A DNA stretch of 64,000 nucleotides, from positions 1 to 64,000 of the forward strand of contig JAFDXJ010000027.1 in the NCBI GenBank assembly GCA_018268015.1, read 5' to 3'. The notes under the pieces were generated by a model, which saw only the letters and a list, made by a program, of their open reading frames with translations, did no database searches and had not been told where the DNA came from. Every line of letters starts with the position of its first letter. The first letter of the stretch is position 1. Below are positions 1 to 64,000 of the stretch, one piece after another. Position numbers and translations under genes: made by a program. This DNA is from Bacteroidota bacterium. GTDB taxonomy: Bacteria > Bacteroidota > Bacteroidia > Chitinophagales > Chitinophagaceae.

Positions 1-153
1 ATCATGGATATGCAGGGCAGAGAAATCAGCAGTCAGCATTTTGACCGGGTAAGCACTGCCACACTGAATATCCGCAGCTTAGCACAGGGCGCCTATTTTG
101 TACAAATAACCCAGGGAGAGAAAGTAGTAAGGTTGAAGATGGTGAAGGAGTAA
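1..153 (+). CDS. C-terminal type IX secretion sorting tail of a truncated protein
   Basis: Only the last 50 residues lie in the window; the frame is open at the left edge and stops with TAA at 151-153. The piece has the pattern of the Por secretion tail (type A): MQGRE near the start, then NIRSLAQGAYFVQI, then a basic end VRLKMVKE. In that family the tail directs a Sec-exported protein through the type IX secretion system and is removed at the cell surface. The passenger domain is outside the window, so its function cannot be given. A strong terminator follows about 50 bases downstream. Confidence 0.8.
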   Translation: MMDMQGREISSQHFDRVSTATLNIRSLAQGAYFVQITQGEKVVRLKMVKE

Positions 154-205
154 TGATTAATTGTGAATGGTTAATGGTTAATGGGGGAATTTGAATAGTT
201 AATTG

Positions 206-231
206 AAGCCGGGTGTTGTGCCCGGCTTTTT
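206..231 (+). terminator. Rho-independent terminator after the secreted-protein gene
   Basis: Perfect 8-base stem AAGCCGGG / CCCGGCTT around a 7-base loop, followed by TTTTT on the plus strand. It sits 53 bases after the stop codon of the sorting-tail gene. On the minus strand no T-run follows the stem, so it serves the plus-strand gene rather than the response regulator that ends at 302. Confidence 0.85.
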
Positions 232-301
232 GTATTTCTATTGATTTTCCATGCACCCATCAAGGCTTTGTACAGGGTTGAGCAGGGTAAAAAAACTATT
301 T

Positions 302-958
302 TCATTGAAGTTTCTTCCGGATCAATTTATGTTCATAAGCATATTTGATAAGTCCTATTACACTTCCGGTTTTTGTCTTTCTGAAAATGTTTTTTCTATG
401 TGTTTCAACTGTTCTTTCACTGATAAATAAAGTGTCAGCAATTTCCTTATTTGACAACTCCTCTTCTATCAAACCAATAATTTCAATTTCTCTTGCTGTA
501 AGATGAGTTTCTGCATTTTCTTTTTTTACATTTTTGAAGTTATCCAGTTCATGAATAATTTCATCGCTGAAGTAGATGCCCCCTTTTGCAATTTTGTGTA
601 AAGCTTCAAGAAGTTCTTTTTTGCCGGTATTTTTTAGGATATACCCGGAGATGTCCGCATCACAAATCATTTGGTTGACGGTCGTTCCCTGGCCACTCAT
701 ACTTAATGCCAGAATTTTTATTTGAGGAAATTTTTGTTTTACTTTTTTTGCTAACTCCTGCCCATTCATTTCAGGCATCATGATATCCGTCAGTAAAATG
801 TCTGCAGGTATTGCAGAAAGTTTTTCAAGCATTTCCTGAGGAAGGGTAGTACATAAGACGATGGAGAAATCGGGGTCATTTTCAAGTAAAGATTTAATTC
901 CGTCAATAACAATCTGGTGATCATCCACTATGGCTAACCTGATTTTTTGGGGATTCAT
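302..958 (-). CDS. NarL/FixJ-type DNA-binding response regulator
   Basis: 218 residues. Residues 6-122 are a receiver domain with the acidic pair D12-D13, phosphoacceptor D58 (TDIMMPEMNG) and K109. Residues 150-210 are a LuxR-type helix-turn-helix (LTAREIEI, NKEIADTLFISERTVETH). It should bind DNA when phosphorylated by the HisKA_3 kinase encoded 21 bases upstream, the usual pairing for this class. It is the last gene of a run that includes dapB and parAB, so its expression may be tied to that operon. Targets cannot be told from the sequence. Confidence 0.93.
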   Translation of the reverse strand: MNPQKIRLAIVDDHQIVIDGIKSLLENDPDFSIVLCTTLPQEMLEKLSAIPADILLTDIMMPEMNGQELAKKVKQKFPQIKILALSMSGQGTTVNQMICDADISGYILKNTGKKELLEALHKIAKGGIYFSDEIIHELDNFKNVKKENAETHLTAREIEIIGLIEEELSNKEIADTLFISERTVETHRKNIFRKTKTGSVIGLIKYAYEHKLIRKKLQ

Positions 959-979
959 TTCATTGGATTTTGGTGTAAA

Positions 980-2785
980 TTAAGTATTTTCTTCTATAGG
1001 CACATAAATAGCCACTAATGTGCCATTGCCGGGCTTACTATGCCAATCTACTTTTCCTTTGAGATAGCTGATACGCCTTAAAATATTTTTTAAGCCTATC
1101 CCATTAAAATGATTTAAATCTTCTGTATGAAATCCTACGCCATTATCTTCAATAGTTGCATTGACGCCATCCTCATCTTTTAGAATGGATATATCCAATC
1201 GAGTGGCCTGCGCATGTTTTAAAACATTGTTTACGCATTCCTGGATGATCCTGTAAAGTACAGCGCTCGTATTGGCATCTATGCCTTTATCCATTCCTTC
1301 CGTATGCAATTGAATTTGAACCTCATTCCGGTAAAGACGGTCTATAAATTTATTTAAAGCTTCTGGTAAACTGCCGGCCATTAATGCATTGGGCATCATA
1401 TTGTGTGAAACGGTACGAACTTCCCGGCAGCTTTCATCCACGAGGCTAACGATTTTTTCATAGTTCCTTTTTTGTTTTTCCGATTCAAAATGAATTTCAC
1501 TTTCCAGAGCGGATAAATTCATTTTGGCGGCGCTCATCATTTGACCTATGCCATCATGCAAATCTCCCGCAATCCTTTTGCGTTCATTTTCTTCAGCAAC
1601 AATCACTGCCTGCGTCGTTAAGGATTGTTGGGTAATGATGGCAGATTGCAACTTGGACTGTTGTTTCAAAGAATAACGCCTGTACCAGGAAAAGCCCAGG
1701 GCAGAAAGCAAAATGAGTAGCGCAATAAATCCGGTGATCCAATAATTGCGTTTGGTAATTTCCAGTTGTTGATGCAGTATTTGTTTTTCCTTTTCGGCCG
1801 TTTCATATTTTGCGGATAATTCTTCTACCTGTTTCGCAGAAGAAATTTTGTAAATAGAATCTTTCAGATCAGCAGATTTTTTAAAATATTGAAGTGCTTG
1901 CATCGGGTCATTATTTGCAGTAGCGATATCTGCCAATTCTTTGTAATTAATCATCATTAAGTCAGGATAATTTTTCGGCGCAATGAGATCAATACTTTTC
2001 AGGTAACTACTTTTTGCTTTTTCGTAATTTTTTTCGGCTAAATACATAGCGCCCAGGTCTGTATAGATCAAAGCGATACTCAAAGTATCTTTTAACTTTT
2101 CCCGAATGGCTAAAGCGGCTAAATTATTTTTTTCTGCTTCTTTGAAATTCTCCTGGATAACATAAACGCCGGCCATAAAATTCATGGCATAAGAAATGCC
2201 TAACTGGTCATTGAGCTGCTTACAAATTTCTAATGAAGATTGATAATTTTGAAGGGCGGCAGCGTAATTTTTTTCGTACTCATAAACTACGCCACTTTCA
2301 TTATAAATCAATGAAATTCCCCGCTTGTCTTTAAGTCTTACAAAGAGATCCATGGCTTTATCATAAAACTGGTGCGCTCGTTCATAATTCCCTGTTTTCC
2401 GAAAAAGTTTAGCCAACCCATTATAAGTATAAGCCAGATCTGTAAATGCATTTTTCTTTTCCAGCAATTCTACGGATCGGTAATAATAACTCGCCGTGCT
2501 ATCATAGATGCCTTTAAAATAAAAAGATCCCGCCAGAGTTTGATAAAATTTACCCATAGCTATACTGTCGTTTAGATGAACGGCAATGGCCAATCCTTTA
2601 CGTGCATAAAGCATATTGTCATCAAAGCTGACCTGCATCGAGGCGAGCCGGTAATATGCATCCATTATTTTTTGAGGATTTTGGGAAGACTGTGTAATGG
2701 CTAAAAGGCTGTCAATAGCGGGTGGCTGAGATCGAACAGGAATTATAAAAATTAAGATGAAAATGAATAAGCAGTAGTATTTCAT
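980..2785 (-). CDS. TPR-containing HisKA_3 sensor histidine kinase
   Basis: 601 residues: signal peptide (1-19), a periplasmic helical array of tetratricopeptide repeats (about 25-310), a coiled stretch (315-345), one membrane helix (349-367), then a NarX/LytS-like kinase. The dimerisation and phosphoacceptor box ERKRIAGDLHDGIGQ has H410; the ATPase has the N box QECVNNVLKHA (515-525) and the glycine boxes DNGVGF (547-552) and GIGL (562-565). TPR kinases of this layout are common in Bacteroidota. The ATG overlaps the dapB stop as ATGA, so translation is probably coupled. Partner is the NarL-type regulator just downstream. The input signal is unknown; the periplasmic TPR array suggests a protein partner. 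Confidence 0.92.
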   Translation of the reverse strand: MKYYCLFIFILIFIIPVRSQPPAIDSLLAITQSSQNPQKIMDAYYRLASMQVSFDDNMLYARKGLAIAVHLNDSIAMGKFYQTLAGSFYFKGIYDSTASYYYRSVELLEKKNAFTDLAYTYNGLAKLFRKTGNYERAHQFYDKAMDLFVRLKDKRGISLIYNESGVVYEYEKNYAAALQNYQSSLEICKQLNDQLGISYAMNFMAGVYVIQENFKEAEKNNLAALAIREKLKDTLSIALIYTDLGAMYLAEKNYEKAKSSYLKSIDLIAPKNYPDLMMINYKELADIATANNDPMQALQYFKKSADLKDSIYKISSAKQVEELSAKYETAEKEKQILHQQLEITKRNYWITGFIALLILLSALGFSWYRRYSLKQQSKLQSAIITQQSLTTQAVIVAEENERKRIAGDLHDGIGQMMSAAKMNLSALESEIHFESEKQKRNYEKIVSLVDESCREVRTVSHNMMPNALMAGSLPEALNKFIDRLYRNEVQIQLHTEGMDKGIDANTSAVLYRIIQECVNNVLKHAQATRLDISILKDEDGVNATIEDNGVGFHTEDLNHFNGIGLKNILRRISYLKGKVDWHSKPGNGTLVAIYVPIEENT

Positions 2786-3504
2786 GTTAATTGATTCAAC
2801 ACATCATTCATGGAGAAGATACCTCTTTTTTGTTGCATAAACTCGGCTGCTGCCAATGCGCCAATGGCAAATCCTTTGCGGTTAAATGCATTATGCCGGA
2901 TAACAATTTCATCATCTCCGGAGAAATATTTGACAATATGTATTCCTGCAATTTCATCCTCCCTTTTACTAATGATCGGTAATACTTTTTTCTCTTCGCT
3001 TTCCGCATTGACCCATTTTTCTTTATCCGGGTTTATATCAATAATCTGATTGGCAAGTGTAATAGCTGTTCCACTCGGGGAATCCTTTTTATGTACATGA
3101 TGCACTTCCTCAATACTAACATTGAATTCTTTTTTGTCTTTCATGATCCCCGCAAGGAAATCATTTAATTCAAAAAAAAGATTTACCCCGATACTAAAAT
3201 TGCTGGCATACAAAAATCCGCCATTTTTTTCTTTACAGGCATCCGTTACTTCCCGCCAATGATTGAGCCATCCTGTAGTGCCGGAAACAATGGGAACACC
3301 TGCATTAAAACAAGAAAGGATATTACTCACGGCAACTTTCGGATGAGAAAAATCTATACATACATCTCCACGTTGTATGTTTTCTGTGGTGAAATCATCC
3401 GGATTGCCAGAATGAATTTTCAAAACGATTTCATGCCCTTTAGTGAGGGCAATTTCTTCAATGGCTTTTCCCATTTTCCCATATCCGGCTAATATGATCT
3501 TCAT
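2782..3504 (-). CDS. dapB: 4-hydroxy-tetrahydrodipicolinate reductase
   Basis: 240 residues, the short form seen in Bacteroidota. It makes tetrahydrodipicolinate in the lysine/meso-diaminopimelate pathway and so feeds peptidoglycan synthesis in the cytoplasm. Visible are the N-terminal nucleotide-binding loop AGYGKMGKAI, the SGTTGW segment near 74-79, and the substrate/catalytic motif EVHHVHKKDSPSGTA (133-147) with the paired histidines and lysines of the family. It lies between the DUF5683 gene, 64 bases upstream, and a histidine kinase whose start overlaps its stop by four bases. Confidence 0.95.
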   Translation of the reverse strand: MKIILAGYGKMGKAIEEIALTKGHEIVLKIHSGNPDDFTTENIQRGDVCIDFSHPKVAVSNILSCFNAGVPIVSGTTGWLNHWREVTDACKEKNGGFLYASNFSIGVNLFFELNDFLAGIMKDKKEFNVSIEEVHHVHKKDSPSGTAITLANQIIDINPDKEKWVNAESEEKKVLPIISKREDEIAGIHIVKYFSGDDEIVIRHNAFNRKGFAIGALAAAEFMQQKRGIFSMNDVLNQLT

Positions 3505-3568
3505 CTTATCTTTTCAAAAGTAATAATAAGATTTTATTTGAAAACAGGATCGAAGAAAAAATGGAAGG

Positions 3569-4204
3569 CTATTTCTTAACGGGGTTTTTAAAATTTAAAA
3601 CAATTCCTAATCCCATTGTTTTAAATTGTGGATTTATTTCAGGCCTGATATCCATGCTAAGGTCGTCACTTACATCAAAGTGTTTCAAATGTGCGAAAAC
3701 AGTAGCGTCTGCCACATTTAAACCCCACACTATGATAAACCATAAAGTAGAATAGTCCCGGTCTTTTCGAAATTGGTTGCGATAAAATTGCAAACTCGTC
3801 GGGTTACTGATGAGGGGTTGTAATTTTGGGTCAATGGTGGGAAAAAGAGCGCTATCATTATTCACGACGATGTTATAAGCATCGCGTGTTTTTTTATACC
3901 ATTTATTGTTGTAGAAATAAGTTACCGTAGGTATAGCCAGTGCACCATACACGATGGGGATCTTCCAATATTCTTTATTATAAGCTTGCCCCCATCCCGG
4001 AAGAATAGCAGAGCGCAAAGTGGCCTTACGGGGATCATGTTTTTGTAGAAAAGCTATTTTATTGGTATCGGCAACCTGGCTCGATGCTGTTTTTGGCAAT
4101 AAGGCTGTATCTGTTGAAACCCTTATACTGTCCGTATCCTGAGCTCTCAGCAGTGAGCTGCTCACAAGGAAAAAGACGAATAAGCAAAATTTTTTAATCG
4201 CCAT
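3569..4204 (-). CDS. DUF5683 membrane protein of the parAB-dapB cluster
   Basis: 211 residues with a signal-like N-terminus (1-21), a low-complexity Thr/Ser stretch, then the core recognised as DUF5683: LPGWGQAYNKEYWK followed by hydrophobic segments near 80-100 and 150-170. The function is not known. From memory of Bacteroidota genomes, this gene commonly sits between parB and dapB, as here, with only two bases between it and parB. It is most likely an inner-membrane protein. Its conserved place between chromosome partition and peptidoglycan-precursor genes suggests a link to cell growth or division, but that is inference. Confidence 0.85.
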   Translation of the reverse strand: MAIKKFCLFVFFLVSSSLLRAQDTDSIRVSTDTALLPKTASSQVADTNKIAFLQKHDPRKATLRSAILPGWGQAYNKEYWKIPIVYGALAIPTVTYFYNNKWYKKTRDAYNIVVNNDSALFPTIDPKLQPLISNPTSLQFYRNQFRKDRDYSTLWFIIVWGLNVADATVFAHLKHFDVSDDLSMDIRPEINPQFKTMGLGIVLNFKNPVKK

Positions 4205-4206
4205 AT

Positions 4207-5127
4207 TTAATCAATCTGTACCTGCATGAGGGTGAGGATTTTATTCAATTCTTCCAGCGAAAAATATTCGATTTGTATTTTTCCGGCGCCTTTTGAAACA
4301 TTATGTTGCAAAAATACTTTTGTGGAAAAATGCGATGCCAATGTGTCTTCCAGCCTTTTATATACCGGTGACAGATTATTTTTCCCCGGAATTTTTTTTC
4401 CGGTCTTTTCTTTAGACAACTGCCGTACCAGTTCTTCCGTTTGCCTTACACTTAATTGTTTATTTTTTATTTCATTAAAAACAAATAATTGCTTATCCAC
4501 TGTATCTATATTGATTAATGCACGTGCATGCCCCATACTGAGTATGCTCTGGCGAACTGCAAGTTGAATCTCTGGAGGTAATTTTAATAGTCGGAGATAG
4601 TTGGCGACGGTACTTCTTTCTTTGCCCATTCTTTCTGCAACCTGCTCCTGAGTATAATGAATTTCATCCATCATGCGCTTATAGCTGAGTGAAATTTCTA
4701 TGGCATTCAGGTCTTCTCTTTGCAGGTTTTCCAACAGCGCTAATTCGAGTAGTTGAATATCATTGGCCTGTCGGATATAGGCGGGTACTTCTGTGAGACC
4801 TGCTATCTTAGCTGCTCTGAGCCTTCGTTCGCCTGCTATCAATTGAAATCTTCCTTCATTCGTTTTTGATACGGTGATCGGTTGAATAATATCATGTTGA
4901 CGGATAGATGCAGCTAATTCCTTTAATGCCTGGTCATCAAAATTTTTACGTGGGTTTTTAGGATTCGCATCTATGAGTTGAATAGGAATACGGTTTGAGC
5001 TGGTGGCCGCATCCATGACGGTATTCTGCAGTTTACCTGCTGTCGTTTTCAGGTCAGCATCTATATTTTCGAGCAAAGAACGAATGCCTTTGCCCAGCAT
5101 CTCTTTATTTTGTTTTAATTTGGACAT
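4207..5127 (-). CDS. parB: ParB/Spo0J-family chromosome partition protein
   Basis: 306 residues. The N-terminal ParB/Srx domain (about 48-140) carries NPRKNF and the AGERRLRAAK box that forms the CTP pocket in studied ParBs. A helix-turn-helix follows (YTQEQVAERMGKERSTVANY, about 160-180), then a linker and a dimerisation tail. ParB loads on parS sites and slides as a clamp, working with the ParA encoded 42 bases upstream. No parS-like 16-mer was found inside the window, so the centromere must be elsewhere or be diverged. Confidence 0.95.
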   Translation of the reverse strand: MSKLKQNKEMLGKGIRSLLENIDADLKTTAGKLQNTVMDAATSSNRIPIQLIDANPKNPRKNFDDQALKELAASIRQHDIIQPITVSKTNEGRFQLIAGERRLRAAKIAGLTEVPAYIRQANDIQLLELALLENLQREDLNAIEISLSYKRMMDEIHYTQEQVAERMGKERSTVANYLRLLKLPPEIQLAVRQSILSMGHARALINIDTVDKQLFVFNEIKNKQLSVRQTEELVRQLSKEKTGKKIPGKNNLSPVYKRLEDTLASHFSTKVFLQHNVSKGAGKIQIEYFSLEELNKILTLMQVQID

Positions 5128-5169
5128 GCAAAAAGAATAATGAATAATTGTTAAATAAAGATTGTCCTT

Positions 5170-5970
5170 TTATTCCAGGATACGCTCTTCCTGTTTCATT
5201 TTGGTAAGATTATTTTTTTGAAGTACTTCTTTTGCAAGATTCATATAATTGATAGAACCTTTACTATGTGCATCAAATAAAATAACAGGTTTACCAAAAC
5301 TGGGCGCTTCACTCAACCTTGTATTTCTGTGAATAATTGTGTTAAAAACCATTTCATCAAAATGTCTGCGTACTTCACTCACCACCTGGTTACAAAGTCT
5401 GAGTCTGCCATCATACATCGTCATCAGGATTCCTTCTATTTGTAAATTTTTATTTAACCTGTTTTGTACAATTTTAATGGTATTCAATAATTTCCCCAAA
5501 CCTTCCAGCGCAAAAAATTCACATTGAACCGGAACGATCACACTATCAGATGCGGTTAATGTATTCACGGTAATAAGCCCAAGAGAAGGCGATGCGTCTA
5601 TGATGATAAAATCATACTCATCTCGTATGGATGCCAGGATTTGTTTGACAACGGTTTCCCTGTTTGGGAAATGAATCATTTCAATTTCTGCACCCACAAG
5701 ATCTATGTGAGAAGGGATGAGATCAAGATTTGGGATTTCCGTTTTTAAAATGACATCTTTTGCAGCAACCTGGTTCACCATGCAATCGTATAAGCTGCTG
5801 GTTACATTGTGCAGGTCAAAACCTACGCCGGTTGTGCTATTTGCCTGAGGATCTGCATCTACTAATAAAGTTTTAAATTCAAGTACACCCAGGCTTGCAG
5901 CCAGGTTAATGGCTGTAGTGGTTTTACCCACACCTCCTTTTTGATTTGCCACACCAATGATTCTTGCCAT
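5170..5970 (-). CDS. parA: ParA/Soj-family partition ATPase
   Basis: 266 residues. Deviant Walker A motif KGGVGKTTT starts at residue 11, the switch region contains DADPQANST, and Walker B lies in FIIIDASPSLG. The absence of an N-terminal DNA-binding extension and the length fit the chromosomal Soj type. It binds DNA nonspecifically as an ATP dimer and positions ParB-parS complexes. It lies between a UPF0173 hydrolase (15 bases upstream) and parB (42 bases downstream), all on the minus strand and apparently co-transcribed. Confidence 0.96.
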   Translation of the reverse strand: MARIIGVANQKGGVGKTTTAINLAASLGVLEFKTLLVDADPQANSTTGVGFDLHNVTSSLYDCMVNQVAAKDVILKTEIPNLDLIPSHIDLVGAEIEMIHFPNRETVVKQILASIRDEYDFIIIDASPSLGLITVNTLTASDSVIVPVQCEFFALEGLGKLLNTIKIVQNRLNKNLQIEGILMTMYDGRLRLCNQVVSEVRRHFDEMVFNTIIHRNTRLSEAPSFGKPVILFDAHSKGSINYMNLAKEVLQKNNLTKMKQEERILE

Positions 5971-5985
5971 ATATTCAGGGACGAT

Positions 5986-6690
5986 TTATAAAGATGATAG
6001 GTTGGTTTTTATGTCTATGGTTTCACCAATTTGAGGAAGCATTAAATGCATACCGGCCTGAGCAAATGCTTCAATAGCTTTTCCCGGATCAATGCTGATT
6101 GGCGGAAAAGTATTGTAGTGTATGCCCACAGCTTCACTGCATTGTACAAAATGACAGGCATCTATGGCATCATACACATCCATCGTGAAATTACCTCCTA
6201 TTGGTAAAATGGAAAAATCCAATTTGCTCCAACGGGGAATCAACTGCATATCCATTGTTAAGGCCGTGTCTCCCGCATAATAAAAATTTCCATCCGGTGT
6301 ATTAAAAACAAATCCCATCGGGTTGCCGGCATAAGTGCCATCACCCAATGAAGAGGAATGCACTGCCTGTACACCCCGAACTGTTCCAAAGTCAAAAGGT
6401 ATAGGCCCTCCATGATTCATTCCATGTACATGGGTAATCCCATTTGCTTCCAGCCAATAGGAAATTTCAGCAGGAGCTACACATAAGGCATTTGTGCGTC
6501 GAGCTATTCCCAGCAGATCCGTTGTATGATCTCCATGCCCATGCGAAACAAAAATGTAATCTGCTTCTATTTTTTTTATATCAATATTTCGAGCTGCCTC
6601 ATTGCCGGAAATAAAAGGATCAAACAATAGTTTTTTTCCATTTGTTTCTATTAAAAAACAGGCATGCCCATAAAAAGTGAGATGGATCAT
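5986..6690 (-). CDS. UPF0173-type metal-dependent hydrolase
   Basis: 234 residues with a metallo-beta-lactamase fold. The metal motif SHGHGDH has H50, H52, D54 and H55; further ligands are plausible in YAGDTAL and near GIHYNTF. The length and the opening MIHLTFYGHACFLIE match the UPF0173 (YtkL-like) family, whose physiological substrate is not settled. It is the first gene of the parA operon, 15 bases ahead of parA, and has a good promoter 29 to 61 bases upstream of its ATG. Confidence 0.9.
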   Translation of the reverse strand: MIHLTFYGHACFLIETNGKKLLFDPFISGNEAARNIDIKKIEADYIFVSHGHGDHTTDLLGIARRTNALCVAPAEISYWLEANGITHVHGMNHGGPIPFDFGTVRGVQAVHSSSLGDGTYAGNPMGFVFNTPDGNFYYAGDTALTMDMQLIPRWSKLDFSILPIGGNFTMDVYDAIDACHFVQCSEAVGIHYNTFPPISIDPGKAIEAFAQAGMHLMLPQIGETIDIKTNLSSL

Positions 6691-6718
6691 TTGAGTATCT
6701 CTTATGTGGATGAATCTG

Positions 6719-6751
6719 CGAAATTAATTTTTAGCCATGATTTTTCCCAAA
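6719..6751 (-). promoter_or_regulatory. Promoter of the UPF0173-parAB-dapB-kinase operon
   Basis: On the minus strand TTTG (6751-6748) is followed after exactly 21 bases by TAATTTCG (6726-6719), one mismatch from the Bacteroidota -7 box TAnnTTTG. The predicted transcript would begin near 6715, about 25 bases before the ATG at 6690. The same 21-base spacing appears at the trxA promoter. Confidence 0.6.
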
Positions 6752-6877
6752 CTTATCCCTGTTCTGTGGATATATCCTTGTTAAAAAAAACTTTTAGGAT
6801 GATTTGTTCAAATCCTGTACGGCATGTTGTTGCCCTATTGGTTCATCATTTGTTGTTTAATTTGCAAAAAAATAACC

Positions 6878-8119
6878 ATGAGAAACTGGTATGGGAGTTG
6901 GGTCATCGTACTCATTATTTTATTGATTGATTTTTATGTGTACTATGTGATACGTACCGTATTTGCAGGTGATCGGAGCAGGATGACATTTACCTATATC
7001 TACTGGACTGTGTCAGTAGGCATGTTGGCTTTTATTGTATCCTTTCCGGCTATTCATTATTTTGAAGCACATATCATCCTGCGTAGTTATATTTTCGCAA
7101 TCATACTGGGAATCCTTTTTGCCAAGTTGATTGGCGCTGTTTTTTTCCTTGCAGATGACATCCGACGGGGCTTTCTATGGATCATGTCGAAGACTTTTTA
7201 TAAAACAGGAGTAGATTTCACTCCAACAGAAACTACGATCAGCCGTTCTGTTTTTCTTACCTGGACTGGAATAGCTATGGGTAGTGGCTTGTTTGCTTCA
7301 CTTTTATACGGCTTTTCCAATAAATATGATTACCAGGTAAAAAAAGTAAAACTCACTTTTGCCAATTTGCCTCAAGCTTTTCGCGGCTTGCGTATTTTAC
7401 ATATCAGTGATATTCATAGTGGCAGTTTTACCAATAAAGAAGCTGTGAATAAAGGTGTGGATATGGCTTTGGCACAAAAAGCAGATATCATACTTTTTAC
7501 AGGTGATCTGGTAAATGATAAAGCAATTGAAATGAAAGATTATATGGATGTCTTCAGCCGCATTACAGCACCCATGGGCGTTTACAGCACTTTGGGTAAT
7601 CATGATTATGGGGATTATACAAGTTGGCCAAGTCCTGAAGCCAAGATGCAAAATCTTGAAGATTTAAAAGAAGTAGAAGCCAAACTGGGATGGAAGCTAT
7701 TAATGAATGAACATGTTATCCTGGAAAAAAAGGGTGAAAAGATTGCATTAATAGGTATTGAAAACTGGAGCGCATTCGGGAGCTTTCCCAAGTATGGAAA
7801 ACTCAAAGAAGCATATACCGGCACAGAAGAATATCCATTTAAAATTTTGATGAGCCATGACCCAAGCCACTGGGATGCACAGATCAGGCCTGAATTTCCG
7901 GATATAGACCTTACACTTAGTGGTCATACACATGGTATGCAATTCGGTGTGGAAAATCCTTATTTTAAATGGAGCCCCGTACAATGGTTTTATAAAGAAT
8001 GGGCCGGATTGTATGAAGAAAAAAATCAGAAAATATATGTAAACAGGGGTTGGGGATTTATCGGTTATCCCGGACGTGTAGGTATATTACCTGAAATTAC
8101 CTTGATTGAACTTGCCTAA
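6878..8119 (+). CDS. Membrane-anchored calcineurin-like metallophosphoesterase
   Basis: About 413 residues from the chosen ATG; a longer frame from 6824 exists, but MRNWYGSW gives a normal membrane start. Four hydrophobic segments fill the first 150 residues. The phosphoesterase domain follows with all metal motifs in order: HISDIHSG, FTGDLVND, LGNHDYGD, MSHDP and SGHTHGMQ. The layout resembles YkuE/YaeI-type enzymes, some of which act on lipid phosphates such as UDP-diacylglucosamine; the substrate here is not known. It is divergent from the par operon and ends before a weak terminator. Confidence 0.9.
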   Translation: MRNWYGSWVIVLIILLIDFYVYYVIRTVFAGDRSRMTFTYIYWTVSVGMLAFIVSFPAIHYFEAHIILRSYIFAIILGILFAKLIGAVFFLADDIRRGFLWIMSKTFYKTGVDFTPTETTISRSVFLTWTGIAMGSGLFASLLYGFSNKYDYQVKKVKLTFANLPQAFRGLRILHISDIHSGSFTNKEAVNKGVDMALAQKADIILFTGDLVNDKAIEMKDYMDVFSRITAPMGVYSTLGNHDYGDYTSWPSPEAKMQNLEDLKEVEAKLGWKLLMNEHVILEKKGEKIALIGIENWSAFGSFPKYGKLKEAYTGTEEYPFKILMSHDPSHWDAQIRPEFPDIDLTLSGHTHGMQFGVENPYFKWSPVQWFYKEWAGLYEEKNQKIYVNRGWGFIGYPGRVGILPEITLIELA

Positions 8120-8144
8120 TTCCTCAACTTAATTCAAACTTTAT

Positions 8145-8172
8145 ACAGGGAGATAACCTGTTAATTTTTTTT
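8145..8172 (+). terminator. Weak Rho-independent terminator after the phosphoesterase gene
   Basis: A 5-base stem ACAGG / CCTGT with a 7-base loop is followed by TAA and eight Ts. The stem is short, so efficiency is uncertain. It lies 25 bases after the stop codon and before the next plus-strand gene. Confidence 0.5.
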
Positions 8173-8256
8173 GAAATAAAAAAGATAAACAATAGTCAAT
8201 TAGGGTTGTCGTTTTATTGAATGGCATGAAATTAGCCATAAAATAAAAAATTACAC

Positions 8257-8841
8257 ATGAAAAAAATAGTATTGATAGCCGCCGGTTTTTTGTTTTTTCA
8301 AACAATAAGTCAGGCCCAAAGTTTTCATCTTGGTGCAAAAGCCGGAGTAAACCTCAATAAAATTGACGGGCAAGCTTTTAAAGATGGTTTTGAAGCAGGT
8401 TTTCATTTAGGAGGATTTGTAGAAATCAACCTGAGCAATACCCTGGGAATTCAACCGGAGATATTATTTAATCAGACAAATACAACGGTTGCCAGTAATG
8501 CCACAGATATTTATAACCTGGCTTTAAATGGGGAGAAAAAAACTTTGAATTATTTAAGCATTCCTATATTGTTACGCATCAACGCCGGTAAACTGCTCAC
8601 CTTTAATCTTGGACCGCAGTATAGTATTTTAATGAATACGCATGAAACCATTTTGCAAAATGGTGAAGATGCTTTTAAATCCGGTGATTTGGCAGCCGTA
8701 TTAGGCGCACAAGTAAACCTGGGTTCTCTAAAAGTTTATGGCAGGTATAATATAGGGCTGAATAACATTAACGATATAGATAACCAGGACAAATGGAAAA
8801 ACCAGCAAATTCAATTAGGGCTTGCTTTTAGATTACTTTAA
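8257..8841 (+). CDS. Small outer-membrane beta-barrel protein (PorT-like family)
   Basis: 194 residues: signal peptide ending near SQAQ (about residue 21), then alternating strands typical of the eight-stranded OMP_b-brl_2/PorT-like barrels of Bacteroidota (FHLGAKAGVNLNKI, GIQPEILFNQ, YLSIPILLRI, FNLGPQYSILM, VYGRYNIGL) and a C-terminal strand ending in a hydrophobic residue. The function is unknown. A monocistronic gene with its own strong terminator; the neighbours are unrelated. Confidence 0.85.
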   Translation: MKKIVLIAAGFLFFQTISQAQSFHLGAKAGVNLNKIDGQAFKDGFEAGFHLGGFVEINLSNTLGIQPEILFNQTNTTVASNATDIYNLALNGEKKTLNYLSIPILLRINAGKLLTFNLGPQYSILMNTHETILQNGEDAFKSGDLAAVLGAQVNLGSLKVYGRYNIGLNNINDIDNQDKWKNQQIQLGLAFRLL

Positions 8842-8862
8842 AAATTTATTTAACACTAAAAG

Positions 8863-8890
8863 AGCATCCGTCATAAGGATGCTTTTTTTT
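8863..8890 (+). terminator. Rho-independent terminator after the barrel-protein gene
   Basis: Perfect 7-base stem AGCATCC / GGATGCT, 7-base loop, then seven Ts. It begins 22 bases after the stop codon of the outer-membrane protein gene. Confidence 0.88.
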
Positions 8891-9023
8891 GCCATTCATG
8901 CCATTTTGATAAAAAAATCCAGCTTTTTTGCTTTGGCATTTTAATTGACCTGATATACCACTTTTCTTATTTGAAGAGAATTTTATTGGGCTTATGCCAA
9001 TTTGACGTTACAAAGTAAATTTT

Positions 9024-11423
9024 ATGCAGGATCAATATTTTTTGAAAATGGAAGATGAAGCGGATTTCTTAAATATCATTCCCCTTAATGAAAATGAGGA
9101 AGATCAGGATGCGAACTTGATCATTCCGGATACGATTCCTTTATTACCCTTGCGAAATACCGTTTTATTTCCGGGTGTGGTATTACCTATTACAGTAGGC
9201 CGGGACAAAAGTATCAAAGCGGTCAATGATGCCTATAAAAATCATAAGATGGTAGGCGTACTTTCTCAGAAAGATATCAACATCGAAGAGCCCGGATATC
9301 AGGATCTCTGTGATGTAGGTACTGTGGCAAAGATTGTAAAACTCATAAAAATGCCGGATGGTGGCACGACCATTATCATACAAGGTAAAAAAAGATTTCG
9401 CCTCGATAGCATCGTGGAAGAAGAACCTTTTTTCAAAGCGAAGGTGAGTATTTTGAAAGATGAAACTACACCAGGTGAAGAAGATATAGAACCCTATATC
9501 AGCAGTATCAAAGAAATTGCCGGTCAGATTATACAGCTATCTCCGCAAATGCCGACAGAGGCTTCCATTATTTTGAAAAATATTGAAAGCCATTCATTCC
9601 TTATCAATTTTGTCAGTAGTAACTTGAATTGCGGAATTGCCGAAAAACAAGATTTATTGGAGACGGATAACCTGAAATTACGCGCTGAGAAATTAGTTAC
9701 CTTATTACATAAAGAATTACAGTTTGTAGAATTAAAAAATAAAGTCACTTCTAAGACACGCACGGAGATTGACAAACAACAGCGGGATTATTTTTTGCAG
9801 CAGCAATTAAAAAGTATAAAAGATGAATTAGGCGGAGATCCCAATGATCGGGAACTGGCTGAGATGAAAAAAAGAGCAGAAGAAAAAAAATGGCCTGAAG
9901 CTGCAAAGTCTTCTTTTAAATCGGGTATTGAAAAATTAGAGCGTATGCATTCCAGCACGCCTGATTATTCTCTTGTGTATAATCATTTAGACTTGATGTT
10001 GGATTTGCCGTGGGAAGAATGTAGCATTGATAATTATGATTTAAAAAGAGCAGCTACCATCCTTGATGAGGATCATTATGGCATGAAGAAAATAAAAGAG
10101 CGCATCCTGGAATATCTTGCTGTATTAAAATTAAAAGGGGATATGAAGAGCCCCATCCTGTGTTTTGTAGGTGCACCGGGAATAGGAAAAACCTCTCTGG
10201 GAAAAAGTATTGCACATGCCTTGGGCAGAAAATATGCACGGCTGAGTCTGGGTGGTTTGCATGATGAAAGTGAAATTCGCGGCCATCGCAAAACTTATAT
10301 TGGTGCAATGCCGGGAAGGATCTTGCAAAATATACGCAAAGTAAAAACCTCAAACCCGGTCATCATTCTTGACGAGATAGATAAAGTGGGCAATGATTTC
10401 CGCGGCGATCCTTCATCTGCTTTATTGGAAGTATTGGACCCGGAGCAGAATAATAGTTTTTATGATAATTATTTGGAGATGGAATATGACCTGAGTAAGG
10501 TTTTATTTATTGCTACGGCCAATAATTTACAAAATATACAACCAGCTTTAAGAGATAGGCTGGAAATTATTGATCTCAGTGGTTATGCTGTGGAAGAAAA
10601 GATACAAATAGCCAAAAGACATCTTATACCCCGACAAAAAGAAGCGCATGGTCTAAGCCATACGTCTGTAAAAATAGGAGATAAGATACTCCAAAAAATT
10701 ATTGAAAATTATACTCGCGAAAGTGGGGTGAGAGAGTTGGATCGCAGGCTGGCAGCGATTATGCGAAACCAGGCAAAAGAATTGGCCATGGGAAAAAAAT
10801 TAGGCGGCCATCTTACCCTGGCAGGTGTGGAAAAAATTTTAGGAAAGCCTCGTTATTCCAATGAAATTTATAAAACAGCCCATCTGCCGGGTGTTGCTGT
10901 AGGCCTCGCATGGACTTATGTGGGAGGGGATATATTATTTATAGAAACCGCATTGAGTGAAGGTAAAGGAGAGTTAAAACTCACTGGTAACTTAGGCAAT
11001 GTGATGAAAGAAAGCGCCACAACGGCTTATACCTATTTGCAGGTAAATGCCAGGAAATATCATATTGACTCCTCAGTTTTCAGCAAAAAAAATGTACATG
11101 TACATGTGCCGGAAGGTGCAACGCCAAAAGATGGACCCAGTGCAGGTATTACGATGTTCACTTCGCTGGCCAGCGCTTTTACAGGGAGGCAGGTAAAACC
11201 CTATATTGCCATGACGGGTGAAATTACTTTACGCGGACAGGTATTGCCCGTAGGAGGACTTAAAGAAAAAGTATTGGCTGCAAAACGTGCCGGGTTAAAA
11301 AAAATTATCCTGAGTGCTTTAAATGAAAAAGATATTTTAGAGATAAATCCTGATTTTATACAGGGTTTGGAATTCCATTATGTAAAGACCATGCAACAGG
11401 TATTAGACTTAGCTTTGGATTAG
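9024..11423 (+). CDS. lon: ATP-dependent protease Lon
   Basis: 799 residues, normal for LonA. An N-terminal substrate-recognition domain (about 38-235, IPLLPLRNTVLFPG) leads through a helical region with FLQQQLKSIKDELG to the AAA+ module with Walker A GAPGIGKTS near 382-390 and Walker B VIILDEIDK. The protease domain has the Ser-Lys dyad S706 (DGPSAG) and K749 (GGLKEK), 43 apart as in E. coli (S679/K722). It degrades damaged and regulatory proteins in the cytoplasm. No heat-shock operator could be recognised upstream. Confidence 0.98.
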   Translation: MQDQYFLKMEDEADFLNIIPLNENEEDQDANLIIPDTIPLLPLRNTVLFPGVVLPITVGRDKSIKAVNDAYKNHKMVGVLSQKDINIEEPGYQDLCDVGTVAKIVKLIKMPDGGTTIIIQGKKRFRLDSIVEEEPFFKAKVSILKDETTPGEEDIEPYISSIKEIAGQIIQLSPQMPTEASIILKNIESHSFLINFVSSNLNCGIAEKQDLLETDNLKLRAEKLVTLLHKELQFVELKNKVTSKTRTEIDKQQRDYFLQQQLKSIKDELGGDPNDRELAEMKKRAEEKKWPEAAKSSFKSGIEKLERMHSSTPDYSLVYNHLDLMLDLPWEECSIDNYDLKRAATILDEDHYGMKKIKERILEYLAVLKLKGDMKSPILCFVGAPGIGKTSLGKSIAHALGRKYARLSLGGLHDESEIRGHRKTYIGAMPGRILQNIRKVKTSNPVIILDEIDKVGNDFRGDPSSALLEVLDPEQNNSFYDNYLEMEYDLSKVLFIATANNLQNIQPALRDRLEIIDLSGYAVEEKIQIAKRHLIPRQKEAHGLSHTSVKIGDKILQKIIENYTRESGVRELDRRLAAIMRNQAKELAMGKKLGGHLTLAGVEKILGKPRYSNEIYKTAHLPGVAVGLAWTYVGGDILFIETALSEGKGELKLTGNLGNVMKESATTAYTYLQVNARKYHIDSSVFSKKNVHVHVPEGATPKDGPSAGITMFTSLASAFTGRQVKPYIAMTGEITLRGQVLPVGGLKEKVLAAKRAGLKKIILSALNEKDILEINPDFIQGLEFHYVKTMQQVLDLALD

Positions 11424-11583
11424 ATAGAATCTTTCATTTGTGTGCATAGCCTCATGAATTATCTTTACTTCAGGTGATTCACGTTCGAATTATTTTAAGT
11501 TAATAATTCCTGTACTTAAAAGTCCCTGATGGATCAAATCATGTATTTTTGATTTTTTAAAATGGGCTGCTTCGCATGAATGC

Positions 11584-12675
11584 ATGAAGACAATTGATCG
11601 TTACATACTAAAAAAATATTTCACCACTTTTTTCTTTGCTATTTTTCTATTTACAGTGATTGCTGTGGCGGTAGATATCAGTGAAAAGACCGATGATTTT
11701 GTAAAATCTGGACTTGGAGCCATGCAGATTATTCAGCAATATTATATTGCTTTTGTGCCCTATATCATTGCGCTTTTGTTTCCTTTATTTGTATTTATAT
11801 CTGTCATATTTTTTACTTCCAAAATGGCGGGGAATAGTGAAGTGATTGCGATTATAGCCGGCGGGTCCAGTTATAACCGATTTCTCAGGCCCTATCTTAT
11901 CGGGGGACTTTCATTGGGATTGCTGCTTTTATTGATGGTTAATTTTGTGATACCCAAAGCCAATGCCATTCGCACCACATTTGAATCAATTTATGTAAAT
12001 CCTAATTCCTCTTATGATCCGTTATTGCCAGAAAATCATAGTATTTATTTTCGGATTGATTCATTTACTTATGCGGGAATCCGCAATTATGACACAGCTA
12101 CAAAATCCGGTTCTATCTTCTTTATGAATCGCGTAAAAGGCGTACAACTTGTATATAGTCTCCGCGCAGAAAATATAAGTTGGGATACGGCCCAACAAAA
12201 ATGGGTTTTGAAAAATGTATTTGAAAGAACGATCAATGGTTTGAAAGAAACCGTTCATGTGGATAGGAATAAAACAATGAATTTCAATTTTCAGCCATTT
12301 GATCTCAGCCGGGATGATTATGCAAAGGATAAGCTGGCGACACCTGCATTGACAAATTTTATTCAACTGGAAGAATTGCGTGGCTCCGAAAATGTCAATG
12401 CATTAAAAATAGAACGTTACCGCAGGCTGGCCACGCCTCTTGCCGTAGTGATACTAACATTAATCGGCGCTCTTATCGCGAGTAAAAGAGTACGTGGTGG
12501 CAGTGGCGCACATCTTGCATTAGGTTTCGTTATTGCGGCTATCTTCATTTTGATGGACCGGTTCTCTACTATATTTTCTACAAAGGGCAATCTGCCTCCA
12601 GAAATAGCCGCCTGGATACCCGACCTGGTATTTCTTGTTGTTACTTATTTCTTATACAAAAAAGCCGCTAAATAA
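11584..12675 (+). CDS. LptF/LptG family lipopolysaccharide-export permease
   Basis: 363 residues of the YjgP/YjgQ family. Three membrane helices at the N-terminus (12-35, 50-78, 98-118), a periplasmic jellyroll-like region (about 130-280), then three more helices (285-355). The opening MKTIDRYILKKYF and the conserved KMAGNSEVIAIIAGGSSYNRFLRP coupling region are clear. With LptB it would form the inner-membrane complex extracting lipopolysaccharide. Only one permease gene is present, and the other lpt genes are not in the window, so F versus G cannot be decided. Confidence 0.92.
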   Translation: MKTIDRYILKKYFTTFFFAIFLFTVIAVAVDISEKTDDFVKSGLGAMQIIQQYYIAFVPYIIALLFPLFVFISVIFFTSKMAGNSEVIAIIAGGSSYNRFLRPYLIGGLSLGLLLLLMVNFVIPKANAIRTTFESIYVNPNSSYDPLLPENHSIYFRIDSFTYAGIRNYDTATKSGSIFFMNRVKGVQLVYSLRAENISWDTAQQKWVLKNVFERTINGLKETVHVDRNKTMNFNFQPFDLSRDDYAKDKLATPALTNFIQLEELRGSENVNALKIERYRRLATPLAVVILTLIGALIASKRVRGGSGAHLALGFVIAAIFILMDRFSTIFSTKGNLPPEIAAWIPDLVFLVVTYFLYKKAAK

Positions 12676-12762
12676 AAATTTTTTCACGTTTCTATGAATT
12701 AGAAAAAATCTAAAACCGTGACAATCTTTTTATCTGCCTGTTTAGAAAATTTCCATATTATT

Positions 12763-12795
12763 TTTGATTAGCTTTTTTTTTGCAATCTACTTTTT
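12763..12795 (+). promoter_or_regulatory. Candidate promoter of citrate synthase
   Basis: TTTG (12763-12766), 21 bases, then TACTTTTT (12788-12795), one mismatch from TAnnTTTG. The transcript would start near 12799, leaving a leader of about 83 bases before the ATG at 12882. Confidence 0.45.
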
Positions 12796-12881
12796 TTACC
12801 TTTACGCCCATTACATACCGGGTTTATGGAAAAGGGTTATTTCCCCGGACTCTGCCAGAAAACTCATAAAACACTTAGTAC

Positions 12882-14207
12882 ATGGGCATATTAAAAGATC
12901 GCTTTGAAGCAAAAGCAGCCATAGAAATCAAAGAAATAAAGAAAATTCTCGCCGAACATGGTGACGATAAAATCGGGGAAGTGAAATTGTCCCAGATTTA
13001 TCAAGGTATGCGCGGAATGACCGGATTGGTAACGGAGACAAGCCTCCTTGATGCACAAAAAGGCATCCGCTTTCGGGGATATACTATCCCGGAACTAAGA
13101 GAGAAGTTGCCTAAATCCCCCAAAGGATCTGAACCGCTTCCTGAAGGATTATTTTACCTGATGTTGATCGGTGAACTACCTGCTGCTGAAGATTCTGCTT
13201 ATATCACCTCTATTTTTCAAAGGCGTAGTCATGTACCCAGCCATGTGTTTGAAACGATTGATGCATTGCCTATCACTGCTCATCCAATGACGATGTTTGT
13301 CACCGGTGTAATGGCTTTGCAAACAGAAAGTTACTTTACAAAGGCTTATGCTGAAGGTCTGAGTAAAAAAGATTATTGGGATCCTACTTTTGATGATGTC
13401 ATTATTTTGATTGCAAGGCTTCCAAGGATTGCGGCGTATATCTATAGAAGGAAATATAAAAATAATGAACATATACAGCCAAATGGGTTACTCGATTGGG
13501 CAGGGAACCTTGCTCACATGATGGGTTTTAACGAGCATGGTTTCCGGGAGCTCATGCGTTTATATATGACGATACATGCAGATCATGAAGGTGGTAATGT
13601 TTCAGCACATACGACCCATTTAGTGGGGTCCGCTTTAAGTGATCCTTATTTGAGCTATGCTGCCGGAATGAATGGTTTGGCAGGCCCTTTACATGGACTG
13701 GCAAACCAGGAAGTCATAAAATGGGTTTTTGAAATGCAAAAAGAATTGGGCACAGATGAACCCACCAAAGAACAAATTGGAGAATATGTAAGAAAAACAA
13801 TGGAATCGGGAAAAGTGGTTCCGGGCTATGGTCATGCCGTTTTACGTGAAACGGACCCGCGATTTATTGCTCAAATGGAGTTTGGCAAAAAACACATGCC
13901 TGATGATAAATTAGTCAATACGATCTGGCGCATTTATGAAACGGTGCCACCCATTTTGAAAACCATTGGTAAAATTAAAAACCCCTGGCCAAATGTGGAT
14001 GCGCATAGTGGCGCTTTATTAGTGCATTATGGACTGGTGGAATATGAATTTTATACCGTTTTATTTGCCATCAGCCGATCACTGGGTGTCATGGCCAGTC
14101 TCCTTTGGGATCGCATCCTGGGCCTGCCATTAGAAAGACCCAAAAGTGTGACAACCGCCGCTGTTAAACGCTGGATTGCTGGTACTGATAAAATTTGGGG
14201 TGATTAA
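12882..14207 (+). CDS. gltA: Citrate synthase
   Basis: 441 residues. It condenses acetyl-CoA with oxaloacetate at the entry of the citric acid cycle. The catalytic triad is visible: H271 in GPLHGLAN, H318 in GYGHAVLRETDPR and D373 in NVDAHSG. Length and motifs (RGMTGLVTETSLLD, the GYGHAVLR segment) fit the eukaryotic-like dimeric type used by many Bacteroidota rather than the hexameric NADH-inhibited GltA of enterobacteria; this subtype is from memory of the family. The gene stands alone between the lpt-type permease and carA. Confidence 0.95.
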   Translation: MGILKDRFEAKAAIEIKEIKKILAEHGDDKIGEVKLSQIYQGMRGMTGLVTETSLLDAQKGIRFRGYTIPELREKLPKSPKGSEPLPEGLFYLMLIGELPAAEDSAYITSIFQRRSHVPSHVFETIDALPITAHPMTMFVTGVMALQTESYFTKAYAEGLSKKDYWDPTFDDVIILIARLPRIAAYIYRRKYKNNEHIQPNGLLDWAGNLAHMMGFNEHGFRELMRLYMTIHADHEGGNVSAHTTHLVGSALSDPYLSYAAGMNGLAGPLHGLANQEVIKWVFEMQKELGTDEPTKEQIGEYVRKTMESGKVVPGYGHAVLRETDPRFIAQMEFGKKHMPDDKLVNTIWRIYETVPPILKTIGKIKNPWPNVDAHSGALLVHYGLVEYEFYTVLFAISRSLGVMASLLWDRILGLPLERPKSVTTAAVKRWIAGTDKIWGD

Positions 14208-14572
14208 ATATTTCATTAGTTGACCATTCATGAAGGATTTTTTAAGCATGTCATGCGTCGTTGATAACCATGGATGCTTTATACTGTTTGCTTTACTTCA
14301 AGTGATCAACAAATAATTTCTCTTTTTTTTATATTAAAGCCTGCATCATTTTCAATCGGAGAAGCTAGAACTTTTCATTGAGCAACTGAATTAACAGTGT
14401 GATGACGATTTCATAAAATGTTTGGAGACTGTATCTACACAAAGCATTTATTCATTTTGGTTATTCTTTCGGCAATTAAAAACTGCATTCTGCATGTACT
14501 TCACCTATTTTCACAGTATGTGAAAAAATTTACTTCGTTATTTGTGTAAATTGTATTTTTTTTGCATTTCAA
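14208..14572 (+). other. 365-base intergenic region before carA
   Basis: No gene, tRNA or known riboswitch was recognised. It holds an 11-base palindrome GCATGTCATGC (14246-14256), a perfect 19-base dyad at 14508-14526 (listed separately), and an AT-rich stretch just before the carA ATG that could serve as its promoter (TTTA, 21 bases, TATTTTTT). There is no clear terminator for citrate synthase. Confidence 0.6.
14508..14526. promoter_or_regulatory. Perfect 19-base dyad upstream of carA
   Basis: TTTTCACA-GTA-TGTGAAAA: two perfect 8-base arms around a 3-base centre, 47 bases before the carA ATG and just upstream of its likely -33 region. A 3-base centre is too tight for a good hairpin and no T-run follows, so a binding site for a dimeric regulator is more likely than a terminator. 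The regulator is unknown. Confidence 0.5.
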
Positions 14573-15703
14573 ATGAATCATACAGGCAACTCTACAAATG
14601 GCCATCCTGCCATTTTATTATTACAAGACGGTCATATTTTTCATGGACGATCTTTTGGGAAAATAGGTACTGCTACCGGGGAAATATGTTTTAATACGGG
14701 TATGACGGGTTATCAGGAGGTATTTACCGACCCCAGTTATTTCGGACAGGTGCTTATCATGAATAATGTACACACGGGTAATTACGGTGTCAGTAAAAAT
14801 GATATTGAAAGCAATGGAGTAAAAATCAATGCCCTCATAGGCCGAAACCTGGAAAATAAATTCTCCCGATACCAGGCAGATGACTCACTCGAAGATTATT
14901 TGATTGAAAACAATATCGTCGCAATTGAAGGAGTGGATACCCGTTTACTGGTGACCCATATCAGGGAGAAAGGAGCTATGAATTGTATTGTTTCTTCTGA
15001 GTATACCGGTATTGAAAAGTTGAAAGAAATATTAAATACCGTACCGGATATGGCCGGGCTTTCACTGGCTGATGAAGTGAGTACTAAAGAGGTCTATGCA
15101 CTTGGCTCTGAAAATGCTGAATTGAAAGTGGCCGTACTGGATTATGGGATTAAGAAAAATATATTGGATTGCCTGGTTCAGCGGGGTGTATATGTGCGTG
15201 TATTTCCTTCATATACAAGTTTTGAAGAGATTAAAAAATTTGAGCCGGATGGCTATTTTATCTCGAATGGTCCCGGAGATCCGGCAGCAATGCATGGTGC
15301 AGTTAAATTAATTAAAGAAATACTGAATGAGGGTAAACCCTTTTTTGGAATATGTCTTGGCCATCAACTCCTTGCCCTGGCCAATGATATCCCTACTTAC
15401 AAAATGCATCATGGTCATCGGGGCCTGAATCATCCCGTAAAAAATATTGAAAAAGGAATTTGCGAAATCACTACTCAGAACCATGGGTTTGGCGTGGATG
15501 CAGATGCTGTGCGGAAAAATGAAAATATCATCATCACGCATATCAATCTCAATGATCAAAGCATTGAAGGGATCCGAATGAAAAATAAACCTGCATTTAG
15601 TGTGCAGTATCACCCCGAGAGTACCCCCGGCCCTTTTGATTCAAGGTATTTATTTGATGAGTTTGTAGAAATGATTGTAGCGTATAAAAAAGAAAAAAAA
15701 TAA
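14573..15703 (+). CDS. carA: Carbamoyl-phosphate synthase small (glutaminase) subunit
   Basis: 376 residues. The N-terminal CPSase small-chain domain (about 12-145, GEICFNTGMTGYQEV) precedes a class I glutamine amidotransferase with nucleophile C261 (FFGICLGHQ), H347 and E349 (QYHPEST). It supplies ammonia to CarB for carbamoyl phosphate, the first precursor of pyrimidines and arginine. carB is not adjacent; the next gene, rsmI, is convergent. A perfect dyad lies upstream. Confidence 0.97.
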   Translation: MNHTGNSTNGHPAILLLQDGHIFHGRSFGKIGTATGEICFNTGMTGYQEVFTDPSYFGQVLIMNNVHTGNYGVSKNDIESNGVKINALIGRNLENKFSRYQADDSLEDYLIENNIVAIEGVDTRLLVTHIREKGAMNCIVSSEYTGIEKLKEILNTVPDMAGLSLADEVSTKEVYALGSENAELKVAVLDYGIKKNILDCLVQRGVYVRVFPSYTSFEEIKKFEPDGYFISNGPGDPAAMHGAVKLIKEILNEGKPFFGICLGHQLLALANDIPTYKMHHGHRGLNHPVKNIEKGICEITTQNHGFGVDADAVRKNENIIITHINLNDQSIEGIRMKNKPAFSVQYHPESTPGPFDSRYLFDEFVEMIVAYKKEKK

Positions 15704-15779
15704 TCTCTCTTTTTCCTGAAATTTTATTTTGTTGATCGTGTTTTTGTGGGTAATGATTTCTATTACCAAATAGATTTCA

Positions 15780-16451
15780 TTATCCATATTCAGATCCTGC
15801 CACTACGATTACAATCTCTCCTTTAATTTTTTTCTCCTTAAAATATTCCTGTACTTCTTGCAGTGTACCTTGTTTATTTTCTTCAAAAAATTTACTCAAT
15901 TCACGACTTATGCTGCAAGAGCGGTTTGCTCCAAAATACATTTCAAAATCTTTCAGTGTTTTTAAAAGCCTTAAAGGGCTTTCATAAAAAACCATGGTTC
16001 TTTTTTCAACAGCTAATTCTTTGAGTAAGGTTTGCCTGCCTTTTTTTACCGGCAAAAATCCTTCAAATACAAAACGATGAATGGGTAAACCACTATTGAC
16101 CAATGCAGGCACAAAAGCGGTTGCTCCGGGCAATGTTTCAACACGAATATTATGTTCGATGCAGGCGCGCACTAATAAAAATGCCGGATCGCTAATTCCC
16201 GGAGTACCCGCATCAGAGAGTAAAGCAATATTTTTCCCGGCTGATAATTGGTTTATAATACCCGTCAGCGATTTATGTTCATTGTGTTGATGAAAAGGGA
16301 GAAGGGGTTTGTCCACCTGGTAATGCTGCAGCAATTTTGATGATACACGGGTATCTTCACACAAAATCAAATCAGCACTTTTCAATAAATCAATAGCACG
16401 AAGCGTGATGTCTTTTAAATTACCAATGGGAGAAGGAATAATAAAGAGCAT
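15780..16451 (-). CDS. rsmI: 16S rRNA 2'-O-ribose C1402 methyltransferase
   Basis: 223 residues of the tetrapyrrole-methylase-fold RsmI family. Signatures are IPSPIGNLKDITLRAID at the start, LCEDTRVSSKLL, LLSDAGTPGISDPAFLLVRAC and PGATAFVPALVNSGLP. It methylates the ribose of C1402 in the decoding centre. It lacks the C-terminal extension of longer homologues, as is common in Bacteroidota. It is the last gene of a minus-strand run with pssA and purS; 27 bases separate it from purS. Confidence 0.95.
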   Translation of the reverse strand: MLFIIPSPIGNLKDITLRAIDLLKSADLILCEDTRVSSKLLQHYQVDKPLLPFHQHNEHKSLTGIINQLSAGKNIALLSDAGTPGISDPAFLLVRACIEHNIRVETLPGATAFVPALVNSGLPIHRFVFEGFLPVKKGRQTLLKELAVEKRTMVFYESPLRLLKTLKDFEMYFGANRSCSISRELSKFFEENKQGTLQEVQEYFKEKKIKGEIVIVVAGSEYG

Positions 16452-16478
16452 GATTTATTTTCAGCATACTTGATTGAA

Positions 16479-16727
16479 TCAATTCACAAGTTCTATTTCA
16501 TAATATTCCATTACCGGGTTAGCAAGTAATTTTTTACATGCATCATCCGCCAGCGCTTTTGCGGCATCTGACGATGCGGCTTCAATATTCAGGGTAATAT
16601 GTTTACCTACCCGTACTTCTTTAACCCCTTGTATTTGCAGGTTTTCCAATCCACTCATTACAGCTTTTCCTTGCGGATCCAATAAATCCTTCAAGGGCAT
16701 TACTTTGATTTGAACATGATATATCAT
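16479..16727 (-). CDS. purS: Phosphoribosylformylglycinamidine synthase subunit PurS
   Basis: 82 residues, the full length of PurS. The motif LLDPQGKAVMSGLENLQ and the beta-alpha pattern through VRVGKHITLNIEA are typical. PurS bridges the small PurL and the glutaminase PurQ in the fourth step of purine synthesis. Neither purL nor purQ is nearby. Its ATG overlaps the pssA stop as ATGA, so it is translated together with a phospholipid gene. Confidence 0.9.
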   Translation of the reverse strand: MIYHVQIKVMPLKDLLDPQGKAVMSGLENLQIQGVKEVRVGKHITLNIEAASSDAAKALADDACKKLLANPVMEYYEIELVN

Positions 16728-17524
16728 GAAATACTTTGTTTATAAAGCAAAGATATAATAAGGTAAGCTACAAAGGTCAGCGGCACAGCCAGCCAGCCAA
16801 AAAATATGGCCATGAGCACACCAAAAATTAAAAGGATAGCCAGGGGAATAAAGGTGCCCCTGGATTTCTTATTTATTTTTAAAGACAACATGGGTAGTTT
16901 ACTGATCATGAGATATGAGATAAAAATGATCAAAATATACCAAAACCAATAATTTGTTATGAAGGGAATGACCCATTCCGTGTTACTATTATACCAGAAA
17001 AGGAGAGGGAAAGATGCAATCAATATGCCGGCTGCAGGAATGGGTAAGCCTTTGAATCCAACATGCAATGTAGTATCCAAATTATACCTTGCCAGACGAA
17101 ATGCACCTGCACAGGGTAAGATAAAAGCCGGAATGAAAAATAAAAATGAAGTAGAGAGACCTCCATCTTTTTGTGCAAAGGACATTCGCAAAAATTCAAA
17201 CACAATCATTGCCGGGGCTACGCCAAAACTGACAACATCAGCGAGTGAATCCAATTGTTTTCCCATATCGGATGAGGCATGCATTAACCGTGCAATAAAA
17301 CCGTCGAGAAAATCAATGAGGGCAGCCATCCCAATGAATAAAGAGGCAATACAAATATTTTGAGGAATACTGAGATATTGAATGCCCGCCTCATTCACTT
17401 CCGGAGTTAAAAAATTCCCGGCATCCTGGTATAGCGGAACCAGGCCAGGCTGTACTGCATATACAATAGCGATACAGCCAAAAAATAAATTGAGTAAAGT
17501 AAAAATATTCGGAATTTGTTTCAT
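16724..17524 (-). CDS. pssA: CDP-diacylglycerol--serine O-phosphatidyltransferase
   Basis: 266 residues from the ATG at 17524 (MKQIPNIFTLLNL); a longer frame to 17560 adds 12 unlikely residues. It makes phosphatidylserine, the precursor of phosphatidylethanolamine, in the inner membrane. The CDP-alcohol phosphotransferase motif begins DFLDGFIARL and continues with GKQLDSLADVVSFG, giving the D-G-A-R-G-D-D set. About eight hydrophobic segments are present. purS follows with a four-base overlap. Confidence 0.93.
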   Translation of the reverse strand: MKQIPNIFTLLNLFFGCIAIVYAVQPGLVPLYQDAGNFLTPEVNEAGIQYLSIPQNICIASLFIGMAALIDFLDGFIARLMHASSDMGKQLDSLADVVSFGVAPAMIVFEFLRMSFAQKDGGLSTSFLFFIPAFILPCAGAFRLARYNLDTTLHVGFKGLPIPAAGILIASFPLLFWYNSNTEWVIPFITNYWFWYILIIFISYLMISKLPMLSLKINKKSRGTFIPLAILLIFGVLMAIFFGWLAVPLTFVAYLIISLLYKQSIS

Positions 17525-17833
17525 GCAAAAAGACAAAATTGATTGAAAGAACAGCTGCAATTTAGGGCAGTTATTTGAATATTGATATGGAATGTTAGAC
17601 TAATAAATCAGTGAACTGAATTTCTATTCAAGGATCATTTATATAAAAGCAAACATTGGTTTAGAACAAAGGTTGTGCTTAATGAAATATGGATAAGCAA
17701 TGAGAGCCGGTTAATACGTTGAACACTTAAAAATGATGTTGATGAAAAAAAAGCAGGACTACCTGCTTTTGTATATTTTAGTTTGTTATTTGCATTGAAG
17801 TTTCAATAAAAAATATGTAACCTCTTCAACAAA
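17525..17833. other. 309-base intergenic region between pssA and pepP
   Basis: The stretch serves as the upstream region of pssA and the downstream region of the aminopeptidase, both on the minus strand. It contains one clear terminator (17745-17770). No open frame of note, RNA gene or repeat was seen in the rest. Confidence 0.6.
17745..17770 (-). terminator. Rho-independent terminator of the Xaa-Pro aminopeptidase gene
   Basis: Read on the minus strand: stem GCAGG / CCTGC (extended by A:T pairs to nine) around a 4-base loop, followed by eight Ts. It lies 63 bases after the aminopeptidase stop codon. The flanking A and T runs make it potentially bidirectional. Confidence 0.85.
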
Positions 17834-19123
17834 TTAATGTTTCATTAATGCTTCAATTTCATCCGCTTCCAAAGGAATGTTTTTCATTAAATCAATATTC
17901 CCGTTTTTGGTGAGCCAGAGATTATTTTCAATACGTACTCCCATGTGTTCTTCTTCGATATAAATACCCGGCTCTACCGTCAAAAGCATGCCGGCTTTAA
18001 GGGGCTCTGTCTTTGTGCCCAGGTCATGAACATCCAGACCCAGATGATGAGAAATTCCATGGTAAAGATATTTTCGGTAAGCGCGATTTTCCGGATCTTC
18101 ATTTTTAACCTGGGATTTTCTCAGTAAGCCGATTTTTAAGAATTGCTGTGTCGCTTCCTCTCCAACTTTCTCTGTATAATCAACCAGTGTGATGCCCGGT
18201 TTTAATAGGCTTTTGGCATAATTATGTAAATGCAAACAAGCATTATAAACGGTTTTTTGCCTACGCCCAAACTTGCCGCTTACCGGTACGGTTCGAGTGA
18301 GATCAGCGGCATATCCGCCATAATTTGCGCCAAAATCCATAAGAATCAGTTCACCTTCTTTACACTCTTCATTATTAAAAACATAATGCAATGTACGGGC
18401 TCTGTCACCACTGGCAATGATGCTTCCATAGGCTTCTCCTTTGGATCGGTTTCGTAAAAATTCATGAAAAATTTCGGCCTCTATTTCATATTCCATAACA
18501 CCGGGATGAATAAATTGCAATAATCGTCGAAATGTTTTTTCGGTGATATCAATAGCCTGTTGTACCACTTCTACCTCCAATTTTGTTTTGATTGCACGAA
18601 GCTCAAGCATAATTTTTGCACTGCGCTCAAAATGATGTAATGGATATTGAAGTTGCATGCGTTGCACAAAACGATAATCTCTTGTCTGGAGTGGATTTGA
18701 TTTACGGTCATTTTCATTTGTGTTCAGGTAAATCGTATCTACCTGGTGTATCCATGTTTGCAAAAGCGCATCCAGGCTATCAAGCCAAACTACAGTTTGA
18801 ATACCGGATATTTGCCTGCCTTCTTCGGCACGCAATCTTTTACCATCCCATTTTTCTTTCATTTCATCTGGACGCACAAGCACCAATACTTCTCGATACT
18901 TTTGATCCGGGCAATCAGGATAAAGTATGGCCATCGTATCTTCTTGTTCTATTCCACAAAGCCAGTACAGATCACTATTCTGAACGAATTTCATCTGAGC
19001 ATCGCCATTTCCCGGCAATTCATCATTGCTATTAAAAATGGCAATAGCATTTTTTTGCATCTTGCCGGTAAAACGTTTGCGATTTTCTGTAAATAGCGCT
19101 GGATTGATGGGTAAATGTTTCAT
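17834..19123 (-). CDS. pepP: Xaa-Pro aminopeptidase (M24B family)
   Basis: 429 residues from the ATG at 19123 (MKHLPINPALF); the longer frame to 19213 adds 30 residues with no support. The N-terminal aminopeptidase-P domain (about 5-150) precedes a pita-bread metallopeptidase with metal ligands recognisable in LILMDFGANYGGYAADLTR (two Asp), HGISHHLGLDVHD (His), LTVEPGIYIE (Glu) and GVRIENN (Glu). It removes N-terminal residues before proline. Monocistronic, with its own terminator and divergent from a small plus-strand gene. Confidence 0.94.
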   Translation of the reverse strand: MKHLPINPALFTENRKRFTGKMQKNAIAIFNSNDELPGNGDAQMKFVQNSDLYWLCGIEQEDTMAILYPDCPDQKYREVLVLVRPDEMKEKWDGKRLRAEEGRQISGIQTVVWLDSLDALLQTWIHQVDTIYLNTNENDRKSNPLQTRDYRFVQRMQLQYPLHHFERSAKIMLELRAIKTKLEVEVVQQAIDITEKTFRRLLQFIHPGVMEYEIEAEIFHEFLRNRSKGEAYGSIIASGDRARTLHYVFNNEECKEGELILMDFGANYGGYAADLTRTVPVSGKFGRRQKTVYNACLHLHNYAKSLLKPGITLVDYTEKVGEEATQQFLKIGLLRKSQVKNEDPENRAYRKYLYHGISHHLGLDVHDLGTKTEPLKAGMLLTVEPGIYIEEEHMGVRIENNLWLTKNGNIDLMKNIPLEADEIEALMKH

Positions 19124-19273
19124 GTTAAAAACTTTGGATGTTCTGCAATATAAGCAAAGATTGAAAATGGGCATGATAGCCTTGTGAGATTTAATGTTAT
19201 TTTGACAATGCAAAAGTTGAAGTGTATTATTAAAAGATTAAATGATGGAAATTTGCAGGAAACCTTTTTCACT

Positions 19274-19564
19274 ATGGCTACAAAACAGGAATATATTCAA
19301 ACCCTTCATCCCGATCCGGCAAAAACGAATAAGCGTATTTTGAAAAGTAAGTATGATGATATTCAGAAGAACTTATTATTGATTTTGAAAGATTCTTCAC
19401 CCACTCATTCAGAATTGATGGAAGCAATTTATGATCGGGTTAAAGATCATTTTGAAGGCGGCGTACAATGGTATGGCGAAACGGTGAAGCTTGACCTGGA
19501 AGCACGCGGAATCATTGAACGCATGGGTACTAAACCGGGCAGATACAGGTTGAAGAAAAAATAA
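19274..19564 (+). CDS. Small DUF6958-like protein, winged-helix-like
   Basis: 96 residues from the ATG at 19274 (MATKQEYIQTLHP); the 30 residues upstream in the longer frame look like leader sequence. The family is recalled as DUF6958, function unknown. The segment HSELMEAIYDRV, then VQWYGETVKLDLEARGII and GRYRLKKK, reads like helix-helix-wing, so a nucleic-acid-binding fold is possible. It is divergent from pepP with no operon partner. Confidence 0.7.
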   Translation: MATKQEYIQTLHPDPAKTNKRILKSKYDDIQKNLLLILKDSSPTHSELMEAIYDRVKDHFEGGVQWYGETVKLDLEARGIIERMGTKPGRYRLKKK

Positions 19565-19781
19565 AAGTATTTTCATTTCATCAGCAAATCTTATTGTACA
19601 GGCTTTTGAATCAGCCATTCTAAAGGTTCAGTAAAGGCTCATTTAGGTTTCAATTCCCGGAACAAACAAAGATTTTTCCAAAGCGCTTCAAGAAGTGAGA
19701 AAGAATGGAGAGATTTTTTTTAATAAAAAAAGTGTAGAAACATGCCTTTTCGCATTCCTTTATGTTCACTTTGTGGCCAAA

Positions 19782-20840
19782 TTAATTAAATCCAAATCCT
19801 GATTTGTCATCAAGATACATATATCCATCTTTTAATATAAAGCCACCGGAGACTTCATCTTCAGCCAGGTCCAGGCTGCCATCAAGATCAATATATCTGG
19901 TATGAGCGCAGGCGAATGCGGCATGAAGCGCTGCTGTAATACTCACGATACTTTCATCGTTGCAGCCCCAGAATAGTTCTATCCCGGCGGGTTTGGCGAT
20001 ATTGGCTATTTCAAAAGCCGCAGAAAGACCTCCACATTTCATTAGTTTGATATTGAAAATGTCGTATAACTTTTGATGCGACAGTAAAAGCGCTGCTTCC
20101 GGGTTTTTTAAGGATTCATCGGCAGCTAGTTTAATATTGAATTTTTCCCGATACTTTAAAAGTGCTTCATCCCCGGAAGGTAGTATAGGTTGTTCTATTA
20201 ATTCAACGGGGTATTTTTTAGTAAGCTGAGAAAATAAAACCAGGTCATCTAAACTGTAGCCGGTATTTGCATCCACGCGAACCGTGAAGTGATTCCCGAA
20301 TTTTTCATGTATTTTAATAACACGTTCTGCATCTTGTTCGGGATTTAAACCAGTTTTCACTTTTAAAACCCGAAAACCTTTTGAATAATATTCCGATGCA
20401 TCTTCCATTGTTTCTTGCACATCCTTAATACCAATAGTCACTGATGTAAGCATTTTTGAATGTTGTCTGCCATAAAAATCAACCACACTAATTCCCAGGT
20501 ATTGGGCAAAGGCATCATGTAATGCAATATCTATGCATGCTTGTGTGCCCGGTAAATGATTAAAATTTTTTCTAGCTTCATCAATATGTTTTAAGAAGTA
20601 CCGAATGTCTTTCCCGACTAATGAAGAAACAAAAGCTGACTGAAGATTTTGAAAGGTTTGATCCGGGCTTTCGCCAACCACTTTCGGATCCGGGTTTGCA
20701 GCGCCTATACCGGTGATTCCATTTTCCAGCACCACTTTCAGGAAAACATTTTCTACACCTGAAATAGTTTCTCTTGCGATGGTATAAGGTTTTTGTAACC
20801 GGAGGTCTTTTTTAAAAACTTGTATTGACTTTATTTTCAT
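19782..20840 (-). CDS. Enolase-superfamily epimerase/racemase (DgcA or dipeptide epimerase type)
   Basis: 352 residues of the muconate-lactonising/dipeptide epimerase branch. Catalytic lysines appear as KVK (160-162) and in IKLMK (265-268); metal ligands are D190, E216 and D241, each at the end of a barrel strand (RVDAN, LIEQP, LAADES). Family members include L-Ala-D/L-Glu epimerase and N-acyl-amino-acid racemases such as DgcA. Its start overlaps the stop of a DUF1611 gene as ATGA, the same pairing as dgcN-dgcA of marine proteobacteria, which convert D-glutamate through N-acetyl-D-glutamate. Which substrate applies here is open. Confidence 0.88.
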   Translation of the reverse strand: MKIKSIQVFKKDLRLQKPYTIARETISGVENVFLKVVLENGITGIGAANPDPKVVGESPDQTFQNLQSAFVSSLVGKDIRYFLKHIDEARKNFNHLPGTQACIDIALHDAFAQYLGISVVDFYGRQHSKMLTSVTIGIKDVQETMEDASEYYSKGFRVLKVKTGLNPEQDAERVIKIHEKFGNHFTVRVDANTGYSLDDLVLFSQLTKKYPVELIEQPILPSGDEALLKYREKFNIKLAADESLKNPEAALLLSHQKLYDIFNIKLMKCGGLSAAFEIANIAKPAGIELFWGCNDESIVSITAALHAAFACAHTRYIDLDGSLDLAEDEVSGGFILKDGYMYLDDKSGFGFN

Positions 20841-21892
20841 GCTATAGATGTGGGTTTAGCTAATTTTTTAATAACAGGTAATATCTTTTCACAACTTTCG
20901 TACAATGGTAATAATATAGGTACGTTAAATTTTTGCTGGTATTCTTGTTGAAAAGCCCGGGCTTCTACGGTGCTGCAGGATTCTGTATTAAGCGCAATAC
21001 CGATGACGGTACTTCCAAGTAAACGAATTAACGCTATTTCAGATTCCAAAGTTGGAATTGCTCCCCAACTCTTTTCATGTTCATAATTTATTCTCTTTGG
21101 TGCATGAACCAGGATGACCGACTTCGCATTTCCGGAAATTAGCAATTCTGCGCCACATGGCCCTGAAGGATTGCGTAAAGCAGATTGTCCCTCTAGAAAA
21201 ATGATATCAGGATTGGTGGCAGCCTGGCATTGCAGTATGGCATATTCTAATTCACCTGATACAAAATCATTTAAGGTTGAATCTACAATGAATCCATATT
21301 TACCTCCTTGCAGCCACCCGGTTTGCCCGGTATAAATCATTTGTGTATTCAATCCGGCATCATTACATGCATTCATGATAAAACGCGCTGTAGTACGTTT
21401 GCCTAAGGCACAATCGGTACCTATAATCGCAATTATCGGTGTTTGTAATTGTAAAATTTTACCTGTCCAAAAGTGGAGTTCTTGAATTTTTTTCGGGATA
21501 CGAATATCTAGGAGTGTGACTCCATGATCCTGAGCTAGTTTTGCTATTTCAGGTTTAGCTGACAGGTAATCATGTAAACCATTGATGATATCAAGATGGA
21601 GTTGGATGGCCTCTTTGACCTCATTGAGTAAAGTGCCCGGAAACATACCGCCAACTGTAGCTACACCTACAATGCATACGTCCGGTTTTGACTGTAAGGC
21701 GTCACGAACCGTCGCATAGATCGGAATATTGCGTGGTGTGCCATCCAGTAAAATGCCCGCATCATTCCCATGATGTTGATGATCTACCACCCCTACAATT
21801 TGATAACGGAGGCTTTCTCTGATTAAACCATGTGCTGTTTTTGCCTGATCTGTTTTGAATAATCCATGGGTGAGTAAGATCGCTCGTTGCAT
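20837..21892 (-). CDS. DUF1611 (DgcN-like) P-loop protein
   Basis: 351 residues. The N-terminal Rossmann-like half (1-150) is joined to a P-loop half with GTDCALGKRT at 158-167 and a later FLEGQSALRNP segment, the hallmarks of DUF1611/COG3367. A homologue, DgcN, was described as an N-acetyltransferase acting on D-glutamate before the DgcA racemase. The four-base overlap with the following enolase-superfamily gene supports joint action. The P-loop suggests a nucleotide is used. Assignment as DgcN is inference from the pair, not from a unique motif. Confidence 0.82.
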   Translation of the reverse strand: MQRAILLTHGLFKTDQAKTAHGLIRESLRYQIVGVVDHQHHGNDAGILLDGTPRNIPIYATVRDALQSKPDVCIVGVATVGGMFPGTLLNEVKEAIQLHLDIINGLHDYLSAKPEIAKLAQDHGVTLLDIRIPKKIQELHFWTGKILQLQTPIIAIIGTDCALGKRTTARFIMNACNDAGLNTQMIYTGQTGWLQGGKYGFIVDSTLNDFVSGELEYAILQCQAATNPDIIFLEGQSALRNPSGPCGAELLISGNAKSVILVHAPKRINYEHEKSWGAIPTLESEIALIRLLGSTVIGIALNTESCSTVEARAFQQEYQQKFNVPILLPLYESCEKILPVIKKLAKPTSIA

Positions 21893-22238
21893 ATTGAATT
21901 CTTATTATGAGATGTAAATATAAATTAGGATTCTAATTTTGAAATACCCGGGAAGAAAATAGCTTCATGATTTTATTTTTTTACAACCAAAAAGCAGTTT
22001 TAAAGTCTTCTCATGATCGGTTATCCTTTCCGGGTAAATGTAGGTGAATTTCAACCGGGGGAAAAAGAAGATTGGAGATCCTTCCTTATTGATTTCTTTA
22101 GCATAAAAGATGTTTTATGAATAAACATATCGTGAAATAAAATTTTGAGAAGCCAGGAGAATTTTCATTTAAAAAACTTTATGAGCATCAGTCTTTAATG
22201 TACCTTGCACCTGCTTATTTCAATTCTTTCCCTGTAAT
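21893..22238. other. 346-base divergent intergenic region
   Basis: It separates the dgcNA-like pair (minus) from the Lnb-like gene (plus). I see no RNA gene, repeat or credible open frame; the longest ATG frame encodes 27 residues (from 22013) with no recognisable features. Both promoters should lie here but neither gives a convincing -33/-7 pair. Confidence 0.55.
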
Positions 22239-23444
22239 ATGAAAAAGATACTTAGTAGGATAATACCGGCCTTTTTCCTTGTATTGGCCTTCCAGTTTGC
22301 ATTTTCCCAGGCTTCCGATTCAACAGCTCATTGCCATGTACGCATCAGCATTTTGACCGTAGAACCGGGCCAGGAATTATATTCGATTTTTGGGCATAGC
22401 GCGATACGTATCCAGGATAGTGTATCACACTCAGACCTGGTTTATGGATGGGGGACCTTTGATTTTAATGAACCTCATTTTTATTTGAAGTTTTTAAAAG
22501 GTAATTTAAATTACTTTGTCAGCGTTGATCCTTTTAATGATTTCATGGCGGAATATAAAGTAGATCAGCGAAGTGTTTGGGAGCAGGTGCTGATCCTTAA
22601 TTGTATGCAAAAAGAAGCAATTCTTAAAGCTATTGCGATAAATATGTTGCCTCAAAACCGATTCTATCAATATGATTTTTTAAAAGATAATTGTACCACA
22701 CGTATACGGGATATCATTTTTGCAAATGTGCAAAATACAGAGTTGGAAGGTACCATTACATTACCGGGCGTTTCCTACAGGGATATGATACATGAATACT
22801 TAGATGAAGGGGCAAAGCCCTGGAGCAAATTGGGTATTGATATCTTATTAGGCAGCCCTACCGACAAAGAACCCGGTAACCAGTCAGCCATGTTTTTACC
22901 GGATTATCTTATGCAGGCTTTGGACGTTACTCAGGTAAATGGGCAGCCGATTACAGAAAGTGAAGAGATGATATTTCAGGCTGCACCTTGTGATTGTCTT
23001 ACCTGGATGTATGCACCCTTAATGACCACTTCGGTTATTTGCGTTATCTTTCTTATTATTTCATTAATACCCATTCGCTGGGCGATTACCATGACCAAAT
23101 TGATGGATTCATTTTTATTTTATATCACCGGTTTAATAGGTATCATTATCTTTTTTATGTGGTTGTTTACAGAACATACAGCTACTGCAAATAATTTTAA
23201 TATTGTTTGGGCATTGCCGACGAACTTCATTTTTGCGTTTTTTATTTGGAGGCATCACAAATGGTCCCGACCTTATTTCTTAATTGTATCTATTTTGTAT
23301 GCTATCCTATTGGCAACCTGGTTTTTCCTTCCCCAGGAATTAAATATTGCTTTGATACCAGTCATTTTATATATGATGTTCCGCAGTTATAAATTAGGTG
23401 GAAAAAAAATCTCTAAAGAATATAATGCTGAAGTTTATTTTTAA
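22239..23444 (+). CDS. Lnb/DUF4105 family membrane protein, candidate lipoprotein N-acyltransferase
   Basis: 401 residues: signal peptide or membrane anchor (1-24), a periplasmic DUF4105 domain (about 32-250), then four or five membrane helices (262-380). The conserved pair of the family is present: H53 in SIFGHSAIRI and C152 in DNCTTRIRD, the likely His-Cys couple of a papain-like fold. Lnb of Gram-positives moves an acyl chain within lipoproteins, and a family member was reported as the lipoprotein N-acyltransferase of Bacteroides. Function here is inferred from family. The next gene overlaps its end by 20 bases. Confidence 0.82.
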   Translation: MKKILSRIIPAFFLVLAFQFAFSQASDSTAHCHVRISILTVEPGQELYSIFGHSAIRIQDSVSHSDLVYGWGTFDFNEPHFYLKFLKGNLNYFVSVDPFNDFMAEYKVDQRSVWEQVLILNCMQKEAILKAIAINMLPQNRFYQYDFLKDNCTTRIRDIIFANVQNTELEGTITLPGVSYRDMIHEYLDEGAKPWSKLGIDILLGSPTDKEPGNQSAMFLPDYLMQALDVTQVNGQPITESEEMIFQAAPCDCLTWMYAPLMTTSVICVIFLIISLIPIRWAITMTKLMDSFLFYITGLIGIIIFFMWLFTEHTATANNFNIVWALPTNFIFAFFIWRHHKWSRPYFLIVSILYAILLATWFFLPQELNIALIPVILYMMFRSYKLGGKKISKEYNAEVYF

Positions 23445-24240
23445 AGATAAAACAACGGTTTATTATTCAAAAGCAGGGAGTGGATTCCCTGTAATCTTGT
23501 TGCATGGTTTTGGGGAAGATCACCGGATCTGGAATCAATGTGCTGAAGCATTGAAAAAAAGATATTTACTTTTATTGCCGGATATACCCGGGAGCGGCAA
23601 ATCATCATTATTGAATAATAATTTTTCGGATGTATCCATTGAGACTTATGCTGATGTTGTTTTTGAACTTTTAGTGCATGAGCATATCAATCAGTGTATT
23701 TTATTAGGGCATAGTATGGGTGGCTATATTACTTTGGCTTTTGCAAAAAAATATCCTCAAAAATTAGCCGGTTTTGGATTGATCAATTCTACTGCTTATG
23801 CAGATGGAAATACTCAGTTGGAGAAAAGAAAAAAAAGTATAGAAATCATTCAAGCCTATGGGCCTCATGCATTTCTTCAACAAGTTTTACCGGCTTTGTT
23901 TGCAGAAAATTTCAGGGAAACGCATAAGCCATTCATGGAAAAGTACCTGGCTGACTCAAAGTCTTTCCAAGGTGAAGCGCTCATTCAATATTACAGAGCG
24001 ATGATGCAAAGGCCTGATCATACCCGTGTTTTACAAGAAAGTAAAGTGCCTGTATTGTTTGTAAGTGGCACCGACGACGCTGCCGCGCCCTTGAATGACT
24101 TATTAAAACAAATGTACATGCCGGATATTTCCTATATTCACATTTTGGAAAATGGAGGGCATAAAAGTATGTTTGAAGCACCAGAAAAACTTCATGCCTT
24201 TATCGGGGATTTTATTGAAGGGAGTATCTCAAAAGATTAA
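23425..24240 (+). CDS. Alpha/beta hydrolase
   Basis: 271 residues from the ATG at 23425 (MLKFIFKDKTTVYY); the longer frame begins at a GTG at 23398. Visible are the oxyanion region LLHGFGEDHR, the nucleophile elbow LLGHSMGGYI (Ser), an acid in VSGTDDAAAP and the catalytic His in ENGGHKSMF. This is the usual Ser-Asp-His triad; no lid features identify the substrate. It overlaps the Lnb-like gene by 20 bases and is followed after 18 bases by the CHU_C protein gene, so the three are probably co-transcribed. Confidence 0.88.
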   Translation: MLKFIFKDKTTVYYSKAGSGFPVILLHGFGEDHRIWNQCAEALKKRYLLLLPDIPGSGKSSLLNNNFSDVSIETYADVVFELLVHEHINQCILLGHSMGGYITLAFAKKYPQKLAGFGLINSTAYADGNTQLEKRKKSIEIIQAYGPHAFLQQVLPALFAENFRETHKPFMEKYLADSKSFQGEALIQYYRAMMQRPDHTRVLQESKVPVLFVSGTDDAAAPLNDLLKQMYMPDISYIHILENGGHKSMFEAPEKLHAFIGDFIEGSISKD

Positions 24241-24258
24241 GGAAAATATCATTTCAGC

Positions 24259-26907
24259 ATGAAAAAAATATTGCATATAGTCATACTCTTATTTTTTTCT
24301 TCACAAGCATTTGCTACGCATATATCCGGTGGGGAATTGTTTTATGAATATATGGGTGCGGGTGCTCAACCCAATACAAATCGTTATAAGATCACTATGC
24401 GCCTTTTCAGGGAATGTAATTCCAATGGCGCATCTTTGAATGGCGAGATAGTGAATATAGGTATTTATTACAATTCTAGTTCTCAACTTTATACTACTTT
24501 ACAACTGATCCAACAATGGAGTGGAAATCCGCCGGTAATTCAAAATACACCGGGTTCCATACCCTGCCTGATTGGGAGTGTAAATGTTTGCTACCAGATA
24601 GGTACATTTAGTAGTACTATTGATTTGCCCAATAATAATCCGGAAGGGTTTATTTTATCATGGGTCAGGTATAGCCGCCAGGAAATGACGAATATTGATG
24701 ATGATCCTGTATCAACCAGAGCAGTAGGGGCCACTTATATTACCACCATCCCCGGCACTAATGTGATGCCCAGTGGATTTGATAATTGCCCCCAGTTTGC
24801 CGTTAAGGATACCGGGATAGTTTGTGCAGGCAAACATTTTGTTTTAGATTTTAGCGCCAAAGATGCCGATGGGGATTCCCTATCTTATTCTTTCATACCA
24901 TCCTATGATGGAGGAAGTAATGCTGATCCCAATCCGGCGCCCACCCAATTTTTAAGCCTGGTTCGGTTGCCTTATTTAGTGCCTTATTCTGGAATTTTTC
25001 CTTTGGGGTCCGAAGTTTATATTGATCCTAAGACCGGAACAATTAGTGGTGATGCTCCAAAAGTACCCGGGAAGTATGTGGTCAATGTGGCAGCTACAGA
25101 ATGGAGAAATGGCGTCATACTTAATGTGCATCGAAAAGATTTTATTCTCACAATCGGAAATTGTGATTTTGCTGCTGCAGATCTAAAGCCATCCTATTTG
25201 ACCTGTGATGGTTTTACCCTTACGTTTCAAAATGAATCCACCTCCAGTGGTATTCATACTTATTTGTGGGATTTTGGCGACCCCACTTCCCCCAATAATA
25301 CCTCTACGGCGCCGGTGGCTACTCATACCTATTCTGATACCGGAACCTATACCGTGAAATTAGTCATCAATAAAGGAGAGCAATGTACAGATTCTACAAT
25401 CAGTAATGCTTTAGTTTATCCCGGTTTTTTCCCTGATTTCAGCGCTTCGGGAAGTTGTGTTCTAAACCCTTATCAATTTAAAGACTTAACAACTACAAAA
25501 TATGGGGTAGTAGATTCCTGGAGATGGGACTTTGGTGATTTGACTACTCTCGATGACACATCTCATATTCAAAATCCAAGTTATCCGTATTCTTCACCGG
25601 GAACCGTACATGTTCAATTAATTGTGACGAATAGCAAGGGTTGTGCAGCTACTATTGTGAAGGATGTAGTGATCAATGATTTGCCTTCTTTAACATTACC
25701 ATTTCATGATACATTAATTTGTGGAAAAGACTCTATTCAACTTATTTCGAGTTCAGGTAATGCCGGGGCTGTTTTTACCTGGACACCTAATTATAATATT
25801 AATAATACGGGCATCGCTAACCCAATCGTTTTTCCATTAAATACTACGACCTATCATTTGTCAATTGAAGATAAAGGTTGCAAAAATTCGGACTCCGTTG
25901 TGGTAAATGTAATTGACTCTGTGTCATTGAATGCCGGGAAGGATACGACCATATGTTTAACCGATGGAATTCAACTACAACCACAAACAAATGGGTTGAT
26001 ATATAGTTGGACACCTATAACCGGGCTCGATAACCCAACTATTCTAAATCCTATAGCTACCCCACTTGTCAATACAACTTATACGCTTACATCGAATGTG
26101 GGAAAATGTTTTGCCAAAGATAATATCACAATCAATGTTGTTCCTTATCCTGTTGCGAATGCCGGGCTGGATACAGCCATTTGTTTTGGCAAAACAGTCG
26201 TATTGCATGCAAATGTGATTGCCTCTTCTTTTTCCTGGACTCCTGTGAATACTTTAGTCAATCCAAATACTTTAAACCCTACCGCCGGTCCACAAAACAC
26301 TACGCAATATTATCTTACCGTGTATGATACATTAGGATGCCCAAAACCCGTCATAGATACGATTACAGTGAGGGTAACCCCTCCTGTATATACTTTTGCG
26401 GGGAATGACACAGTTATTGTAGCCATGCAACCACTTCAATTAAATGCCACTTCCGTAGGAGGAACCATTTATACATGGAACCCGACAATTGGATTAAGTA
26501 ATCCGCAAATTGCAAACCCTGTTGCCACACTGCCATCTACAATTGATTCTGTACGTTATATAGTCAAAGCCTCTACGCCTGAAGGATGCGTGGGATATGA
26601 TGATATACTGGTGATCGTTTTCAAAACACAACCTGATATATTTGTGCCAAGCGCTTTTACTCCTAATGGAGATGGCTTAAATGATGATATCAAACCTATT
26701 TTAATAGGCATGAAGGAGCTAAAGTATTTTCAAATATTTAATCGCTATGGTCAATTGATCTTTAGTACTAAAGAAATTGCTAAAGGTTGGGATGGTACTT
26801 TTAAAGGTGTAAAGCAGGGTAGCGGTACTTTCGTTTACCAGGCAGAAGGAATAGATTATATGGGGAATACCATTCGTAAAAAGGGAACTATTGTTTTGAT
26901 CAGGTAA
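24259..26907 (+). CDS. PKD-repeat surface protein with gliding-motility-type C-terminal domain
   Basis: 882 residues. A signal peptide (1-19) is followed by the Bacteroidota N-terminal region THISGGELFYEY (20-300), two PKD domains (about 310-470, each with WDFGD), four tandem Ig-like modules of about 80 residues (474-795), and a CHU_C/type B sorting domain (796-882, VPSAFTPNGDGLNDD to GTIVLIR). Proteins of this design leave the cell by the type IX secretion system and are held at or released from the surface. Likely role is adhesion or matrix; no enzymatic motif is seen. Confidence 0.9.
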   Translation: MKKILHIVILLFFSSQAFATHISGGELFYEYMGAGAQPNTNRYKITMRLFRECNSNGASLNGEIVNIGIYYNSSSQLYTTLQLIQQWSGNPPVIQNTPGSIPCLIGSVNVCYQIGTFSSTIDLPNNNPEGFILSWVRYSRQEMTNIDDDPVSTRAVGATYITTIPGTNVMPSGFDNCPQFAVKDTGIVCAGKHFVLDFSAKDADGDSLSYSFIPSYDGGSNADPNPAPTQFLSLVRLPYLVPYSGIFPLGSEVYIDPKTGTISGDAPKVPGKYVVNVAATEWRNGVILNVHRKDFILTIGNCDFAAADLKPSYLTCDGFTLTFQNESTSSGIHTYLWDFGDPTSPNNTSTAPVATHTYSDTGTYTVKLVINKGEQCTDSTISNALVYPGFFPDFSASGSCVLNPYQFKDLTTTKYGVVDSWRWDFGDLTTLDDTSHIQNPSYPYSSPGTVHVQLIVTNSKGCAATIVKDVVINDLPSLTLPFHDTLICGKDSIQLISSSGNAGAVFTWTPNYNINNTGIANPIVFPLNTTTYHLSIEDKGCKNSDSVVVNVIDSVSLNAGKDTTICLTDGIQLQPQTNGLIYSWTPITGLDNPTILNPIATPLVNTTYTLTSNVGKCFAKDNITINVVPYPVANAGLDTAICFGKTVVLHANVIASSFSWTPVNTLVNPNTLNPTAGPQNTTQYYLTVYDTLGCPKPVIDTITVRVTPPVYTFAGNDTVIVAMQPLQLNATSVGGTIYTWNPTIGLSNPQIANPVATLPSTIDSVRYIVKASTPEGCVGYDDILVIVFKTQPDIFVPSAFTPNGDGLNDDIKPILIGMKELKYFQIFNRYGQLIFSTKEIAKGWDGTFKGVKQGSGTFVYQAEGIDYMGNTIRKKGTIVLIR
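25678..26643 (+). repeat. Four tandem Ig-like modules in the CHU_C protein
   Basis: At protein level four units of 76-84 residues share the pattern DT-IC, a Trp-Thr-Pro (or WNP) near the middle, then L-NP-x-x-NP-A-P and a Y-L-T strand. The first three keep a cysteine pair (after DT and before the last strand); the fourth has lost the first cysteine (NDTVIVAMQP). DNA identity between units is low, so the array is old or under selection, not a recent duplication. Confidence 0.75.
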
Positions 26908-26937
26908 TTTAGCACCTCAATTTTGTGATCATAAAGT

Positions 26938-27708
26938 ATGAATAAAAGTAAAATTATTTTCATAACTGGTGCTACATCAGGATTTGGAAAAGCCATTGCA
27001 GAAAAATTTGCAGCCCATAATTTCGATTGTATCATTACCGGAAGACGGGAAGATATTTTAAAAGAAGTTGCAAAAGATTTAGAGACCAGATATGGGGTAA
27101 GGGTATTACCATTGGTATTTGATGTTTGTGACCGTGAATTGACTTTTGAAAAAATACAGCTCTTGCCTGAAGAATGGCAGCATATAGATATTCTTGTTAA
27201 CAATGCCGGGCTTGCTTTAGGCCGGGAATCTTTTGAAACGGCATCCATGGAAGATTGGGATATTATGGTGGATACCAATGTTAAAGGGTTGTTGAATGTC
27301 AGCCGGGCGGTGTTGCCTTTCATGATAGAAAATAAAAGAGGCCATATCATCAATATTGGATCTACTGCGGCAAAAGAAGTGTATCCAAATGGGAATATCT
27401 ATTGCGCTTCAAAACATGCCGTTGATGCCATTAGTAAGGCACAACGCATAGATTTATTACCTTATGGGATCAAGGTCACCGGAATACATCCCGGTGCTGC
27501 TGAAACAGCATTTTCTATTGTACGGTTTAAAGGAGACGTGGAGAAAGCAAAATCCGTTTATGATGGCTATGAACCATTGCATGCAGAGGATATCGCGGAT
27601 GTTTGCTATTACTGCTCTACGCTTCCTGATCATGTTTGTATTAATGATTTAGTGATCACCTGTACTTCCCAGGCAAATTCTTATTTGATTAAAAAGAATG
27701 GCGTATAA
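26938..27708 (+). CDS. SDR-family NAD(P)-dependent oxidoreductase (YdfG-like)
   Basis: 256 residues, a classical short-chain dehydrogenase. Cofactor motif TGATSGFGKAIA at residues 9-20, NNAG near 85-88, and the catalytic Ser-Tyr-Lys set in INIGSTAAKEVYPNGNIYCASKHA. The S-GFG form and the length resemble YdfG-type 3-hydroxy acid/serine dehydrogenases; the substrate cannot be fixed from sequence. It begins 30 bases after the CHU_C protein gene on the same strand and could be read from the same transcript. Confidence 0.92.
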   Translation: MNKSKIIFITGATSGFGKAIAEKFAAHNFDCIITGRREDILKEVAKDLETRYGVRVLPLVFDVCDRELTFEKIQLLPEEWQHIDILVNNAGLALGRESFETASMEDWDIMVDTNVKGLLNVSRAVLPFMIENKRGHIINIGSTAAKEVYPNGNIYCASKHAVDAISKAQRIDLLPYGIKVTGIHPGAAETAFSIVRFKGDVEKAKSVYDGYEPLHAEDIADVCYYCSTLPDHVCINDLVITCTSQANSYLIKKNGV

Positions 27709-27768
27709 ATAGTAAGGTGCAACTGTTATAAGAGCATTGAAAAAATCATTACTTAGAAACGTGAGATA

Positions 27769-28734
27769 TTAATAATCCCGCTGAACTAAAAATTCTGCCA
27801 GGTCTGTCAGGTTTTTTTTCCGGGACGATATCACTGCGGTTTCTTCAAGGTGAAAAAGGGCTGTATCCATATATTGTTGCTTCAGTTCTTTTGCCCAGGC
27901 GTCAACACCGCAATTCCTGAAAAATTGTAATACATTGGCTACTTTACTTTCCGGGTCAGTATGTAGCAAGTCTTGTAATTCTTTTTTACCCTTTTCGGTG
28001 GAATTTTCCATGGCATAAACGAGTAATGCAGTTTTCTTATTTTGCCTGATATCGCCTCCGGGTTCTTTACCAAATTTTTCCGGGTTACCAAATGCATCGA
28101 GATAATCATCCTGAATTTGAAAAGCGATCCCGAGATTACGCCCAAATTCATATAAGTGATTACAGTTACCTTCACTGGCGCCACCCAGGACTGCCCCTAT
28201 TTTAATGCTGGCTGCTAATAATACAGAAGTTTTTAAAGTAATCATCTGAATATAATCTTTTAGGGAAACACGATCTTTCTTTTCGAAATCAATATCCAGT
28301 TGTTGGCCTTCACAAACTTCAATAGCTGTTTTATTAAAAATCTGTAAAATGGGTTTTAAAGTGTTTACTTTAATTTTCGATAAATATTGATATGCAGCCA
28401 CCATCATCACATCGCCGGCTAGTAATGCAGTTGAAGAACTATATTTACTATGTACCGTTTGTTGGCCTCTTCGCAGAGCGGCGTCATCCATGATATCATC
28501 ATGCACGAGAGTGAAATTGTGGAAGAGCTCAATTGCTGTTGCAGCATTCCAGGCATCCTCACCAATAGGTTCAAATAATTCATGGCCCATCAGGCAGATC
28601 ACCGGCCTCACACGTTTTCCGCCAAGTGATAGAAAATAGTTACATGGTTCATACAAGGATTCCGGTGATATATTAAAGTGATTTTTTGAAAAACGTTCAT
28701 TGAAAATCCCGGAAAGCGTATCAAATGTTTGCAT
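27769..28734 (-). CDS. Polyprenyl (short-chain isoprenyl) diphosphate synthase
   Basis: 321 residues. The first Asp-rich motif DDIMD lies in LVHDDIMDDAALRRG and the second in FQIQDDYLDAFG; GKRVRP near the N-terminus binds isopentenyl diphosphate. An aromatic residue five places before the first Asp-rich motif (F in NFTLVHDD) argues for a short product such as farnesyl or geranylgeranyl diphosphate, by the known chain-length rule. It sits 73 bases downstream of the receiver-kinase gene and could be the last gene of that operon. Confidence 0.92.
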   Translation of the reverse strand: MQTFDTLSGIFNERFSKNHFNISPESLYEPCNYFLSLGGKRVRPVICLMGHELFEPIGEDAWNAATAIELFHNFTLVHDDIMDDAALRRGQQTVHSKYSSSTALLAGDVMMVAAYQYLSKIKVNTLKPILQIFNKTAIEVCEGQQLDIDFEKKDRVSLKDYIQMITLKTSVLLAASIKIGAVLGGASEGNCNHLYEFGRNLGIAFQIQDDYLDAFGNPEKFGKEPGGDIRQNKKTALLVYAMENSTEKGKKELQDLLHTDPESKVANVLQFFRNCGVDAWAKELKQQYMDTALFHLEETAVISSRKKNLTDLAEFLVQRDY

Positions 28735-28807
28735 GAAGAAAATTTAGCTATGACCGTAAAAATAAACAGAAGATTTAAAAGGTATAAAAAATGAAAAAGA
28801 CACCATG

Positions 28808-29905
28808 TTATTTGCTTTTTATTTTATTGGGTATTTCAAGAATAAATTTTGTGCCTTCATCTCTTTCTGATTGAACGGTAATTTGGCCATTCAATTTTGC
28901 AATTGCTTCCCGCACAATAAATAAACCAATACCCAGGCCGGTCGCCGTACTGCTACTCCGGAAAAACATGGTGAAAATATTTTTTAAATCTTTTTCTAAA
29001 ATGCCGATTCCATTATCCTCTATTTGAATAAAAGCCATTTCTTTATTTGCTTTAACATCAATATAGACCTTTTGATTTGGTTCTTCGGGTTTTTGATATT
29101 TGAGCGCATTGGAGATCAGGTTATCAAAAATCACGGAAATTCTGAATGCATCACTGATAAACTTTTCATCCTGGTTGACCGAAATATCAAACTCAATGGC
29201 GGAGTTTTGCATTTTATATAATTGCACATTGGCCTGGATGATCTTATTAAAATCAATTTCATCTCTTGTTTCTTCCACCCGAATACTTTTATAATATTCA
29301 ATTATTTTTTTAATGTAGTCATCCATTTTAGCGGCACAGATACCGATCATTTCCATATAACCATTAGGATCTGTTACTGAATTTTCCATTTTAGCCAGAT
29401 TCAAAACGCCCATGATAGATGCGAGTGGCGAACGCAAATCATGAGATGTACTATAAACAATCCTGTTCAATTCATCATTTGTTTTTTCCAGCTCTGTTAT
29501 TTTTAATCGCAATTGTTCTCGGGTATGGTATATATCATAAGCATTCCGAATGACTAGTTCCATTTCTTTATCATCCCATGGCTTTTTAATATAATAATAA
29601 ATCTCGCCTTTATTTACCGCATCCTCCAGGGCTACAATATCTGTATAACCGGTAAGTAAGATGCGCATGGGATGAGGATGAGATCGGCGTACTTTTTGAA
29701 AAAATTGCACACCTGTAAATTGAGGCATTCGTTGATCCGCCACAATCACGTGGATATGCTGTTTCTCCAGAATGGCAAGGCCTTCTGTTCCTGATGATGC
29801 GGTAAAAACTTTGAAACGTCTTCGAAACCCAGCATAAAATGAATTTTGATTATTCAATTCATCATCAATGAATAAAATATTTATTTGTTTTTCCTTTGTC
29901 AGCAT
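28808..29905 (-). CDS. Receiver-histidine kinase hybrid, cytoplasmic
   Basis: 365 residues without a membrane segment. Receiver domain at 8-125: acidic pair D14-D15, phosphoacceptor D57 (VADQRMP), K108 in YYYIKKPW. A helical linker (125-150) leads to a HisKA domain with H155 (STSHDLRSPLASI) and a HATPase domain with DNGIGI and GLGIGLFIV. An N-terminal receiver in front of a kinase suggests it is switched by phosphotransfer from another kinase, probably the 7TM kinase encoded 15 bases upstream. Its receiver resembles the lone receiver protein at 33624-34076. Confidence 0.93.
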   Translation of the reverse strand: MLTKEKQINILFIDDELNNQNSFYAGFRRRFKVFTASSGTEGLAILEKQHIHVIVADQRMPQFTGVQFFQKVRRSHPHPMRILLTGYTDIVALEDAVNKGEIYYYIKKPWDDKEMELVIRNAYDIYHTREQLRLKITELEKTNDELNRIVYSTSHDLRSPLASIMGVLNLAKMENSVTDPNGYMEMIGICAAKMDDYIKKIIEYYKSIRVEETRDEIDFNKIIQANVQLYKMQNSAIEFDISVNQDEKFISDAFRISVIFDNLISNALKYQKPEEPNQKVYIDVKANKEMAFIQIEDNGIGILEKDLKNIFTMFFRSSSTATGLGIGLFIVREAIAKLNGQITVQSERDEGTKFILEIPNKIKSK

Positions 29906-29920
29906 AAGTCAATTTTCAGG

Positions 29921-32080
29921 TTAAGCTTCAGTTTGTGTATGAGGCAAAGTAATAATAAAATCCGCACCTTTGTTCATTCCTTCTGATTCTATTTCAATTT
30001 TTCCTTTATGCATTTCAATAATTTTGAAAACGATGGATAATCCCAGACCATTTCCTGAACCTACATCTTTTGTAGTAAAGAAAGGGTCAAAAATTCTACT
30101 CCGCACCTCCGGGGTGATTCCCAGCCCGGTATCTTTTATTGATATTTGTATTGTATTGTTGATGTCTTTAATACTGATGGTGATGTATTCCCTATTGTCT
30201 TTTTCTTCCTTAAACAGTATGGCCTGGATGGCATTATTCAATAAATTCATAAATACCTGGTTCAATTTTCCGGGATAGCATTCCACTTCGCCTTTAGCCT
30301 GGTAATTCTTAATGACCTGAATATATTCTGGGATACTGCTGTTCAATAAAAGGAGTGTTGAATCTATGCCTTCATATATTTTTACACTTTTCAATTCACT
30401 CTCATCCAGCCGGCTGAATGTGCGCAAGCTTCTAACAATTTCTGCAGTCCTTTCTGCGCCATCTTCAATGCCTCCAATGAGTTGATGGATCTCCTTTTTT
30501 AAGAAACCGAGATCCAACTTATGACTCTCTTCCTGAATGGAAACTAATTTCTCCTGCCATTCATCGGGTTTACTTTCGTGTAATATTTCATATCTGTTTA
30601 CGATACTGAAAATATCATCCAGATCCATTTTTAATGGTTTAATATTGGCTTTTACAAAATTAATTGGATTATTTATTTCATGTGCTACACCAGCAGTAAG
30701 CTGGCCGAGAGAAGCCATTTTAGCGGATTCGACTAATTGGGCCTGTGTACTCTTCAAATCAAAGATGGCTTCTTCTAACTGAGTGTTTGATTTTTCTAAC
30801 TCATTTGTTCTCTCATGTACTTTCTTCTCCAAGATGATATTTTGTTCTTTAATCAACATTTCTTTTTCCAATGAAACTTTCAATAGGTCATTTTGAGATA
30901 ATTCTTTATCCTTTTGCATCGTGTTTATTCGGTCTGCCAGAGCAACGGATAACAAAATGGTTTCAATAGCAGATCCCAGATATAAGACATATGTTGTAAA
31001 ATCATTACTTGGAATGACACCTAAATTTCGGAGACTAAAAATCACCAGCCCAACACAAAAAGCCACCCAGGAAATGAAAAAGAAAAATGCCGGCCTGTAT
31101 CCTTTTCTGGCAATATAAACTGATGCATAAATGGAAATAGCGCTGGCAAATAAACTATTTACATTAATGATAAAATAGCTTACATTATTTAAATTAGCAA
31201 AAGAAAAAATGATAACTATTACATATAAAATAATAAATCCCTGGTAAATTTTATGTACGATTGGGGTGAATTCACGGGTACGCATTAAGTACATGGCAAA
31301 GATGATCCCAAAAATGGCCGCAAGCGAAGTAGTGAGTGGAACGGCATATAAATTAAAATCCGGATGATGATTCCACAGATATTTATAGGTAAACCCGGCC
31401 AGGGTGTATTGAGCTAACCCCAAAAGAAAAATATATAATATATAAAAAAGATAATTGCGGTCTTTTATGGAGATGTATAAAAACAAATTATAAAAAATCA
31501 CTGAAAGCAATATGCCGAGATATGCTCCTAAAATGAATGAGAGCCTGTTGATGGCAGTATCTATGGCCGTATTGGAGCCTATGTAAAGACCCAACACAAC
31601 GGGATGCCGGGCTTCAATGCTCACATAGTACGTGGTGGTTTCTCCCGGTTGAAGATTTAGATTAAATTTTATAGGAGCTGTAATATTTTTATCTTCTAAT
31701 AAATTTTCATTTTCCGAATGAGATAACTTTTTAAAAGAATCATTGATCCATGCATAGATATTTATATTAGAGATATTGGTGTATTGCATCCAGACAGTCA
31801 GGGTAGGCTCCTGGGTGTTGTTTTGAATGGTAAAACGACCCCAGATTATACTATCTGAAACACCGAAAAAAGGAATTGATGCATGACTATCATAAAATTT
31901 TGTTGATGTAATGAATTCTTGGTTTAAAAGCATATGGCCATTAGTCCTGGTATATTGCATATACTTCCCTGTCAGCAAGGTTTTTTTTACATTATTGTAA
32001 TGCATGATAGGCTGTGCATTTGCACACAGACAAAAGCACAACAATATTAATAATATAGCAGATCCTGGTATGGGCCTCAT
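29921..32080 (-). CDS. 7TM-DISM sensor histidine kinase
   Basis: 719 residues: signal peptide (1-22), a periplasmic jellyroll domain of the 7TMR-DISMED2 type (about 30-165), seven membrane helices (about 180-385), a coiled coil (390-450), then HisKA with H467 (GVAHEINNPINF) and a HATPase with NLLNNAIQA, DTGLGI and GNGLGLSI. In this receptor class the extracellular domain is thought to bind small molecules. It lies between an ICMT-like methyltransferase gene (30 bases upstream) and a receiver-kinase gene (15 bases downstream). The ligand is unknown. Confidence 0.93.
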   Translation of the reverse strand: MRPIPGSAILLILLCFCLCANAQPIMHYNNVKKTLLTGKYMQYTRTNGHMLLNQEFITSTKFYDSHASIPFFGVSDSIIWGRFTIQNNTQEPTLTVWMQYTNISNINIYAWINDSFKKLSHSENENLLEDKNITAPIKFNLNLQPGETTTYYVSIEARHPVVLGLYIGSNTAIDTAINRLSFILGAYLGILLSVIFYNLFLYISIKDRNYLFYILYIFLLGLAQYTLAGFTYKYLWNHHPDFNLYAVPLTTSLAAIFGIIFAMYLMRTREFTPIVHKIYQGFIILYVIVIIFSFANLNNVSYFIINVNSLFASAISIYASVYIARKGYRPAFFFFISWVAFCVGLVIFSLRNLGVIPSNDFTTYVLYLGSAIETILLSVALADRINTMQKDKELSQNDLLKVSLEKEMLIKEQNIILEKKVHERTNELEKSNTQLEEAIFDLKSTQAQLVESAKMASLGQLTAGVAHEINNPINFVKANIKPLKMDLDDIFSIVNRYEILHESKPDEWQEKLVSIQEESHKLDLGFLKKEIHQLIGGIEDGAERTAEIVRSLRTFSRLDESELKSVKIYEGIDSTLLLLNSSIPEYIQVIKNYQAKGEVECYPGKLNQVFMNLLNNAIQAILFKEEKDNREYITISIKDINNTIQISIKDTGLGITPEVRSRIFDPFFTTKDVGSGNGLGLSIVFKIIEMHKGKIEIESEGMNKGADFIITLPHTQTEA

Positions 32081-32110
32081 GAGTAATAAACCAGTGATTA
32101 AGAAATAAAT

Positions 32111-32749
32111 TTACCAGATTAATGGAAATATTCTCCATGTTTTTTTAGAATATTCCCGGTAATCATTTCCAAAAAAACGAACTAAGGCTCTTTCTTCAAC
32201 ACGGATTCGAACGATATAACTTGCTCCCATGAAAATGAATGCAAGGGCTATGCTCCAATATGCATTCAAAAAAACGGCACAACCCACAATGGACAAAAAT
32301 GCACCCAGGTAACTTGGATGGCGTATAAACCGGTATGGTCCCTTTGTAATAAGTGTTTGTTGATGTTGCAATATTACAGTGGCAGTAAAATATTTTCCCA
32401 GGGTACGTATTGCCCATACCCGAATGATGATACCTATGAAAATCATTGTGAAACCAATGATTGTTACAGTAACCCTGTTTTCAAATTCAGGGTAGGTATT
32501 TGCCCATTCAATATTGGCGCTGACAATACTGGTTGAGGCTGCTGCGAGAATCAGTAATATAGAAAATTTATCTTTTTCACTGTTTTCTTTTGTTTCTTTA
32601 ATACTAAATGCAGGTTGGGTGAGCCAAATACAAAATGCAGCAACAACCAGGATTACAGTCTTATAATGGAGCAGTAATTCAGGATAAAAAAAGAATGGAA
32701 GGATATTTAAAATGAAAACGGCAAAAAGTGAAAAAAAAAATTTATTCAT
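32111..32749 (-). CDS. ICMT/PEMT-like membrane carboxyl or phospholipid methyltransferase
   Basis: 212 residues with five to six membrane helices. The C-terminal half carries the isoprenylcysteine carboxyl methyltransferase-type signature: GPYRFIRHPSYLGAF, then RIRVEERALVRFFGNDYREY and a final WRIFP. Bacterial relatives methylate varied, mostly unknown lipophilic substrates using S-adenosylmethionine. Its ATG overlaps the stop of the GNAT-fold gene by one base (TAATG), which points to a joint product. The pairing suggests methylation of a carboxylate made by that enzyme, an inference. Confidence 0.85.
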   Translation of the reverse strand: MNKFFFSLFAVFILNILPFFFYPELLLHYKTVILVVAAFCIWLTQPAFSIKETKENSEKDKFSILLILAAASTSIVSANIEWANTYPEFENRVTVTIIGFTMIFIGIIIRVWAIRTLGKYFTATVILQHQQTLITKGPYRFIRHPSYLGAFLSIVGCAVFLNAYWSIALAFIFMGASYIVRIRVEERALVRFFGNDYREYSKKTWRIFPLIW

Positions 32750-33507
32750 TATAGGATGATTTGGGAGGTGTTTTTTTCACCCAGGATAAATTCATCTTTA
32801 TGGGCATTCGGGAGTAACAAATCATTTTCAACCAGCAGGTCTAAATTTTTAAATGGCGATTTTTCGTGTGTTGTCATCGTGAGATTCTGACGCATAGAAA
32901 ATACTTTAGCTTTTTCTCTTGGATGGCATAAAGGTATATGTACCGCATCTTCCAAGACCACGGCAGTTGCAAGTAAATCAAATTTTGGGTAATAAAATGT
33001 ACCATCTTTGCCTACTTCCTTTAATAAACGACTCCCTAACCATTTATGAAAACGTAAGGTAAATGGGGAACATAAGAAAAATAATGATTGTAAACCTATC
33101 TGTTCTAAAACAACAATTGCTGCTCTTGTAGGAAATAAACTTCCAATACCATACCCAGCTACCTCAATAGAATTCCAAAGACCACATAATTCGGCAGTAC
33201 CATGTTGAGCATATCTTTTCACAACATCACAAATTTTCGGATCCATATCTTCGGTAGCAATTTCAATGGGCAACTTTGATTTCCCATCCACACAATGAAT
33301 GCGCACTCCACCATATAATTTTTCACGATCAGGTGATTCAACAACGACTACAAATACAGCGGAATCCTCCATCCATGCATCCGTAGATGAGGATACTTTT
33401 TCTATTCCGTGGTTTTCTAAAACTTTGCGATGGCCATGAATAAATTTTTGACAGGATACCGGGTCATCTGTAGCACGAAATGCACGAATTCGGATATCTG
33501 AAATCAT
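32749..33507 (-). CDS. GNAT-fold acyltransferase-like protein (FeeM/autoinducer-synthase-like)
   Basis: 252 residues, no signal peptide. The core reads like a GNAT fold: a GGVRIHC strand, a TAELCGLWNS strand, a GYGIGSLFPTRAAIVVLE helix and then FFLCSPFTLRFHKWLG. The pattern and the long inserted helices resemble N-acyl amino acid synthases (FeeM) and acyl-homoserine-lactone synthases more than simple acetyltransferases, but no diagnostic residue settles it. First gene of the signalling operon, one-base overlap with the ICMT-like gene and divergent from a receiver gene. The assignment is tentative; an exported-acyltransferase-like or orphan GNAT is possible. Confidence 0.6.
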   Translation of the reverse strand: MISDIRIRAFRATDDPVSCQKFIHGHRKVLENHGIEKVSSSTDAWMEDSAVFVVVVESPDREKLYGGVRIHCVDGKSKLPIEIATEDMDPKICDVVKRYAQHGTAELCGLWNSIEVAGYGIGSLFPTRAAIVVLEQIGLQSLFFLCSPFTLRFHKWLGSRLLKEVGKDGTFYYPKFDLLATAVVLEDAVHIPLCHPREKAKVFSMRQNLTMTTHEKSPFKNLDLLVENDLLLPNAHKDEFILGEKNTSQIIL

Positions 33508-33554
33508 AGGACTGTTCGGGATGGATTTGAAATAAAAAATGCTGACTTAATAAG

Positions 33555-33562
33555 CAAATATA
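33555..33562 (-). promoter_or_regulatory. -7 box candidate of the signalling operon
   Basis: Minus-strand TATATTTG matches TAnnTTTG exactly, 48 bases before the ATG of the GNAT-fold gene, giving a leader of about 40 bases. No good TTTG lies 21 bases upstream, so the -33 element is weak and an activator may be needed. Confidence 0.4.
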
Positions 33563-33623
33563 ACAAAATGTCGTTTTTTAGAAAAATTGTTTATTTTCAA
33601 TATTTAAAGCATTTTCAAAAACA

Positions 33624-34076
33624 ATGATAACTGTCCTCTATATTGATGATGAAGCCCATAACCTGGTAGGATTCAGGGCATCTTTCCGTAGGGATTTCCA
33701 CATTTTTACAGCAGAATCTGCTGAAGAAGGTAGAAAAATTCTGGAGAATGAAGACATTCATGTGATTCTTAGTGATCAACGCATGCCCAAAGTGACCGGC
33801 ATAGAATTTTTTGAATCCATTATTGAAGATTTCCCTGAACCGATACGAATTTTAATTACCGGTTATACTGATATTAATGCAGTTATTGATGCTATCAATC
33901 GGGGACAGGTTTATAAATATCTTACCAAACCCTGGTATGAAAATGAAGTTAAAAATTTTATTGATAAAGCCTATGAAGTTTTCAGGCTTCGACGCGAAAA
34001 TATCCTGCTGACCAATAAATTAATTGACGTGAATAAGAAACTGGAATTCCTGGCAAGACAGAGTCTTTTGTCATGA
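33624..34076 (+). CDS. Stand-alone receiver-domain response regulator
   Basis: 150 residues. A single receiver domain (2-118) with D8-D9, phosphoacceptor D51 (LSDQRMPKVTG), the TGYTD segment and K102 (YKYLTKPW), then a short helix (118-150) with no output domain. Like CheY or Spo0F it would act through protein contacts. It is divergently transcribed from the GNAT/ICMT/7TM-kinase operon across 116 bases, and its receiver is clearly related to that of the hybrid kinase at 28808-29905. It may shuttle phosphate between the two kinases. Confidence 0.9.
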   Translation: MITVLYIDDEAHNLVGFRASFRRDFHIFTAESAEEGRKILENEDIHVILSDQRMPKVTGIEFFESIIEDFPEPIRILITGYTDINAVIDAINRGQVYKYLTKPWYENEVKNFIDKAYEVFRLRRENILLTNKLIDVNKKLEFLARQSLLS

Positions 34077-34137
34077 TTAATGCCTCACTGTCATGTTTTT
34101 TAAATCACAAGCAAGAGAAAGAATGTGTGTAAGTCAA

Positions 34138-34170
34138 TTTGTACCTTTTGACTTTTTGGAATTAAATTTG
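34138..34170 (+). promoter_or_regulatory. Promoter of thioredoxin gene
   Basis: TTTG (34138-34141), 21 bases, then TAAATTTG (34163-34170), a full match to the Bacteroidota -33/-7 consensus. Transcription would begin near 34174, with a leader of about 36 bases to the ATG at 34210. The best promoter in the window. Confidence 0.75.
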
Positions 34171-34209
34171 CACCCTGAAGCAAATATTTTAAACATTAAA
34201 TCATAAACT

Positions 34210-34527
34210 ATGGCATTAGAATTCACAGATACGAATTTCCAGTCCGATGTACTGGATAGCGAAACACTTACTGTGGTGGACTTTTGGGCTGAATGGTGCG
34301 GACCTTGTCGTGCGATTGGTCCGGTAATAGAAGAATTAGCTAAAGAATATGAAGGAAAGGTAAAAGTGGGAAAAGTAAATGTGGATCAAAATCCTAATAC
34401 CAGTGTTCAATTTGGGATTACTTCCATTCCGGCAATATTATTTATTAAAGACGGAAAAGTAGTGGATAAGCAAATTGGGGCTGTACCTAAAGCCGTATTG
34501 GATAAAAAGATTAAATCGCATTTATAA
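34210..34527 (+). CDS. trxA: Thioredoxin
   Basis: 105 residues, single domain. The redox motif WCGPC is at 29-33 with the usual surrounding FWAEWCGPCRAIGP, a cis-proline in TSIPA (about 74-78), and no signal peptide, so it is cytoplasmic. It reduces protein disulfides and is recharged by thioredoxin reductase, whose gene lies at 59097-60050. Monocistronic, with a strong promoter and terminator. Confidence 0.96.
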   Translation: MALEFTDTNFQSDVLDSETLTVVDFWAEWCGPCRAIGPVIEELAKEYEGKVKVGKVNVDQNPNTSVQFGITSIPAILFIKDGKVVDKQIGAVPKAVLDKKIKSHL

Positions 34528-34567
34528 TCGCCCCTGGGATTTTTCAAGTGTTCGTCTAATGGGCACA

Positions 34568-34598
34568 AAAAGCAAGCTTTTTATGGCTTGCTTTTTTT
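34568..34598 (+). terminator. Terminator between trxA and the efflux operon
   Basis: Stem AGCAAGC / GCTTGCT (7 bases, extendable by A:T pairs) around an 8-base loop, with AAAA on the left and seven Ts on the right. It lies 41 bases after the trxA stop and 29 bases from the convergent tolC-like stop, and may work in both directions. Confidence 0.88.
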
Positions 34599-34626
34599 AA
34601 CTATAGCATCACTAAAAACAAAAAAA

Positions 34627-36057
34627 CTAAAAGCTTAAACTTCCCTGGTAAAAATCCAGGATTTTGATCCGTAATTCATACTCATATTTGGCGCTGATAC
34701 CATTTTGACGGGATTGGTACAGATTATTTTTGGCAATCAAATAATCTACAGAAGTGATCACCCCTTCATTAAATCTTGCTTCAGCTATCCGGAATGACTC
34801 GGCATAATCCATTTCCTGTTCATTTAATTTAAGTAGTTTTTTATAGGCAGATTCCATATTTACATAAGCCTGCTCAATATCCCTGTGTAACTGTTCCTGA
34901 ATGGATTTTTCCTCAAAACTTGTTTTATCCAATTCTATTTTGGCTTGTTGTAAACGGGTTTTGGACTGTAAGCCATTTAGTATAGGAATACGCAATCCAA
35001 TACTGATGGAAGAATTTAAATTGTTTTTCCACTGACTTCCATAAGATATTTTTTGATTGCTGTAATTATTTTGCGGTGCTACTACATATACTTTTGCATT
35101 ATCAATTAACACATATTGATCTGTGACCACATCTGTTGTACCACTGAATATAGAACGTGATGCAATGCTTGAATAATTTGTTCCCACTCCACCATCTAAA
35201 AATAGTGATGGCAACATGGCGCCCTTTGCCGCTTTTATTTGCAGATCTGCAGCGGATTTTTTTAAAGAAGCGGATTTAATAACGGCTAATTGTTGTAAGG
35301 CTTGCTGAAAGACGATATCCACAGTGGTGCCGTATTGCTGAGGTAAATTGCTTGTGGTTATTTTTTGAAATTGTATATCGGGCGAGTAGGACATATTCAA
35401 TAACTGCATTAAGGCCAATTTTGCATTGGCTAAATTATTTTCGATATTTACAACATTCAATTCATCTGATGCCCTTTGCCCTTTTAAATTAAAATAATCC
35501 GCAGGCGCAATGGCTCCCTGGTCATTGAGTATTTTTAAACGGTCCTCCTGCTTTTTGCTGACTGTTGTTTGTTCCTGTGCTGCGGCCCATTGTTCTTCCA
35601 TGCTTTGTTCCTGCAGATAAGCCAGTATAACAGCTATGGTAGTATTATCCTGTTCCTGCTTTAAATCCATTTTACTGGCTTCGTAGCTCAGTTCAAATTG
35701 TTTTGCACTATTCCTTGCGCTGTTCCCATTCCATAAGAGCAAATTTGCATTTAATCCATAATTGGCATAACCTACATTTTGATCAACATATCCATTACTA
35801 AAAGGGTCTATACTACGACCATCACTTATACCTTGATTCATTTGAAAATTGATGAAAGGCAACCTATTTCCTTTCGCCTGGCCCCAGGAAGTTTTTGCAT
35901 AATCGGCCTGATACTGCGCCTCTTTAACCTGTCGGTTATTTTTTATGGCCAGACTGATACAATCTTGAAGACTCAGTGTTTTAGGCAGGCTATCCTGGCA
36001 AAATGCATAGTATCCCGAGAATATGCACCCTATCAAAAAAAATATTTTCTTCTTCAT
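34627..36057 (-). CDS. TolC-family outer-membrane efflux protein
   Basis: 476 residues with a signal peptide (1-20). Two repeated outer-membrane-efflux halves start with SLQDCISLAIKNNRQVKEA near residue 29 and continue with long heptad helices; LNGLQSKTRLQQAKIELDK and RDIEQAYVNMESAYKKL mark the second half. It forms a trimeric channel across the outer membrane. It is the last gene of the ABC operon, 26 bases after the ATPase gene, so it is the likely exit duct for that transporter. No periplasmic adaptor gene is present. Confidence 0.92.
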   Translation of the reverse strand: MKKKIFFLIGCIFSGYYAFCQDSLPKTLSLQDCISLAIKNNRQVKEAQYQADYAKTSWGQAKGNRLPFINFQMNQGISDGRSIDPFSNGYVDQNVGYANYGLNANLLLWNGNSARNSAKQFELSYEASKMDLKQEQDNTTIAVILAYLQEQSMEEQWAAAQEQTTVSKKQEDRLKILNDQGAIAPADYFNLKGQRASDELNVVNIENNLANAKLALMQLLNMSYSPDIQFQKITTSNLPQQYGTTVDIVFQQALQQLAVIKSASLKKSAADLQIKAAKGAMLPSLFLDGGVGTNYSSIASRSIFSGTTDVVTDQYVLIDNAKVYVVAPQNNYSNQKISYGSQWKNNLNSSISIGLRIPILNGLQSKTRLQQAKIELDKTSFEEKSIQEQLHRDIEQAYVNMESAYKKLLKLNEQEMDYAESFRIAEARFNEGVITSVDYLIAKNNLYQSRQNGISAKYEYELRIKILDFYQGSLSF

Positions 36058-36083
36058 ATCTATTTTCTTTTTTTATATAAAAG

Positions 36084-36746
36084 TTAACCAACTATTCGGC
36101 CATCCAGTAATTCAATAATCCTTGAACCGTATTCTGCATTTTTTTCTGAATGGGTCACCTGAATAATGGTAACGCCTTCCTGATTCAATTCTTTAAACAG
36201 GTTCATAATTTCAGTGCCTTGTTTCGAATTTAAATTGCCGGTTGGCTCATCGGCAAGTATTAATTTTGGATGAACGATTAATGCTCGGGCAATGCCCACC
36301 AATTGTTGCTGCCCTCCCGATAATTGATTCGGGAAAAGATCTTTTTTGCCCACTATTTGAAATCGGTCCAGTATGTCAGCCACCATTGATTTCCTTTCAG
36401 AAGATTTTATATTTTGATAAATCAATGGTGTTTCAATATTTTCATACACAGTCAGCTCATCTATCAGATGATATGCCTGGAATACAAATCCAATATGGGT
36501 CTTAAAGATTTCACTGCGTTTTTTTTCTTTGAGTGCTAATACATTTTCACCCATAAATGAATAGGATCCTTCATTGGGTGCATCCAATAATCCGATCACA
36601 TGGAGTAATGTGGATTTTCCAGAACCCGATGGGCCCATGATAGAAATAAATTCGCCTTCGGCAACATTTAAACTAATATCCTTTAAAATAAATGTGCGGT
36701 TAATGCCGGTATTATACCATTTGAAAATATTTTTTAAAGCGATCAT
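36084..36746 (-). CDS. ABC transporter ATP-binding protein (MacB/LolD type)
   Basis: 220 residues, full-length nucleotide-binding domain: Walker A GPSGSGKST at 38-46, Q loop, signature LSGGQQQLVGIARAL, Walker B LILADEPTGNLNS, and the switch histidine in VTHSEKNA. The signature is odd: the family normally has Arg then Val-Ala (QQQRVAIARAL) where this has Leu-Val-Gly. The closest groups are MacB, LolD and FtsE, which pair with FtsX-like permeases, as found directly upstream here. Whether it drives both permeases or one is not clear. Confidence 0.94.
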   Translation of the reverse strand: MIALKNIFKWYNTGINRTFILKDISLNVAEGEFISIMGPSGSGKSTLLHVIGLLDAPNEGSYSFMGENVLALKEKKRSEIFKTHIGFVFQAYHLIDELTVYENIETPLIYQNIKSSERKSMVADILDRFQIVGKKDLFPNQLSGGQQQLVGIARALIVHPKLILADEPTGNLNSKQGTEIMNLFKELNQEGVTIIQVTHSEKNAEYGSRIIELLDGRIVG

Positions 36747-36772
36747 TTAATAGATTTTTTTTAATAAAAATT

Positions 36773-39181
36773 TTATTCCGATTTTAAACTTTTAACAGGG
36801 TTTGCCCATGCTGCCTTTACAGATTTGTAACCAACAGCCAGCCAGGCAATGACCAGAGATAAGAGCATTGCCAAAGCAAAGATCCCGATGGAAAAATGGA
36901 TCCGATACACGAATTGATCCAGCCAGTGACTCATGATGTACCAGGATACAGGTATTGCAATGATAAACCCGATAAAAACCAAAATTGTAAATTCTTTTGA
37001 AAAAAGATAAATGATGTTTTGAACAGAAGCGCCCAATACTTTTCGTACGCCTATTTCTTTGGTTCGTTGTATAGCCATGAAAGATACGAGGCCATATAAG
37101 CCCAGGCAGGAAATGAGGATGGCCATAAAGGCAAAAATTTTATATAAGAGCGTAAGTTGATTATCCTGGCGATAGAAATCATTAATGCTGTCTTCAAAAT
37201 AATTACTGGTAAATGCATAATTGGGAAAATAATCATTCCAGGCATTTTCAATTTCTTGCCTTGTTTTTGAAATGTTTGCAGAATTTAATTTTACAGAGGT
37301 TACGAAATACTGATCTTTTCTTTCAGCAATGGCTAAAGGTTTAATGGATTCCTTTAAAGAATTTGTTTTAAAATCTTTAACCACGCCGACAATTGTTTTC
37401 CATGGCCCATTTCCACCATATCTCATTTCTTTACCAATAATATCATCCGGATTTTTAATCAGTAATTTTCGAGCGAAAGTTTCATTCACCACCACTTCAT
37501 GGATTGTATCGGATTTCCCAAATGGCCTGCCGGCAATCATTTGCAAACCAAATGTTTTGAAATAATCTTCATCCGCAAATTTTACATCTAAAGGAAAACT
37601 GGGTTCTGGTTGATGATTGAAGCCAAAATTAGTCTGCCAGTTATTTTGTGAAGATGGTACATCACTGCTAAAACTAACACTTTTAACGCCGGGAATTTGT
37701 AATAATTTTTGTTTATAAGTAGCAAACCGATCTCTCATGGTACTATCCGTATTGGAATTGATGACCAATACGGCTGCTTTATTGAAGCCCAAATCTGCAT
37801 TTTTCACAAAACTCATTTGTGTGATAGCTACAATAGTGCCGATGATGAGGATTTGTGAAATTGAGAATTGTAATACCACTAATCCTCTTCTTAAGGAGAT
37901 GCCCCCGACCGTAGCTGATGAGACTTTGTTTTTTAATGCAGTTACAGGAGTAAAACCCGATAAAATAAATGCCGGGTAAAAGCCTGCTAAAATCGTGATG
38001 AAAACAACTAATAAAAAGATGAAGAAAATGATCTGACCATTCAGGAATGTTACATTGCCTGATATATTTGCCAAATTTTTAATAAAAGGAAAACAAGAGG
38101 CTGCTAATCCGATTCCAAGCAAAACGGAAATGCAAACAATCAAAAAAGTCTCTCTTATAACTTGCCATAATAACTGGGAACGATTGCCGCCCAGTACTTT
38201 TCGAATGCCCATTTCTTTACTCCGGTTCACAGCTTGAGCTGTCGTTAAATTGATAAAGTTGATGCAGGCCATCACGAGAATAAACAAAGCGATCAGGGAG
38301 AGTGTCCAAAGCGTGGATTTTTCAGTGATATGATCTCCGAAGTTTTCAAAACGATTGTCAAAATGTACTTCACTTAATGGTTCCAGGAAATTCAATACTT
38401 GGTTTTTTTTATTCTCTGTATAATTTTTTTTACTAAAACTTATTAAGCCTTTATTGATTTGACTTTCACTTACATTTTGAGGCAGTAACATAAATACCTG
38501 GAAATTGCTTGTAGTAGTATGCCATGTGCTATCATAAAAATAAAGACCGTTACTTGCTTTAGCTGTTGCCATGGAGTTAACAATAGATAAGGGGAAATCT
38601 GTATTTCCGGGCGCATCCTGAATGATACCTGTTACTTTTACCAGTTGTGCATTATCCAGTAAAAGAGACTGGCCTATGGCATCTTTCCAATTACCAAAAT
38701 ATTTTACTGCAGTAGATTCACTGAGAGCAGTAACATTTGGGGCTTTTAAGTCTTCCGGAGATCCGGCCAACCAGTGATATTGAAATATTTGAAAGAACTC
38801 CGGATCACAAAAGAAAAAACCTTTGTCTTCAATAAATTTTTTTTGTGCGTTATTCTTCAAAAGGACGGTTACCTGACTGCCAAAAGAAGCCATGAGAGCG
38901 CCCGTTTTGACTTGTGGAAAATCGAGTTGTAATGCATCCAAAGCAGGAAAAGGAACACCCGGTGTATAGTTTATCCCATCTTCTGTTGAAGTTTGGGAAA
39001 CCACATGATAAATTCTCTGATAATTGGGTTGAAATGTATCATAGCTTAATTCATATTTCACAACAGTGAAAATCAATAGGCATGAAGCTATACTGACACC
39101 CAAACCGGTAATATGTAAAAATGATAATGATTTATGCTTTACTATATTTCGGAAGGCTGTTTTGAAATAGTTTTTAAACAT
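36773..39181 (-). CDS. FtsX/MacB-type ABC permease, copy 2
   Basis: 802 residues with the doubled layout of Bacteroidota permeases: N-terminal helix (18-40), a periplasmic MacB-PCD domain, three helices with an FtsX domain (about 285-430), a second periplasmic domain (450-660), and a second FtsX domain (675-790). Both FtsX domains carry the coupling motif, NRSKEMGIRKVLGG in the first and RTKEIGVRKVLGAS in the second. This is a tandem paralogue of the next permease, 30 bases upstream, and is followed after 26 bases by the ATPase. Confidence 0.93.
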   Translation of the reverse strand: MFKNYFKTAFRNIVKHKSLSFLHITGLGVSIASCLLIFTVVKYELSYDTFQPNYQRIYHVVSQTSTEDGINYTPGVPFPALDALQLDFPQVKTGALMASFGSQVTVLLKNNAQKKFIEDKGFFFCDPEFFQIFQYHWLAGSPEDLKAPNVTALSESTAVKYFGNWKDAIGQSLLLDNAQLVKVTGIIQDAPGNTDFPLSIVNSMATAKASNGLYFYDSTWHTTTSNFQVFMLLPQNVSESQINKGLISFSKKNYTENKKNQVLNFLEPLSEVHFDNRFENFGDHITEKSTLWTLSLIALFILVMACINFINLTTAQAVNRSKEMGIRKVLGGNRSQLLWQVIRETFLIVCISVLLGIGLAASCFPFIKNLANISGNVTFLNGQIIFFIFLLVVFITILAGFYPAFILSGFTPVTALKNKVSSATVGGISLRRGLVVLQFSISQILIIGTIVAITQMSFVKNADLGFNKAAVLVINSNTDSTMRDRFATYKQKLLQIPGVKSVSFSSDVPSSQNNWQTNFGFNHQPEPSFPLDVKFADEDYFKTFGLQMIAGRPFGKSDTIHEVVVNETFARKLLIKNPDDIIGKEMRYGGNGPWKTIVGVVKDFKTNSLKESIKPLAIAERKDQYFVTSVKLNSANISKTRQEIENAWNDYFPNYAFTSNYFEDSINDFYRQDNQLTLLYKIFAFMAILISCLGLYGLVSFMAIQRTKEIGVRKVLGASVQNIIYLFSKEFTILVFIGFIIAIPVSWYIMSHWLDQFVYRIHFSIGIFALAMLLSLVIAWLAVGYKSVKAAWANPVKSLKSE

Positions 39182-39211
39182 GTAAATTTTTTAAAGAATG
39201 AAACATACCAT

Positions 39212-41629
39212 TTACTCAGAGCGCAATGATTTTACCGGGTTGGAAAATGCAGCCCTGATCGCCTGGAAACTCACGGTTATAAAAGTGATGATTAAGGCAG
39301 CTATGCCTGCTAGTAAAAAGGTAAGCCAGTTTATTTCAATCCTGTAGGAATAATCCTGAATCCAGTTTCTTCCCGCGAGCCAGGCAAGGGGTATGGCGAT
39401 CATGATGGACACTATAACCAGTTGTAAAAAATTTTTTGAAATTAAAAAAACTATGTTCCCCATAGTAGCACCTAAAACACGACGAACACCGATCTCTTTT
39501 GTTCTTTGTAATGTGCTGAAAGCAGATAACCCAAATAATCCGAGGCATGCAAGAATGATAGCAAGAACGGCAGCAATAGAGAATAGGGTGGCGGAACGAT
39601 CTTCAGATAAATACAATTTGTTATATGAATCATCCAGGAAATGGTAATTAAAGGGTCTGTCTGTAACACGTTGTTTCCAGGTTTCTTCTAATCGGCTTAC
39701 AGTTCCTTTTATATCATTACCCTGAATACGTAGTATGAAATTGCGTGAAAGTTCACGCTGCAGGAATAAAACCATTGGCCCAATGGGATCATGAAGGCTA
39801 CTATAATTGAAATCTTTTACAACTCCCACCACTTCACCCGTAACCCCTTTATCAATTTTTTTTCCAATAGCTTCCTGTGCGGACCATCCCAGTTTTTTAG
39901 CCAGGGTTTCATTGATCATATAAGTATTATGATAATTAGCCCCATCATTGGATGTGTCTTGCTTCGCAAAATCTGTTTCTTGAAAATCACGTCCGGCAAC
40001 TAAATGCATACCCAGTGTATTAATAAAATTTAAATCAACAGGCATGGCATTTACAGATACATCATGTGTTCCTTTATCATCCTGGGCTGAAATGCCATCT
40101 CCCCATTCTACAAATTCCGGGGTATCATAAGAAGCGGTAATGCTTTCCACACCGGGTACTGCTCCAAAGGCTGTTTCCAGGCTCTTGAATTGATCCATCA
40201 TTTTTCCACCTATAGGAAGCACAACAAGGTGAGATTGATCATAACCCAGGTTTTTTGACTTCATATAATTCATTTGCTGCAAAATGATCAATGTATAAAT
40301 AATAAGAAATACCGATATGCAGAATTGAACAACGATCAATGATTTGCGCAACCAATTCTTTCCCCCGGTGAAAGTGAATCCTTTTTTTAAAATACCCATC
40401 ACTTGTGTACCGGAAAGGATTAAGGAAGGGTATAACCCTGCGAGAAAACTGATCAAAAGGGTAATACCCAATAAAGACAATAAAGGATACGGTTGCAAAA
40501 CAATAGTACTTTTAAATGCAATACCTGTTATCTGGTTGAATAAAGGAATGAAAAATATACTCAAAGCAATAGCCAGGAATGCTGCCAGAAATCCCATCAA
40601 AAAAGCTTCTGTCATGAATTGAATGAATACTTGTCTTTTTGAAGCGCCTAGCACTTTACGCATACCAATTTCTGCACTTCTTTCAGAGGATTGAGCAGTG
40701 GAAAGATTGGTATAATTTGCGCTTGCAATTAATAAAATGAGAAAGGCAATGATAGAAAATAAGTAAATGATTTTTATACTGCCATTTGGTTCAAAACCGG
40801 GAAGGTTGGAATATAAGTGTACTTTTTTTAATGGCTCTAAATGAAAATTAAGATAATCATTGCCCGTTAAACCCGCGTCAGCTTTTACATCTGTCGAATT
40901 CATGTAGTGCGTAATATCCGATTGAAGGCGGGGAATATCCTTTTCCTGGTGTAAGAGTAAATAAGTGATCCAGTTTGCAGTCCACCAAGTTTCTCCTTTT
41001 GCATGATTCCCTAAATTGGAAAATGCCGTTGCAAAATCAAATTTGATTTGAGAATTATCGGGAACATCGTTGCATATGCCGGAAATTTTATAATCTTTAT
41101 CATTGCAGGTTAATGTTTTATCCAAAGCCGTAGCATAACCCATTGTTTTTACTTCAGGAAAATATTTTTCTGCCATGGATTTCGTAATCACCATTTTATC
41201 AGGAGCATCCAAAGCAGTAGCCGTATTTCCTGCAATGAAAGGGAAAGTAAAGATTTTAAAAAATAAACTATCTGCATATAAAATGTGGGGCTCATCAAAC
41301 ATCTTATCACCGTTCTTTACCACATTGCTTTTAATAAAAGTGCGTACATAACTTTCTATTGCCGGAAATGTACGGGTCAATTGGGGACCTGCTTTTGTGC
41401 CTGTGGTGGCCGTAGTATTTACGGTACCTGCCTGTCTGTATTCCATGGTAAGACGAACAATTCTATCCGCATTACTATTAAATGTATCATAACTCATTTC
41501 ATGCCGGATATATAAGCCAATGAGCAGGCAGGCAGATAGACCTATAGCCAATCCGAAAATATTTATCCCTGTATATAATTTATTTTTCAGCAGGTTTCGG
41601 AAGGACGTTTTAAAATAATTTCTCCACAT
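39212..41629 (-). CDS. FtsX/MacB-type ABC permease, copy 1
   Basis: 805 residues with the same order as its neighbour: N-terminal membrane helix, MacB-PCD, FtsX with SERSAEIGMRKVLGAS, second periplasmic domain, second FtsX with RTKEIGVRRVLGAT, and the shared C-terminal end NPVKSLRSE. Such 800-residue permeases carry two halves in one chain, so one chain could form a complete transporter with an ATPase dimer. It is the first gene of the operon; two tandem TGTACG-type sites lie about 105 bases upstream. Exported substrate unknown. Confidence 0.93.
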   Translation of the reverse strand: MWRNYFKTSFRNLLKNKLYTGINIFGLAIGLSACLLIGLYIRHEMSYDTFNSNADRIVRLTMEYRQAGTVNTTATTGTKAGPQLTRTFPAIESYVRTFIKSNVVKNGDKMFDEPHILYADSLFFKIFTFPFIAGNTATALDAPDKMVITKSMAEKYFPEVKTMGYATALDKTLTCNDKDYKISGICNDVPDNSQIKFDFATAFSNLGNHAKGETWWTANWITYLLLHQEKDIPRLQSDITHYMNSTDVKADAGLTGNDYLNFHLEPLKKVHLYSNLPGFEPNGSIKIIYLFSIIAFLILLIASANYTNLSTAQSSERSAEIGMRKVLGASKRQVFIQFMTEAFLMGFLAAFLAIALSIFFIPLFNQITGIAFKSTIVLQPYPLLSLLGITLLISFLAGLYPSLILSGTQVMGILKKGFTFTGGKNWLRKSLIVVQFCISVFLIIYTLIILQQMNYMKSKNLGYDQSHLVVLPIGGKMMDQFKSLETAFGAVPGVESITASYDTPEFVEWGDGISAQDDKGTHDVSVNAMPVDLNFINTLGMHLVAGRDFQETDFAKQDTSNDGANYHNTYMINETLAKKLGWSAQEAIGKKIDKGVTGEVVGVVKDFNYSSLHDPIGPMVLFLQRELSRNFILRIQGNDIKGTVSRLEETWKQRVTDRPFNYHFLDDSYNKLYLSEDRSATLFSIAAVLAIILACLGLFGLSAFSTLQRTKEIGVRRVLGATMGNIVFLISKNFLQLVIVSIMIAIPLAWLAGRNWIQDYSYRIEINWLTFLLAGIAALIITFITVSFQAIRAAFSNPVKSLRSE

Positions 41630-41733
41630 ACTTCAATTATTTAATGAATAATACCAATAAGTCAGGTAGCCAACACAATGCCGTAAGTTTATGTTCTGAT
41701 TTATAGTAAGTTATAAATATATACATAAGAATG

Positions 41734-41772
41734 GTGTACGATTTTGATACAACTTGTGTACGGTTTTGAACA
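41734..41772. promoter_or_regulatory. Two tandem TGTACG-TTTTGA sites upstream of the efflux operon
   Basis: GTGTACGATTTTGA (41734-41747) recurs as GTGTACGGTTTTGA (41756-41769), 22 bases apart, two helical turns. Each unit also has partial dyad symmetry: TGTA-n9-TACA in the first, TGTAC-n6-GAACA in the second. They lie between the minus-strand ABC operon and the plus-strand carbonic anhydrase, and almost touch the latter's start. Probably an operator or enhancer for the efflux operon. Confidence 0.5.
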
Positions 41773-41787
41773 GGTAAGTTGGTGAAA

Positions 41788-42495
41788 ATGAAAAACATTT
41801 TTATGATCATCCAATGTAAATCTTCATTCAAAAATGAAAAGATTAGTTTTGCATTCTTAAATAATCATCCATTGCGTACACACACGAAAGAAACACAAGG
41901 TGGCCTTACTCCAGGTCTGGCATTACAGATTTTAAAGGAGGGCAATGCCCGCTTTATGAAAAATATCAAAGCACACCGTGATTTACTGGAGCAGGCAAAT
42001 ATTACCTCCACCGGTCAATTCCCTTTTGCGGCGATCCTTAGTTGTATTGATTCCCGTACTTCTGCGGAACTCATTTTTGACCAGGGCCTTGGCGATATTT
42101 TCAGTATTAGAGTTGCAGGTAATATTTTGAATGACGATATACTCGGAAGTATGGAATATTCCTGTAAATTAAGTGGCTCAAAATTAATCGTGGTCTTAGG
42201 TCATACAAAGTGTGGAGCAATCAGTGGCGCCTGTGATCGGGTTAAGTTAGGCCATATTACCGGTTTACTTGAAAAAATAGAACCTGCTATTGAAAAGGAA
42301 ACAGAAACCAAAGACAACCGGAATAGTGGAAATAATGATTTTGTGAAAAATGTGACGATTAATAATGTTCAAATGGTTGTGAGAAAAATTAGGGAGCAAA
42401 GCCCTATTTTATTAGAAATGGAAAATTCAGGAGAAATAAAAATTATTGGCGGATTATATCATTTGGAAAATGGTCAGGTTACTTTTTTCGAATAA
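41788..42495 (+). CDS. Beta-class carbonic anhydrase
   Basis: 235 residues from the ATG at 41788; the frame extends to TTG and GTG codons at 41779-41784. It interconverts carbon dioxide and bicarbonate. Zinc ligands and the catalytic dyad are C86, D88 and R90 (LSCIDSRTSAE), with H139 and C142 (LGHTKCGAISG). There is an N-terminal extension of about 37 residues without a convincing signal peptide. It is divergent from the efflux operon and convergent with a ClC channel; bicarbonate for biotin-dependent carboxylation and for carA would be the usual need. Confidence 0.93.
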   Translation: MKNIFMIIQCKSSFKNEKISFAFLNNHPLRTHTKETQGGLTPGLALQILKEGNARFMKNIKAHRDLLEQANITSTGQFPFAAILSCIDSRTSAELIFDQGLGDIFSIRVAGNILNDDILGSMEYSCKLSGSKLIVVLGHTKCGAISGACDRVKLGHITGLLEKIEPAIEKETETKDNRNSGNNDFVKNVTINNVQMVVRKIREQSPILLEMENSGEIKIIGGLYHLENGQVTFFE

Positions 42496-42685
42496 ATATT
42501 GACAGATCGTTTTTTATTGATCATCCAATGAGAACTTGTTCATGACCTTTTTAAAAGGGGATTGAAACACATACTTTAGATTACCCTGTTGAATTTTGGA
42601 AATAAAAAATCCGGATGTACGTGAATTAACGTATGCCTGAATTTGATTAATTTAATAAGATCGTTCGTGGAGAATGCAGCAATGA

Positions 42686-44572
42686 TTAAGAATCCCCACG
42701 TATGAAGTCACGTAACTTCTGCCCATGAACCAACATTTTTAGACCACTTCTTTTTAAGGATATGACAGGATTTTTTCTTGCATTATTTTCAATATCTTTT
42801 TTGTATGATGCAATAATATTTTTATAAGACAACATACCGGCCAGGCTATTTTCCTTGGAAATAACGGGAAGAATATCCAGATTTTCTTTAGCCATCATTT
42901 CAACGGCTTCTTTTAAAGTTTGGTGACTGCCGATGACGGTGTTTTTTCGTTTTATTAATGTAGAAATAGGTTTGCTTTCATCCTGGTGGCTTCCAAACAA
43001 ACTGGAAGAACTAATAATTCCCAGGAAAGAATTATCAGTGCCCACGATAATAAAATAACTACTCATATAGTCCGGTTCTCTTTGCAACCATTTGCGAATT
43101 TCATCAATGGTATTTTCTTCACTCAGTACAATACCATTTTCGTTCATCACTTGTGATACATTAATGGTTTCCAAAATATCCGGTTCAAAAGAGTCCGGTG
43201 TCTTTACGCCTCGTCTTGTAATTTTTTCCGTCATGATGGTGTTTTCCATCAGGAAGAAAGAAATAAAATAGGCCGCTGAACAGGCACATAAAAGCGGAAG
43301 CAAGGCAACAGATTGCCCGGTTACTTCCAGCGCAAAAATGATCGATGTAATTAATGCGCGTGATGCACCTGCAAACATGGCTGACATACAAACCAGGGCT
43401 GCAAGTGGAATCGTAATACCAGATTGTGGAAAAAGATATAAGGTTAAAGTGGCCAGTAAAATTCCAGCTGCGCCACCTATCGTCAGTAAAGGTGCAAGAG
43501 TACCGCCCGATGTACCGCTACCTAGTGCCAGCGCCCATGAAATGAATTTTAGAAAACATAAAGATAAAACCACATTCAAGGTAAGGTTTCCTGATAAGAT
43601 ATTTGTGATATTCTCATATCCTACGCCTAATGTGGCCGGGTTGAGATATCCGATAAAACCTACAAATAAACCACCAATTGCCGGCCATAACATCCAGTGA
43701 ATAGGCAATTTCTCAAATACATCTTCTATGAAATACACTATTTTTGTAGTAAGCACGGAAATAAATCCCATGACCACTCCTAAAATGCTATACGTAAATA
43801 AGGCTGTATTAGAAGGAGGCGCTATGATCTCCGTCATCTCAAAAACAGGGTGAGAATCAAATAAAAAATGATGGCCCGCCGCGCCGGTTATACAGGCTAA
43901 GGTTACCGGAATGATAGACCTGGGCGAAAATTCAAATAATAATAATTCGATGGCCAGAAAAATAGCTGCCAATGGACTGCCAAAGATGGCAGCCATACCG
44001 GCACATGCTCCGGATGCCAGTAAAATTTTTCTTTCATTGTTAGAAATTTTTAATAATTGCCCCATGGTTGATCCTAATGCTCCACCGGTAGCAATAATTG
44101 GCCCTTCTGCACCAAATGGTCCTCCCGTACCTATTGCAATAGCTGAGGATAAAGGTTTTAAATAGGTAATCGTAGGCTTTATTTTGCTTTGATTGGTTAA
44201 GATCTGCTCCATGGCTTCCGGAATACCATGCCCCCTGATAGCTTTCGATCCATATAAAGCCATCAGACCCACAATGAGACCGCCAATGGCCGGAATAAAA
44301 ATAATCCAAATTCCTAAATTGCTTCCTATGGGTGTAACATGCTCAACAGTTGTTTTCCCATGGAAAGCAACATTCGTAATAAAATAGATCAGGTTGATTA
44401 AAAACTTTGCAATAAAACTGATACAAATGGCTATACCAATGGCAATCAATGACACAGGTATAATTCTTTTTTTATCAGGTTGGATCTTATGGGAGATATT
44501 ATTTGCTTTCAATGTTGGATCCAATGATAAGGAAATTGGAATACCACCCTGGTTTATTTGCTTTTTTACCAT
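42686..44572 (-). CDS. ClC-family chloride channel/transporter with CBS pair
   Basis: 628 residues. About ten to twelve membrane helices (40-445) carry the ClC selectivity motifs: GHGIPEA (normally GSGIP), GAEGPI with the gating Glu (normally GKEGP or GREGP), and GSGTSGGTLAP. Two CBS domains follow (about 470-590; VSQVMNENGIVLSE and LISTLIKRKNTVIGS regions), which bind adenine nucleotides in other ClCs. The gating Glu is kept, but whether it is a channel or a chloride/proton exchanger cannot be decided here. It faces the carbonic anhydrase and follows the truncated hemoglobin gene. Confidence 0.92.
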   Translation of the reverse strand: MVKKQINQGGIPISLSLDPTLKANNISHKIQPDKKRIIPVSLIAIGIAICISFIAKFLINLIYFITNVAFHGKTTVEHVTPIGSNLGIWIIFIPAIGGLIVGLMALYGSKAIRGHGIPEAMEQILTNQSKIKPTITYLKPLSSAIAIGTGGPFGAEGPIIATGGALGSTMGQLLKISNNERKILLASGACAGMAAIFGSPLAAIFLAIELLLFEFSPRSIIPVTLACITGAAGHHFLFDSHPVFEMTEIIAPPSNTALFTYSILGVVMGFISVLTTKIVYFIEDVFEKLPIHWMLWPAIGGLFVGFIGYLNPATLGVGYENITNILSGNLTLNVVLSLCFLKFISWALALGSGTSGGTLAPLLTIGGAAGILLATLTLYLFPQSGITIPLAALVCMSAMFAGASRALITSIIFALEVTGQSVALLPLLCACSAAYFISFFLMENTIMTEKITRRGVKTPDSFEPDILETINVSQVMNENGIVLSEENTIDEIRKWLQREPDYMSSYFIIVGTDNSFLGIISSSSLFGSHQDESKPISTLIKRKNTVIGSHQTLKEAVEMMAKENLDILPVISKENSLAGMLSYKNIIASYKKDIENNARKNPVISLKRSGLKMLVHGQKLRDFIRGDS

Positions 44573-44623
44573 ATATGAACGAAAACTATTTTTGAGGATA
44601 TTAGAAAAATCTTGAAACTTTTT

Positions 44624-45022
44624 TTACACTAAACTTTTACCCTGGCCACTTTGTAGATGTTTAATTTTAAACTGAAACATTTGTGCCATTTTATGAGCGC
44701 GCCATTTAGCCTCATCGGCTTTGTCTCCTTCAAAAAATTGATCAATGGTTGCCTGGAATAATTCCAGCCATCGGGTAAAATGCTTTTGCTCTATCGGTAG
44801 TGATGCATGTGGCGGAAAGGGGCTTCCGAAATAGGTATGATTTCCAAGTAGTATGGTTTCCCAAAAAGTGTACATCTTTGAAAGATGGGCGGGCCAGCGA
44901 TCTTCAATCCTGTTATTGAAAATCGGGCCGATCAAATCATCCTGCCGGACTTTCCCATAAAATTCATTGACAAAAGTTTTGATATCATCTAAGTTTTCTA
45001 TGTTTTTCCGACTTACTTCCAC
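44624..45022 (-). CDS. Group III truncated hemoglobin
   Basis: 132 residues. The start codon is GTG at 45022; no in-frame ATG precedes the globin core. The globin helices are recognisable: DIKTFVNEFYGKVRQDDLIGPIF, FWETILLG and the proximal histidine H81 in KHFTRWLELF, typical of group III (trHbP, Cgb/Ctb-like). Relatives bind oxygen or handle nitric oxide and peroxide chemistry; the role here is not known. It is 51 bases upstream of the ClC gene on the same strand. Confidence 0.9.
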   Translation of the reverse strand: MEVSRKNIENLDDIKTFVNEFYGKVRQDDLIGPIFNNRIEDRWPAHLSKMYTFWETILLGNHTYFGSPFPPHASLPIEQKHFTRWLELFQATIDQFFEGDKADEAKWRAHKMAQMFQFKIKHLQSGQGKSLV

Positions 45023-45157
45023 CTGCTAATTTTTTGCAAAATTAGAACGATTACCTTAGGGAGACAAAATAAATTGGAATAATGTATTCCAGAGGTTTGT
45101 AAACTTTTCAACTATATTTAATAATTTAAATTTTATTCTCAAACAAAATACCCCCCG

Positions 45158-46264
45158 ATGATACATAAAATAATGATCCTTTCTTTTTTCTGCTGTTGCA
45201 TTTTTTCTTGTAAAAAAAGCATTCTTCATGATCCTCCGGAAGACCCGGTAGAAACTGATGCCCAACGTTATTCGCCTTTATCAAATTTCAATACATCAAC
45301 GGCTACTTATTTTGATAGCATATTTACCCGATATGGTGGTGGCTTTACCGGAGGCGATGTTGCTTACTCGCATGTTTTACCTGATGGCCGCTCTATCTGG
45401 CTTTTTGGAGATTCTTTTTTAGATACTGTATATCCCGACAGACATAGACCCAGAACCAGTTTCATTCATAATTTGATGGTCGTAACGGATACGTTGGGAG
45501 GTTTTACAACTTTACACGGTGGTACGATTGATGATCCTTTACCTTTTTACATTGCATCTGATCCTAATCAATTTTACTGGCCCAATTCGGCTTTCATCAA
45601 TAATAATAAAACTCAATTGTATGTCATGTTGGTGCGTATTGAAGCCAATGGTGAAGGTGGAATTTTTGGTTTTGATGTAAAGGGCAATGATATTGCCGTG
45701 CTGAGTTTGCCCGATCTTAAGATAAAAAGAATTGTACCCTTCAGTGAAGGAGATTTTATTGACTGGTCATCCGCTACTCTGGAAGATGATGATGGTTATA
45801 TATACATTTATGGAGTGGAATCCACAAAGAGAAATAAATTCATGCATGTTTCCAGAACAAAAGCCACAGGACCACTGAAGAATTTTGAATTTTATAATGG
45901 CACCAATTGGGTTCATGATAGTACGCAAAGTGTTCGATTGCAGGGAGGATTATCAGAACAGTTCTCGGTTTTTAAAAGCCAGGGAAAATATTATTTATTA
46001 TCTGAAGGTAACCTCCTGAGCCCGGATATCTTTTTATATGATGCTGCCGGGCCTGTTGGTCCCTTTTCAAATAAAAGAAAAATATATACAGCGCCACAGG
46101 CAGGCGGTAATATAATTGCCTATAATGCAACTGCTCATACAGAATTTAACAATAATGATTCTTTACTAGTGGGATATAGTATTAATAGTACCAATATCAG
46201 GGATGTATATAAAAATGCTGATAATTACCGGCCCTATTTTTTCTGGTTGGGAAATTGGCGATAA
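45158..46264 (+). CDS. Lipoprotein, probable DUF5005 five-bladed propeller
   Basis: 368 residues. A short signal ends in FSCKK, a typical Bacteroidota lipobox with Cys at 17. The body is rich in aromatic beta strands: SIWLFGDSFLD, FYWPNSAFI, IDWSSATLEDDDGYIYIYG, QFSVFKSQGKYYLLSE. I recall this as DUF5005, which resembles glycosidase-type five-bladed propellers; the enzymatic residues cannot be assigned. It is probably anchored in the outer or inner membrane leaflet. A single gene divergent from the hemoglobin. Confidence 0.7.
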   Translation: MIHKIMILSFFCCCIFSCKKSILHDPPEDPVETDAQRYSPLSNFNTSTATYFDSIFTRYGGGFTGGDVAYSHVLPDGRSIWLFGDSFLDTVYPDRHRPRTSFIHNLMVVTDTLGGFTTLHGGTIDDPLPFYIASDPNQFYWPNSAFINNNKTQLYVMLVRIEANGEGGIFGFDVKGNDIAVLSLPDLKIKRIVPFSEGDFIDWSSATLEDDDGYIYIYGVESTKRNKFMHVSRTKATGPLKNFEFYNGTNWVHDSTQSVRLQGGLSEQFSVFKSQGKYYLLSEGNLLSPDIFLYDAAGPVGPFSNKRKIYTAPQAGGNIIAYNATAHTEFNNNDSLLVGYSINSTNIRDVYKNADNYRPYFFWLGNWR

Positions 46265-46332
46265 ATCTTCTTTGAAGTATGTAATTGACCTAAAGCTGCA
46301 TCTTTATAACAATGATTTAGAATTCTAGAAAC

Positions 46333-46340
46333 TACATTTG
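46333..46340 (+). promoter_or_regulatory. -7 box candidate of tonB-folC
   Basis: TACATTTG matches TAnnTTTG exactly, 19 bases before the TonB ATG. No TTTG lies 21 bases upstream. A 10-base palindrome TAGAATTCTA (46318-46327) lies between the expected -33 and -7 positions and could be an operator. Confidence 0.4.
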
Positions 46341-46358
46341 TACTGATAAATAAAATCT

Positions 46359-47234
46359 ATGTCCAAAGATCAATTTGAACAGCAGCAATTTGAGAAACAA
46401 AAAAATATCAAAGCAGGCATTTTAACAATATCTGTTTTGAGTGCATTTTTTCTTTTATTTCTTTTAGTAAGCTGGACGATTCCACAAATCCCTCCACCAT
46501 TGGCTAATGAAGGTATTGAGGTAAATCTTGGCAATAGTGAAACCGGATTTGGAGATATTCCTCCGCAAATTCCGGGTGCTCCTTCATTGGCTCAGGAAAC
46601 CAATTCAAACCCTCCGCCATCTCAAAATTCTGTTGCTGAAACGCAAAAAGAAGTTGCAGAAAATAATGATAGGTCTTCACCTGCTATCAATACTTCTGCA
46701 AACCCATCCACTAAAAAGAATATGAATAACGAGAATGCGGTTTCCAATAAAAAAGCAACCGCTGTTCCGGTTAAAACACCTCCTTCTCCTCCAAAACCAA
46801 AGGCTGTATATAGTGGAGGTAGTAATAAAGATAATGGGGGCAATAATGCCGATAGTTACAATAATGTTCGTAATCAGGGTATCTCAGGTGGTACGGGTGA
46901 TCAGGGAAAACCAAATGGCAATCCTAATTCAGATAATTATACGGGAAATGGGGGAAGAGGTACAGCAGGAATTAATATCAATAGTGGGCTTTCCGGTCGC
47001 AAAATCAGCAGTAGTGCACGCTTTGAAGACACCTATAAGTATGGGGGCAAAGTGATTGTGAATGTCACCGTTGATGCCAATGGTAACGTTGTAAATGTAT
47101 CCATTAATCAAGGTAGCCCATTCAAAGACATCAATGAAATTGCGCTAAAAAAAGCTCGCTTGTTGAAATTTTCCAAAGGCTCTGAAACACAGAGCGGCAC
47201 GGTTATCATCAAATTTGAAAACCCCAAAGGTTAG
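46359..47234 (+). CDS. tonB: TonB energy-transducer protein
   Basis: 291 residues. A cytoplasmic basic start, one membrane helix (about 20-42), a long low-complexity periplasmic linker rich in Pro, Asn, Gly and Ser (60-205), and a C-terminal TonB domain (about 212-288: YGGKVIVNVTVDANGNVV, PFKDINEIALKKARLLKF). It couples the proton gradient to outer-membrane receptors such as that at 60992-63433. exbB and exbD are not adjacent. folC follows after ten bases. The symbol is used for the family; several TonB proteins are usual in Bacteroidota. Confidence 0.85.
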   Translation: MSKDQFEQQQFEKQKNIKAGILTISVLSAFFLLFLLVSWTIPQIPPPLANEGIEVNLGNSETGFGDIPPQIPGAPSLAQETNSNPPPSQNSVAETQKEVAENNDRSSPAINTSANPSTKKNMNNENAVSNKKATAVPVKTPPSPPKPKAVYSGGSNKDNGGNNADSYNNVRNQGISGGTGDQGKPNGNPNSDNYTGNGGRGTAGININSGLSGRKISSSARFEDTYKYGGKVIVNVTVDANGNVVNVSINQGSPFKDINEIALKKARLLKFSKGSETQSGTVIIKFENPKG

Positions 47235-47244
47235 TGTGGGTGGT

Positions 47245-48537
47245 ATGACTTACTCTGAAACTTTAGACTACATTTATTCAAAGCTTCCCATGTATAGCCG
47301 CATAGGAATCGCAGCGTATAAGAAAGACCTGGGCAATATTTCTGCATTATGCCATATCCTCGGAAACCCACAAGAGAAAATAAAGTGTGTTCATATCGCC
47401 GGCACCAATGGAAAAGGTTCGGTGAGTCACATGATTGCATCTGTATTACAATCCGGACAATATAAAACCGGGTTATACACTTCCCCGCACCTGAAAGATT
47501 TCAGAGAAAGAATAAAGATCAATGGAGCCCTATGCAGCGAGCAATTTGTTATCGACTTTATTGAGAAAATGAAACCTCATATTGAAGCGATTAAACCCTC
47601 TTTTTTCGAAATTACGGTGGCTATGGCTTTTGACTATTTTGCAAATAATCAGGTAGATATAGCCATTATTGAAACAGGGTTGGGCGGACGACTGGATAGC
47701 ACAAATATTATCACGCCTATAGTATCAGTCATTACACAAATCGGGTATGATCATAAAAATATGTTAGGTGATACATTAAAAGAAATAGCCGGTGAAAAAG
47801 CAGGTATCATTAAAGAAAATATTCCTGTCATTATTGGCGAAATGAATAAAGAAACATTCCCTGTATTTGAAACTGTCGCAAGAGAAAAAAATGCGCCTTT
47901 TTATGATGCCCGGCAAAGGAGATATGTGGAGGACTGGGAAAATGATGGCCAAATTTTATCTTTAACAATCGTTGAAACGAGATCGAATAGTCATGAGCAG
48001 TATCAATTAGACTTAACAGGCATTTACCAGGTTAAAAATATTTTGCCGGTTTTAGAAGCCATTCATCAATTACAAATTGCCGGTTTCCATCTTTCACTCA
48101 CACAAATAAAAAAAGGATTATCTCATGTGAAAAAAAATACCGGCCTTCATGGCAGATGGGAAAAAATTCATCATTCGCCGGATATTATTTTAGATGTTGC
48201 ACATAATGAAGATGGTATTAATGCCGTGAAAGAACAATTGAGCCTTTTACATTATGACAGAGTACATATTATTTTTGGAATGGTGAATGATAAGGATACA
48301 CAGGGAATACTTGCTACATTGCCTCCAAATGCGATCTATTATTTCACAAAAGCATCCATCCCGCGAGCAATGAATGAAGAAGAATTGATCAAGAGAGCAT
48401 CATTATTTGGATTAAAAGGAAAAGCTTTTTCAAACATCAAAGAAGCCATGCAAAATGCTATGGCTCATGCTCATCAACAGGATCTTATCCTGGTATGTGG
48501 TAGTGTTTTCCTTGTGGCGGAAGTAAGCCCGGATTAA
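47245..48537 (+). CDS. folC: Folylpolyglutamate synthase / dihydrofolate synthase
   Basis: 430 residues from the ATG at 47245 (MTYSETLDYIY); the longer frame starts at TTG inside tonB. It adds glutamate to dihydropteroate and to folates. Mur-ligase-type ATP site IAGTNGKGSVSHM, then GLYTSPHL, ETGLGGRLDSTN and the C-terminal domain signature LDVAHNEDG. It follows tonB closely and overlaps the convergent Nudix gene by four bases. Another folate gene, folB, lies at 60060-60428. Confidence 0.95.
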   Translation: MTYSETLDYIYSKLPMYSRIGIAAYKKDLGNISALCHILGNPQEKIKCVHIAGTNGKGSVSHMIASVLQSGQYKTGLYTSPHLKDFRERIKINGALCSEQFVIDFIEKMKPHIEAIKPSFFEITVAMAFDYFANNQVDIAIIETGLGGRLDSTNIITPIVSVITQIGYDHKNMLGDTLKEIAGEKAGIIKENIPVIIGEMNKETFPVFETVAREKNAPFYDARQRRYVEDWENDGQILSLTIVETRSNSHEQYQLDLTGIYQVKNILPVLEAIHQLQIAGFHLSLTQIKKGLSHVKKNTGLHGRWEKIHHSPDIILDVAHNEDGINAVKEQLSLLHYDRVHIIFGMVNDKDTQGILATLPPNAIYYFTKASIPRAMNEEELIKRASLFGLKGKAFSNIKEAMQNAMAHAHQQDLILVCGSVFLVAEVSPD

Positions 48538-49112
48538 TAGGATATCGATTTTACAAAATCTATTTTCTTCAGATAATACAATGCATAAAATATCGTGCTT
48601 AAATGCATGGATTGTACAATGCGTTTTTCTTTAACAAGTTCTTCCAATTCATCAAAACTTACTTCAAACACTTCTATTTCTTCATTACTATCCAGCTCAG
48701 GTTTTTGAATTTTTCTTCCGCCGGTTGCAATAAACATGTGCATCAGGTTATTGTTGGTAGATGGATTGGAAGAAATTTGCCCTAATAAATGTACCTGCTC
48801 AAAGGCAAAACCGGTTTCCTCCAACATTTCCCTTCGTATTGCATCTTCCATGGATGGATCTGCTTTATCAACGCATCCACCCGGCAGTTCAATACATACT
48901 TCACCTAAGGCATGTCTGTATTGACGAATCAAAATAATCTTTCCTTCTTCAGTAAGAGGTAAAGCCGTAACCCAGTCTGGGAATTCATATACATAATAAG
49001 GATCAACGATTTTACCATCCTGTCTTTCACACACATCTTTCCGTATCTTAAACCAGTCTTCCCTGAAAAGATAAGTAGAAGATCGTGTTTTCCAATTGAG
49101 ATCTTGTGACAT
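48534..49112 (-). CDS. Nudix hydrolase, ADP-ribose-pyrophosphatase-like
   Basis: 192 residues. The Nudix helix is seen in GGCVDKADPSMEDAIRREMLEETGF, with two extra residues between the first Gly and the first Glu compared with the strict consensus but the REMLEETG core intact. The preceding strand IILIRQYRHALGEVCIELPGG fits ADP-sugar pyrophosphatases. It hydrolyses nucleoside diphosphates linked to another group; the exact substrate is unknown. Its 3' end overlaps folC by four bases, tail to tail. Confidence 0.88.
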   Translation of the reverse strand: MSQDLNWKTRSSTYLFREDWFKIRKDVCERQDGKIVDPYYVYEFPDWVTALPLTEEGKIILIRQYRHALGEVCIELPGGCVDKADPSMEDAIRREMLEETGFAFEQVHLLGQISSNPSTNNNLMHMFIATGGRKIQKPELDSNEEIEVFEVSFDELEELVKEKRIVQSMHLSTIFYALYYLKKIDFVKSISY

Positions 49113-49158
49113 TTGAAAAATAAATTTTATGTAATGATGAAAGGAAATTTTTATCCCT

Positions 49159-49815
49159 TTACAAAACCATTTCAGGAACTTCTTCAGGGATTATCAAGGT
49201 ACCTTTTGTTTTATTTTGAATTTCTTCGATAGTTACACCCGGTGCGCGTTCCAGCAATTTAAACCCATCATCTGTTACGGCTATTACGGCAAGATCAGTA
49301 ACAATTTTTTTGACACATTTTACTCCTGTTAAGGGCAATGTGCAGGATGGCAATAATTTACTTTCACCCTTTGGATTGGTATGTTGCATCGCCACAATAA
49401 TGTTTCTGGCACTGGAAACGAGGTCCATTGCACCGCCCATCCCTTTCACCATTTTTCCGGGAATTTTCCAGTTAGCGATATCACCCTTTTCACTTACTTC
49501 CATTGCGCCCAAAACCGTGAGGTCTATTTTCCCTGCGCGAATCATTCCAAAACTTTCAGCGCTATCGAAAAAAACACTACCGGGGATTTCTGTAATCGTT
49601 TCTTTTCCTGCATTGATCAGGTCTGCATCCAGGTTTTCTTCTGTAGGGTAAGGGCCCATACCAAGAATGCCATTTTCACTTTGCAGGATAACGGTGATGC
49701 CGTCCGGAATAAAATTAGCAACAAGGGTTGGAATGCCGATGCCCAGGTTGACATACATACCATCTTGCAATTCCTGTGCAATACGTTTTGCTATACCAAA
49801 TTTATCTAATGCCAT
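49159..49815 (-). CDS. scoB: 3-oxoacid CoA-transferase subunit B
   Basis: 218 residues of the CoA-transferase beta family. The catalytic glutamate lies in [13 protein letters not shown], with [13 protein letters not shown] near the start and [11 protein letters not shown] in the middle. With subunit A it moves CoA from succinyl-CoA to acetoacetate. The A subunit gene lies upstream on the same strand after 125 bases, a longer gap than usual for this pair; the gap has a loose inverted repeat GATGTT/AACATC (49856-49882). Confidence 0.92.
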
Positions 49816-49940
49816 ATTTTTAAATTAAAACGTTAAGTTGATTTTGTATAATTATGATGTTCTTTTTTTTTAATGAAACATCTCCAATACATGGGAAAAA
49901 TTCATTTATGAATATTTGGGAAAAAGCATGGTTCTGCGCA

Positions 49941-50642
49941 TTAATTATTATGAATCTGAATGGTTTTTCTCTCTATTCTTTTTTCATAATTTTTTCCCTG
50001 GAAAATGCGATGAACATAAATGCCCGGAACATGTACACAATCAGCAGGTAATTCACCGGGGGCAACCAATTCTTCTACTTCTGCAATGGTAATATCACCG
50101 GCTCTTGCCATTGATGTTGAAAAGTTTCGTGTGGCTTTACGGAAAACAAGATTTCCTAAAGAATCCCCTTTCCAGGCCTTGACAATGGCGAAATTTGCAT
50201 GGAGCGCCATTTCCATTAAATACATCTTTCCATTGAATTCACGTACTTCTTTGCCTTCAGCTACTTCGGTTCCATAACCTGCCGGAGTAAAAAAAGCAGG
50301 GATGCCCATACCAGCCATCTGAATGCGTGTAGCAAGTGTACCTTGTGGTATCAAATCTACATCCAATTCACCATGCAGTAGCTGGCGTTCAAATTCTGCA
50401 TTCTCGCCCACATAACTGCTCATCATTTTTTTGATTTGCTTTCTTTTTAACAAAATACCCAGACCAAAATCATCCACACCGGCATTATTGGAAATACAGG
50501 TAAGTTGCCGTACATCTTTTTCATACAATGCTGCAATGGAATTTTCAGGAATGCCACATAATCCAAATCCGCCAAACATCACCGTAGAGCCATCTTGTAT
50601 ATCATGAATGGCTGACATAGCATCTTTAAATACTTTGTTCAT
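49941..50642 (-). CDS. scoA: 3-oxoacid CoA-transferase subunit A
   Basis: 233 residues of the CoA-transferase alpha family: VMFGGFGLCGIPENSI near residue 20, SNNAGVDDFGLGILL, and GTEVAEGKEVREFNGK. It pairs with the B subunit at 49159-49815 for ketone-body-type acetoacetate activation. Probably starts its own transcript, divergent from rimO across 87 bases. Confidence 0.92.
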   Translation of the reverse strand: MNKVFKDAMSAIHDIQDGSTVMFGGFGLCGIPENSIAALYEKDVRQLTCISNNAGVDDFGLGILLKRKQIKKMMSSYVGENAEFERQLLHGELDVDLIPQGTLATRIQMAGMGIPAFFTPAGYGTEVAEGKEVREFNGKMYLMEMALHANFAIVKAWKGDSLGNLVFRKATRNFSTSMARAGDITIAEVEELVAPGELPADCVHVPGIYVHRIFQGKNYEKRIERKTIQIHNN

Positions 50643-50729
50643 TTGTAAATTATTGATTCAGACAAATGTATTTAAAAAATTAGCAATGGACAATCTTTGT
50701 ATTCGGGATAAGTTAACTTTGCCGCAAAT

Positions 50730-52061
50730 ATGAAAGCAAAGTCATTCAAAAAAGATAAGGTAAATATTATCACCCTGGGATGCAGTAAAAACCTGGTTGA
50801 TAGTGAAGTGCTGAGTGGCCAGCTTCGGGCCAATAAAATCCCGGTGGCTCATGAGAATAAAAAAATCGATCATAATATCGTCATAGTCAATACCTGTGGT
50901 TTTATTGAAAAAGCAAAAGAGGAAAGTATTCAAACCATCCTGGAACAGGTCGAATTGAAAAAACAAGGCGACCTGGATAAAGTATATGTTACGGGTTGCT
51001 TGAGTGAGCGTTATAGGAAGAATCTGGAAACGGAAATCCCTGAAGTAGATGCCTGGTTTGGCACGATGGAACTCCCCTTCATTCTGCAAAAATTCAATGC
51101 AGATTATAAAAAAGAATTATTGGGTGAACGCCTACTGGCTACACCACATCATTATGCGTATTTAAAAATCAGTGAAGGCTGCAATCGAACTTGTGCTTTT
51201 TGTGCTATTCCCTTAATGAGAGGCAAACATATCAGTAAGCCCATGGAGGAAATTGTTCGTGAAGCAGAAATTTTGGTTCAGCGCGGTGTAAAGGAAATAA
51301 TGCTGATAGCACAAGAGCTTACTTATTATGGATTGGATATTTATAAAAAAAGAATGCTGGCAGATTTATTGGAAAAATTAAGTGACATTCCGGGTTTAAA
51401 ATGGATAAGGCTGCATTATGCCTATCCTAATAAATTTCCATTGGAAGTATTAGATGTCATGCGTGAACGGGAGAATATCTGCAATTACCTGGATATGCCA
51501 TTGCAACATGCCAGTGATCGTATGTTGCAAGCTATGCAAAGACAAACTACACAAAGTGAAATAGAAAAGCTGCTCCATGCTATTCGTGAGAAAAATCCGG
51601 GTATCTGTCTGCGTACAACACTGATTGTGGGTTTCCCGGGAGAAACAAAAAAAGATGTGTCTATCCTGAAAAAATTTTTAGTGGAACAACGCTTTGATCG
51701 GGTCGGAATTTTTACCTATAGTCATGAAGAAGGCACCTCAGGATATTTATTAAAAGATAATGTGCCGGCGAAAGAAAAAGAAGCCAGGGCTCAGGAAATC
51801 ATGGAAGTACAGCAGGAAATCAGTTACGAGAAAAATCAGGAAAAAATCGGGAAAATTTTTGAAGTACTGATTGATCAACAAGAAGCCGGGAGATATTTGG
51901 GCCGGACTGAATTTGATAGTGTGGAAGTGGATAATGAAGTGGTGGTAAAAAGTAAGCATTCTTTAAACCCGGGAGATTTTGTACAGGTGAAAATCACGAA
52001 AGCTTACGATTATGACCTGGAAGGGGTGGCACTACCGATTGTAAATCCTGTCCAGCTGTAA
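50730..52061 (+). CDS. rimO: Ribosomal protein S12 methylthiotransferase
   Basis: 443 residues. The N-terminal MTTase domain has C18, C56 and C90 for the auxiliary cluster; the radical-SAM motif CNRTCAFC has C151, C155 and C158; a TRAM domain ends the chain (from about 375). The opening NIITLGCSKNLVDSE is RimO-like rather than MiaB-like. It adds a methylthio group to an aspartate of ribosomal protein S12. Its own gene, divergent from the CoA-transferase pair. Confidence 0.95.
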   Translation: MKAKSFKKDKVNIITLGCSKNLVDSEVLSGQLRANKIPVAHENKKIDHNIVIVNTCGFIEKAKEESIQTILEQVELKKQGDLDKVYVTGCLSERYRKNLETEIPEVDAWFGTMELPFILQKFNADYKKELLGERLLATPHHYAYLKISEGCNRTCAFCAIPLMRGKHISKPMEEIVREAEILVQRGVKEIMLIAQELTYYGLDIYKKRMLADLLEKLSDIPGLKWIRLHYAYPNKFPLEVLDVMRERENICNYLDMPLQHASDRMLQAMQRQTTQSEIEKLLHAIREKNPGICLRTTLIVGFPGETKKDVSILKKFLVEQRFDRVGIFTYSHEEGTSGYLLKDNVPAKEKEARAQEIMEVQQEISYEKNQEKIGKIFEVLIDQQEAGRYLGRTEFDSVEVDNEVVVKSKHSLNPGDFVQVKITKAYDYDLEGVALPIVNPVQL

Positions 52062-52311
52062 AATCGTAAAGTCCATACAATATTAAAATAGCGACTGTTT
52101 TTTGTTATCATGTAACTTAGAATTTTGATAGCATGTATATAGAAAATCAATTGTTGTTGGATGTTTCGGGTGAATTTTTAAAAGGCAATGGATGTAGACA
52201 AAAACTTTTTTAGGCAGACTTTGCATTTGTTTACCTGGAAAACCTGTTTATACATTTTTCTATGAGGAACTGAATGAATTACCGGTTTAATTATTTTAAG
52301 AGAAATTTTTT

Positions 52312-53916
52312 ATGCAAGCCCATTGTACTCAAATCCCATATAGCCATACCGGTTCTTTTTCAAAATTAGTGATGGATTATCTGGATGGTGTTGAAGCACT
52401 TAAGCCATTTTACAAGTATGCGCCGAACCTGGATGGAATTCAGGAAGCTATGAAAGCAAGAGGAAATTTTGCATACAGAGATGACCTTGTGCGTGTTTTA
52501 CACAAACAATATGATGGCCTGCCTGTATTTGAACCGGTAATGAGAAACCTTGAACTGCTGTTAAATAAAAATACATTTACCATCACCACGGCGCATCAGC
52601 CCAATATTTTTACAGGCCCTTTATATGTCATTTATAAAATATTACATGTTATTAAACTGGCGTCTGTTTTACAAGAAACATTTCCGGGTAAAAATTTTAT
52701 TCCTGTTTTTTACATGGGTAGTGAAGATGCGGATCTGGATGAGTTAAATCATATAACGGTTGAGGGAAAATCTTATCAGTGGATGACTGCGCAAACCGGT
52801 GCTGTTGGACGAATGTGTATAGATGAGCCATTCCTGCAAATGATGAATGATTTGCAGGGGCAACTCGGGGTTTTACCTTTTGGGAATGAACTCATCAATT
52901 TGTTTCATAAAAGCTATCAAAAAGGAAACACGATTCAACAATCTACTTTACATTTAATCAATGAGTTGTTTGGGAAATATGGACTGGTTGTGCTTATTCC
53001 AGATAACCGGGATCTTAAAAAAATTTTTGAACCCACCATTCTCCAAGAATTAGAAACACAATTTTCACATCATGCATTGGAGCCTGTTAAAAATGAATTA
53101 GGAAAAAATTATAAGGTGCAAACTGCCGGAAGGGAATTGAACTTATTTTATTTATTGAAGGATAAAAGAGAACGCATTGAAAGAGTAGGTGAGATATTTA
53201 AAGTAAAAGCGCTTGGGCTGGAATTTTCTCAGAAAGAAATTATAGAAGAAGTGAAAAATTTCCCGGAGAGATTTAGTGGAAATGTTATACTACGCGGACC
53301 TTTCCAGGAAACTGTACTACCTAATATTGTTTTTATTGGCGGAGGAGGTGAATTGGCTTACTGGCTGGAATTGGGTAAAGTATTTGATGCAATGAAAATT
53401 TCATATCCGGTATTGGTTTTGAGAAATTCCTTTTTAATTATGGAAGAAAGGCATCAAAAAGTATGGAAGCAAATAGCTTTTAGAGCGGAAGATTTATTTT
53501 TATCCAAAGAGGAGTTAGCCAAAAATTATGTTATCAGGCTGGTAGGTGAGCATCAATTGATTGATATGGAATCGGGTATGATCAGCCAGGTATATAATAA
53601 GATTTTGGAGAAGGCCAAAAAGGCAGATGAAACTTTAGCAGGTCATGTTATCGCTTTAAAAAAGAAAAATGAAAAACTGCTCAGAGTTTTGGAAAAGAAA
53701 ATGATCCGCGCTGAAAAACGAAAGCATGATGATGCAATAAAAAAAATTGAATATTTAAAATCATCATTATTTCCTCAAAATAGTTTGCAGGAAAGAGTTG
53801 AAAATTTTTCCGGATTTTATGCCCGTTATGGTAGTGCATGGATTGAGGAAATTCTTCAATGTAGTGAAGGTTTGAAGCAGTCATTTACTCTTGTGCATCA
53901 GAAAAAAAATCAATGA
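52312..53916 (+). CDS. bshC: Bacillithiol biosynthesis cysteine-adding enzyme
   Basis: 534 residues, normal for BshC. Markers are [51 protein letters not shown], the [13 protein letters not shown] segment, and a C-terminal coiled coil (about 440-500). It joins cysteine to GlcN-malate to finish bacillithiol, the main low-molecular thiol of many Bacteroidota and Firmicutes. bshA and bshB are not in the window. Its end overlaps the convergent purE by seven bases. Upstream 250 bases hold no clear feature. Confidence 0.95.
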
Positions 53917-54425
53917 TCATATTGATTAGGCCATTTTCCGGATGTGCTCTTTACTTTTTTTAGAACATCTGACTCCATATTTTTTTTATATGCCGTAAGA
54001 GCAAGAGAAACCTTTTCATCTGCCGTGCCAATAATTTCTGCAGCTAATATTCCTGCATTTTTAGCGGCATTTAGCGCTACCGTAGCCACCGGAACCCCAT
54101 TGGGCATTTGTAATATAGACAATATGGAATCCCAGCCATCAATTGAATTTGATGATTTTACCGGTACACCTATTACGGGCAATGAAGTAATGGCCGCAAC
54201 CATTCCGGGTAAATGAGCGGCACCGCCGGCTCCTGCAATGATGACTTTAATGCCACGTTCTTTTGCAGTAGAAGCAAATTCCATCATGCGTTTTGGTGTG
54301 CGATGTGCAGATACGATAGTTAACTCAAATTCAATTTCAAATTCTTTCAGGATATCCGCAGCTGGTTGCATTACCGGAAGGTCGCTGTCACTGCCCATGA
54401 TGATACTGACAATCGGCTGTTGCAT
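53910..54425 (-). CDS. purE: N5-carboxyaminoimidazole ribonucleotide mutase
   Basis: 171 residues, class I PurE. Signature [12 protein letters not shown] (about 9-20), the substrate loop SAHRTP with the catalytic histidine, [12 protein letters not shown] and GVPV-S segment. It moves the carboxyl group of N5-CAIR to make CAIR in purine synthesis. Lies 41 bases downstream of purK, the enzyme that makes its substrate. Confidence 0.96.
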
Positions 54426-54466
54426 ATATTGGTTTTATGTAAAAATACATTTTAAGTATAAGATGC

Positions 54467-55588
54467 TCAATTCGTTTTTACTTTAAGGGTATGTTTTATT
54501 TTATTTGCCGAATGGGCCAGGTCATTATAGTCGTTGCCCAAAATAGTTACATGCCCCATTTTTCTGCCGGGTTTGGTAATCTTTTTACCATATAAATGAA
54601 CAAATACCTTTTCCATTTTCAATACTTCTGGAAGCCCTTCATAATAAGCATCTCCGGAATACCCTTCTGCACCAATAATATTTACAATCGCCGATGGAAG
54701 TATGGGCGCTGTATTTCCCAGTGGATATTGAAGCATAATGCGCCAAAGCATATCATATTGGCTGCAATAATTTGCTTCAATAGTGTGATGACCACTATTA
54801 TGTACACGTGGTGCAGTCTCGTTGACAAGCACCTGGTCATTTTCATCAATAAAAAGCTCAACCGCAAAGAGGCCGGGACTTTTAAGAGATTTTATGAGTT
54901 TCTGTACGATGGCTTCAGCTTTCCATAAAATATTTTTTGAAATGTTTGCCGGGCTGAGTTGATAATCCAATAAATGTAAATGTGGATCAAAGATCATTTC
55001 TGCTGGTGGGAAGATAGTGAAATCTCCTTTGTCATCAGCCGCTATAATTAAGGCTATTTCTTTTTTGACAGCCACCTTCTTTTCTAAAACGGATGGATTG
55101 TCAAAACCTTTTTCAAAATCATTTTCATCTTCCAATATCTGTACGCCGCGGCCATCATAACCACCTTCTGCAATTTTGTGAACAGCAGGTAAGAATGAAG
55201 CGGCGGTTTGTAATGCTGCTTTATCTTTTGTGATCATAAAAGGCGATGTAGGAATTTCATGTTGCTGATAAAATTCTTTTTGGAGAATTTTATTCCTGAA
55301 AATTCGAATGGCTGATGGCTTAGGATAAACCCTTACGCCTTCCTGTTCCAATTTCTCAAGCGCGTCAATATTGACCGCTTCAATTTCAATAGTTATTACA
55401 TCCAGATTTTTTCCAAACTCATATACAGTTTCAAAATCCTGAATATTTCCTTTCACAAAATGATGACATAAATGTGCAGCCGGGCAATGCTCATCATTTT
55501 CAAGAACAAATGTATCCACGGTATAATTAGCAGCTGCCTGTAATAACATCCGCCCTAATTGGCCTCCCCCCAATATCCCAGCTTTCAT
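54467..55588 (-). CDS. purK: 5-(carboxyamino)imidazole ribonucleotide synthase
   Basis: 373 residues from the ATG at 55588 (MKAGILGGGQLGRM); the longer frame adds 14 residues. ATP-grasp enzyme: the GGGQLGRM opening, EGGYDGRGVQILE in the ATP lid, and a C-terminal ETAPRVHNSGHHTIEA segment. It makes N5-CAIR from AIR, bicarbonate and ATP for PurE. Divergent from the sigma-factor gene across 149 bases. The bicarbonate requirement links it loosely to the carbonic anhydrase in this window. Confidence 0.95.
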   Translation of the reverse strand: MKAGILGGGQLGRMLLQAAANYTVDTFVLENDEHCPAAHLCHHFVKGNIQDFETVYEFGKNLDVITIEIEAVNIDALEKLEQEGVRVYPKPSAIRIFRNKILQKEFYQQHEIPTSPFMITKDKAALQTAASFLPAVHKIAEGGYDGRGVQILEDENDFEKGFDNPSVLEKKVAVKKEIALIIAADDKGDFTIFPPAEMIFDPHLHLLDYQLSPANISKNILWKAEAIVQKLIKSLKSPGLFAVELFIDENDQVLVNETAPRVHNSGHHTIEANYCSQYDMLWRIMLQYPLGNTAPILPSAIVNIIGAEGYSGDAYYEGLPEVLKMEKVFVHLYGKKITKPGRKMGHVTILGNDYNDLAHSANKIKHTLKVKTN

Positions 55589-55737
55589 AAATGATTGATA
55601 TTTTTTGCGAAGGTAAATTCCAGAGATCAAATACCATATTTTTTATACTGATTCATTGCTTTATGGAAAAAATGGATAAATGCATCCTTCCAATAATTCA
55701 TTATATTTCCATTGTGAAAGATGCCTATATTCAAAAT

Positions 55738-56292
55738 ATGAGTGACCAGGATTTACTTCAAAAATATATTGAAGAAAAAAATAATTATTTCCTGGGAATT
55801 CTTTTAGAACGTTATACGATGCTCCTATTGGGAGTGGCGATGAAATATTTGAAAAATGAAGAAGATGCCAAAGATGCCGTACAGCAAATTTTTTTAAAGG
55901 TGTCTTTGGAATTACAAAAATATAAAGTGGATTATTTTAAAAGTTGGCTTTATATGGTTACCCGGAATTATTGCCTGATGCAATTGCGGAAAAGATCCAA
56001 TGCAAGGTGGAGTATTTTACCTGATGATATCCCTATTCATGAAAATTGGAGTTCTATAAATCATTTTATGGAAAAGGAAATCTTGTTAGATCAAATGCAT
56101 GACGCCATGGAGTATTTGCCGGAAGGCCAGAAAACATGTATTGCTCTTTTTTACCTGGAAAAGAAAAGTTACCAGGAAATCACTGAAATGACAGGAATGA
56201 CGATCCTGCAGGTAAAAAGTAATATTCAAAATGGGAAAAGAAATTTAAAAAATTTTATTTTTAGAAAAATGGAAATTGAAAAGCATGGATAA
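55738..56292 (+). CDS. ECF RNA polymerase sigma factor
   Basis: 184 residues from the ATG at 55738 (MSDQDLLQKYIEE); the longer frame to 55591 adds 49 residues with no homology. Region 2 is seen in LKNEEDAKDAVQQIFLKV and SWLYMVTRNYCLMQLRK, region 4 in YLPEGQKTCIALFYLEKKSYQEITEMTG. Sigma-70 family, extracytoplasmic-function type. Its last eight bases overlap a small membrane-protein gene, the usual pattern for a sigma factor with its anti-sigma factor. Confidence 0.92.
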   Translation: MSDQDLLQKYIEEKNNYFLGILLERYTMLLLGVAMKYLKNEEDAKDAVQQIFLKVSLELQKYKVDYFKSWLYMVTRNYCLMQLRKRSNARWSILPDDIPIHENWSSINHFMEKEILLDQMHDAMEYLPEGQKTCIALFYLEKKSYQEITEMTGMTILQVKSNIQNGKRNLKNFIFRKMEIEKHG

Positions 56293-56635
56293 TTTGCATT
56301 CCATATTTTTTGAAGGAGAGCTTACAGAAGCTCAGTTAAGAGATTACCTGGAGGGTAAATTGAGTGGTGAAGATTTGAAAGCTGTAGAAAAAATTATTCA
56401 GGAATCCCCTTTTTCCGGCGATGCAGTGGATGGTTTAAAACAAATTGCTTCTACCAAAAAACTTGACTCATTGGTCCGGCAGTTAAATGCAAATATGCAA
56501 ACACATTTATCCATTACAAAAGCCCACCGTAAGAAAAGAACCATACCCAACTTGTACTGGACTATACTGGCAATCTTGCTGATCCTGTTCATTTGTTTTC
56601 TTGGTTATTGGATTATTTCCGGGAAATTTCTGTAA
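56285..56635 (+). CDS. Small single-pass membrane protein, probable anti-sigma factor
   Basis: 116 residues from the ATG at 56285. A cytoplasmic part (1-88) contains RDYLEGKLSG and a SPFSGDAVDGL segment of a kind I associate with Bacteroidota proteins encoded after ECF sigma factors; a membrane helix fills 93-113 and only a few residues lie outside. No zinc-binding His-Cys motif and no periplasmic sensor domain are present, so it is a minimal form. The eight-base overlap with the sigma gene supports co-translation. Function inferred from context. Confidence 0.75.
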   Translation: MDNLHSIFFEGELTEAQLRDYLEGKLSGEDLKAVEKIIQESPFSGDAVDGLKQIASTKKLDSLVRQLNANMQTHLSITKAHRKKRTIPNLYWTILAILLILFICFLGYWIISGKFL

Positions 56636-56826
56636 TTGCAGAAGCATTATTTTAGAGAATTTTCTATCATGTTCCGATACCCGTAAAATCGAAAAATGGT
56701 TCATCGTAATCAGTCTAAAAAATAATTTGTTTGTTAGTAAATCATATTTAATTTCTATTTTGTTCTTTTGTATTGATGTATGGAATAGATAATTTGTATT
56801 TCTTTGATTAAAGTTAACAGCATATT

Positions 56827-58089
56827 ATGGCATCTAAACTGACCTCTCAGGAAGTCCTTAATTTCTTAATAATCGTTACTATTGTATTGATTTCTGCACG
56901 TTTCCTGGGTGAAATCTGCCGTAAACTCAAACAGCCTGTTGTGATCGGTGAAATCATTGCAGGCATTATTATAGGGCCTTCCGTAGTAGGCACTCTTTTT
57001 CCCAATTTCTTTCATCAGATTTTTCTTAGCCAGCCACGTGCATTCGGTGCATTTGATGGACTGGCCAATATTGGTGTGATCCTGCTGATGTTTGTTGCAG
57101 GGATAGAAGTGGACCTGAAGCAGATTGTGAAACAAGGGAAACAAGCTGCTTCCATTAGTATTTTAGGTATCTTATTTCCATTTTTACTTGGATTTATAAC
57201 CATATGGTTTTTTCATGATTTTATTTTTGCAACACCCAGTAAAGACCGTTTAATACCGGCCATGTTTTTTGGTACTGCATTGTCCATAACAGCTTTATCT
57301 GTTATTGTAAAAGTATTGATGGATTTGCAGCTTATGCGTACAAAAATTGGCAGCCTTGTATTAACCGGCGCCATGGTCAATGATTTTCTTGGATGGATAT
57401 TATTTTCCATTATTGTAAAAATGATGGATGTGAGTAAATCAGATGGGGACTCCATGTCCGTAATCATTGTTTTACTTTTTGCCATATTTATGGTCACCAT
57501 TGGAAGATGGGTTGTAAATCAGATTTTGAGATTGTCTGTAAAATATCTCTCACCTCCGGGAGGGATCATTACGGTAGGCATTTGCCTGTGTTTTTTGGGT
57601 GCCGTTTTTACAGAAGCGTTGCATATTCGCGGCGTTTTTGGGGCATTCCTCGTAGGTATAGCAGTGGGTGATTCAAAGCACTTTTCCATGACCTCGCAAA
57701 ATGTATTGGAGCATTTTATCCTGAATATTATTGCCCCATTATTTTTTGCTTCTGTTGGATTACAGATTAATTTTCTGACACACTTTGACCTAAGTGTGGT
57801 ATTGATTATCATTGGAATTTCTTTTACTGCAAAATTGGTTGGTACCTGGATCGGCGCAAGGGCAAGTGGTATGACCCGGAATGAATCTAAAGCAGTGGCC
57901 TTTGGAATGAATGCGAGAGGATCGCAGGAAATTGTATTAGGTTTAGTAGCGCTTCAAACAGGTATCATTGATGAAACAATTTTTGTGGGCCTTGTGATTA
58001 TGACGGTTGTGAGTATATTGGTAACCGGGCCGGCCATGAAATATTATTTTAATAAGGACATGAAATCCAAAGTCACCCAACCGGTGTAA
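56827..58089 (+). CDS. CPA2-family cation:proton antiporter
   Basis: 420 residues with about twelve membrane helices (Kef/NapA-like). Features: RKLKQPVVIGEIIAGIIIGPS near 40, FVAGIEVDL near 90, TALSITALSVIV, GAMVNDFLGW with the conserved Asp, and ARGSQEIVLGL near 365. The Asn-Asp in helix 5 (VNDFLGW, a single Asp) suggests an electroneutral exchanger of the Kef/CPA2 group. No regulatory TrkA-N domain follows. It lies 25 bases before a DUF4249 lipoprotein gene. Confidence 0.92.
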   Translation: MASKLTSQEVLNFLIIVTIVLISARFLGEICRKLKQPVVIGEIIAGIIIGPSVVGTLFPNFFHQIFLSQPRAFGAFDGLANIGVILLMFVAGIEVDLKQIVKQGKQAASISILGILFPFLLGFITIWFFHDFIFATPSKDRLIPAMFFGTALSITALSVIVKVLMDLQLMRTKIGSLVLTGAMVNDFLGWILFSIIVKMMDVSKSDGDSMSVIIVLLFAIFMVTIGRWVVNQILRLSVKYLSPPGGIITVGICLCFLGAVFTEALHIRGVFGAFLVGIAVGDSKHFSMTSQNVLEHFILNIIAPLFFASVGLQINFLTHFDLSVVLIIIGISFTAKLVGTWIGARASGMTRNESKAVAFGMNARGSQEIVLGLVALQTGIIDETIFVGLVIMTVVSILVTGPAMKYYFNKDMKSKVTQPV

Positions 58090-58114
58090 TTGAAATCCTA
58101 CATAGATCCATATC

Positions 58115-59008
58115 ATGAAAAAATGGATGATATATTCCTGCTTATCTGTGATGCTTTTATCATGCGAAAAAACAATCAAAGTAGAAGTAGAAAACCAGGC
58201 TCCTAAATTGGTGGTGAATGCAGAAATAGAAAATGGTAAACCCCCGCTTGTGTCTTTATCCACTTCATTAAATTTTTTTACAACCATCACACCTGAGGAA
58301 TTATCTAACACATTTGTACACCAGGCTAAAGTCAGTATTACAGTAGATAATACAGTATATCCATTGACTGAATATTCTTTTACGGATACATCCGATTTTA
58401 AATATTATTATTATACCATTGATACAACGAATGGAAATAACCTGCTGACCGGTGAGTTTGGTAAAAGTTATTTATTGCAAATTCAAACTTTGGATGGAAG
58501 CGAGTACAGCAGTACGACCAGCATCCCTTTCCTTACAAAATTATGTGATTCATTATGGTGGGAGCCGGCTGTAAATACCGATGATACAACACTTTGCCGC
58601 ATGTTTGGGAAATTTACGGATCCGCCGGGTCTTGGCAATTATGTCCGATATTTTACCCGGGAAAATGATGGACCTTTTTTGCCCGGATTAAACTCAACTG
58701 CAGATGACCAGGTCGTGGATGGAATTACTTATACTTTTCAATTTGATATGGGGTGGGATAAAAACAGTAATGAAAAACCAACAGGAGATCATTATGGGTT
58801 TGCACATCGGGGGGATACCGTTACTTTAAAGTTTTGTAATATAGATAAAGGCACATTTGATTTTTGGAATACATGGGATTTTGCTTATCAAAGTTATGGG
58901 AATCCATTTTCCTCGCCCATTCATGTTATTGGAAATATTTCTAATGGCGCATTAGGGGTTTTTAGTGGCTATGCTGCACAATATAAAAGTATCATCATTC
59001 CTCGTTAG
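58115..59008 (+). CDS. DUF4249 outer-membrane lipoprotein
   Basis: 297 residues. Signal ending in LLSCEKT (Cys at about 17), then a DUF4249 body: PKLVVNAEIENGKPPLVSLSTS, a conserved SLNFF region, YLLQIQTLDGSEYSSTTSIP. Family members usually sit beside a TonB-dependent receptor and are thought to be surface or periplasmic partners. No receptor is adjacent here; the antiporter gene precedes it by 25 bases. Confidence 0.87.
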   Translation: MKKWMIYSCLSVMLLSCEKTIKVEVENQAPKLVVNAEIENGKPPLVSLSTSLNFFTTITPEELSNTFVHQAKVSITVDNTVYPLTEYSFTDTSDFKYYYYTIDTTNGNNLLTGEFGKSYLLQIQTLDGSEYSSTTSIPFLTKLCDSLWWEPAVNTDDTTLCRMFGKFTDPPGLGNYVRYFTRENDGPFLPGLNSTADDQVVDGITYTFQFDMGWDKNSNEKPTGDHYGFAHRGDTVTLKFCNIDKGTFDFWNTWDFAYQSYGNPFSSPIHVIGNISNGALGVFSGYAAQYKSIIIPR

Positions 59009-59047
59009 TTAATCTATTTCAGGCCTGTTTTACAGAAAAAAATTGAG

Positions 59048-59055
59048 TACTTTTG
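59048..59055 (+). promoter_or_regulatory. -7 box of thioredoxin reductase
   Basis: TACTTTTG matches TAnnTTTG exactly and gives a leader of about 38 bases before the trxB ATG. The expected -33 position has only a TGTTTT-like sequence, so the pair is incomplete. Confidence 0.45.
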
Positions 59056-59096
59056 CAACTCATTTTTTTCAACTACATTAAAATAATTATTTCAAA

Positions 59097-60050
59097 ATGG
59101 ATAATCAAGTTACGGAGAAAGTACATTGCCTGATTATAGGTAGTGGCCCTGCGGGATATACGGCGGCTATTTATGCTGCACGTGCCAATTTGAAACCTGT
59201 TTTATATCAAGGGATTCAACCAGGTGGCCAATTGACCATAACGACAGATGTCGAAAATTATCCCGGTTATCCGGATGGAATACAAGGACCGGAGATGATG
59301 GTACATTTTGAAAAGCAAGCAGTACGTATGGGGGCAGATATTCGTTATGGATTAGCTACCCGGGCAGAATTAAAAGGTCCTAAACATCAAATTGAAATTG
59401 ATGAAGAAAAATGGATTGAGGCAGATTGTGTCATTATAGCAACCGGCGCTTCTGCAAAGTGGCTGGGCCTGGAAAGTGAACAACGACTGAATGGGCACGG
59501 CGTGAGTGCTTGTGCTGTTTGTGATGGTTTCTTTTTTAAAAATAAAGAAGTGGCCATTATTGGGGCTGGTGATACGGCATGTGAAGAAGCTTTATACTTA
59601 TCCAAATTATGTACAAAAGTCCACATGATTGTTCGTAAAGATGAGCATGGAATGCGCGCCAGCAAAGTGATGCAGGACCGCGTTAAAAATACGGCAAACA
59701 TCCAGATTTATTGGAATAGTATAACAAAAGAAGTATTGGGAGAAAACACCGTAGAAGGTGTAAAAATTATGGATACCCAAACAAATGTTGAAAAAATTAT
59801 TCCTATCAGCGCCTTTTTTGTTGCCATTGGCCATACACCCAATAGCGAGATTTTTAAAGGATGGCTGAATATGGATGATGCGGGTTATATATTAACAACG
59901 CCGGGTACTTCCAAAACGAATATTGAAGGGGTCTTTGCTGCGGGAGATGTGCAGGATAAAACATATCGTCAGGCAGTGACAGCCGCGGGAAGTGGTTGTA
60001 TGGCCGCATTGGATGCGGAAAGATATTTGAGTGAAAAATTTCCGGAATAA
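59097..60050 (+). CDS. trxB: Thioredoxin-disulfide reductase
   Basis: 317 residues. FAD motif IIGSGPAGYTAAIY (13-26), the redox pair C139 and C142 (CAVCDG), the NADPH motif GAGDTACEEA (157-166) and the C-terminal FAD motif GVFAAGDVQDK. It uses NADPH to reduce the thioredoxin encoded at 34210-34527. folB follows after nine bases and is probably co-transcribed. Confidence 0.97.
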   Translation: MDNQVTEKVHCLIIGSGPAGYTAAIYAARANLKPVLYQGIQPGGQLTITTDVENYPGYPDGIQGPEMMVHFEKQAVRMGADIRYGLATRAELKGPKHQIEIDEEKWIEADCVIIATGASAKWLGLESEQRLNGHGVSACAVCDGFFFKNKEVAIIGAGDTACEEALYLSKLCTKVHMIVRKDEHGMRASKVMQDRVKNTANIQIYWNSITKEVLGENTVEGVKIMDTQTNVEKIIPISAFFVAIGHTPNSEIFKGWLNMDDAGYILTTPGTSKTNIEGVFAAGDVQDKTYRQAVTAAGSGCMAALDAERYLSEKFPE

Positions 60051-60059
60051 AAAATATTT

Positions 60060-60428
60060 ATGCTATTTGTACATTTATCAAACCTGCACTTTTATGCTTC
60101 GCATGGGTTTTATGAAGAAGAAAAAGTAATGGGCGCTTCATTTGAAGTGAATGTAAGGGTGGGATTTCAACCGAATAAATTTCCAATACTTCATCTGACT
60201 GAAACAATTGATTATAGTGCCGTTTATGAATTGGTGAAAAAGGTTATGCAACATGCACAGCCCTTATTGGAAACGGTTGCCGGAACAATGGCTGTACAAA
60301 TTTTTGAGCAATTTTCTTTAGCCGAACAAGTTCATATTCATATTGTCAAACTCAATCCTCCCATATTAGAATTTATGGGAGAATCGGGTGTTTCCTTAGA
60401 TGTAAAGAGAGATGAGATCAGAAACTAA
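60060..60428 (+). CDS. folB: Dihydroneopterin aldolase
   Basis: 122 residues, the usual length. The family opening LHFYASHGFYEEE carries the active-site region, TETIDYSAVYELVK binds the pterin, and LLETVAGTMAVQIFEQF follows. It cleaves dihydroneopterin to 6-hydroxymethyl-dihydropterin and glycolaldehyde on the way to folate. It begins nine bases after trxB. Confidence 0.92.
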   Translation: MLFVHLSNLHFYASHGFYEEEKVMGASFEVNVRVGFQPNKFPILHLTETIDYSAVYELVKKVMQHAQPLLETVAGTMAVQIFEQFSLAEQVHIHIVKLNPPILEFMGESGVSLDVKRDEIRN

Positions 60429-60479
60429 ATGCTCATTCAGAATAATTTGGGGATTGTAAAAAACAGGGAAAAGACAAAC

Positions 60480-60755
60480 CTATCTTCTATATTTATTTCT
60501 GGGTTCGGGTCTCTGCCTTTCTTCAGCCTGTTTAACAACCAAAGGTTTTTTGCCCAGGGAGATATCATTTAAATGTTCAATGGCATCTTTACCATCCTGT
60601 TCTTCTTTCATACTTACAAATCCAAATCCACGGCTTTTTCCCGTTTCTTTATCCAGGGTCACCTTTGCTGAAAGCACCGGCCCGAATTTTTCAAAAATTT
60701 CAAGTAGTTCTGCATCATCCAAATCATAAGGCAGGCCGGCAACAAATAAATTCAT
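60480..60755 (-). CDS. RRM-type RNA-binding protein
   Basis: 91 residues from the ATG at 60755 (MNLFVAGLPYDLDDAELL); the longer frame upstream is not supported. A single RNA recognition motif: RNP2 LFVAGL at 3-8 and RNP1 KSRGFGFVSM at about 43-52, followed by a basic tail rich in Arg and Pro. Such single-RRM proteins are abundant in Bacteroidota; RbpB of Bacteroides thetaiotaomicron is a studied relative that affects many transcripts. It stands alone and faces folB. Confidence 0.92.
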   Translation of the reverse strand: MNLFVAGLPYDLDDAELLEIFEKFGPVLSAKVTLDKETGKSRGFGFVSMKEEQDGKDAIEHLNDISLGKKPLVVKQAEERQRPEPRNKYRR

Positions 60756-60991
60756 ACAGATATTTTTGTAAATATACGGAACAAAAAGGGTATGATAACT
60801 CCAAAAAACACGTACAATTATTTTTAACATCTACACATTCCTTGTTGCGGAACTTGTGCGACAAATGATGTATAAAGTCCGGAATATAGAAAAGAATCCC
60901 TTTTTCGAGATCTTCTTTTTACAAAATCTCTTTCAGCATTTTGAGATAAAATGAAATGTTCTTTAAGGAACTATCAACCTTTCTCTGGAGA

Positions 60992-63433
60992 TTAGTTGTA
61001 TTTAAAATTTAATGGAATATTTATTTTTATCCCAATATTTCTGCCCATATCAAAAACACCCTGCCTGCCTGTAACGTTATTGATTGCAAGATATTTAAAC
61101 CTGCTAAGGCTATTTTGATAAGCTATATTTCCCAGGTTTTCTCCGGTAATGTTCAGAGTAAATAAAGTTTGATTATTCTTTATAATATCAACACTTGCAT
61201 GAGCGCCTATGAGCCAATATCCCGGGGTATTTGTTTCGGTATTAAAACCCGTAAATGGATTGTGTTGTTGGAAAACAAAATCGCTTTCTAATCCTATATT
61301 TAAATTCCTGATTTTTTTTCCGTCTTTAAAAAAGTTTCCACTTAAAATAGTAAATATTCTTGCTGCCGGAATGTTGGGCAAGTTTTCTGAACCTCCGACT
61401 GGCGTGGTGAATTTACCTCTCGTATAAGAAAAAACATTTTTAAAATGTAGCCAATCCAATGGATGCGGATGTAGATCCAGGCTGACTTCTGCGCCATACA
61501 GGTTAGCCGTTTCCTGATCAAATTGAAACACTTCCAATGCCTGGCCGCTTTCCGGATCAAGTATCGTGGAATCAGCGCCATTTTGGGCAAGTAGCCTTTT
61601 ATAAAAGATAAAATTTTGAACATGATTATAAAATAAGCTGGCATCAAAAGATACATGTTGAGAAGTGATTTCTATTCCTGCATCTCCTTGAATGCTTACT
61701 TCAGATTTTAAATTATTATCTCCAATTTCGTAACGATTCGTTCCTTCGTGCACGCCATTACTTGATAACTCTGCAAAATTCGGCGCCCGGTAACCTCTGG
61801 CTATATTGGCTTTTAGTGCAAGAGATTTTGAAACCTCATAACTTAAACCCAGGCTCCCGGAAATATTTGAAAAATTTTTCTTCAACGCTGTAAATTTTGT
61901 TTCCCCTTCCATCACCATTCCCTTTGCATTATCATGCCTGGTATCATATCTCAATCCACCGCTTAAGCTTAACCTGTTTTTGGAATACTGAGAAAAAACG
62001 TACGCTCCTATATCAAAAAGATTGTATTCAGGGATTAATACTTCCTCGGCTAAATTTTGATTGTTTTGATACATTCCACCTACTCCGAAACTCGTTTTAA
62101 AATTTCCCGTATAAGGTAAATGCCAATTGATGTTATAGGTAATGGTTTGCAAATTAAACCAGGCATTTGGGGTGTTAATGTCTTCGGAATTTCCAAATTC
62201 TTGTCGTTGATTATGCTGATAACTTAATATAAGATCTAGATTGCTATTTCCAATTTTTAAATTGTTGTTAGACGTGATTTGAAAATGACGTATATGCTGA
62301 AAAGGAACAGTGCTAGATAATGAATTAAAATCCTGCTTTGTAGCAATAGCTTCATCTCCATTCGGCAGCATTTTTATAAATTTCCCTGTGGCGCTGTCCC
62401 GGTTTCCTTCAACAATGCCCAGATGTTCATCAAAATTGCTGATTATTAAATTTGACCGGCCCCATTGACCATTATATCCTAACATTCCTCCAAAATTGAT
62501 ATTTTGAAATTTTGAATTGAAAACATAGCCATCATATTTATTTTGATAATCAGCCGCTCCTTTATAACTGCCATAAGCATTCCAGCTAAATCCATTTTTA
62601 CTTCCTCCTAAATTTCCATAAAAACCTCTTAAGTGATTATTCGTTTGATACTCGCTTAATAAAGTGCCACGAATAACTCCATCCGGTGTAGGAGTTTGTG
62701 AAATAATATTGATAACACCGGCTAGAGCATCACTGCCATAGATCAATGAAGCGGGGCCTTTAAGTACTTCCACCCGTTGCACAGTGTAATCGTCTATTTC
62801 AATACCATGTTCATCGCCCCACTGCTGGCCTTCCTGCCTCACACCATCATGAATCGTAAGAACTCGGTTATATCCAAGCCCACGGATGAAAGGTTTTGAA
62901 ATAGCCGGCCCTGTACTAACTGCATTAACACCGGGAACGAGTTTGGTTAAAGCATCTATTACATTCGTTGAAGTTGTGTTCATAAACTCATCCTTTTTGA
63001 TCACAGAAACCGGTTGAGGGTTTTGCCTGATGCGGGTTGCACTTGATACACCTGTAACAATTACGGCTGTTTGTTCAACAGCAGTCTGGTCCAGTTTAAT
63101 GTCCAGTTTTAAATCTTCATGAACTGAAATAGTTTGCGCCCATTGTGCATATCCCATGTAAGAAACTTCCAGAAGGTATTTTCCTTTAGGCACTTCATGA
63201 AAGTAATAATTCCCCTGAGCATCCGTAATGGTGCTGCGTTTTAATTCATATATAAAAATGGAAGCGCCCAGTAATGCCTCCCCGGTTTTGGCATCCAACA
63301 CTTTCCCGGCTATATTAAAATTTGAATTGGGTTGAAGTGCATCTTTCGATGTTTTTGCGTATGTATAATTTGAAATCAAAATGAAGAGTAACAAAGCATT
63401 CAATGAGATTATTTTTGTAATCGTGTTTTGCAT
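60992..63433 (-). CDS. TonB-dependent receptor, possibly for a metal (ZnuD-like)
   Basis: 813 residues: signal peptide (1-26), a carboxypeptidase-regulatory-like domain (39-112), plug domain (about 125-250) and a 22-strand barrel ending near NIPLNFKYN. The plug has the run QWGDEHG (204-210) ahead of DDYTVQRVEVLKGPASLIYG; a DEHG/DHG plug motif is what I recall from zinc-type ZnuD receptors. Upstream on the same strand is a small exported protein with His and a CALC motif. Metal, probably zinc or copper, is the best guess for the substrate, but siderophore or other ligands are not excluded. Confidence 0.88.
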   Translation of the reverse strand: MQNTITKIISLNALLLFILISNYTYAKTSKDALQPNSNFNIAGKVLDAKTGEALLGASIFIYELKRSTITDAQGNYYFHEVPKGKYLLEVSYMGYAQWAQTISVHEDLKLDIKLDQTAVEQTAVIVTGVSSATRIRQNPQPVSVIKKDEFMNTTSTNVIDALTKLVPGVNAVSTGPAISKPFIRGLGYNRVLTIHDGVRQEGQQWGDEHGIEIDDYTVQRVEVLKGPASLIYGSDALAGVINIISQTPTPDGVIRGTLLSEYQTNNHLRGFYGNLGGSKNGFSWNAYGSYKGAADYQNKYDGYVFNSKFQNINFGGMLGYNGQWGRSNLIISNFDEHLGIVEGNRDSATGKFIKMLPNGDEAIATKQDFNSLSSTVPFQHIRHFQITSNNNLKIGNSNLDLILSYQHNQRQEFGNSEDINTPNAWFNLQTITYNINWHLPYTGNFKTSFGVGGMYQNNQNLAEEVLIPEYNLFDIGAYVFSQYSKNRLSLSGGLRYDTRHDNAKGMVMEGETKFTALKKNFSNISGSLGLSYEVSKSLALKANIARGYRAPNFAELSSNGVHEGTNRYEIGDNNLKSEVSIQGDAGIEITSQHVSFDASLFYNHVQNFIFYKRLLAQNGADSTILDPESGQALEVFQFDQETANLYGAEVSLDLHPHPLDWLHFKNVFSYTRGKFTTPVGGSENLPNIPAARIFTILSGNFFKDGKKIRNLNIGLESDFVFQQHNPFTGFNTETNTPGYWLIGAHASVDIIKNNQTLFTLNITGENLGNIAYQNSLSRFKYLAINNVTGRQGVFDMGRNIGIKINIPLNFKYN

Positions 63434-63501
63434 GAACTGAAAATTTAATTTAGCCCTTTCAAGCCATTAAAAAAGAAAAAGGAAACAGTGAAGAGTGCGA
63501 T

Positions 63502-63843
63502 TTAGATGGTATGAACAGACAATGGAGGTGCTCTGTCAGACGATGCGATGGCTAATGTTTCAACATTTGGTATAATGAATTCTCCATAAAAAGAGTCGAA
63601 ATCAAAAACCGGGGTTGAGATACTAGGTGCATAAGTTACGAATCCGTCTTTCGCTAATTGAAAATCACAAAGCGCACAGGCGTAATTACCATGTATTGAA
63701 GAAGTATGTTGAGCTAAAGAAATTGAGGAATAAGAATAATTAGGATGTGTATGAAAAGTTTTTGCCAATTGAATAAAAGAAAAAAGCAGCAATAATATCA
63801 AAGCGCTTATTTGTTTAAAAATTGGTCTTCGGAAAAATAGCAT
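63502..63843 (-). CDS. Small exported His/Cys protein upstream of the TonB receptor
   Basis: 113 residues from the ATG at 63843; the track frame begins at TTG at 63849. A signal sequence (about 8-28) is followed by TFHTHPN, a CALCDFQL motif (CxxC) and an end SSDRAPPLSVHTI. The ending RAPP and the CxxC are reminiscent of DUF2946-type proteins that accompany TonB receptors in other bacteria. It is not a recognised family and its function is unknown; metal binding by the His and Cys residues is plausible. It precedes the receptor by 68 bases. Confidence 0.7.
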   Translation of the reverse strand: MLFFRRPIFKQISALILLLLFSFIQLAKTFHTHPNYSYSSISLAQHTSSIHGNYACALCDFQLAKDGFVTYAPSISTPVFDFDSFYGEFIIPNVETLAIASSDRAPPLSVHTI

Positions 63844-63846
63844 GCG

Positions 63847-63885
63847 CAAAACTACAATTCAAATATTATTTGCAACAATGTTGTA
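63847..63885 (-). promoter_or_regulatory. Promoter and overlapping dyad of the small-protein/receptor operon
   Basis: On the minus strand TTG (63878-63876), 21 bases, TAGTTTTG (63854-63847): spacing identical to the trxA promoter and a full match at the -7 box. A dyad TGCAACAATGTTGTA (63871-63885; core CAACA-a-TGTTG) covers the -33 box. The predicted transcript start is at about the ATG, so the mRNA may be nearly leaderless. Repression by a Fur/Zur-type regulator is a testable guess. Confidence 0.5.
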
Positions 63886-64000
63886 TTTATATTTGATGCA
63901 ATTAACTTTAGTTTTGCAAATACACCCTGGAAGAGAAAACGTAATTTTTCTCATATAGATTAAAAGTCATCATCCATAGTAAAGCGAAGATGATCAATAG

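Follow-up and report, generated by a model that had tools for sequence, protein, structure and literature searches.

The closest described counterparts of the locus reported here are TrzAS/TyzACB of Mycobacterium tuberculosis and OxzAB of P. rubra, in which, as here, an N-acyltransferase of the FeeM fold adjoins a carboxyl-modifying enzyme. A different kind of likeness is offered by Vibrio quorum sensing where, in both LuxM-LuxN and AinS-AinR, the gene for the synthase of an acyl-amide signal adjoins that of a multi-pass membrane sensor kinase. In the mycobacterial system TrzA makes an N-acyl amino acid; Rv1355c, now TrzS, then turns N-acyl tryptophan into an oxazolone by cyclisation and desaturation (PMC12856293). 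The authors of that study regard what oxazolones are for as a major question still to be resolved and point to c-di-GMP genes nearby, and their paper makes no mention of a kinase (PMC12856293). Two further comparisons are relevant. The stieleriacine clusters are related to the synthesis half of the present module, while the NAMEs, produced by Roseovarius and for which no synthase genes are known (PMC11580390), belong to the product class predicted below for the variant described here but come from a different phylum.

The locus (Table 1) lies in a 64,000-nucleotide stretch of DNA, hereafter the window, from a member of the Chitinophagaceae. Compared with TrzAS/TyzACB and OxzAB it adds a dedicated 7TM kinase, a hybrid kinase and a receiver. 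The window variant further differs from TrzAS/TyzACB in having an ICMT-like enzyme instead of ThiF and nitroreductase, while relatives of the module carry the TrzS-family ThiF-nitroreductase itself (NF005901). The placing of a synthase beside a membrane kinase is shared with LuxM-LuxN and AinS-AinR, but the synthase family and sensor domain of these are unrelated, their chemistry is that of homoserine lactones and they have no exchangeable tailoring enzyme. With no match to an acyl-homoserine lactone (AHL) synthase and a different sensor, the module is not, as far as its sequences tell, a member of the LuxM-LuxN type. As the first-pass annotation of the window had supposed, no described system of this composition was found in the open-licence literature searched, nor any description there of a coupling between N-acyl amino acid synthesis and a 7TM kinase.

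Table 1. Features of the module in the window (strand relative to the sequence as deposited).
Feature	Coordinates	Strand	Proposed role or remark
GNAT-fold acyltransferase, FeeM/LuxI-like, 252 aa	32749..33507	-	Proposed N-acyl amino acid synthase
ICMT-like membrane carboxyl methyltransferase, 212 aa	32111..32749	-	Tailoring enzyme of the window variant
7TMR-DISM sensor histidine kinase, 719 aa	29921..32080	-	Proposed receptor
Receiver-histidine kinase hybrid, 365 aa	28808..29905	-	Second signalling step
Lone receiver, 150 aa, without output domain	33624..34076	+	Divergently transcribed
Divergent intergenic region	33508..33623		Presumed promoter region of both transcripts, from position alone

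The GNAT and ICMT genes overlap by one base (TAATG), gaps of 30 and 15 bases separate the ICMT gene from that of the 7TM-DISM kinase and the latter from the hybrid kinase gene, respectively, and 116 bp lie between the GNAT gene and that of the divergent lone receiver. The genes, overlaps, domains and spacing given in the first-pass annotation are all borne out by ORF coordinates and Pfam matches. The span it assigned, 32111-34076, is real but omits both kinases (28808-32080), which belong to the feature. Immediately outside the locus, a polyprenyl synthetase gene (27769-28734) lies on the same strand 73 bp downstream of the hybrid kinase; BLAST recovered no polyprenyl synthetase beside related modules. 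On the other side a thioredoxin gene (34210-34527) follows the divergent receiver, as it also does in close relatives (L002, L032, L033 and L035).

The gene for the GNAT protein is single-copy in the window genome. At E ≤ 1 the protein matches no family in Pfam or NCBIfam, including FeeM (PF21926) and PF13444, matched by just one of 30 homologues, at E = 0.045. Since searches of the PDB with the sequence, alone or as a profile, returned nothing useful, a structure was needed for identification. An AlphaFold2 model made from an alignment of 30 homologues (pLDDT 92.1, pTM 0.89) has FeeM as its best PDB match in Foldseek (2g0b, E = 1.9e-7, TM-score up to 0.73 on the target), the next matches being BjaI and RpaI, both CoA-dependent AHL synthases. 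Comparison of profiles agrees, with hhalign linking the GNAT to FeeM-type GNATs at a probability of 93% (E = 4e-7) and placing its invariant E106 opposite the glutamate of their EGSR motif. The conserved G118-x-G120-x-G122 fits the GNAT acyl-CoA motif at the sequence level. Thus, despite the absence of a sequence-family match, the GNAT-fold reading of the first-pass annotation holds by structure, and the comparison with FeeM and LuxI that it proposed places the model closest to FeeM and the AHL synthases, with the glycine-rich acyl-CoA/ACP motif retained. On the strength of the model, a FeeM-like nature for the protein is well supported. It shares the fold and conserved glutamate motif of FeeM and NasY, but at around 18% identity to FeeM it is too divergent for the FeeM Pfam model and, unlike them, it is coupled to a membrane kinase. 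TyzA, whose activity has been demonstrated, was likewise recognised through structural similarity to FeeM and BjaI (PMC10404671). Neither the substrate amino acid nor the chain length can be read from the sequence.

The association of the GNAT with the kinase was assessed in 299 genomes of Chitinophagales, using cut-offs of E ≤ 1e-35 for the GNAT and at least 460 bits for kinase orthologues. The GNAT is present in 27 of these, with weaker matches in a few others. Kinase orthologues occur in exactly the same 27 genomes and in none of the other 272. Under independence the probability of such a coincidence would be 5e-39, a figure to be read in the light of the genomes being related and hence not independent. 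GNAT and kinase genes are neighbours in 26 of the 27 genomes; in G049, the exception, each is on a separate contig and the GNAT is close to a contig end. Almost every module locus has the hybrid kinase after the 7TM kinase, and most retain the divergent receiver. When 395 genomes of the phylum were searched with a profile, nine loci outside the order were added, and in every one the kinase adjoins the GNAT, a receiver or hybrid gene comes after and ThiF is present (as a contig-cut fragment in L102). The module is real and conserved and, given the presence of the kinase in 27/27 genomes with the GNAT and 0/272 without, the GNAT-kinase arrangement is not due to chance. Trees of the GNAT and the kinase are only moderately correlated (r = 0.43), so that strict co-inheritance is not claimed. 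With respect to the conservation of gene order, put forward as a check by the first-pass annotation, the GNAT-kinase-hybrid core is kept across the order and beyond, but the ICMT is not constant and swaps with other enzymes.

The best kinase match without a GNAT (L104, 348 bits) was set aside as a paralogue; here a 7TM kinase and a hybrid occur with no synthase. Separately, L039, L042, L051, L052 and L054 carry an extra small gene, of about 131-134 aa, after that for the hybrid kinase. That of L051, the only one scanned, encodes a receiver protein and possibly a third relay step.

These distributions bear on whether the locus is simply a metabolic operon, for housekeeping lipid or protein N-acylation, that lies beside a common type of kinase by chance or inherited gene order. 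7TM-DISM kinases are indeed abundant, and the window genome contains 20 matches to the module kinase as query, most of them to the kinase domain only. However, the module is patchy, being found in some 9% of the order and 3% of sampled phylum genomes, its core stays constant as the flanks change and the kinase orthologue is never seen without the GNAT in the 299 genomes, all of which makes such an explanation very improbable.

Among the 27 modules of the order, the gene beside the GNAT encodes ThiF with or without nitroreductase in 20, ICMT in five, including the window, and an FAD oxidase in two. The ThiF protein is of about 370 aa and its fusion with nitroreductase of about 775 aa; the fused form in relatives belongs to NF005901, the Rv1355c family (E = 2e-232). 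Strong NF005901 (ThiF) matches occur in 22 genomes of the order and all adjoin a GNAT of the module family. The fused protein as query finds no match in the window genome, and nitroreductase is absent beside the window GNAT. The type of second enzyme changes at least nine times on the GNAT tree, and ICMT, ThiF-nitroreductase and FAD oxidase are all found within the supported eight-member GNAT clade that holds the window. The FAD oxidase is of the VAO/PCMH type, matching p-cresol methylhydroxylase (E = 6e-59) and vanillyl-alcohol oxidase (E = 1e-40). It keeps the GYG and YR positions, which we take to be those binding the phenol oxygen in these two enzymes, and their retention suggests a tyrosine-derived substrate.

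From the alternation of tailoring enzymes, the predicted product can be narrowed to an N-acyl amino acid altered at its carboxyl or its side chain. An N-acylated aromatic amino acid would suit all three enzymes, with ICMT and ThiF acting on its carboxyl and the oxidase matched to the aromatic side chain. One Bacteroidetes strain has been found to produce N-acyl derivatives of tyrosine and phenylalanine (PMC8433624). The same alternation weighs on a second possible product. BjaI and RpaI rank directly behind FeeM among the structural matches, and the GNAT might instead use S-adenosylmethionine to make an AHL-like molecule, as LuxI and BjaI do, with the second enzyme acting on another substrate. 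Yet a lactone would have no free carboxyl for ICMT or ThiF, one or other of which adjoins the GNAT in 25 of the 27 modules, and AHL synthase families are not among the Pfam matches of the GNAT set. We consider this origin of the product improbable.

In the window the second enzyme is matched to ICMT, with 73 bits to PF04140 (E = 2e-20, cut-off 24) and E = 5e-12 to PDB entry 4a2n. With regard to a prenylcysteine substrate, its 80.5 bits to the equivalog model NF040696 are below the cut-off of 160, and its subfamily regularly adjoins FeeM-type GNATs instead. The RHPxY and EExxLxxxFGxxYxxY residues of the C-terminal catalytic region are invariant in the six module copies. The known reaction of ICMT is carboxyl methylation of a lipidated amino acid, and the human enzyme accepts N-acetyl-farnesyl-cysteine, which makes an N-acyl amino acid plausible as a substrate. 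The closest ICMT relatives outside modules, at 37-42% identity, come from eight genomes of the same order (L105-L112), and in all eight the gene immediately follows that of another GNAT, of the FeeM type. The latter matches FeeM (PF21926) and PF13444, with several matches under the Pfam cut-offs, and BLAST does not connect the two GNAT types. The occurrence of this ICMT subfamily beside two unconnected types of N-acyl synthase supports the idea that GNAT and ICMT act in sequence, and the L105-L112 pair is itself a candidate pathway to methyl esters of N-acyl amino acids. At L105 the pair lies near CHAT-like and caspase-like genes, as read by eye.

None of these eight loci contains the 7TM kinase. 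Similarly, divergent GNATs of family f13 pair with ThiF-nitroreductase or oxidase without this kinase (L058-L061). The clearest case is L060; the others lie close to contig ends. The synthesis step can thus exist without this sensor. According to the first-pass annotation, wide occurrence of the two enzyme genes away from the kinases would count against its proposal of a lipid-like signal made by the pair and read by the kinase; the proposal is supported, with the correction that the enzyme pair is not tied to this sensor in every case, the module GNAT always being accompanied by the kinase but the ICMT with a different FeeM-type GNAT lacking it in eight genomes. Pairs without a kinase are what might be expected were the N-acyl amino acid derivative an end product, such as an antimicrobial, surfactant or membrane lipid, the kinase sensing the state of the envelope or its lipids and switching production on. 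N-acyl amino acids do serve as antibiotics and membrane constituents (PMC10404671), and proteobacterial oxazolone production is induced by sub-inhibitory antibiotics. On the other hand, GNAT and kinase orthologue correspond one to one even though the genomes and tailoring types involved differ widely, and the modules show no evident conservation of a gene for export or self-protection. An end product under such control is a serious but rather unlikely alternative.

The 7TM-DISM kinase matches 7TMR-DISM_7TM (5.6e-47) and DISMED2 (3.9e-12), together with HisKA and HATPase_c, and its H467 lies in an intact AHEINNP box. The hybrid combines Response_reg with HisKA/HATPase_c and the divergent receiver consists of Response_reg alone. 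Neither receiver protein has an output domain. The outer domain of the kinase diverges faster than the kinase part, with mean identities of 23% and 54% obtained without a control set, and the difference is not used as evidence for a change of ligand. Beyond the window, at about 76-124 kb of contig C40 in the same genome, some ten histidine kinases related to that of the module lie within 50 kb on one strand.

Our preferred reading, to which we give a probability of roughly 55%, is that the module makes an N-acyl amino acid, that the second enzyme caps its carboxyl and that the 7TM kinase senses the product. The fold and motifs of the GNAT suggest that it would acylate an amino acid, probably aromatic, on its amine, with acyl-CoA or acyl-ACP as donor of the fatty acyl group. 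In the window genome the ICMT-like methyltransferase would then probably esterify this compound at its free carboxyl, yielding the methyl ester of an N-acyl amino acid. Where relatives have ThiF, alone or with nitroreductase, it would cyclise the N-acyl amino acid to an oxazolone and may desaturate it; where they have the phenol-oxidase-type flavoenzyme, the N-acyl amino acid would be oxidised. Whether located in the membrane or extracellularly, the product would be recognised by the fast-diverging outer domain of the 7TM-DISM kinase. Phosphate would then move to the hybrid kinase and the lone receiver, with the final output presumably located elsewhere. The parts of this scheme differ in strength. 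Homology and the swapping of partners make synthesis of an N-acyl amino acid derivative likely. Sensing by the 7TM kinase is the best explanation of their exclusive linkage; against it stand the enzyme pairs that manage without this kinase and the presence in L104 of a 7TM-DISM kinase and receiver-kinase hybrid without a GNAT.

If the preferred reading is true, a class of molecules of so far unknown purpose would acquire a role. The module offers a candidate receptor, in the form of a dedicated membrane kinase beside a TrzS-family gene in relatives or the ICMT gene in the window, and its ICMT variant offers a candidate route to the methyl esters. That it represents a new family of Bacteroidota systems for chemical signalling is a tentative proposal, somewhat short of an even chance in our estimation. 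The coupling of a synthase and a membrane kinase, with an exchangeable tailoring enzyme, probably serves the synthesis and detection of a lipid-like chemical signal, making the module a candidate for cell-to-cell signalling in this phylum.
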